Virus record (IMG/VR): IMGVR_UViG_3300007508_000029
Location: 1-29,150 of that record
Length of the DNA stretch: 29,150 bases
Reading direction: 5' to 3' (one strand)
Source: a virus
The notes below the pieces were generated by a model. That model had not been told where the DNA came from. It saw only the letters and a list, made by a program, of their open reading frames with translations, and made no database searches. The stretch's first letter is position 1. Each line of letters begins with the position of its first letter. The position numbers and the translations under genes are program-made. Below are positions 1-29,150 of this stretch, piece after piece.

Positions 1-1
1 T

Positions 2-556
2 ACTACTACACCACAAACGACTTCTTTGTTAGATCCTACAGATTTTAGTAATCTTAAAGAAGGAGCAAGTATTACGGATGTATATCCTGAAACAGGTAGA
101 GGAGAATGGTGGAAAACAAGAGCAGATGCAGCAGCTAAAGATCTTAAGCAAGGGCCATATACACCTCCTTTAGGTGAGCGTATAAGAAACAGATTTGCAA
201 AATACGGAACAGATCTTAAAGAAAGTTTCGATACTCCTGGTAAAATTACTGGTGAAGTTTTACAAGGTACAGCAACAGGAGCAGCAATGTCTGCAATTAT
301 GGGTGAAGAGGAAGTATACGGTAGAGGACAAGTCATGCCACAAGCTGACATGGTAGGCCCTAAAGCTGCTTATATACAAGATATAACACCTTCGTTTAGA
401 GAGGCAACAAATACAAACATTATGCCAACATTTACACAATTGCAAAAAGCTCCTCTATATGGTAAAGGAACACCTCAATGGTTACAAATGTTTGAAGATC
501 AAAATTTATTAATGCCTAGTATGTTAGGAATACAACTTCCTTATAGAAGCGTATAA
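2..556 (+). CDS. Partial phage protein, C-terminal part (probable virion-associated)
   Basis: The reading frame is open from the left edge to the TAA at 554-556, so this is the last ~184 residues of a longer protein. An internal TTG at 26 is not a convincing start because the frame continues upstream without a stop. The visible part is soluble and contains an Ala/Gly-rich stretch (roughly residues 85-105) in a Pro-rich, Gln-rich tail. I recognise no catalytic motif. It is followed after 12 bases by the next gene and lies at the head of a co-directional block of large virion-type proteins, so a structural or ejection role is inferred from context only. Confidence 0.55.
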   Translation, partial: TTTPQTTSLLDPTDFSNLKEGASITDVYPETGRGEWWKTRADAAAKDLKQGPYTPPLGERIRNRFAKYGTDLKESFDTPGKITGEVLQGTATGAAMSAIMGEEEVYGRGQVMPQADMVGPKAAYIQDITPSFREATNTNIMPTFTQLQKAPLYGKGTPQWLQMFEDQNLLMPSMLGIQLPYRSV

Positions 557-568
557 TTAGGAGATAGA

Positions 569-1180
569 ATGGCAATATCAGAAAAAGGAATTGAATTTTT
601 AGAAAATTCTATAGATCGTGGAAGACCTGTTCCTGGACAATCTTTAACAAACAGTAAAGAACAACCGTATAATTGGGAAAGGCCGCCAGATTTTACTGAG
701 CCTAGAGAAGCAATGTACGCTATTTTTAACGGTTTAATAGAACCAGAAACATTAATAGATGTATACACTTCTATTAGTAGAGGTGTTGGAGTTATAGATA
801 TTGCAAGTATAATGTTATATACAGGTTTTATAGAAGGTAAGTGGAATCCAGATCTTATGCTTATACTAATGGAACCTACTATGTATATGATAATGGCATT
901 ATCTGAAAAAGCAGAAATAGAATATGTATTAGAGACAGGTGATGATTTCTTAGAAAACTATACTATAGAATCAGATAAAACAGAACAAATGAAATCTGAT
1001 CTTGTTTCGTTAGATAGTTTAGCAGATATTAAAAATAAAACAGTTTCTAAAATAGATAAACAAGCTATACCAAAAGAAATACAAGAAAAGATAGAGGGTA
1101 TAGAAATTACTCCTAGTTTATTAAATAAAATAGGAATTGAAAAACAGAACGATAGTTTACTTAGTAAAGGAGAACAATAA
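569..1180 (+). CDS. Conserved-type marine phage protein of unknown function
   Basis: This 203-residue protein starts at ATG with AGGAG at 559-563, five bases upstream. The first ~50 residues carry a 'RPVPGQSLTN' segment followed by a Trp/Pro-rich patch. The middle (about residues 80-125) is hydrophobic and helical, with several Met-rich segments. The C-terminal third is charged and Lys/Glu-rich. From memory, similar 'RPIPGQSL' proteins recur beside internal virion protein genes of marine phages, but I cannot confirm this here. Its stop overlaps the next ATG by one base (TAATG), indicating translational coupling. The likely role is a virion or assembly protein; no enzymatic motif is visible. 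Confidence 0.6.
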   Translation: MAISEKGIEFLENSIDRGRPVPGQSLTNSKEQPYNWERPPDFTEPREAMYAIFNGLIEPETLIDVYTSISRGVGVIDIASIMLYTGFIEGKWNPDLMLILMEPTMYMIMALSEKAEIEYVLETGDDFLENYTIESDKTEQMKSDLVSLDSLADIKNKTVSKIDKQAIPKEIQEKIEGIEITPSLLNKIGIEKQNDSLLSKGEQ

Positions 1181-2892
1181 TGGCTAATCCTTTAGATTTA
1201 TTACAAGATAAAAATAATACTTGGCAAGATATAGCTACTGCATGGTTTAATAAAGGCAGACAAAACAAAAGAAAAGCATTGCTTGCATCAGCTTTTTTAG
1301 GATGGATGGGCGCTAGAGAGAACAGAATGATTAGAGATACTAATTTAAAACTTGGAGCATTAGAAAGAGAAAGAATAGCACAAAAATCAAAAATAACTGA
1401 ACAACACAGACGAGCTAATTTAATTTTTGATGATTTGGATCAGTGGGATCAAGATTCTAATTACTTTAAATTACAAGCATCTAAAAAATTTGATGAAGAT
1501 CCTAATAATGTAAACTATTGGGAGAATGTAGGTTCAGGTTTAGGTAGAAAATCTAAACTTGCTAATAGGCTTAGAGAAGAAAAAATAGATCTAAGAGCAA
1601 AAGGTTTAGAAAACCAAATGTGGGCAAAACTAGGATATACTGCAAATAAAGATGGTATATTTGTTATAGATCCTGCGACAAGAAGACCGTATCAAAAAGA
1701 CGATCCTCTAACTAAAGATTATATAGAAGAATATACACCAGAACAACTTTCAAAAGTCCGATACAGACAAACTGAAGATGAAAACTTACTTCCTTTTAAT
1801 CAATACTACGATAAAAGAATTGAAGGTTTATTACGACCAGAAAATATTAGTTGGGCAGGTAAGCTTGTCAATAGACTTGGTTTTGGTAAAAAAGCTGCGT
1901 TAGCTTTTGAAGAAGATTTAGAAACTTTAAAAACTTTAAAGGATGAACAACTAGTAGCAAATAGTAATATTTCTTCTCCTTTTATTAGAATTACAAATAT
2001 TGAAGGAAGACCAGTAACAACTATTGACGGACATAGTTCTTTTAAACCTTTAAAAGTATCCGATATAGGAAGTCTAAAAATAGGTAAAGCAGAAGCAATA
2101 CAGAGAATTATGTATGCTCCTGAATTAAGCGGTGCAGTAGAACTAAAACAAAACGCTATACAAGAAGTTACAAAGATGTTTAAAGGACCTATACAAGAAA
2201 TATCTATAGATGAACTATCTTTAAAAATTGCAGATACTTTTTCAGGATATAATGCAGAAATGGAAAAGAACGCAAACCTATTAGAGGCTTTTGAACAAAG
2301 CTATGTTAAAGTAGAGGCTACTTCTTTTGTAGAGGCAGGAATAACTGGTGAAGAAAAGAAGGGTTTAGATTGGAATAGTGTTAAAAACGCTAAATTTCAA
2401 CTTGTAAACGGAAAAAATAAACTAATTAATCCAGTGACTAATGCAGCATATACTGACGAAATAGAAGAAGTTAGAAATCGTTATATAGAAGACATAAGCT
2501 TTAAATCTAAAGAACTTATTGGAATGGATACTTCCGTTGAAAAACTGTTGTATCAAGTTCGAGATCTTAATGAATATATTAGTGATCCTGATGTAGATAA
2601 AGATAACGATGTGTATAAAGCAGCTATGGCACAATTAATAGAATATACGTTAGATGATTTTACAAAGAGCGAACTATCTTTAGCTGATAGCGTTCTTATT
2701 AATCCTATTTATAGAGCAGAAAAAGAAGGAGAGCTTTTAAATAAAGGAGTTATTGTGATGGATAAAGAAATGGATGATGGTTCTATACAAGCATATGAAG
2801 CTGTTGATTATGCAGATTTTTCTAACGTATATAGAATGAATGCTTTAAAAAGAGGAAAGCGTACATACTTATGGATTCAAGAAAATTATTAG
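1180..2892 (+). CDS. Probable internal virion (ejection) protein, 570 aa
   Basis: This begins at an ATG overlapping the previous stop, with AAAGGAG just upstream. The N-terminus has a short Lys/Arg-rich patch followed by a hydrophobic segment (about residues 33-45), then a long, highly charged, predominantly helical protein without Cys-rich or catalytic motifs. Position (between a small phage protein and a 2023-residue giant), size and helical composition match the layout of podovirus core/ejection proteins such as T7 gp15. The call rests on position and composition, not on a recognised domain. A tail-associated or scaffold role is the alternative. Confidence 0.5.
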   Translation: MANPLDLLQDKNNTWQDIATAWFNKGRQNKRKALLASAFLGWMGARENRMIRDTNLKLGALERERIAQKSKITEQHRRANLIFDDLDQWDQDSNYFKLQASKKFDEDPNNVNYWENVGSGLGRKSKLANRLREEKIDLRAKGLENQMWAKLGYTANKDGIFVIDPATRRPYQKDDPLTKDYIEEYTPEQLSKVRYRQTEDENLLPFNQYYDKRIEGLLRPENISWAGKLVNRLGFGKKAALAFEEDLETLKTLKDEQLVANSNISSPFIRITNIEGRPVTTIDGHSSFKPLKVSDIGSLKIGKAEAIQRIMYAPELSGAVELKQNAIQEVTKMFKGPIQEISIDELSLKIADTFSGYNAEMEKNANLLEAFEQSYVKVEATSFVEAGITGEEKKGLDWNSVKNAKFQLVNGKNKLINPVTNAAYTDEIEEVRNRYIEDISFKSKELIGMDTSVEKLLYQVRDLNEYISDPDVDKDNDVYKAAMAQLIEYTLDDFTKSELSLADSVLINPIYRAEKEGELLNKGVIVMDKEMDDGSIQAYEAVDYADFSNVYRMNALKRGKRTYLWIQENY

Positions 2893-2909
2893 TATAAGAA
2901 GTCTTTATA

Positions 2910-5900
2910 ATGGCTAACGATAATAATAATAATCCTACAAATAAGAGAGAGCAGTTTATTAGAACTGTTCCTGGAATGTTCCAAGAACCTGCTAGAACTT
3001 TTATTGATTTTTATCGAACTTTTTCAAGAGGTCAAGAAGAAGTTGCAGGTATGACTCCTATGACATATGCTGGATTTTTACCTGAAAGTTTAAGAGAGAA
3101 AACTTTAGAAATAGCTGAAATTTCACAAGACGAAGAGTTTCAAAAACAAAGAGAAGAAGAGCGCGTTAAAGAGCAACAAGAACGAGAATATATGTTGCAA
3201 GAAGTTGCAAATAAATATTTAGGATCAGAAAATATTGAAATGCAAAAAAGAGGGAAACTTATGGTTCCTTCTATTAAACAACCAGAAGGTGTAGGAAAAA
3301 CACTTACAAGAGGAGCAGGTTCTTTTGCTCTGAGCTATATAACTTTAGGAAAATTATTCGGTACAGGATCTCAACTTCCTAAAGCACAAAAAACTGCTGC
3401 AATAATCACAAGAGGCGAAGCAGCAACTCAATTTGCCTTTAATCCCCAAATAGAAAATTTTGCCAATATGGTTGGTGATTGGATCGGTACTGAAGAGTCC
3501 GAACTAAGAACTAAAGAACGCTCTTGGAGAGAGTCTGGAAAAGACTTAACTGATACAGCTACTACATTATTATCTGATAAAGGAATATTATCTGATGAAC
3601 AAAGAGAAGCTTTAAAAGACCAAATGATACAAGATATAGAAGATTTTGTATTAGATCCTCTTAAATATGAAGAAGATGATTCCATGCTTGAAGCAAGAAT
3701 GAAACTTCTTGGAGAAGGATTAATCATTACTGGTGCGTTTGAAGGTGTTTTATTTGCTGGAAAAACTATTAAAACAAAAGTAGGAGAAATCTCTCCTCCA
3801 GAAGCTTTTGTTACAACTTTAAAAGATATTAGAAACTCGTCTGCTGAAGTTAAACAAAAATTTATACAGACCATTAAAAATGCTAGAGCTAAAACAAAAG
3901 GCGGTAAATTTAAAGAAGATCTAAAAAGAAGAAGAAAAAAACTAATAGAAGAAGGAGAAGTTTCTACTAGGGGGGATCTGGAAGCTTTAGATGAAAGAAG
4001 CTATAACTTCTTTTATAATATTAATGCTCGTTATTCTGAAAATTCTTTTATGAGAATGCTTAATAGACTTAGAAGTGGTTTTACTGCTTCTAGACAAGGC
4101 TTACCAGAACAAATGCATAAAGTTTTTTTAGAGTCTCAAGGTACAAAAGATATGGCTTTTGCAGAAATAGGACATATAGCAAGAAATATAGATAAACAAT
4201 TAGGTGGTATTTTTGATAGAATGCTTACTAAACTTCCTAAAAAATTTAGATCTGAAACAGAAAGAGAAAAACTATTAAAAATTATAGATTATGCTTTATA
4301 TACTGATTTTAAAGCACCTACAATTATTACTAGTAAAGGTATAAGTATAGGGAGATTACAAATACAAGGATTTAATGAAGCTTTAAAAGCTCTTCCTAAA
4401 CAACTTAGACAGCCTGTTAAAAGACTTAGAGAATATCAAGATGCTTTATCTCAGAGAATGATTGATAGTGGGATGTTAGAGCCAGAAGATATAGCTAAAT
4501 ACAAACAACAAATGGGATACTATGCTAGAGAATCCTACGAATTATTTGAAGGCGATTATTTTAGACAAGAGCTTAGATTAGAAAGAGCAGCAAAACAAGA
4601 TGTAAGAAAGCTTATATTAGAACTAGATCCTAAAACAATTAAAGATCTTGATAAAAGAAAGGCACATCTTAGATTGCTTAGAGATCTAAATAGTACAGAC
4701 AAAGAAGTTGTAGAAGCTGCAGGTAGAGCATTAGATACAAGAGTAAACGAAGCGTTATTAGGTTTTATGGAAAGTTCTGGAAACGTAGATGATTTCTTTA
4801 GACAATTAGGTACATATACAAGAAAAAATAAGCTTAATATAAAACGTAAAGAAATACCTAAAAATGTCAAAGAATTTATGGGTGTTGTAAAAGATCCATT
4901 AGATAGATTTACGCTATCTGTAACGAAAATGGTTAGAGAAATAGAAGATAGGAAATTTTTTAATGCTGTTCACGAAATGGGAAGAGGTATTTATATCTTC
5001 AAAAATCCAGAAGATGTAGGAAGAGGATTTACAAAAGGAACAAAAGGTATACAAATACCTGATGGTTTTGGTAATCTTTCAGGAATGTGGACTAATAAAG
5101 AAATAGGTTTATTTCTTCAAAATATAAGTGCTTATGATACTCTTGTTGGTGGAGGAGGACAACTTAAAGATGTTGCAGGTTTTTTAAGTGGTTTAAAAGG
5201 AATGGCACATGGACTTCAAACTGTTTACTCGCATACTACACAAGTATTGAACGTAACTAGTAGTTATGCAGCAACTATAGCACAAGGAATTAATCCTTTA
5301 TCAAAAGAGTTTGGAGAAGCTGTTATGATACTTGCTCATAAAATAGGTAAAACTATAAATCCAAAATACCAAAAAAAAGTGGAAGAAGTATCATATTATA
5401 ACCTATTAGGTAAAAATGTAGATGCTGGTAATATTGCTGGATCAGTAGATGAGTTTACAAAAACACAAAGAAAATGGTATAATCCTTTAGGTTGGGCGCT
5501 TAAAGGAATGGAAAAAGCAGGTATAATTAAAGCTAGTGAAAAACTTACTGAACTTTATAGGACTGGAGATGAAATTTTTAAAGTTGCTATGTGGCTTAAA
5601 GAATATAGATTACTAGATAAAATTAATGAAGCATTACCAAACGATCCAAAATTTGACAAATTTAGAATTTCTGATACAAAAAGAGCATCTTCAGAAATTG
5701 TTCAACAAACACTTCAAAATTATGACTTTATATCAAGACGAATACAGGCTTTTAAAAGTATTCCTGTAGTAGGACAATTTTTTTCTTTTGCATATGAGTC
5801 TCTTAGAACTATGATGGGAAGCTATAGACAAAGTTTTAGAGAAATATCAACAGGCCGAGCAATGATTCAAGAAGGCGCAAGTGAGGCTGGAGCTTTAATG

Positions 5901-8900
5901 CGAAACAGAGGTATAAAAAGATTTTCAAGTATGGCAGCTTATACCTATGCAGCAGAAAGAGGTATTAATTACTGGACAAGCGGAGACGATGCAGAAGAAA
6001 ATACAGAAAGATTTAAACGGTCTTCTGCTCCAGAATACCTTCAAAACACATCTATGGTTGTTTCAGAATCAGAAAATGGGAATGTTTCTGTTGTACCAAT
6101 AGGTAATTGGAACTACTATAATTTTCCAACCAGTATTTTTGTTCCTATGTTAAATAGAATAACTTCAGAAGATCCTTTAGAATTTAACGAAGTTGAAACA
6201 ATGAGAGGTTGGATAACTGATGGTTTATCCACAGCAACAGATCAGCTTTTTTCTGCTTCGTTGTTAATGGAAGTTTGGAAACCTTTTTTACCTGACGTAG
6301 GAATGCAAGGAATGGAAAAAGGAATAGATGGAAAACTTAGAAAAATATCTAATCCTTTCGATCCTTTAGATACTTGGGAAGAGACTGGAGATTGGTTTAA
6401 TAATATATATACTAATGGACACATTCTAGCTGCAAGAATGTTAAAATTATACGAACCAGGATCAGTAAAAAGAGTTGAGCGTTACAGAGAAAGAATAGAT
6501 ATGGGAGAGACTCCTTATGGAGAAGTTATTGATCCTACCATTGAAACTGCTAAATTAATGAGTGGTTTTGGTGGAGCAGAATATAATAGCGACTATTTTA
6601 AAACTCAATATAAAGGAAAAGCTAACGATTTTATAAAGTTAAAAAGAGACTTAGAAGGTGAATTACGTAGAGCATTAGGGAAAGATTTTACACCTAAAGA
6701 TTTTGAAGAACTATATATAGAATTAAATAGACGATATTATGGCCCTTACAGAAGATTTATGCAAGCAACAGTTGATTTAAATCACTATGGCGGTCTTGAC
6801 GAAAATGGAGATAAAAGATTTAAAAATATTAATGTTAATTCTAATAAACTTCTTATAGGTAGAAAAGTTACTTCAACAAGTAAAGTAAGAGAATATGAAG
6901 AGTTAGAAACAAGGCAAGAACAAGGATTAAGCTGGTCTTTAGTAGAGGCAAGTCCTTTTACAGTTGAAAACAGTTCAAAACCTGTTGTAACTTTTATGCC
7001 ATTAGCGATAGATGAAGCTGATTTATTAGCAATGGTGCAATCAGAAAATCCAAACTATACACAAGAAGAAATAAATAAGCTAGTATATAGAATAAATAAG
7101 GAAATAAGACCAGCTATGGCACAAATTCCTGTGTATGTAGATGTTACTGATAAAGATTGGAAAAATAATTTAAATGAAAAAGATGCAAAAAGAATAAGAG
7201 AATATACAGGAAGAGAATTTAAAAACCTAGCATCAAAGTCTACTGAAAGCAGACAACAAAAATTCCAAGGTGGTGCAATCTCTGAAGATTATCCAGTACC
7301 TAATGTGAACTTAGTACCTTCTGAAAGAGTTGACAAGAATACAGGTATGCCGTATGAAGCTGAGATGGAAAGGTTAGGTTTTAAAGATGGTTTACTCGTA
7401 TCTATTGGTGTAGCACCTGTATCAAAGAAACAAATTAGTAAATTAAAAAAGTCTTTAAAGAAGCGTAAAGCTAAAGCAAACGGTGGTAGAATTAGATTAC
7501 AAGGAGGCTCTTATTCAGGAGATGAGCAGTCTTACTCTCTTCCTGTAGGAACTGGTGCGTCTGAAGATCAACGAGATCCTACTGAGTGGCAGGACTATAG
7601 CGCTAGAGATCCGCAAATGGATCCTTATAGGTATGGATCGCAAGGCGCAGATGATTATGCTAATTGGATGGATGCTCAAATAGCTAGAGATGAAGCTTAT
7701 GATTATAGTGAACAAAGACCAGATGAGGGTGAAAATGGCGGAATAGAACCTGTTATTGAAGCGTCTACTTCTTACCAAACAAACTATGATTATTTCTTAC
7801 CTGCTTGGGGTTCTGTAGTAGCAAACGCACCTAATATATTTAATAGGTGGTTAAATAAAGGAAGAACAGGTCTAATAATGAGTAATACATCACAAATAGC
7901 TCAGAATGCTAATGGACAATACTATATAGTTCCTTTATATAATACAGAAACAGGTGACAAGTATGAATCAGACGAGGATATGTGGAATCAAGTAGGTTCG
8001 TCTATAGAAGACGGAACATTAGCGGGTTATGACAGCGAAGAAGAAGCACAAATTGATAGAAAAAAACTATATGATACTTTAATACGTGAACACGGCCTTG
8101 ATAGCAGAGAAGATAAAGATGATACTAATCAAGATGATAAAGAAAGACCAAAAAGAAAAGGCGGCAAGACTGGAGGAACTGTTCGAGACTACGATAAAGA
8201 ATACGCTAACTACCATTCCTCTGAAAAGCAAAAGAAAGATAGAGCGCATAGAAACAACGCTAACAGACAATTAAAAAGAGACGGTAGGATTGCAGCAGGT
8301 GATGGTAACGATGTAGATCATAAAGACGGTAATCCTAGAAACAACTCGCCAAGTAATTTACTTGTTAAGAAAAAAGAAAGTAATAGGTCTTTTAGTAGAA
8401 GATTAGCTGCAAGAAATGGTGGCCTTCTTGCTCGACAGCAGTATGGTCTTGGAGATAGAGTTAAAAAGCTTATAAAAGAAAGAGGTATAAGAGAGTTATT
8501 TGATAAAAAGGCTGTTTTTGATCAATCAAAGGATGAATGGGAAACAATTACACAAGAATTACTAGCTCCTGTAAATCAAGGTGGCGGTGGAATGACGAAA
8601 GATCAGTTACCTTCAGTAAGTATGGGAACAAACGCTTTAAATCACCTCAATCATTCCCTAAAAGTTTACAAAGCATTTCCTAATGCACCAGGATTAGTGA
8701 CTACTGGTTTAGGAGCTAAAGAGATGTATTCAGCTATAAGCTATGCAAAACCTTTTGAAGGAAAACCTTTTGTTGGTGTAAGAGATTCAGGATCAGATTC
8801 TTGGAACAATAACATAGCGGCTGGTCTTGCAAAAATAGAAGAAGATAAAAATGCACAAGCAAGAAGAAGAATGGATACGGTTAAAAATTCTATAATCAGA

Positions 8901-8981
8901 CAATATCAAGGACAACCATTAAGAAAAGATAAAGATATTATATTTTTTGATTACGCAGCAGATAAATATTATCATAAATAA
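2910..8981 (+). CDS. Giant internal virion-type protein with C-terminal HNH-like motif, 2023 aa
   Basis: This is the largest gene of the window; it starts at ATG 2910 with only a weak AGAAG upstream. The N-terminal part is charged with interspersed hydrophobic Gly/Ala-rich segments (about residues 130-150 and 265-290). The middle is long and helical. Around residue 1525 it changes to a Gly-, Tyr- and Asp-rich linker. At about residues 1760-1830 lies a basic region with 'DVDHKDGNPRNNSPSNL', which fits an HNH-type signature (Asp-His, then Asn residues). The last ~200 residues carry His/Asn clusters ('NALNHLNH', then 'SWNNN'). Size and position suggest the T7 gp16-type ejection protein slot, which in phages can carry extra enzymatic domains. 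Whether the HNH-like part is a nuclease or a structural zinc/DNA-binding fold cannot be decided here. Confidence 0.55.
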   Translation: MANDNNNNPTNKREQFIRTVPGMFQEPARTFIDFYRTFSRGQEEVAGMTPMTYAGFLPESLREKTLEIAEISQDEEFQKQREEERVKEQQEREYMLQEVANKYLGSENIEMQKRGKLMVPSIKQPEGVGKTLTRGAGSFALSYITLGKLFGTGSQLPKAQKTAAIITRGEAATQFAFNPQIENFANMVGDWIGTEESELRTKERSWRESGKDLTDTATTLLSDKGILSDEQREALKDQMIQDIEDFVLDPLKYEEDDSMLEARMKLLGEGLIITGAFEGVLFAGKTIKTKVGEISPPEAFVTTLKDIRNSSAEVKQKFIQTIKNARAKTKGGKFKEDLKRRRKKLIEEGEVSTRGDLEALDERSYNFFYNINARYSENSFMRMLNRLRSGFTASRQGLPEQMHKVFLESQGTKDMAFAEIGHIARNIDKQLGGIFDRMLTKLPKKFRSETEREKLLKIIDYALYTDFKAPTIITSKGISIGRLQIQGFNEALKALPKQLRQPVKRLREYQDALSQRMIDSGMLEPEDIAKYKQQMGYYARESYELFEGDYFRQELRLERAAKQDVRKLILELDPKTIKDLDKRKAHLRLLRDLNSTDKEVVEAAGRALDTRVNEALLGFMESSGNVDDFFRQLGTYTRKNKLNIKRKEIPKNVKEFMGVVKDPLDRFTLSVTKMVREIEDRKFFNAVHEMGRGIYIFKNPEDVGRGFTKGTKGIQIPDGFGNLSGMWTNKEIGLFLQNISAYDTLVGGGGQLKDVAGFLSGLKGMAHGLQTVYSHTTQVLNVTSSYAATIAQGINPLSKEFGEAVMILAHKIGKTINPKYQKKVEEVSYYNLLGKNVDAGNIAGSVDEFTKTQRKWYNPLGWALKGMEKAGIIKASEKLTELYRTGDEIFKVAMWLKEYRLLDKINEALPNDPKFDKFRISDTKRASSEIVQQTLQNYDFISRRIQAFKSIPVVGQFFSFAYESLRTMMGSYRQSFREISTGRAMIQEGASEAGALMRNRGIKRFSSMAAYTYAAERGINYWTSGDDAEENTERFKRSSAPEYLQNTSMVVSESENGNVSVVPIGNWNYYNFPTSIFVPMLNRITSEDPLEFNEVETMRGWITDGLSTATDQLFSASLLMEVWKPFLPDVGMQGMEKGIDGKLRKISNPFDPLDTWEETGDWFNNIYTNGHILAARMLKLYEPGSVKRVERYRERIDMGETPYGEVIDPTIETAKLMSGFGGAEYNSDYFKTQYKGKANDFIKLKRDLEGELRRALGKDFTPKDFEELYIELNRRYYGPYRRFMQATVDLNHYGGLDENGDKRFKNINVNSNKLLIGRKVTSTSKVREYEELETRQEQGLSWSLVEASPFTVENSSKPVVTFMPLAIDEADLLAMVQSENPNYTQEEINKLVYRINKEIRPAMAQIPVYVDVTDKDWKNNLNEKDAKRIREYTGREFKNLASKSTESRQQKFQGGAISEDYPVPNVNLVPSERVDKNTGMPYEAEMERLGFKDGLLVSIGVAPVSKKQISKLKKSLKKRKAKANGGRIRLQGGSYSGDEQSYSLPVGTGASEDQRDPTEWQDYSARDPQMDPYRYGSQGADDYANWMDAQIARDEAYDYSEQRPDEGENGGIEPVIEASTSYQTNYDYFLPAWGSVVANAPNIFNRWLNKGRTGLIMSNTSQIAQNANGQYYIVPLYNTETGDKYESDEDMWNQVGSSIEDGTLAGYDSEEEAQIDRKKLYDTLIREHGLDSREDKDDTNQDDKERPKRKGGKTGGTVRDYDKEYANYHSSEKQKKDRAHRNNANRQLKRDGRIAAGDGNDVDHKDGNPRNNSPSNLLVKKKESNRSFSRRLAARNGGLLARQQYGLGDRVKKLIKERGIRELFDKKAVFDQSKDEWETITQELLAPVNQGGGGMTKDQLPSVSMGTNALNHLNHSLKVYKAFPNAPGLVTTGLGAKEMYSAISYAKPFEGKPFVGVRDSGSDSWNNNIAAGLAKIEEDKNAQARRRMDTVKNSIIRQYQGQPLRKDKDIIFFDYAADKYYHK

Positions 8982-8988
8982 ATAAAAC

Positions 8989-9016
8989 TTGACAAAATTA
9001 AAAACAGCACTATAAT
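8989..9016 (+). promoter_or_regulatory. Near-perfect sigma70 promoter
   Basis: TTGACA at 8989-8994 and TATAAT at 9011-9016 are both exact consensus, separated by 16 bases. It lies eight bases after the giant virion gene and would start transcription near 9023, giving a ~150-nt leader to the holin-like gene at 9177. It implies recognition by the host housekeeping RNA polymerase. The ATG of the small ORF at 9017 directly abuts the -10 box, so that ORF could not be read in full from this promoter. Confidence 0.8.
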
Positions 9017-9193
9017 ATGTTATTATATACAGAAGAACAACTTGAAAAGGCTTACGAGGTTTATAGAACCCATCAAATTCGCCAAGACTTAGGCTTCATG
9101 AGCTTAGAACACTTTAGATTAATGTACGAAAATTTAGCGGAAGAAGTCTTAACAAGTGATATAGAAGAGAGTTATAGTGGGTTTTCCATTTGA
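9017..9193 (+). CDS. Small conserved-looking protein, 58 aa
   Basis: This short frame runs from ATG 9017 to TGA 9191-9193. The product is acidic and helical, with a Tyr/Glu-rich beginning ('YTEEQLEKAYEVYRTHQ') and a 'MSLEHFRLMYE' segment, and looks like a genuine small domain rather than random translation. From memory, similar short proteins occur in marine phages. It overlaps the next gene by 17 bases. No Shine-Dalgarno sequence precedes ATG 9017, and the start sits against a consensus -10 box, so it would need read-through transcripts from upstream. An internal ATG at 9098 would give a 31-residue form. Function unknown. Confidence 0.55.
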   Translation: MLLYTEEQLEKAYEVYRTHQIRQDLGFMSLEHFRLMYENLAEEVLTSDIEESYSGFSI

Positions 9194-9617
9194 AATAATT
9201 ACGATGCTTGGATCGACCTTGCTAAGTAGTGTACTTAGTATATGGTCGCAATCAAGAAAAGCAAAAGAAGAACAACAAAAGCTTCTTATTACTAGAGGCG
9301 AGTTCGAGATGAAAGCCAAGAAACAATCTCTCGATCATGGCCTAAAGGATAAAGGCTTTGCGTGGACACGAAGAATAATCGCTTTGATTTCTGTATTTGC
9401 AATAGTAGTATTGCCTAAAATAGTAGCAGTCTTTTATCCAGATGTAGATGTAACAGTAGGTTACACTAACTGGAGACCTGGTTTTTGGTTCTTAGTAGAA
9501 GCCAGAGAAAGATTTGAATGGATTACATTTCAAGGCTTAGTAATAACACAATTAGATACTAATTTAGTGTCTGCTATTATCGGAATGTATTTCGGTGGTA
9601 GTTTAGTTAAAAAATAA
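9177..9617 (+). CDS. Membrane protein with three predicted TM segments, holin candidate
   Basis: This 146-residue protein starts at GTG 9177, seven bases after AGAAGAGA. It has an N-terminal hydrophobic segment (about residues 8-23), a Lys/Arg/Glu-rich cytoplasmic stretch, a strong membrane helix (about 67-88) and a C-terminal Gly-rich hydrophobic segment ending in 'GGSLVKK'. This layout resembles the three-TM holins of phages and gene transfer agents, whose role is timed permeabilisation of the inner membrane. It sits directly behind a strong promoter and before another small membrane protein, as lysis genes often do. No endolysin is nearby, which keeps the call tentative. Confidence 0.45.
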   Translation: MGFPFEIITMLGSTLLSSVLSIWSQSRKAKEEQQKLLITRGEFEMKAKKQSLDHGLKDKGFAWTRRIIALISVFAIVVLPKIVAVFYPDVDVTVGYTNWRPGFWFLVEARERFEWITFQGLVITQLDTNLVSAIIGMYFGGSLVKK

Positions 9618-9619
9618 TT

Positions 9620-10006
9620 ATGAGTGACGAACAACAACAACAATATCATCCAAGCGGTAGGTTTGGTGGAGACATGGATCGAAACGAAGTAGAGATGGAC
9701 TTAAATAAGTTCATGGCTATGATCGAAGAGATCGGTGCATTAAAGGATAAGATAAGAGATTTAGAAGATATAAAAAATAATAATCCTTATCAGAAGTTTA
9801 TCTTTGTAGCACACGCAATAGATAGTTGGAGAATTATACCAAGAGCTTTCCTTGCTGTGTATATGTATCTATTATACTACACAACCTTTTGGTTTATGGG
9901 ATTGGAAGATCCTAGTTTTGAACAGTCAGGTTTAATTTCAATTGTTGTAGGTGCTGGCGCAGCATGGTTCGGACTCTATACAAATTCACACAAGGATAAA
10001 AAATGA
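9620..10006 (+). CDS. Two-TM membrane protein, holin or holin-partner candidate
   Basis: This 128-residue protein has a hydrophilic Gln-rich and acidic N-terminus, a short coiled-coil-like segment (about residues 35-52), then two membrane segments: an aromatic-rich helix ('AVYMYLLYYTTFWFMG') and a Gly/Ala-rich helix ('GLISIVVGAGAAWFG'). It ends in a charged Lys-rich tail. It starts two bases after the preceding stop and lacks a clear ribosome site, so it is probably translationally coupled. Its stop overlaps the next ATG (ATGA). Topology and context fit a holin or antiholin; a membrane-remodelling accessory protein is the alternative. Confidence 0.45.
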   Translation: MSDEQQQQYHPSGRFGGDMDRNEVEMDLNKFMAMIEEIGALKDKIRDLEDIKNNNPYQKFIFVAHAIDSWRIIPRAFLAVYMYLLYYTTFWFMGLEDPSFEQSGLISIVVGAGAAWFGLYTNSHKDKK

Positions 10007-10197
10007 AATTAATAATGTCTTTAATAATAGTTTTTATGGTAATTATGTGGCACTGTCAGCCGATGTTGATGCGAAATATATCTACCATAATAACTGACTC
10101 TATAAAACGTATTATAGAGATAGAAACTATACAGAAATGTATTGCTAAAGTTAAAAATGGAATACGCTCTGTAAGAGATTTAATTAGTATGCGCTAG
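10003..10197 (+). CDS. Small membrane-anchored protein, 64 aa
   Basis: The start codon overlaps the previous stop (ATGA), with AAGGA six bases upstream. The product has one hydrophobic N-terminal segment (about residues 3-16, Met/Ile-rich) followed by a basic, Ile-rich amphipathic helix of ~45 residues. It could be a membrane-anchored or exported small protein acting with the two preceding holin-like proteins. I see no lipobox and no recognised family. The three genes form a tight little operon behind the promoter at 8989. Confidence 0.45.
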   Translation: MKLIMSLIIVFMVIMWHCQPMLMRNISTIITDSIKRIIEIETIQKCIAKVKNGIRSVRDLISMR

Positions 10198-10321
10198 TCG
10201 CAGTTATTAATTAAATAAAAGTCGCTTAGAACGCTCATATGAGGCTCTGAGAGGCATTCACGAAGCATACTTTAAGTAGTGTGTTTTTAATATTAATCTT
10301 GCTTAAAATAAGGAGAGAAAA

Positions 10322-10765
10322 ATGATACGTAAAAAGAAAGATTTTTATGGTATGGTGGATTTTAGAGATCCTATATTCTCATCATTGTTTGTAGGATTTG
10401 ATAGTCTTTTTGAGAACATGGCACAGATGTCACAAGGCTCTAAAAGCTTACCAAGTTATCCACCTTACAATGTAATACAGGATGGAAATGATTTTGTCAT
10501 TGAAGTCGCTTTAGCAGGAATCGACAAGAAAGATTTGAATGTAGAGATACAGGAGAATACCTTAACAGTTTCTTATCAATCTTCGGAAGAAGACACCGAT
10601 AAAAAACTATATAAAGGAATCGCACAACGCTCTTTCAAAAGACAATTTAATTTGTCTGAAGATATAGAGGTCGAAGGTGCGCACTTTAAAAATGGTATGT
10701 TAAATATCTTTCTTGAAAGAATAATTCCTGAAGAGAAGAAACCTAAAACAATTAAAATTAAATGA
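10322..10765 (+). CDS. hsp20: Small heat-shock protein (Hsp20/alpha-crystallin family)
   Basis: This 147-residue protein starts at ATG 10322 with AAGGAG at 10310-10315. It is an ATP-independent holding chaperone. After a Phe-rich N-terminal arm (about residues 1-45) comes the alpha-crystallin domain (about 46-135), including the characteristic 'AHFKNGMLNIFLER' region (A-x3-NG-x-L pattern). The C-terminus ends in an Ile-x-Ile motif ('IKIK') that docks oligomer neighbours. Length and motif order are typical for the family. Phage Hsp20 genes are known from cyanophages and other marine phages, where a role in protecting or folding phage proteins late in infection is presumed. It lies between the holin-like genes and two exported proteins. 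Confidence 0.9.
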   Translation: MIRKKKDFYGMVDFRDPIFSSLFVGFDSLFENMAQMSQGSKSLPSYPPYNVIQDGNDFVIEVALAGIDKKDLNVEIQENTLTVSYQSSEEDTDKKLYKGIAQRSFKRQFNLSEDIEVEGAHFKNGMLNIFLERIIPEEKKPKTIKIK

Positions 10766-10781
10766 ATAACAGAAGAATGAA

Positions 10782-10940
10782 ATGGAACAAGGAGAGAAAC
10801 CACATATAAATTGGGTACATATAAATAAAGCACAACTAGCAGAATTAACAGATGACTTTCATCGTTATCGTTTAATGTTTCGGATATTATTTGGTTATTT
10901 AATCTTTGATGTTTTAAATCATTTTAATTTATTATCTTAA
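10782..10940 (+). CDS. Small protein with C-terminal hydrophobic helix, 52 aa
   Basis: This short frame runs from ATG 10782 to TAA 10938-10940, preceded by AGAAGA at 10771-10776. The product has a hydrophilic first half ('HINWVHINKAQL') and a second half rich in Phe, Leu and aromatic residues (about residues 30-50) that could be one membrane segment. It fills most of the gap between Hsp20 and the exported Asn/Thr-rich protein and is on the same strand. Function unknown; a small membrane-associated phage protein is likely. Confidence 0.5.
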   Translation: MEQGEKPHINWVHINKAQLAELTDDFHRYRLMFRILFGYLIFDVLNHFNLLS

Positions 10941-10970
10941 TTTTTTATACTAACTAGAGGAGGGCAGTAT

Positions 10971-12326
10971 ATGAAACAATCTAAATTTTTATTTGGAGCT
11001 TTGATTCTATCTGCTCTTTTCTTTAGTAATAATGTTCAATCTGATCCTACAGGAGATTGTACAACAGGAGAATTTTGTGAGCAGAGTTCATTAACAACTA
11101 CAAATACTACAACAACTACCAATACCAACAATAATACTAACACTAATTCAAACACTAACACTAACACCAATTCCAACACTAATAATAATACAAACACTAC
11201 AACAACTACTGGTACTCAAACAAATACTAACACAAATAACAATACTAACACTAGTACCAACACTAATTCAAATACTAATAACAATACTAACACTAGTACC
11301 GCCACAAATACCAACGCTAACACCAATGTTAATACGACTACGACAACTGGTACGAACACCAATTCAAATACAAACACAAACAATAGTACATCTACTAGTA
11401 CTAATGTCAATAGCAATACAAATAATTCGACTGTATCTAGCACCGTAAATTCTAGTAATACCAATAATAATAATAATACTAGTAGTAATACAAATATAAA
11501 TACAAATTCAAATAACAGCACTAGTACTAGTACAAATAATAATACTAATAATAACAACAACATATCAACTAATACAAACAATAATACAAGCACGTCTACA
11601 AGCAATAATACAAGCAATAATACAAACACTAATAATAATAATAGCACTAGCACTAGTAATAATACAAACACTAATAATAGCACTAGCAATAACACTAACA
11701 CAAATAATAATAACAATACTAGTACTAGTTCCAGCGATAATAAGAATGTTAATATTAATAGCTCTAATTCAAAATCAGACGTTACAACTGACAACAAAAA
11801 TGTAAATGAAAACACTAGCACATCTGATAATACAAATAGAAACATTAACGAATCTAAGTCTGAACAAACTATCAATCAAAATATCACGCAAAAAGCACCG
11901 CCTGCTTCTGCGATTGCTCCTAGTATTATGAGTTACAGTCAAGACCTTTGTACTGTAGGTAGATCAGGCGCGTTTCAAGGTCAAGTCTTTGGAATCTCTA
12001 CAGGTGCTACAGTCCGTGACGAGAACTGTGAACGTTTAAAACTTTCAAAGTATCTATATGATACAGGTATGAAGGTAGCAGCAGTTGGAATATTGTGTCA
12101 AGATCCTAGAGTTTTTAAAGCGATGCAGATGGCAGGAACTCCGTGTCCTTATTACGGTAAGATCGGAGCAGAAGCTACACTTGCTTGGCAAGAAAATGTA
12201 AAAGACAGACCAGACTATAAAGAAGCTAGAGCTAAATATATAGATAAATGTAAAGGTACATTAAACAATGCTGGTTTAAGAAAATCCAGAGGAACCTGTG
12301 TTAAAGAATTTAACAAAGGCAACTAG
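10971..12326 (+). CDS. Exported Asn/Thr-rich repeat protein with Cys-rich C-terminal domain
   Basis: This 451-residue protein has the strongest ribosome site of the window (AGAGGAGGG, six bases before the ATG). Residues 1-24 form a Sec signal peptide (Lys near the start, hydrophobic core, likely cut after 'NVQS'). Residues ~43-255 are an extreme low-complexity region of Asn, Thr and Ser, ending in an Asn/Lys/Glu-rich stretch to ~305. The last ~135 residues form a compact domain with six Cys (beginning 'SQDLCTVGRSGAF'); with two more near the N-terminus the total is eight, consistent with periplasmic disulfides. From memory, the C-terminal domain recurs in uncultured marine phages. Function unknown; a surface, periplasmic or virion-decorating role is possible. 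Confidence 0.6.
   Translation: MKQSKFLFGALILSALFFSNNVQSDPTGDCTTGEFCEQSSLTTTNTTTTTNTNNNTNTNSNTNTNTNSNTNNNTNTTTTTGTQTNTNTNNNTNTSTNTNSNTNNNTNTSTATNTNANTNVNTTTTTGTNTNSNTNTNNSTSTSTNVNSNTNNSTVSSTVNSSNTNNNNNTSSNTNINTNSNNSTSTSTNNNTNNNNNISTNTNNNTSTSTSNNTSNNTNTNNNNSTSTSNNTNTNNSTSNNTNTNNNNNTSTSSSDNKNVNINSSNSKSDVTTDNKNVNENTSTSDNTNRNINESKSEQTINQNITQKAPPASAIAPSIMSYSQDLCTVGRSGAFQGQVFGISTGATVRDENCERLKLSKYLYDTGMKVAAVGILCQDPRVFKAMQMAGTPCPYYGKIGAEATLAWQENVKDRPDYKEARAKYIDKCKGTLNNAGLRKSRGTCVKEFNKGN
11100..11740 (+). repeat. Low-complexity AAY/ACN codon repeat (Asn-Thr tract)
   Basis: About 640 bases consist almost only of AAT/AAC, ACT/ACA and AGT/AGC codons, encoding the Asn/Thr/Ser tract. Short imperfect units such as 'aatactaacac' recur many times. 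Such sequence is prone to length change by slippage or recombination, and G is nearly absent from the coding strand. Confidence 0.85.
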
Positions 12327-14934
12327 CTTATTTGTATGTGGATTATTATTAAGTTTTAATCTGAATGCAAATGACTGGACAACAGGTACTTCAAGTATTC
12401 TTGATCTAAGAGAATATACAGGCACAACTCAACACAATATAAGCGATGATGGTCGATCAAACTTGGTCGACATAGGATTTGATTTTGATTTCTATAATGA
12501 AACGTACACAGGTGGCTACATATCAACGAATGGTTGTTTTTCTTTCACCACATCGTATTGCAACGACTACACACCTGATCCGTTACCTGACACCCCTTAT
12601 ACAATCTATCCGTTCTGGACTGATCTTATAAGAGATAGTGGTTCTAAAATACTTTCTAAAAGTTTTGAAATTTCTGGAGACAACAACGATTATTTTGTAG
12701 TAGGTTGGTATAACCTGCGCGAATACAATAGAGCATCAGACAATACTATAGAGATGCTACTCTACGAAGCTGACTCTGCTATAGAGTTTAGATATGGTCC
12801 TTTAGATATAAAGAACCACGATGTTCTTATAGGTATACAAGGATCAAGTACTGAATACAAGCAATACCTTTTCCACGATGAATGTAATACAGGCTCAACA
12901 AACCTTAGTAACTGTGTTAATACCAACTGGAACAGCACTGCCTACAACACTCTTCTCGAAAACAAATCTCTCATATATAATAATGCTTGTTCTTCTGATC
13001 CATTAAGTAGTTCAGAATGTTTGGGTTATGCAGCAGCATATCTGACACAACAATGCGGTTTAAATTCTTTATATGATACGGCCTGTCCTTTATATTGGGA
13101 TGCATACGATGATCTTCAATGTACTTTAGATCCTCAATACGGACCTTTCTGTGCAGGCTACACACAAGAAGAATCGGTAGCTTATTATGTTGAAGATGAA
13201 TTTGATTACGGATATACAGAAGAAGACTATTGGTACGATGAAGAATACGATGAATGGTTAGAACCAAATGATCCTTGTTATGAAAACGCTTGTGCAGATT
13301 TTACAGATGAAGATTGGTATGAGTTAGATGTAGAACAGTTTGGACAAGAACAAGTTGATGAATGGTTCGGCACAGATGTAGAGTTTAGTGACGATGGTAT
13401 GGTTGAATGGGAAACAACAACTATAGAATCTTACGATGATGTAGATGTTTTAATGGATGAGTATGACCTAGAACAAGAACAGTTGCGCGTAGAAGAAGAA
13501 CTATATTACGAAGAAGAATATTTATTCGAAGATGCGTATGAAGAATTTGATCCTTATCACGAAGAAGTCTATGAAGAAACTTATGAAGAAGTTTATACAG
13601 AAACTTATGAAGAAACTTATGAGGAAGTTTATGAAGAGGTCTATGAAGAAGTGTATGAAGAAACTTACGAAGATTTATATGCCTTTGACTTCGAACAAGA
13701 ATACGAAACAATAGATGTTTCAGAAGAACTTTTAGTACATTTTGAACATGAGCAAATTATTGAAGTTTTCGAAGAAGAACCACGCGAGTTTCTAGAATTT
13801 GAAACCGTTGAAGAATTAGAAGAATGGTTCGAAGAAGAGATGGAAGCAATAGAAGAAGAAACAATAGAAGAAGAGATTGAACTTGTTGAAGAAGACATTG
13901 AAGAAGAAGTCGAAGATATTGAAGAAGAGACTGAAGAAACAAGGGTAGCAGAAGAAGAAAAGAGTGGTATCAGTAGAGAAACTCAGTTAAATGTAGTAGC
14001 CAGTACCATACAAGCAGCTACTAATAGTGTTAGTGGAACGACAGCAGGCACGTCTATACAAGCAACAGGTAACACAAAAGCCTCTGGTGGTGTTGCTAAT
14101 ACTACAAGTACCGCAGTAGCTAATTCAGCATCTGGTGGTGGAATAAGCACTAGTAATTCACCTAGTATCTCTGCTCAAGTAGCGAGTTCAGCAATACAAA
14201 CACAACAAGTTTTATCTATGAGTACTACTACAGAAACAATTAGTTTTTCTTCTAATGTAGAGACTACTAGTAGTGCTTTAGACACTTCATCAACATTAGA
14301 TACTTCAACAACTGTTGATTCAAACAGTACAACCGTAGGTGCGGATAATACAGCAGTAGGAAATACTGCGAGTGCGGATAATACAGCAGTTGGGAATACC
14401 AACAGTAATAGTAATGTAGCTGTAGGATCAGATACCACCAACACGACTGAAACCACCGACAACAGTAGTGTTGCAAGCAATGCAAGTGGTGATAATAATA
14501 CAGCAGTAGGAAATACTAGTGGTGATAATAATGTAGCAGTTGGGAATACCGACAGTGGTAGTAATACACCTGTAGGTTCAGTACAGGCTGAAATTACTGT
14601 AGCTATTGCAGAAGTTTCTACAACCTCTGAAGCAGATACTGTTGCGGACAAAATTATAGCTCAGAATATAAAACAACAACAAGAACAATTAGAAGAGAAA
14701 CAACAGGAAACAGGAGAGTACGGAGACTCCTCAACCTTGATTGCTTTTATGGGATTCGTACCAGGATTTAGTGATTACAGGCAAATAGAAATGCCAACAG
14801 CCACAGCTTGGTACGAACCAGAAGATATCTATGCAAACGCATCAATACCTGATAATACAAAGGCATTTTTTGGTATGTATAGTGATAGTTTGAATGGCTT
14901 AAATGCTATGAAAAACTTACAACCTAACTTATAA
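12298..14934 (+). CDS. Exported multi-repeat protein with nidogen-like domain, 878 aa
   Basis: It starts at GTG 12298, inside the previous gene, with AGAGGA four bases upstream; only this start gives the complete signal peptide (residues 1-24, likely cut after 'NLNA'). Residues ~40-185 resemble a nidogen-like (NIDO) beta-domain: 'STNGCFSF', 'PFWTDL', 'FVVGWYNL', 'IEFRYG' and 'IGIQG' occur in the expected order. Residues ~231-290 hold a Cys repeat of about 22 residues. Residues ~300-555 are extremely acidic with a Tyr-Glu-Glu tandem repeat. Residues ~560-765 are Ser/Thr/Asn-rich with NTAVG repeats, and the last ~100 form a distinct C-terminal domain ('GFVPGFSDY'). It has twelve Cys outside the signal peptide. 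It is probably displayed outside the cytoplasm; adhesion, host-surface modification or a virion fibre are all possible. Confidence 0.55.
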   Translation: MLKNLTKATSLFVCGLLLSFNLNANDWTTGTSSILDLREYTGTTQHNISDDGRSNLVDIGFDFDFYNETYTGGYISTNGCFSFTTSYCNDYTPDPLPDTPYTIYPFWTDLIRDSGSKILSKSFEISGDNNDYFVVGWYNLREYNRASDNTIEMLLYEADSAIEFRYGPLDIKNHDVLIGIQGSSTEYKQYLFHDECNTGSTNLSNCVNTNWNSTAYNTLLENKSLIYNNACSSDPLSSSECLGYAAAYLTQQCGLNSLYDTACPLYWDAYDDLQCTLDPQYGPFCAGYTQEESVAYYVEDEFDYGYTEEDYWYDEEYDEWLEPNDPCYENACADFTDEDWYELDVEQFGQEQVDEWFGTDVEFSDDGMVEWETTTIESYDDVDVLMDEYDLEQEQLRVEEELYYEEEYLFEDAYEEFDPYHEEVYEETYEEVYTETYEETYEEVYEEVYEEVYEETYEDLYAFDFEQEYETIDVSEELLVHFEHEQIIEVFEEEPREFLEFETVEELEEWFEEEMEAIEEETIEEEIELVEEDIEEEVEDIEEETEETRVAEEEKSGISRETQLNVVASTIQAATNSVSGTTAGTSIQATGNTKASGGVANTTSTAVANSASGGGISTSNSPSISAQVASSAIQTQQVLSMSTTTETISFSSNVETTSSALDTSSTLDTSTTVDSNSTTVGADNTAVGNTASADNTAVGNTNSNSNVAVGSDTTNTTETTDNSSVASNASGDNNTAVGNTSGDNNVAVGNTDSGSNTPVGSVQAEITVAIAEVSTTSEADTVADKIIAQNIKQQQEQLEEKQQETGEYGDSSTLIAFMGFVPGFSDYRQIEMPTATAWYEPEDIYANASIPDNTKAFFGMYSDSLNGLNAMKNLQPNL
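13570..13677 (+). repeat. Nine tandem 12-bp units encoding Tyr-Glu-Glu-Thr/Val
   Basis: Nine consecutive 12-base units based on TATGAAGAARYT encode a four-residue period Y-E-E-T/V, with minor variants (one YTET, one final YEDL). The units differ mainly at synonymous positions, so they are not a very recent expansion. They lie within the exported 878-residue protein. Confidence 0.9.
14338..14580 (+). repeat. NTAVGNT-type repeats
   Basis: The motif 'NTAVGNT', or close variants ('NVAVGNT', 'NVAVGS', 'NTPVGS'), occurs six times with spacing of 12-30 residues in a Ser/Thr/Asn-rich region. The DNA units 'gataatacagcagtaggaaa' are nearly identical between copies. The pattern recalls the degenerate repeats of trimeric autotransporter head regions, but the similarity is short. 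Confidence 0.75.
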
Positions 14935-14949
14935 CAAAAGGAGAATACT

Positions 14950-15315
14950 ATGGATTGGTTTCAATCAAAAGCAGCACAGATCATAGGCTTAGTTTCTATA
15001 ATAGGAACACTAGCAGGCTTTGGATATACAGGTGCTACATATGTTAATCGTATAGAGAATTTAGAATCTAAAATGGCTCGTTACATTAATGAAATAGACG
15101 CGCTTGGAGATGAAGTAGCAGTACTAGATAAACAAGTAGTCGCTGTTGACGAACAAATTAAATCGTTGAATATAGAAACACAAGACCTAAGTCCTATCAA
15201 AGCAGACATCGTTGCACTACAAACAAGTGTTGCGGGGATTAATGCAAGTGTAGATATAATCTACGTTGATGTGCAGTCTTTAAAAAATATTAACGATAAC
15301 CCTTTAGCAAATTAA
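14950..15315 (+). CDS. Membrane-anchored coiled-coil protein, 121 aa
   Basis: It starts at ATG 14950 with AAGGAG six bases upstream. One N-terminal membrane helix (about residues 9-31, Gly/Ile-rich) is followed by ~80 residues with Leu/Ile/Val spacing typical of a coiled coil and alternating Glu/Asp/Lys. Topology would be N-in with a periplasmic coiled coil, or a cytoplasmic coiled coil if inverted. It is the last + strand gene and overlaps the convergent lipoprotein gene by 26 bases. An i-spanin-like or membrane-scaffold role is conceivable; nothing in the sequence settles it. Confidence 0.5.
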   Translation: MDWFQSKAAQIIGLVSIIGTLAGFGYTGATYVNRIENLESKMARYINEIDALGDEVAVLDKQVVAVDEQIKSLNIETQDLSPIKADIVALQTSVAGINASVDIIYVDVQSLKNINDNPLAN

Positions 15316-15667
15316 CAAATACAAATCTAAAAATTAGTATTAGTAAAGCAACGAACAACGCCATTGCAATACCATATAAAGAAGTATAAATACTTTTATC
15401 TTCTTCTGGTGTTGCTTGTGGTAGAGGCGTTTCTTCTTGGGATATAGGATCAGATTCGTGTAGCTCTTCATCAATTTTATCTACTATTGTTTTTGTAGCA
15501 TCGACAGGTATAGAAATAATAGTTTTACTTAGGTCTACTGTTTCATCTATAACAGCGTTGCCTATCTTTTTACTGGACTCAATAGTTGTTTCTATTATGG
15601 CGCAAGAAGTAATTAAAAGAATTAAAACTAAAAGTTTACTCCACATATTGAATAGCATTGACTTCAT
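15290..15667 (-). CDS. Predicted lipoprotein with C-terminal TM helix, candidate unimolecular spanin
   Basis: This 125-residue protein has a lipoprotein signal ('LLVLILLITSC', lipobox ITSC with Cys22), ~70 hydrophilic residues with amphipathic repeats and an acidic Pro-rich part, and a strong C-terminal membrane helix (about residues 95-120) ending in Lys-Gly-Tyr-Arg. Outer-membrane lipid anchor plus inner-membrane C-terminal anchor in one short protein is the architecture of u-spanins such as T1 gp11 (131 residues), which fuse the two membranes at lysis. ATG 15667 overlaps the preceding gene by 32 bases. In-frame ATGs at 15658 and 15646 are alternatives. It is on the strand opposite the holin-like genes, which is unusual. 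Confidence 0.5.
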   Translation of the reverse strand: MKSMLFNMWSKLLVLILLITSCAIIETTIESSKKIGNAVIDETVDLSKTIISIPVDATKTIVDKIDEELHESDPISQEETPLPQATPEEDKSIYTSLYGIAMALFVALLILIFRFVFVNLLKGYR

Positions 15668-15875
15668 CTTCTAGGTATTTATGAATGCTTTGTAGTTTGA
15701 TTGTTCCTTCATGAATAATCTTTTTAATTACATAACTATCGTCTTTGTTTTTAAAAAATTTATCAACGTCTTTAGGAGACAGGCCACCTATATCTGTCCA
15801 AAGCGTTCCTTTTGTGTCCAAAACTAAAGAAAAAGTTAAAAGCGTTGCTTCTGTTCTTTTTTTATCGTTGTTCAT
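15636..15875 (-). CDS. Small hypothetical protein, 79 aa
   Basis: The product begins basic ('MNNDKKRTEATLL') and continues as a small alpha/beta-looking protein with many Lys and Asp residues and no Cys. Its ATG overlaps the last base of the RNR stop at 15875, so it is coupled to RNR translation. I recognise no family. A role in nucleotide metabolism would be guesswork from position only. Confidence 0.5.
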   Translation of the reverse strand: MNNDKKRTEATLLTFSLVLDTKGTLWTDIGGLSPKDVDKFFKNKDDSYVIKKIIHEGTIKLQSIHKYLEDEVNAIQYVE

Positions 15876-17797
15876 TATATTATCTCACAAGCACCAGCAG
15901 TACACGCTAATTCTTTAGTATTCTCAGTCATATCTTCTTTCTCGTAATCCATTAGTAAAGACCAGTCTACTTTGTTTGTTGTTTTCTTTAACCACTCTTT
16001 ATATTCTTTCTTTGTTATTTCCTGGTAAGGCGCTTGTTGATATGAATGATCTGCATAAGGAAGGAACGAAACACCAGAGATAGTATCAAAATTATCCCAC
16101 ACCCATGCTCCAACTTTTAACCATTCAGGTTCTCTAACTGAAATAGTAGCAGAAGGTTTATGTTCGCACCAATGATCTTGATAAACCTTCCATATTTCAA
16201 GATGTTGTAAGGCTGTCAAGTCTTTTCTAACTAAAGAATCTTTTGGAGATTGTATAGGAAAGTAAAAAACTAAGGTATGTTCTGGTTTTGTTATATCATC
16301 TTCGTGATAGACTCCTTGATCTACCATCAACTGTGCAAGTGGATCTTTTTTATCAGCACGAATAGTTCTTATATAGTATTCACTGTGTCGAGTATGAATG
16401 CCTGATGCGCTATCAACTAATTGACTAACAGTACCGCTTGGTTTAACACAAGTAATAGCTACTGATTGTTTGATTCCTAAGTTAGCTGACCAACCTTCGT
16501 TCATTGTAACTGCTGAGTTCTTTAAAGCTTGTAATCTCATAGGTAAGTTTTTATCTATAGACATTTTCTTGTTGTCCATAATGCCTGTAAGAGATACACC
16601 AAGCAGTGCTTCTTCTTCTGTATTGTTCTTCCAAGCCTTTGTCAAGTATCTAAAGTTAGTTAAGGTTGCTTGGAATGTGCCAAGAATAGTAGCTAACTCT
16701 ACTTTATTTTGAAGAGTTCCCCAATTATCATCAGGTCTTACAACAACTTCAGTTAGATTACAGAATTGTTTATTACGCAGAATGATTTCACTACAAGGAT
16801 TACAACCAAAGTCTTTGTATTCTTCTCGTCTTCCATTCCTTGCCGCTTGCTTCTCTGCCGCTTGTCTATTAAATATACCACGTTCTCCGTTTTTAGACTC
16901 ATGTAAAGATGCCCACTCTTTAATAAACGGCCCCATTTCTACTGAGTCTGTATAAGCTACTGAGTTATTTGATAATGCTCTATGTTGACTATGTTCCCAC
17001 CAGGAACCTGACTTAGCATTGCGCATTCTTTCGTCTGAAAGGTTGCTGAGTGAGATTAAAGCGCTACGTCTAACACCACCTACCACAACAACCTCTGCGA
17101 TCTTACACATCAAATCATGGCAATCAATCGATACTAATTTCTTTTGTCCTTTTGCTACGGCATCAAAGAAAATATTAGATGTGAACGTAAACAAATCATC
17201 TAAAGGAGCAGGGCCACTAGCTCTACCACCAAATGTTTTAAGTCTTGCGCCTTGTGGTCGAACATTGCTAACATCTAATTGTGGTATTTGTCCTGCATAA
17301 AGTAAAGACATTAATTCTTTGTAGGCTTTTGCCCATCCAATCTTTGAGTCAGCGACTTTGATGATAGTATCTGTATAGTTTATTTCTTCAGGAAGGTCAG
17401 GAAGTTTATTAATGTATTGTCGTTCAACACTGAAACCAACTCCTGTACCACACATAAGTATATAAAGTGTTTCATCAAAGGCTCTTGGTGTATCAACAGC
17501 AACATAACTACAGTTAAAACCTGCTACATTGTCTCGTTCTAAGGCTTTACCTGCTGACATTAAGGCTCTCATGCTTGGCATTATGTCCAAGTTAAGCACA
17601 GCTTGTTCTAACTGTGGTCTCATGTCTGATATATCTGTATCGTTATTCTTCTTTAAGTGTTCTTGCATGAAGTCAAAGTATCTCGTGACTGTCTCTTGCC
17701 AAGTCTCTCGTCTTCCTAAGTCTTCGTTCCAACGAGCATACCTACTCAGATGTATGAACTCTTGATATTGTGTGGGTAATTTAGTCTCGTTCTTCAT
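15875..17797 (-). CDS. nrdJ: Class II (adenosylcobalamin-dependent) ribonucleotide reductase
   Basis: This enzyme reduces ribonucleoside triphosphates to deoxy forms using B12, supplying dNTPs for phage replication in the cytoplasm. The 640 residues match the monomeric class II type (Lactobacillus leichmannii RTPR). Present are Cys96 in 'GFNCSY' and Cys346 in 'FCNLTE' (redox pair), 'NPCSE' with the thiyl-radical Cys335 and Glu337, the 'PSGTVS' phosphate-binding loop, and a C-terminal shuttle pair Cys632/Cys637. The spacings Cys335-Cys346 and Cys632-Cys637 equal those of RTPR. It is about 100 residues shorter than RTPR. The start ATG lies 17 bases inside the DUF3310 gene, with GGAG nine bases upstream. 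Confidence 0.95.
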   Translation of the reverse strand: MKNETKLPTQYQEFIHLSRYARWNEDLGRRETWQETVTRYFDFMQEHLKKNNDTDISDMRPQLEQAVLNLDIMPSMRALMSAGKALERDNVAGFNCSYVAVDTPRAFDETLYILMCGTGVGFSVERQYINKLPDLPEEINYTDTIIKVADSKIGWAKAYKELMSLLYAGQIPQLDVSNVRPQGARLKTFGGRASGPAPLDDLFTFTSNIFFDAVAKGQKKLVSIDCHDLMCKIAEVVVVGGVRRSALISLSNLSDERMRNAKSGSWWEHSQHRALSNNSVAYTDSVEMGPFIKEWASLHESKNGERGIFNRQAAEKQAARNGRREEYKDFGCNPCSEIILRNKQFCNLTEVVVRPDDNWGTLQNKVELATILGTFQATLTNFRYLTKAWKNNTEEEALLGVSLTGIMDNKKMSIDKNLPMRLQALKNSAVTMNEGWSANLGIKQSVAITCVKPSGTVSQLVDSASGIHTRHSEYYIRTIRADKKDPLAQLMVDQGVYHEDDITKPEHTLVFYFPIQSPKDSLVRKDLTALQHLEIWKVYQDHWCEHKPSATISVREPEWLKVGAWVWDNFDTISGVSFLPYADHSYQQAPYQEITKKEYKEWLKKTTNKVDWSLLMDYEKEDMTENTKELACTAGACEII

Positions 17798-18053
17798 CTT
17801 TTAAAACTCCCATCAATTTTTTCTCGTACCATTCGGCTTTCTCCAAATCCTGTATTCCGTTCTTGTATTTAAATCTCCAGCGATATTTCAAAGAGTTGCC
17901 GCGTAGGTAGCCTACAAATTCTTCGTGTGTAAGCATAGCTTCGATAGCATCTATACATTCTATACCGCCTTTGTTATAATGTGGTGGACTATTAACATAG
18001 TCTTCGTTTAGTTTATCATTAAATTGTTTAAGACTCATATTTTTTCTCTTCAT
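17781..18053 (-). CDS. DUF3310 family protein (T7 gp1.7-like nucleotide kinase domain)
   Basis: This 90-residue protein carries the family signature: 'NSPPHYNKGGIECIDAIEA', then 'GYLRGNSLKYRWR' and 'KNGIQDLEKAEWY'. The same domain occurs in T7 gp1.7, reported to act as a nucleotide kinase, and in many other phages. Sitting immediately upstream of RNR in transcription, it fits a nucleotide-supply role, though I see no Walker motif and the kinase call is by family. AAGGAG lies nine bases before the ATG, and the upstream gene ends at the adjacent base. Confidence 0.8.
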   Translation of the reverse strand: MKRKNMSLKQFNDKLNEDYVNSPPHYNKGGIECIDAIEAMLTHEEFVGYLRGNSLKYRWRFKYKNGIQDLEKAEWYEKKLMGVLKDEERD

Positions 18054-18287
18054 CTAAGATACTCCTTTATATATTAAAACAAAACCAGAAAAAATAAACA
18101 AAAAACTTAAAATTGTTTCAATAATAGAACCTTTTATTGTTGTTGCAAAAAGATTATTTAAGTATCCTAAATAACCTAAAATATATAAATCGTCTTTTAG
18201 TGCTAACGATGCTAAGTCTATAAAAAACAAACCATTAAATATAATAGTAAATCCTAGTGTAAAATATAATAACTTTTTATAATTCAT
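18054..18287 (-). CDS. Small two-TM membrane protein, 77 aa
   Basis: The preferred start is ATG 18287, which overlaps the endonuclease I stop (ATGA) and has GGAGAG six bases upstream. An in-frame ATG at 18299 would add four residues but lies deeper in the upstream gene. The product has an N-terminal membrane helix (about residues 6-28) and a C-terminal one (about 55-75) with a Leu/Tyr/Gly-rich stretch between them. No family recognised. It is embedded in the replication operon; a host-membrane-directed early protein is one possibility. Confidence 0.55.
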   Translation of the reverse strand: MNYKKLLYFTLGFTIIFNGLFFIDLASLALKDDLYILGYLGYLNNLFATTIKGSIIETILSFLFIFSGFVLIYKGVS

Positions 18288-18712
18288 TCTTCTCTCCATT
18301 CTTTAGGTAAACTCTCTGTGCTGTACCACCTAAATCCGTTCTTTGAGGCCCATTCAGCGTGACTTCGTTTAGTTCCATCTCTTCTTCTCTTTGCATTAGG
18401 CATAGGTGCAGAAGGATTAGAGAATAAAAAGACTAACTCACAATCATCTGGTAGTATCTCTTTAATCCATTTGTATTTATTGTATTCAGCATAATCCCAG
18501 AACCTACCTTTAGCTTCTAGGTATATTATCTTATCCTTTATAACTCTAATAAAATCAGGATGATACTTGTGTGGAATACTATACTCTATGATTCCTTTGT
18601 GGTGTTCCCAATTTTTTAGTTCTTCCTGGTGTAGGTCGTACTCCCATTTTGAGTCATATCCTTTGGGTAGTCCTTTTTCAATTGGTCTTTTCTTTCTTGG
18701 TTTTCTTTTCAT
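18284..18712 (-). CDS. Endonuclease I, T7 gp3-type Holliday junction resolvase
   Basis: This 142-residue nuclease cleaves branched DNA and contributes to host DNA breakdown and resolution of replication intermediates. A very basic N-terminus is followed by Glu24 in 'DSKWEYDL', Asp53 in 'YHPDFI', and Glu66 and Lys68 in 'YLEAKG'. These correspond to the catalytic Glu20, Asp55, Glu65 and Lys67 of T7 endonuclease I (149 residues), and the length is near-identical. It starts two bases after the preceding stop, without a strong ribosome site. It belongs to the same operon as the exonuclease and polymerase. Confidence 0.92.
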   Translation of the reverse strand: MKRKPRKKRPIEKGLPKGYDSKWEYDLHQEELKNWEHHKGIIEYSIPHKYHPDFIRVIKDKIIYLEAKGRFWDYAEYNKYKWIKEILPDDCELVFLFSNPSAPMPNAKRRRDGTKRSHAEWASKNGFRWYSTESLPKEWREE

Positions 18713-18714
18713 AA

Positions 18715-18924
18715 TTAATGTATCATGTCTTCATCTTTAGGAGGTTGCATTCCGTTTTCTCTTATTACTATTTCTGCTTTTATAAGCTCTTCTAAACGAG
18801 AAAGCAAAGTAGTTTCTATTTCTTCTAGTTCTGCACCAGAGTAAAGAACACCTCCAATAACAATTATTAGTTCTTCTAAAGGTACTTTATTAATATCTAT
18901 ATCTATAGATTCAGGATTAGCCAT
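18715..18924 (-). CDS. Small acidic hypothetical protein, 69 aa
   Basis: The product is acidic and Leu/Ile/Glu-rich, with a probable helical or coiled-coil stretch (about residues 32-52) and the C-terminal tail 'PPKDEDMIH'. The start overlaps the end of the exonuclease gene by eight bases, and the stop lies two bases before the endonuclease I start, so the three are co-translated. No family recognised; a partner of one of the neighbouring nucleases is possible but unproven. Confidence 0.5.
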   Translation of the reverse strand: MANPESIDIDINKVPLEELIIVIGGVLYSGAELEEIETTLLSRLEELIKAEIVIRENGMQPPKDEDMIH

Positions 18925-19783
18925 AAGTTATCTCTTGAACCCTAGGTTCTTTTGCAACCTTTGTGAAATATACTAACTTGTTTGAGTATTTGAAAACTCT
19001 TAGGCCGTTGCCTTCGTTAGCGTCTTGATGACAAGTGTTCTTATGTCGGCAATAAACACATCCAGTAGGAAGTTTCATGTTACCGCTTTTACCGTCTGCT
19101 ATACTAGTATAACACCGATCTGGAGGACTGTCAAGTTTCAATGCTTTTTTAATACCTCTGATCTTACTTTTTATATTTGGCTTATCTAAATCTTCAGGAC
19201 AATACATAGCAAGCTCTCCGTTTTCTTTATTGATTGCCAGGAAACCTCCCTTTGTTGTTCCTTCACTTTCTTCATAACCTGCGAGTTGAGCTAGATAACC
19301 AAAAGGATCGTCTTCTCGTAGCGTTCCGTTTTTAAACTTTCTAAAAGCAAAACTAGAAGCTGTTTTTATATCAACAACTTCTCCGTCAATAATACAATCC
19401 ATGTGTCCAGTAACACCAGAAACTTTAACTTCTTTTTGTTCGTCTATGATAGTATGTCCTGCTAATTTAATTAAAAGAAACAGGAAAGGTTCGGCCATAT
19501 GACCAAAGAAAAACTTTATGAAGTTAGGAGAAGAAATAGGAGGAACCTCATCGTCTGATCTTATATCGTACCAAAGCTGTCTTAACGGCCTTCCTACATT
19601 ACTCATGCGCAATGTGTGTTGATCAGACCTATCTCTAGGTGTAGACCAAGACCTTAATGCATCCATCATAGCAGTACCAAACTCTTGAATATCTTCTTCA
19701 GGTATGTTTAAAGACTCTCCATCATTTAAAACTGCGACAGTATCGTATATATCTTGTACTAATGTATCTAGTTTCTTTTTCAT
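18917..19783 (-). CDS. PD-(D/E)XK exonuclease with Cas4/AddB-type Cys cluster
   Basis: This 288-residue RecB-family nuclease probably fills the role of T7 gp6 exonuclease (end resection, host DNA degradation, recombination). Core motifs are His95 and Glu98 in 'FFGHMAEPF', Asp129 in 'TGHMDC', Asp138-x-Lys140 in 'VVDIKTA', and the 'YLAQLAGY' helix. The C-terminal half contains Cys224, then Cys242, Cys245 and Cys251 (C-x2-C-x5-C), the arrangement that binds a 4Fe-4S cluster in Cas4 and AddB proteins. The ATG overlaps the GIY-YIG stop (ATGA). Its own ribosome site is poor, so expression may depend on translation of the inserted upstream gene. Confidence 0.88.
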   Translation of the reverse strand: MKKKLDTLVQDIYDTVAVLNDGESLNIPEEDIQEFGTAMMDALRSWSTPRDRSDQHTLRMSNVGRPLRQLWYDIRSDDEVPPISSPNFIKFFFGHMAEPFLFLLIKLAGHTIIDEQKEVKVSGVTGHMDCIIDGEVVDIKTASSFAFRKFKNGTLREDDPFGYLAQLAGYEESEGTTKGGFLAINKENGELAMYCPEDLDKPNIKSKIRGIKKALKLDSPPDRCYTSIADGKSGNMKLPTGCVYCRHKNTCHQDANEGNGLRVFKYSNKLVYFTKVAKEPRVQEITYG

Positions 19784-20622
19784 AATGTTATTGATAATCC
19801 TTCGATAATTTCTTGAGCAGTGTTTCTATCTGTCTTAAACCATTCTCCGTTGTGTTCTTTCACAACCTTTTTAAGTTTATGTATAGTTTTTGTTTCTGCT
19901 GTTCTTCTGTCGTTAAATTTTCTTGCATATAAAAGCTTATAATCCCTGTGTGGACTGCTTGTTTGATAACCATTACATCTGTCTTCTGCATCAATTGCCA
20001 TTCCAACCTTGAGCCAACCATCAAAAGAAGGATTAGCTATTATATAGACATAACCTTCAGGTGTTTTTTCATATCCTTTTAAAGCTGAGAAAGCCGCGCC
20101 TTCAAAAGTTTTGAACCTTCCTGGTTTGTGTAAAGGATGAGACGTAGATACATACTTACCGTTAACATACATTCTTTGTGGGTTAGCTGTGGGGTTAGTT
20201 TTAGCAGACCAAGTATTACTACTATTTCTACAATCTCTACAATAAGACTGTCCTATATTTATTCCATTTTTTATATACTTTTGATATTCTGATAAAGGTT
20301 TATCTGTATTACATTTCTTACAATGTTTAATGTGTTTCATATCATCGTGTTTTATATCCTCCTTAAAAAACCTTGTTAAAAAGTCTTCTATACCATTTGA
20401 TTTATAATAAGTTTCGTTATAAGTTCCGTCAGAATATATACTTCTCCATTGTCCTGTTCCTATATAATAATCATAAGAATATCTTCTTAGATGACCTGTA
20501 CCATCAACTCTAGGTATAATTTTAGTAGTTAATTTTACTATGTTGTCATGTCTTTTATAATCTATTTTTAACTTATTTAAAAGTTTTTCAACGCTTTCAA
20601 CGGTTTCTTTAGTGTGTTTCAT
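19780..20622 (-). CDS. GIY-YIG (T5orf172-type) homing endonuclease with zinc finger
   Basis: This 280-residue protein has an unassigned N-terminal region, a four-Cys zinc finger (Cys101, Cys104, Cys128, Cys131, framed by 'HCKKCNTDKPLSEY') that probably contacts DNA, and a C-terminal nuclease domain from about residue 188. There 'GYVYII' replaces GIY and 'KVG' replaces YIG, followed by Arg215, Glu243 and 'GEWF', as in the T5orf172/MUG113 branch. It interrupts the polymerase-exonuclease order together with an HNH gene, as expected of a selfish homing element. Its initiation region (AGGAG, ten bases, ATG AAA CAC ACT) repeats that at the end of the polymerase gene. Confidence 0.85.
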   Translation of the reverse strand: MKHTKETVESVEKLLNKLKIDYKRHDNIVKLTTKIIPRVDGTGHLRRYSYDYYIGTGQWRSIYSDGTYNETYYKSNGIEDFLTRFFKEDIKHDDMKHIKHCKKCNTDKPLSEYQKYIKNGINIGQSYCRDCRNSSNTWSAKTNPTANPQRMYVNGKYVSTSHPLHKPGRFKTFEGAAFSALKGYEKTPEGYVYIIANPSFDGWLKVGMAIDAEDRCNGYQTSSPHRDYKLLYARKFNDRRTAETKTIHKLKKVVKEHNGEWFKTDRNTAQEIIEGLSITL

Positions 20623-20637
20623 TTTTGATTAGCTCCT
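20611..20637 (-). repeat. Direct repeat copy 2 (duplicated translation start region)
   Basis: On the minus strand this copy reads AGGAG-C-TAAT, six variable bases, then (A)TGAAACACACT, at the start of the GIY-YIG gene. It matches copy 1 at the polymerase end in AGGAG, TAAT and an exact 11-mer, with one base of indel. Confidence 0.6.
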
Positions 20638-20638
20638 T

Positions 20639-21190
20639 TTATTTTATGTTTATATAATTCTCGCTTGAATAAACTTTGTATTGATTGTTTTTTGTAGAGG
20701 CTCGATTAGAAATATTTTTCATGTTTTCAGAAACAGATACCCATTTTAAATTAGATACCGCATAATCGAGTTTATCTTCATTAATATGATCGGTATTGTA
20801 TGTTATATTTGGAAACTCATTTAATACAAAAGCCATCGAAGCCAATCTATGTGCATAAATCCTTTTGCTGGTTAAATCATTATCTAATGTGTAACAAGGA
20901 TAAACAGCCCTACTAAAATTAAGATTTACTATCTTTCCTGTATAGTTATTTTTTATAAATGGAAAGTCTTTTCTGTTAACGTATTGAGGTAATTGATGTT
21001 CACCACCTGTCTTAAATAAAGTATATTTATCTTGAGGTATAGAGTTAATAAACTCTGAAGTTCTATTTAAGTCAATAATTCTCTGTCCTCCCTCACCAAA
21101 AAAAATAGCACATTCTGAAATGTCTTTTTGTTCTTCTTCACTTATAATAATAGGTACTTCAAATAAATCAAGTTGGTCAGTGTGTTTCAC
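20639..21190 (-). CDS. HNH homing endonuclease
   Basis: The chosen start is GTG 21190, inside the end of the polymerase gene, nine bases after AGGAG (21200-21204). An earlier ATG at 21286 would place 36 residues entirely within polymerase coding sequence and is unlikely. The 183-residue product has a leading region of unknown fold, then 'AHRLASMAF' and 'NTDHINEDKLDYAVSNLKW', a typical HNH pattern of free-standing phage homing nucleases. It ends with a short Asn/Lys-rich tail. With the following GIY-YIG gene it forms a tandem of two unrelated nuclease genes between polymerase and exonuclease. Confidence 0.82.
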   Translation of the reverse strand: MKHTDQLDLFEVPIIISEEEQKDISECAIFFGEGGQRIIDLNRTSEFINSIPQDKYTLFKTGGEHQLPQYVNRKDFPFIKNNYTGKIVNLNFSRAVYPCYTLDNDLTSKRIYAHRLASMAFVLNEFPNITYNTDHINEDKLDYAVSNLKWVSVSENMKNISNRASTKNNQYKVYSSENYINIK

Positions 21191-22955
21191 TCCAATTATC
21201 TCCTGCTTTATATTCGGCATCCAAAGGACACTCCATGTTAAAATATTCTCCTGCATCTTTAATAGCTTGGACTGCAAGAGATCCAAAATTCTCTACATCT
21301 TTTTCAACGACTTCTACTTGCCACTCATCGTGAACATTAGCGACAAATTTAAAATCTAACTTTTCTTTTGTTGCCTTATCATTCAACAACATAAGAGCCT
21401 TTTTCATTACAACAGCACCTGCACCTTGTAGCAAACTATTTAAAGATGCATGAGGATGTCGTATGTAAATCTTCCTTCCGTCTAATCCTTTGAGATAACC
21501 CTTTGTCGATGCTTTTGATACTCTCTCTCGAAGTCTTCTAAATGCAGGGTTATTAGCAAAGAAATGTTCTTTAAGTCTTGCTCCATCTTTTGCGTTTCCT
21601 CCAACCACTTGTCCAATTTTTTTATTTCCTGCTCCGTACAAGAGTGCATAGATGAAAGTTTTGCTCTGATCTCTTGATTTAAGTCCTGCAGTTTGTTGAT
21701 TACGTTGGTGGATGTCTCCGTTGATAATTTCATTTGTAAATTCCTCGTCTTTCATATAATGTGCAAGCATTCTTAATTCTAATCCTGAAGCATCAACGCC
21801 TACTAATTTATAACCTTCAGGAACAATCCAACAAGACCTACATTCTTTTCCGTAAGGACTTTTTAAACTAGGTATTTGTTGTGTGTTTGGACTCCTAGCT
21901 GACATCCTGCCAGTTATTGCTCCAGTGCATATGACAAAGCCATGTATTCGATCATCGTCTTCAACGGCCTCTATCCAGGAATCAATAAGAGCTATTCTTT
22001 TTTGAAGTAATAAATAATCAGCGATCAGTTTTACTTCAGGTATATTTTTTATCTTGCTTAATCTTCTTTCGTCAACAATAGGTTGACCAGTAGGTGTAAA
22101 ATCCTGTGGTTTCCATCCAAAGTCTTGTAAGTATTCTCCTATTTGTTTCCTTGAGCCTAAGTTAAAATCTTGTAATTTCTTTCTCATAAACGGTTCTGGT
22201 TTAGATGTAACCCACTCTCCGTTCTCGTCTTGTTCAGGTTCTCTTAAAACTATTTCAGTAAGGACTTTATCGTATTCTTCATCTGTTAATCCTCTTTTGG
22301 ATAATGTTCCATCTTTCTTTATGTACGGATTAACTTCACGCACATTGACAAGTTTGGGTTTGAAAACTTTATGAACCTCATCTTCTGCATTTTGCATTTT
22401 CTCTCGTAGGTCAGCAGATAACATCGTTGCTTGATAAGTGTTGAATAAAAAACCATTTTCTTCTTGTTGTTTTAAAATTTTTGAAACTTCTTGTTCAATC
22501 TTTACACTTTCTTTTGAAAAGCCTTTGGATTCTTCTTTTAATTTTTCATGTACTAAAGTATTTAATTGAACATCACGAACACAATACTCTAACATTTCTT
22601 TGGAGTATTCTTCGTATTCTGTAAAGTCTATTTTGTGGTATTTTAAGCGGTATCCCCACATCCCTAGACTATGACCTCCTTCTCTACTAGGATTGAATAA
22701 CCTAGATAAAACCAGAGTGTCAATAAGTGTTTTGTGAGATAGATCAACACCTAATAATTTATGTATTACTGGAATATCAAAACCTATTATGTTGTGGCCT
22801 ACTAATGTGTCTGCTTTTTGAAGTAACTCAAGACCTGACTCCAGTTGAGGAGGAGCAAATTTATAAATCTGACCAGAGCCAGAATCTTGAGCGACAATAC
22901 ACCACACTTTGGTGGCTTTTAAATCATCTGTTTCTATATCAAAGACTAATTCCAT
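21177..22955 (-). CDS. Family A DNA polymerase, T7 gp5-like
   Basis: This 592-residue replicative polymerase carries a 3'-5' proofreading domain: Asp6 and Glu8 in 'FDIETDD', Asp60 in 'GHNIIGFD', Tyr124 and Asp128 in 'EYCVRD'. The polymerase domain has 'TGR' at 348-350, motif A 'VDASGLELR' (Asp388), motif B from Arg428 through Lys432 to 'LLYG', and motif C 'VHDE' (Asp543). The residue equivalent to E. coli Phe762 is Tyr436, as in T7 (Tyr526). About 60 residues (roughly 203-262) sit where T7 carries its thioredoxin-binding loop, but thioredoxin binding cannot be inferred. It starts ten bases inside the helicase gene, with GGAG upstream. It is shorter than T7 gp5 (704). Confidence 0.96.
   Translation of the reverse strand: MELVFDIETDDLKATKVWCIVAQDSGSGQIYKFAPPQLESGLELLQKADTLVGHNIIGFDIPVIHKLLGVDLSHKTLIDTLVLSRLFNPSREGGHSLGMWGYRLKYHKIDFTEYEEYSKEMLEYCVRDVQLNTLVHEKLKEESKGFSKESVKIEQEVSKILKQQEENGFLFNTYQATMLSADLREKMQNAEDEVHKVFKPKLVNVREVNPYIKKDGTLSKRGLTDEEYDKVLTEIVLREPEQDENGEWVTSKPEPFMRKKLQDFNLGSRKQIGEYLQDFGWKPQDFTPTGQPIVDERRLSKIKNIPEVKLIADYLLLQKRIALIDSWIEAVEDDDRIHGFVICTGAITGRMSARSPNTQQIPSLKSPYGKECRSCWIVPEGYKLVGVDASGLELRMLAHYMKDEEFTNEIINGDIHQRNQQTAGLKSRDQSKTFIYALLYGAGNKKIGQVVGGNAKDGARLKEHFFANNPAFRRLRERVSKASTKGYLKGLDGRKIYIRHPHASLNSLLQGAGAVVMKKALMLLNDKATKEKLDFKFVANVHDEWQVEVVEKDVENFGSLAVQAIKDAGEYFNMECPLDAEYKAGDNWSETH
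21179..21204 (-). repeat. Direct repeat copy 1 (polymerase end / HNH start)
   Basis: On the minus strand this copy reads AGGAG-A-TAAT, then TGGA, then (G)TGAAACACACT. It encodes the C-terminus of DNA polymerase and, in another frame, the ribosome site and first codons (Met-Lys-His-Thr) of the HNH gene. Copy 2 begins the GIY-YIG gene with the same four residues. Confidence 0.6.
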
Positions 22956-24607
22956 TGTAAGTCTCCGCTTTCTTTTTCAAAAGCTTCTCTTTGTAGTTCG
23001 TGTAATCTTCCAGTATTCCTGTCATAAGTAAGGCTAGTAGCGTAACCAACATCTCCTGTGTATCTAGATTTTAAAACTCGTAATACTGTAGTGTTAGCTT
23101 CTTCTGGATCGTCTGCTTGTTGGTTTCTTTCTAAAGCTATTACGGTATCACTAAGCTGTGCTATGGATTGACTACCTCTTAAATGACTTAGGTTGACTTG
23201 TATGCCGTTTTCATGTCCTTTGTTTCCATCTACTCTTCTTAGATGCGATACCAGGATAAGACCTGCACCAGTTTCTTCGACAATACTCCTGAGTCTAGTC
23301 ATGATAGCGTCAATCGTTCTTCTTTCATCGCCTTCTGTTGTCGAACACACTAACATATGAAGATGATCTACAATAACCCACTTACAATTACAACCTATAA
23401 TCATAAATCTAAGCTTTGAAAAGATTTCTTCGATGTCGTTTGTTCCAAAATGAGAATGAATCCATAATCTGCTGTTCCCTTTATCATCTTTTAGGATGTC
23501 AAAATAAGAATCTATTTCTTCTTTAGGTATATTTTCTCTTATGTGGTCTATATATAGTCTTGTGTCGGCCTCAATGGATAGAACACCATCGACAGTTCTT
23601 CGCCAGTCTTCCTCTAAGGCAATGATTCCTACATTATCTTCAGTCTGTTTAATTAAATGATGCGTTAATTCTCTAGTGACACTGCTTTTTCCTAAACCAC
23701 TGCCAGAGGTTAATGTTAAAAGGGTTTTTTGTTGAAGACCATATATTTTTTTGTTTAATCCTTGCCAAGCAAAAGGAACAGTATCTATCTTTTCTCTTTT
23801 GTGAAAGTCTTCTCTCTTTTCAAAAACATTTATAACACCAGCAGGTGTGTATTTCTTAGCGTTCCAAAAACAATTAACGAATTTTTTATGTTCGTTCTTA
23901 ATTAACATATCGTTAGCATCTTTGAAACCTTTTGGCAAAGACATGATTTTTGCTTTTCCTGGTTTCAAAAGTCTTGCTACTTTTTGAGATGCCTCTCTAC
24001 CTGCCTTGTCGTTGTCAAAACAAATAACAACATTGTCGAAACCTTCTACAAATTCTAAGTTATTTCTTATGTCTTTTTCTGCGTTACCTGCACCATTTTT
24101 GATAGAAACAACTGGAAATCCACCGTATAATTGATATACGGCCATAGCGTCACATTCGCCTTCAGTAATAGTAAGATACTTTCCGTCTTTAAATAATTGT
24201 TGACCAAAAAGTACGGTTTCTGTTGTGTTTCCTTCCCAAGAAAATTTCTTGTTTTTAGTGTCTCTTGTTTTAGTAGCTACCTTATTTCCTTCGTCATTAT
24301 AATAAGCATAGTGATGTTTACTTACAGTTCCATCTAATGCGTGTGTTGTCATCACATTAAACTTTCTTGCAGTTTCTTCTGTTATTTTTCTGTCGGATAA
24401 AGCACTAAAATCAGAAGTGATGATAGTGGTTTTAGCAGGAATAGGGTTTGTAAAAGGTGTTGCCGTTTCTTTGTAGTTAGGTATTCTTGTTTGACAACTG
24501 AAACACCATCCAGAACCATCTGAATTAATACCAAAACATTTTTTATGTCCACAACTAGGACAATCTAAATGTGTGTTTACAAATTTACTGTCTGAATCTT
24601 TACTCAT
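22946..24607 (-). CDS. Primase-helicase, T7 gp4-like
   Basis: This bifunctional enzyme unwinds the fork and synthesises RNA primers. I place the start at ATG 24607, with GGAG seven bases upstream, rather than at a TTG 12 bases earlier; this gives 553 residues (T7 gp4A has 566). Order: zinc-binding domain (Cys16, Cys19, Cys35, Cys38), TOPRIM primase core ('TEGECDA' with Glu149, and 'FDNDKAG' with Asp198 and Asp200), linker, then RecA-like helicase with Walker A 'SGSGLGKS' (301-308), Walker B 'WVIVDHL' (about 410-416) and the 'RGSQSIAQLSD' loop. The stop overlaps the polymerase start, placing helicase and polymerase in one translational unit. Confidence 0.96.
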   Translation of the reverse strand: MSKDSDSKFVNTHLDCPSCGHKKCFGINSDGSGWCFSCQTRIPNYKETATPFTNPIPAKTTIITSDFSALSDRKITEETARKFNVMTTHALDGTVSKHHYAYYNDEGNKVATKTRDTKNKKFSWEGNTTETVLFGQQLFKDGKYLTITEGECDAMAVYQLYGGFPVVSIKNGAGNAEKDIRNNLEFVEGFDNVVICFDNDKAGREASQKVARLLKPGKAKIMSLPKGFKDANDMLIKNEHKKFVNCFWNAKKYTPAGVINVFEKREDFHKREKIDTVPFAWQGLNKKIYGLQQKTLLTLTSGSGLGKSSVTRELTHHLIKQTEDNVGIIALEEDWRRTVDGVLSIEADTRLYIDHIRENIPKEEIDSYFDILKDDKGNSRLWIHSHFGTNDIEEIFSKLRFMIIGCNCKWVIVDHLHMLVCSTTEGDERRTIDAIMTRLRSIVEETGAGLILVSHLRRVDGNKGHENGIQVNLSHLRGSQSIAQLSDTVIALERNQQADDPEEANTTVLRVLKSRYTGDVGYATSLTYDRNTGRLHELQREAFEKESGDLQWN

Positions 24608-24758
24608 TATTTGCTCCAATTAATGAAATTATAGAATTGTGACCTCCCTCCCAACCGAAGTTTCCTTTTGGCACTTCTTGCCCTTCAAGGTTATTAGAAT
24701 TGATATTGCTAGGAAACGAAGAGTATTCGTTATATCGACTAGCTACTATCGGATAATC
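24600..24758 (-). pseudogene. 52-codon open frame with no standard start codon (decayed or ATA-started small gene)
   Basis: Between a TAG at 24759-24761 and the stop at 24600-24602 the frame is open for 52 codons, and its translation looks like real protein (Ser/Asn-rich, then 'VPKGNFGWEGGHNSIISLIG'). It overlaps the helicase start by eight bases, as the operon's other genes do. No ATG, GTG or TTG exists in frame. An ATA at 24747-24749 sits seven bases after AGGA, exactly where a start would be expected, so the gene may use ATA, have lost its ATG by one base change, or be affected by a sequence error. Confidence 0.35.
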
Positions 24759-24778
24759 CTAAGTAACCCAGGATAAAA

Positions 24779-25078
24779 CTAGTCTTCTTCATCTTCAGGA
24801 GGGAAAGAACCAGTTTCTTCTATATCAGGTTCAGATTCTTCTGTATCTTCGCCTTCACTGTTGACAACATCTACAATTCGACCAGAAAAGAAATTGATTC
24901 CTGCTTGTAATTCTTCTAAGTCTAGCACAAGATTCGCTTTCTTTTGGTTGAGTCTTTGAAGTCTGCCAAAGATTCCTTTAGCTTCATCAGGTAGATCATC
25001 AACTGAGATTTGAACATCGTCAATAGTGATGTAAGGTTGTTGTTGTTGCATTTCTGCTTGTGTGTTTTCTTCGGCCAC
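24779..25078 (-). CDS. Small acidic protein, 99 aa
   Basis: The start is GTG 25078 (AGAGG nine bases upstream). The product has a Gln-rich leader, a 'YITIDDVQISVDDLPDEAK' segment, a coiled-coil-like middle (about residues 38-70) and an extremely acidic tail of ~25 residues. From memory, similar small proteins with a 'TIDG.EY..DDLP' motif are found in many marine phages (possibly DUF6447), without known function. It lies between SSB and helicase, so an accessory replication role is plausible; the acidic tail could mimic DNA or the SSB tail. Confidence 0.55.
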   Translation of the reverse strand: MAEENTQAEMQQQQPYITIDDVQISVDDLPDEAKGIFGRLQRLNQKKANLVLDLEELQAGINFFSGRIVDVVNSEGEDTEESEPDIEETGSFPPEDEED

Positions 25079-25101
25079 TTTTTTATACCTCTTTATTTAA
25101 G

Positions 25102-25521
25102 TTAAAACTGTATTTCATTTTCGTCTGGGTTGTATTCGTTCAGCTTAGTTATCATAACTCCTTGCAACTCAAAGAATTTTCCAAACTTATTGTCGTAAGG
25201 TTTAACTTGAACGACACCTTCAGAACCATTACCTACAATAACATCCATTGGTTGCTTATCAGCATCCAGGAGTTTAGGTGGTTCATTGGTTTTTTCCATA
25301 GTTTGTCCAGTATCTCTGTCAGTCCATGTTCTTGAAACTGTTCGTTTTGCTGTCATTCTATGTTCGCCATCTTCGTTAGTGTTGATTTTATAACCTTCTG
25401 ACGAGAATTTTTGAGCGTCTTCATCACTTAACACCATTGTTACGGTGTATTTATGGGGTTCGAATCTAGTTTGTGGTGTCGTGATGTTACACCACTCCAG
25501 ATATAAGGGAGTTATTAACAT
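25102..25521 (-). CDS. Single-stranded DNA-binding protein, T7 gp2.5-like
   Basis: This 139-residue protein starts at ATG 25521, seven bases after AGAGGA. It has a beta-rich, OB-fold-like body with early 'ITTPQTRFEPHKYTVTMVL', typical of podovirus SSBs, and ends in a short acidic tail closed by an aromatic residue ('NPDENEIQF'). The same tail logic is known for T7 gp2.5, where it contacts polymerase and helicase. It would coat lagging-strand DNA and promote annealing. It is the first gene after a ~210-nt leader with its own promoter, followed by the acidic protein, helicase and polymerase. Confidence 0.82.
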   Translation of the reverse strand: MLITPLYLEWCNITTPQTRFEPHKYTVTMVLSDEDAQKFSSEGYKINTNEDGEHRMTAKRTVSRTWTDRDTGQTMEKTNEPPKLLDADKQPMDVIVGNGSEGVVQVKPYDNKFGKFFELQGVMITKLNEYNPDENEIQF

Positions 25522-25545
25522 AGTTATTCCTCTTTTTTTATTTAG

Positions 25546-25562
25546 TTATTATTATTATTATT
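25546..25562 (-). repeat. AAT trinucleotide microsatellite in the SSB leader
   Basis: Between five and six uninterrupted AAT units (minus strand) lie 24 bases upstream of the SSB start codon, just before an A-rich stretch and the AGAGGA site. Unit-number change by slippage could alter leader length but not any reading frame. Confidence 0.7.
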
Positions 25563-25738
25563 GAAAATATAAATAGGCATTGTTTATAGCTCGTTTGTTA
25601 CCTCAGAGGGTAGAGTGCAGGTATAATTTTAATAGGATTACCTCTTTGTTCCTAACCTATTTAAAGACCACATCTTGCCGTCTTGCTATATTGAGCTTTT
25701 TGGAGTCTTGTGTGGCCTTTGTTAAATTCATATTACGG

Positions 25739-25767
25739 ATTATATCATTTTTTATAGACTATTACAA
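25739..25767 (-). promoter_or_regulatory. Sigma70-type promoter driving the SSB-replication operon
   Basis: On the minus strand TTGTAA (25762-25767) and TATAAT (25739-25744) are separated by 17 bases; the -10 box is exact and the -35 box matches four of six. Transcription would begin near 25732 and give a ~210-nt leader before the SSB gene. The leader (25522-25731) holds a 24-codon ATG frame at its very beginning, an imperfect AGGTA/TACCT inverted repeat and the AAT repeat, with no clear terminator. Confidence 0.6.
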
Positions 25768-25779
25768 CTACTTTCTAAA

Positions 25780-26589
25780 TTAAATTTGATCTGGATAGTT
25801 TTGTTTAATATAAAAAGCTCTTTCATTTAAGTATTGTGTTTCTTCTGTGTCTAATATACAACGGCCTATATACTCTACGACTGGCGGAACGACAGCATTA
25901 CCTAACTGTCTAAGTCTGTATGCCCTTCTGGGAATCCCATCATCCATTCCACTAGGTTGACTGATAGGTAACCATTCCTTTTTTCTTTTTTCGCTACGCA
26001 TGGCGCTAATCTGTATTTGTGAGCATACTTGGCTAGATTCCTCCAATCTTTTGCCGTATCTTTGTAATCTCTCGATGTTGGGGTAGGCAACGATAAAAAC
26101 TCTTTCCCTTCTGTGAATTGCACCAACGGAACAAGCGGATATAATATGCCATTCCGCATCATACCCGATCTCCCAGAGATTTTGTAAGACCAATGCAAGT
26201 CCTTTATTTCTAAGGGATGCGACATTTTCGATAATTGCCCAGGAAGGTTGGATTTCTTCAATGAGTCTTGAGAATTCTTTCCAGAGGCCACTTCTTTTTC
26301 CTGTGATACCTCCTGTTTTGTCTCTGTCGATGTTCGCGTCTGAGATGTCTTGGCATGGGAATCCTCCCACAATAACATCTGGTTTTTTAATTTTTCTTTC
26401 TTTGATTTTTTCATAAGTTAAATTATTTATGTCGTTAAAAATAGGAACACTAGGCCAATGTTTTTGTAAAACCTTTTGACAATCAACATCGTTCTCACAA
26501 AAGGCAACAGTCTTGAATCCGTTTGTTCGTTCTAATCCAAGACTGAAACCTCCTATTCCAGAGAATAGGTCTAAGACATTTAAAAACAT
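25780..26589 (-). CDS. DNA cytosine-5 methyltransferase
   Basis: This 269-residue C5 methyltransferase transfers a methyl group from S-adenosylmethionine to cytosine in a specific sequence. Motif I 'DLFSGIGGFSLG', motif IV 'GGFPCQDIS' with catalytic Cys79, motif VI 'ENV' (121-123), motif VIII 'HRRERVFIVA' and motif X 'LGNAVVPPV' (229-237) are all present in canonical order. The target-recognition region (about 168-222) is unusually short. No partner restriction enzyme is seen, so it is probably an orphan enzyme protecting phage DNA. The ATG directly follows the preceding stop. Most of its length is also open in a second frame (25902-26414). Confidence 0.95.
   Translation of the reverse strand: MFLNVLDLFSGIGGFSLGLERTNGFKTVAFCENDVDCQKVLQKHWPSVPIFNDINNLTYEKIKERKIKKPDVIVGGFPCQDISDANIDRDKTGGITGKRSGLWKEFSRLIEEIQPSWAIIENVASLRNKGLALVLQNLWEIGYDAEWHIISACSVGAIHRRERVFIVAYPNIERLQRYGKRLEESSQVCSQIQISAMRSEKRKKEWLPISQPSGMDDGIPRRAYRLRQLGNAVVPPVVEYIGRCILDTEETQYLNERAFYIKQNYPDQI
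25902..26414 (-). other. Overlapping 170-codon frame inside the methyltransferase gene (+1 frame)
   Basis: A frame shifted +1 relative to the methyltransferase stays open for 170 codons. It encodes a Lys/Ser-rich beginning, then 'LSLPTPTSRDYKD', and near the end 'NLVEWMMGFPEGHTDL'. From memory, '[WL]PTPTxxD' and 'EWxMGFPxGWT' are recurrent motifs of proteins annotated in phage genomes. Here they arise from the nucleotides that encode 'IVAYP' and 'DDGIPRR' in the methyltransferase frame. The ATG at 26414 has no ribosome site; internal ATGs (for example the one beginning 'MLLWEDS') exist. Whether it is translated is unknown. Confidence 0.35.
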
Positions 26590-26955
26590 CTATCTTAGTT
26601 TCCAGGAATAATCTTTTTCTATATCGTCAAGCCTTTGTTGAAAATCAGAATACGCATTAAATTCTTCTTGTTCTTTTTCTTCAGTGTATCTGGCTATTCT
26701 TTCTTTTCTTCTGACTGACGGCCTTATCTCTGTATAAAGCCTCCATTCTTCAGCGTATTCAAAAGGCAGGTCTTGATCATATCCTCTAGGACTTAAACCA
26801 TCTTTCAAAGCGTGTTGTTTTCTTTTACCGTTGGCTCTCAAGCGTCTTTGCAATGACGGATTCCTAAACTTGTCCTCTAGTTTTAAGAATAAATCTGCCT
26901 CTTTTTTTTCTTTATTTGTTTTGTAAGGTATTCTATATTTATAAGCTAATGCCAT
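26590..26955 (-). CDS. Basic hypothetical protein, 121 aa
   Basis: It starts at ATG 26955, with AGAGGA eight bases upstream. The product is very rich in Lys, Arg and Glu and probably helical, with two Arg/Lys clusters (about residues 33-47 and 78-90) and a C-terminal coiled-coil-like stretch. No Cys and no catalytic motif is seen. Its stop is immediately followed by the methyltransferase ATG, suggesting coupled translation. DNA or RNA binding is possible from charge alone. Confidence 0.5.
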   Translation of the reverse strand: MALAYKYRIPYKTNKEKKEADLFLKLEDKFRNPSLQRRLRANGKRKQHALKDGLSPRGYDQDLPFEYAEEWRLYTEIRPSVRRKERIARYTEEKEQEEFNAYSDFQQRLDDIEKDYSWKLR

Positions 26956-26982
26956 TGTTTGTTCCTCTCTTATTGATGATAG

Positions 26983-27243
26983 TTAAATTTTAACGTCTTT
27001 TTGTAATTGTTCTAAGGTTAAGTTTGGATTTCTTTTTACTTTTTTGTAAATCCACTTCAAAGAATAGGCACTCAATAGAAACCTATTGTTCATAAACACA
27101 TGAGTTTGTTCTGTTAAATATTCGTTTAAATTCTTAGTATTTATTTTATTGGCCTCAGTTTCGTCTGGAATAATAGACTGTAACCACTCTACCAGGATTT
27201 CTCTACCTTTTCTTCTTAGTCGTTTAGCTTTTCTACCGTTCAT
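26983..27243 (-). CDS. Basic small protein, 86 aa
   Basis: I prefer ATG 27243, one base after the stop of the preceding gene, over an ATG at 27327 that would add 28 residues overlapping that gene. The product opens with a strongly basic helix ('MNGRKAKRLRRKGREILVEW'), continues through a conserved-looking 'QTHVFMNNRFLLSAYSLKW' segment, and ends Lys-rich. From memory, similar short proteins occur in several marine phage genomes. The arginine-rich start suggests nucleic acid binding. Function unknown. Confidence 0.6.
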   Translation of the reverse strand: MNGRKAKRLRRKGREILVEWLQSIIPDETEANKINTKNLNEYLTEQTHVFMNNRFLLSAYSLKWIYKKVKRNPNLTLEQLQKDVKI

Positions 27244-27244
27244 A

Positions 27245-27691
27245 TTAATCCCAATCCTCTTCAATAAAGTCTGGCCTAACAGATGTAATCTCGTGTTCGT
27301 AATCTTTAAAAGCCATTGGATCATCATTTAATTTATATCCACCATTCTCAAAGTATTCTTCTTCAGCTAATTCTTCACTTTCTGCCTCTACTTCGTATTC
27401 ATCTAGCCAATAACCAAAAGTTTTAACGACAACAATATAAGGTTTCTTATACTTATCGAGATAATAATAGCTAACAACTCTGTCTAATCTGAAACACCTG
27501 TGTTCATCGTCTGCTGATCTATCGACACCTCTGAATGTAAAACCTTTAAAAGTATCGTCAATCTTTTCTACATCTACTCGCCTTAGTTTTGTTTCTTTTT
27601 CTGAATTAGTATAAGTAAAGATGATAGTACCTTTGCCGTCTAAACTTTCTTGTAAGCCTTTTTTAAATTGTTCTGTTTCGTATGCTTTCAT
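27245..27691 (-). CDS. Hypothetical protein with WYL-like N-terminal half, 148 aa
   Basis: Residues ~20-75 follow a WYL-domain-like pattern: a beta strand with 'IIFTYTN', an Arg-x-Val-Asp segment, 'GFTFRGVDR' and 'RCFRLDRVVSY'. WYL domains bind ligands or nucleic acid in many regulators and phage-defence proteins. The second half is acidic and aromatic. AGAGGA lies 12 bases before the ATG. The resemblance is by eye and short, so the fold assignment is tentative. Confidence 0.4.
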   Translation of the reverse strand: MKAYETEQFKKGLQESLDGKGTIIFTYTNSEKETKLRRVDVEKIDDTFKGFTFRGVDRSADDEHRCFRLDRVVSYYYLDKYKKPYIVVVKTFGYWLDEYEVEAESEELAEEEYFENGGYKLNDDPMAFKDYEHEITSVRPDFIEEDWD

Positions 27692-27699
27692 TTTTTTTG

Positions 27700-27903
27700 C
27701 TATTCCTCTGTTAATTTATAAGTTATAAGTTTGTTGTTATTGTTGTTGTTATTGTCGTAAACAGTTAAATATTTAGAGCCGTTCATGCCGCTAATCCAAA
27801 ACTTTAAATTAAAACTGGCTACAAAAGGCCTATCTTTTATTTTTCTAATGATGCGTTGCCTATAGTCTTTTGGATAGTGCCAGGATAAAGGTTGTTTATT
27901 CAT
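27700..27903 (-). CDS. Small hypothetical protein with Asn run, 67 aa
   Basis: A basic first half ('YRQRIIRKIKDRPF') is followed by 'FNLKFWISGMNGSKYLTVYD', resembling a short beta-hairpin, and a run of seven Asn residues coded by AAC/AAT repeats near the C-terminus. It overlaps the upstream gene by eight bases. No family recognised. Confidence 0.45.
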   Translation of the reverse strand: MNKQPLSWHYPKDYRQRIIRKIKDRPFVASFNLKFWISGMNGSKYLTVYDNNNNNNNKLITYKLTEE

Positions 27904-28123
27904 CTCTTTTAAAATGATATGTTCTAGGATTTTCCAATCCGTTAATTAATTTAATATTCTTCATGCCACGCATTTTGAATATGCCCTTAGTCAAGAGTGT
28001 GTATTGTTTGTTGCCGTTCACTCTTATAACTAAAGACATATCTTTAAATTGTGTGAGATATTTCCTAGCCTCTGTGACATTTTTAAGATTCAACTTAATG
28101 CCGTAATGTATAGATTCAGTCAT
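27896..28123 (-). CDS. Small hypothetical protein, 75 aa
   Basis: This is a basic, beta-rich-looking protein with 'NLKNVTEARKYL' and 'LVIRVNGNKQYTLLTKG' segments. It overlaps both neighbours by a few bases (ATGA at its start, eight bases at its end), consistent with a tightly coupled operon. No family recognised and no catalytic motif seen. Confidence 0.45.
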   Translation of the reverse strand: MTESIHYGIKLNLKNVTEARKYLTQFKDMSLVIRVNGNKQYTLLTKGIFKMRGMKNIKLINGLENPRTYHFKRDE

Positions 28124-28410
28124 TCTACAATACCTTCCCTTTTTATTTCAGATTCTTCAATAAATAAATAGTCTATTGCGTTATCAATGTTTTCCCAACC
28201 CATGCCATATTCAGCATCGTGATTGTTAAGACAATAATCTAATACTTCCATACATTCTTCATCTGTTAAGTCAACATCTACAGTTTCATAGTTTTCTATA
28301 GCGTGTCTAACATCATCAATGCTCCAAATAATTGCGATTGAATTTGTTGAGTTATAGCCGTATCCGTAGTTAATTAGATTTGTATTTGTTAATTTGCTAA
28401 TTTCAGTCAT
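28120..28410 (-). CDS. Acidic hypothetical protein, 96 aa
   Basis: It starts at ATG 28410 with GAGGAG seven bases upstream. After an Asn/Tyr-rich leader comes a compact acidic region with 'IWSIDDVRHAIENY', 'LTDEECMEVLDYCLNNHDAE' and 'GWENIDNAIDYLF'. The pattern of helices looks like a conserved small phage domain that I have seen in other phage genomes but cannot name. The acidic charge would fit an inhibitor or DNA mimic, which is speculation. Confidence 0.5.
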   Translation of the reverse strand: MTEISKLTNTNLINYGYGYNSTNSIAIIWSIDDVRHAIENYETVDVDLTDEECMEVLDYCLNNHDAEYGMGWENIDNAIDYLFIEESEIKREGIVE

Positions 28411-28750
28411 CAGGCATCTCCTCTACGGTTACTTCTTCAGGTGTGAGTTTTGGTCGTTCTTCGATAAACCCTTCATAGTATTCTTTTTTAAAGCCACCAC
28501 TTTTATTAAATCGTTTACATTCCTCCATAGCCTCATCAAGAAAACGAAAATTGATGCTAGTATCTCTTTCCCCTGATATTCCGTCTGATACTTGAAATTC
28601 TGTATATTTTCCGCAGGTTGTTTGGCCAACGACAATACACCAATCTTCTTTATCTCCTTTTACTTTTTTACCCTTACTATCAACTTGGTAAAAAGCACAG
28701 CTAGTCCAACCTTCTTTTTGTTCTTCTTCATAAATAAAATCACTTATCAT
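28403..28750 (-). CDS. Hypothetical protein, 115 aa
   Basis: It starts at ATG 28750, overlapping the previous stop (ATGA), with GGAGG five bases upstream. The product mixes Trp/Cys-containing strands ('WTSCAFYQVDSKG', 'DWCIVVGQTTCGKYTEF') with a helical segment and an acidic tail ending 'EEMPDD'. Four Cys are present but not in a zinc-finger spacing. No family recognised. Confidence 0.45.
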   Translation of the reverse strand: MISDFIYEEEQKEGWTSCAFYQVDSKGKKVKGDKEDWCIVVGQTTCGKYTEFQVSDGISGERDTSINFRFLDEAMEECKRFNKSGGFKKEYYEGFIEERPKLTPEEVTVEEMPDD

Positions 28751-28983
28751 TTTGTCCTCCAGGATAATTGTAATTCTGTTAATCGTTCTGCCTCTTGTTC
28801 AATGTCATCCGAGTCTTTTATAACTTTTGAAAGTTCTTTATAATTGGCCTCTAGGAGTTCATCATAGACCTCTTGTTCAATTCTTTCTATCTCGGCTAGT
28901 TCTTGGTTATCATCAACATCTAATGCCTCTAATCGAGAATAAGCTTGATCAACAAAGGTATCTATGTGTGTAGGTATTGCCAT
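28747..28983 (-). CDS. Small acidic helical protein, 78 aa
   Basis: It starts at ATG 28983 after AAGGA and follows a predicted promoter at 29018-29045. The product is almost wholly charged and helical (Glu/Asp/Leu/Ile heptad-like spacing from about residue 20 to the end), so a coiled coil is likely. It is the first complete gene of the minus-strand early cluster in this window. Function unknown. Confidence 0.5.
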   Translation of the reverse strand: MAIPTHIDTFVDQAYSRLEALDVDDNQELAEIERIEQEVYDELLEANYKELSKVIKDSDDIEQEAERLTELQLSWRTK

Positions 28984-29017
28984 TATGTTTCCTTATATTA
29001 ATTTAATTGATAAGTTA

Positions 29018-29045
29018 ATTCTACATGAAATAAAAAAAATTACAA
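29018..29045 (-). promoter_or_regulatory. Possible sigma70-type promoter for the early small-gene cluster
   Basis: On the minus strand TTGTAA (29040-29045) and TAGAAT (29018-29023) are 16 bases apart. The -35 hexamer is identical to that of the promoter at 25739-25767. Transcription would start near 29011 and give a ~28-nt leader with AAGGA before ATG 28983. The -10 box is one base off consensus in a very AT-rich region, so a chance match is possible. Confidence 0.4.
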
Positions 29046-29150
29046 GTAATATTCCCATCTTATCTTAGAAGATTTAGATTGTGCCGTATTTCTTTTTCTT
29101 TTCTTTGTATCCCAATCCATAAAAGATAATTGACCATGCATATGCCAATT
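29040..29150 (-). CDS. Partial small basic protein entering from the right edge
   Basis: The frame is open from the right edge to TAA at 29040-29042, showing the last 36 residues. It contains 'MDWDTKKRKRNTAQSKSSK' and ends 'IRWEYYL'. The strong Lys/Arg bias followed by an aromatic end looks like genuine coding, and from memory resembles small basic proteins at early-gene ends of marine phages. In-frame ATGs at 29141 and 29120 are possible starts, or the gene begins beyond the window. Confidence 0.45.
   Translation of the reverse strand, partial: NWHMHGQLSFMDWDTKKRKRNTAQSKSSKIRWEYYL

Follow-up and report, generated by a model that had tools for sequence, protein, structure and literature searches.

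Analysis of a stretch of viral DNA (the window, i.e., the whole stretch of 29,150 nucleotides that was analysed) revealed a C5 methyltransferase gene that contains a second gene, read in another frame of the same strand. This second frame is a real coding sequence. It is highly likely that the two frames specify one C5-cytosine methyltransferase composed of two polypeptides, encoded by a single DNA stretch read twice; no experiment has been carried out on this enzyme. The outer frame (alpha, frame 0) would provide the catalytic large domain with motifs I to VIII and X, including the cofactor and catalytic-cysteine sites. The nested frame (beta, frame +1, with an internal start) would supply the target-recognition region, beginning at LPTPT, together with motif IX (VEWMMGFPEG). 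Alpha and beta are inferred to assemble into one enzyme, the most likely role of which, also inferred, would be protection of phage DNA from host restriction.

Two overlapping frames at the methyltransferase locus

The alpha frame encodes 269 amino acids on the minus strand (25780..26589) and contains motifs I to VIII and X without motif IX. The deduced protein matched the profiles PF00145 (E = 1.4e-45, 156.6 bits, with a gathering cut-off of 22) and phrog_363 (E = 1.2e-70). Motif IV (GGFPCQ; 26350..26367, minus) carries the catalytic cysteine, and its residues P78 and C79 are invariant, as are R161 and R163 in motif VIII (RRERVFIVA; 26086..26112, minus) and G230 and N231 in motif X (RLRQLGNAVVP; 25885..25917, minus). 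Motifs VIII and X are joined by a disordered, weakly constrained linker (residues 172-222; 25924..26076, minus), which overlies the beta recognition region and motif IX.

The beta frame is located at 25902..26414 (minus, stop included) and encodes 170 amino acids from an ATG in the +1 frame relative to alpha, exactly as stated in a preliminary description of this DNA. Its product matched the profile phrog_1008 (E = 2.5e-17). An N-terminal extension (residues 1-105; 26100..26414, minus) is overprinted on alpha motifs IV to VIII, and across alpha motif IV the beta frame reads EDSHAKTS. It is followed by the presumed target-recognition region (residues 107-149; 25968..26096, minus), which opens with LPTPTSRDYKD (26058-26090) and in which P110 and T111 are near-invariant, and by motif IX, LSVNLVEWMMGFPEGHTD (25914..25967, minus). 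The overlay of motifs noted in the same description was recovered as well, with LPTPTSRDYKD lying over RVFIVAYP... and VEWMMGFPEGHTDL over GMDDGIPRR....

The nested frame had also been described as unusually long for a shadow frame on its strand, and the sole other same-strand shadow of at least 80 amino acids (21482-21733) indeed encodes only 83. Shadow frames on the opposite strand reach up to 219 amino acids in the window, and length by itself is therefore not decisive. One 219-amino-acid frame (11216-11875, minus), antisense to a gene of 451 amino acids (10971-12326), is longer than the beta frame. Elsewhere in the window, a 67-amino-acid open reading frame (27700-27903, minus) contains an asparagine run (DNNNNNNNNK) resembling a trinucleotide repeat.

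Coding status and inferred translation of the nested frame

The openness of the +1 frame was compared with that of shuffled sequences, in which synonymous codons were permuted so that the encoded methyltransferase and the codon usage stayed unchanged (n = 20,000 for the window). The +1 frame of the window is open for 171 codons, compared to a mean of 54 and a maximum of 143 in the shuffled sequences, 0/20,000 of which reached 171. The survey comprised 80 viral and 80 cellular loci, picked by the methyltransferase profile only. A profile of the second frame matched 80/80 viral and 74/80 cellular loci, nearly always in the +1 frame. At 73 of the 80 viral and 58 of the 80 cellular loci, the +1 run exceeded the shuffles (p ≤ 0.05), and the +2 control run did so at 2/80 and 3/80 loci, respectively. 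The comparison with codon-shuffled controls suggested in the preliminary description thus favors a coding frame. The PTP motif occurred in the second frame of 91% of the viral loci versus 9% in shuffles, and MGFP occurred in 80% versus 0.5%. The earlier impression that the motifs 'PTPT' and 'MGFP' are conserved in their own right is borne out by these frequencies.

The +1 frame could be open and appear conserved merely because the underlying methyltransferase protein is conserved. Part of the similarity among the +1 frames is indeed forced by the methyltransferase, because the median score of codon-shuffled frames with the second-frame profile was still 77 bits. However, the real frames scored a median of 161 bits, and the real +1 frame outscored all five of its own shuffles in 80/80 viral loci. 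With the openness results and the third-position and dN/dS tests reported below, which likewise reject it, the explanation as a shadow only is practically ruled out.

For the analysis of dN/dS, each change was classed according to its consequences in the two frames. The pairs were disjoint but otherwise uncorrected for phylogeny, and the counts were uncorrected for multiple hits; the contrasts therefore weigh more than the values themselves. When the window was compared with the six homologues closest to it, alpha third positions differed by 0.10 to 0.14 in the overlap versus 0.14 to 0.62 outside. In the window clade, the dN/dS of the +1 frame was 0.15 (0.10-0.21) in the overlap versus 0.78 outside, and that of the +2 frame was 1.79. 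The 18 disjoint pairs drawn from all loci gave 0.31 (0.27-0.36) in the overlap versus 0.84 outside, with 1.52 for the +2 frame. Across the family, alpha (0.17) was more constrained than beta (0.44) over motifs IV to VIII, and beta (0.30) was more constrained than alpha (0.65) from the end of motif VIII to motif IX. The location of the recognition region and motif IX in beta predicts such a switch of the more constrained frame along the gene, and the switch was observed. These results indicate that purifying selection acts on both frames.

Synonymous-site conservation and dN/dS in both frames had been proposed as a check, and they revealed a +1 frame that is strongly constrained inside the overlap. 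Frequent stop codons in the +1 frame of close homologues, or an absence of excess synonymous constraint, would have refuted the original suggestion; both were tested, and neither was observed. The preliminary description had left a choice between a widespread overprinted gene and annotated 'PTPT' proteins that are mere shadows of the methyltransferase. The second option is rejected by openness, dN/dS, and shuffle scores. The first is supported by purifying selection of its own, by openness beyond the shuffles, and by an enrichment of internal start signals.

These start signals were analysed in 224 nested loci. An in-frame ATG no more than 150 nt upstream of motif IV was present in 81% of them versus 38% in shuffles, and such an ATG with a strong Shine-Dalgarno sequence was present in 25% versus 2.6%. 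No clear Shine-Dalgarno sequence was found at either beta start of the window, i.e., at 26414 or at the alternative ATG at residue 13 (26376..26378, minus). This missing signal is the weakest point for the window phage, in which translation of beta is inferred and not shown. It would also be compatible with entry into the second frame by a +1 shift of ribosomes translating alpha, in the vicinity of motif VIII. Such a frameshift would yield a fused chain instead of requiring internal initiation, and in many loci the same four bases, CCCA, located between motifs VIII and IX, permit a +1 step. However, the CCCA sequence is explained by the joint coding of YPN and TPT, and a fused product would be without motif X. 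Moreover, signals for an internal start (ATG and Shine-Dalgarno) are strongly over-represented, and the N-terminal part of beta is constrained, though it would be absent from any frameshift product. A frameshift is consequently regarded as very improbable, and internal initiation remains the preferred mode of beta synthesis.

In three loci (L343:2502-3258, a relative of the window locus in the Escherichia coli PT62 prophage, WP_230069165.1; L209; and L311), the start of the second frame follows that of alpha by about 4 nt (GTGAATGAG); this frame covers almost all of alpha and extends slightly beyond it. In an enterobacterial locus, the beta ATG is positioned 4 nt after the alpha GTG. Given this spacing, alpha and beta might share one ribosome-binding site.

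Motif IX and the proposed division of the enzyme

C5 methyltransferases need motif IX, which is placed between the target-recognition region and motif X. Alignment of alpha to M.HhaI placed HhaI motif IX (RVMGYPDSY) opposite alpha residues that do not match motif IX, and the +1 frame reads VEWMMGFPEG at the aligned place. In single-chain relatives, 'LNPDWVEWLMGYP' or 'MSPYFVEWMMGFPEGWT' is found in the methyltransferase frame directly before motif X. Profile comparison of the beta end with single-chain C5 methyltransferases yielded a match with 97.3% probability (E = 2.5e-11, 23 columns). These three lines of evidence indicate that the nested frame ends in motif IX; judged from its sequence, LSVNLVEWMMGFPEGHTD represents the C5-methyltransferase motif IX that is missing from the outer frame. 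Beta is matched to known enzymes by motif IX only and not by the recognition region. It is very probable that the nested gene specifies the methyltransferase subunit with the recognition region and motif IX, and not an unrelated small phage protein. The earlier suggestion of a small overlooked phage protein is thus correct in that the gene is real and usually unannotated, but its product appears to be a subunit of the same methyltransferase.

Structural models were generated with AlphaFold from alignments that did not include deposited phage records. The alpha model was confident for the large domain and motif X and matched M.HhaI (Z = 24.9, 222 residues aligned). It was without an ordered small domain, and residues 172-220, which lie over the beta recognition region, were disordered (pLDDT of about 45 to 57 in the linker). 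The beta model had a mean pLDDT of 62; the C-terminal part alone was fairly confident, and the first 70 residues were disordered. Searching with this low-confidence model in Foldseek gave no useful match and no solved relative, a result that carries no weight for a model of such confidence, and comparison of the beta profile with the sequences of solved structures also found no relative. The fold of the recognition part is therefore unproven. That both chains are needed for methylation, that alpha and beta form a complex, and that beta has the recognition role are inferences and have not been shown.

A real nested gene might also have a main function other than completing the methyltransferase, e.g., as a regulator or an anti-restriction protein. 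The N-terminal 105 residues of beta have no counterpart in other methyltransferases, yet they are constrained, and in L115 a second locus has retained its beta intact next to an alpha that has decayed. On the other hand, beta ends in motif IX, which is absent from alpha and in frame in single-chain relatives, and every beta in the gammaproteobacterial loci examined was accompanied by an overlapping methyltransferase frame. Such a different function is accordingly considered unlikely, and a subunit that completes the methyltransferase remains the favored assignment. An endonuclease in beta, suggested by a D-x-K following PTPT, was dropped, as these residues are not conserved. A search for an HNH insertion gave no HNH match in beta or in 32 homologues.

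M.EcoHK31I is part of a restriction-modification system and has the known site YGGCCR; its small gene is reportedly nested inside the large gene in another frame. In this enzyme, motifs I to VIII and X are located in the large polypeptide and motif IX is located in the small one (PMC3404938). According to the title of Lee et al. (1995), as cited in PMC3404938, M.EcoHK31I requires two proteins in vitro. The window enzyme resembles M.EcoHK31I (and M.EaeI) in that alpha also has motifs I to VIII and X without IX and beta carries IX, and the second gene likewise lies inside the first in another frame, as is reported for M.EcoHK31I. In contrast to that restriction-modification enzyme with its known site, the window enzyme is encoded by a phage gene; the sequences were not compared directly. 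Furthermore, the predicted recognition domain of M.EcoHK31I was placed in the large chain (PMC3404938), whereas constraint and modelling put recognition in beta of the window. The M.EcoHK31I prediction counts against the placement proposed here.

M.AquI is also a split C5 methyltransferase, whose small chain carries motif IX as well as motif X (PMC3404938). The division into catalytic and recognition parts is shared with the window enzyme, but motif X of the latter is in alpha, and the M.AquI-type criterion is not met. A few relatives, e.g., L181, do resemble M.AquI in this respect, their second chain holding both motifs. In ShiLan-type loci, an HNH protein is encoded out of frame within a phage methylase gene as a mobile insertion (PMC11855218). 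A second out-of-frame protein inside a phage methylase gene is common to both cases, but the window locus has neither an insertion nor HNH.

Distribution, annotation, and variants

The nested arrangement was found in 74 of 78 viral and 53 of 74 cellular loci that could be classified, the latter including Pseudomonadota, Bacillota, Bacteroidota, Actinomycetota, Chloroflexota, and archaea. In this common phage methyltransferase family, complete nesting of one gene inside another, with measurable selection on each frame, is the usual state, and the double-coded arrangement extends to phages and prophages of many bacterial phyla. The second frame was present in 15 of 369 gammaproteobacterial genomes. 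A search for the product as a free-standing gene had been suggested in the preliminary description; it was made in these 369 genomes, and each locus examined had an overlapping methyltransferase frame. The overlap arrangement is already known as an oddity, of the kind known from M.EcoHK31I. Within the literature searched, the finding that nesting is the norm in a large phage family appears to be novel; no earlier report of the overlap across phages was found there (most subscription journals were outside this search). With its exceptionally many members, the family lends itself to studies of how constraint is shared by two frames and of the splitting and re-fusion of genes.

In most deposited records examined, alpha alone is annotated. 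Only the outer gene is listed in the records of phiGT1, S-H1, SG4, Spikelee, a Porphyromonas phage, a Leptospira plasmid, and E. coli PT62. Phage Lily (NC_028841.1; L008:1264-1755) is one of the few with both frames annotated, the inner one as gp63, 'g62 internal gene', and part of the nested frame is listed in the record of Microcystis phage Mwe-JY08. Since alpha alone is usually annotated, specificity is assigned to a chain that is probably without the recognition domain, and alpha cloned alone would probably yield an inactive enzyme. The family phrog_1008 ('DNA methyltransferase', 329 positions) was matched by 103/103 nested products, i.e., beta of the window and 102 aligned homologues; comparison of nested products with NCBIfam gave no matches. 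The label of phrog_1008 implies a methyltransferase, but the matching products are without catalytic motifs and correspond to the second chain. This correspondence appears to be unreported.

In a tree of the catalytic part (FastTree) with many weak branches, the single-chain enzymes of L088 and L257 fell within the nested group and near the window. With this reservation, we read them as natural fusions of alpha and beta. In L183 (L183:2501-3276), motif IX is in frame with motifs I to VIII, and motif X is encoded by a separate overlapping open reading frame, which is a third way to split the same enzyme. The enzymes of L021 and L071 apparently consist of three pieces.

In L115 (L115:912-1952), a second methyltransferase copy is located directly behind the first. 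The alpha frame of this copy is without motifs I to IV and X, and its beta frame is open for 347 amino acids with PTPT repeats and motif IX. The extra beta is a candidate for an exchangeable beta. On the basis of such cases and of the constrained N-terminal extension, beta may tentatively be viewed as an exchangeable specificity subunit that re-targets the phage methyltransferase and is held in place by overprinting on the catalytic gene, a possibility that we consider doubtful.

Comparison of phage Ochi17 (L004:947-1862) with Spikelee (L003) revealed that alpha breaks near motif VI and resumes in another frame, so that alpha and beta are each split in two. This locus is annotated as two methyltransferase genes, and a similar situation was found in Llama, Modragons, and OfUltron. 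In E. coli PCP07014 (L344:979-1780), alpha is disrupted by an internal stop codon, and close to this point the second frame is broken as well.
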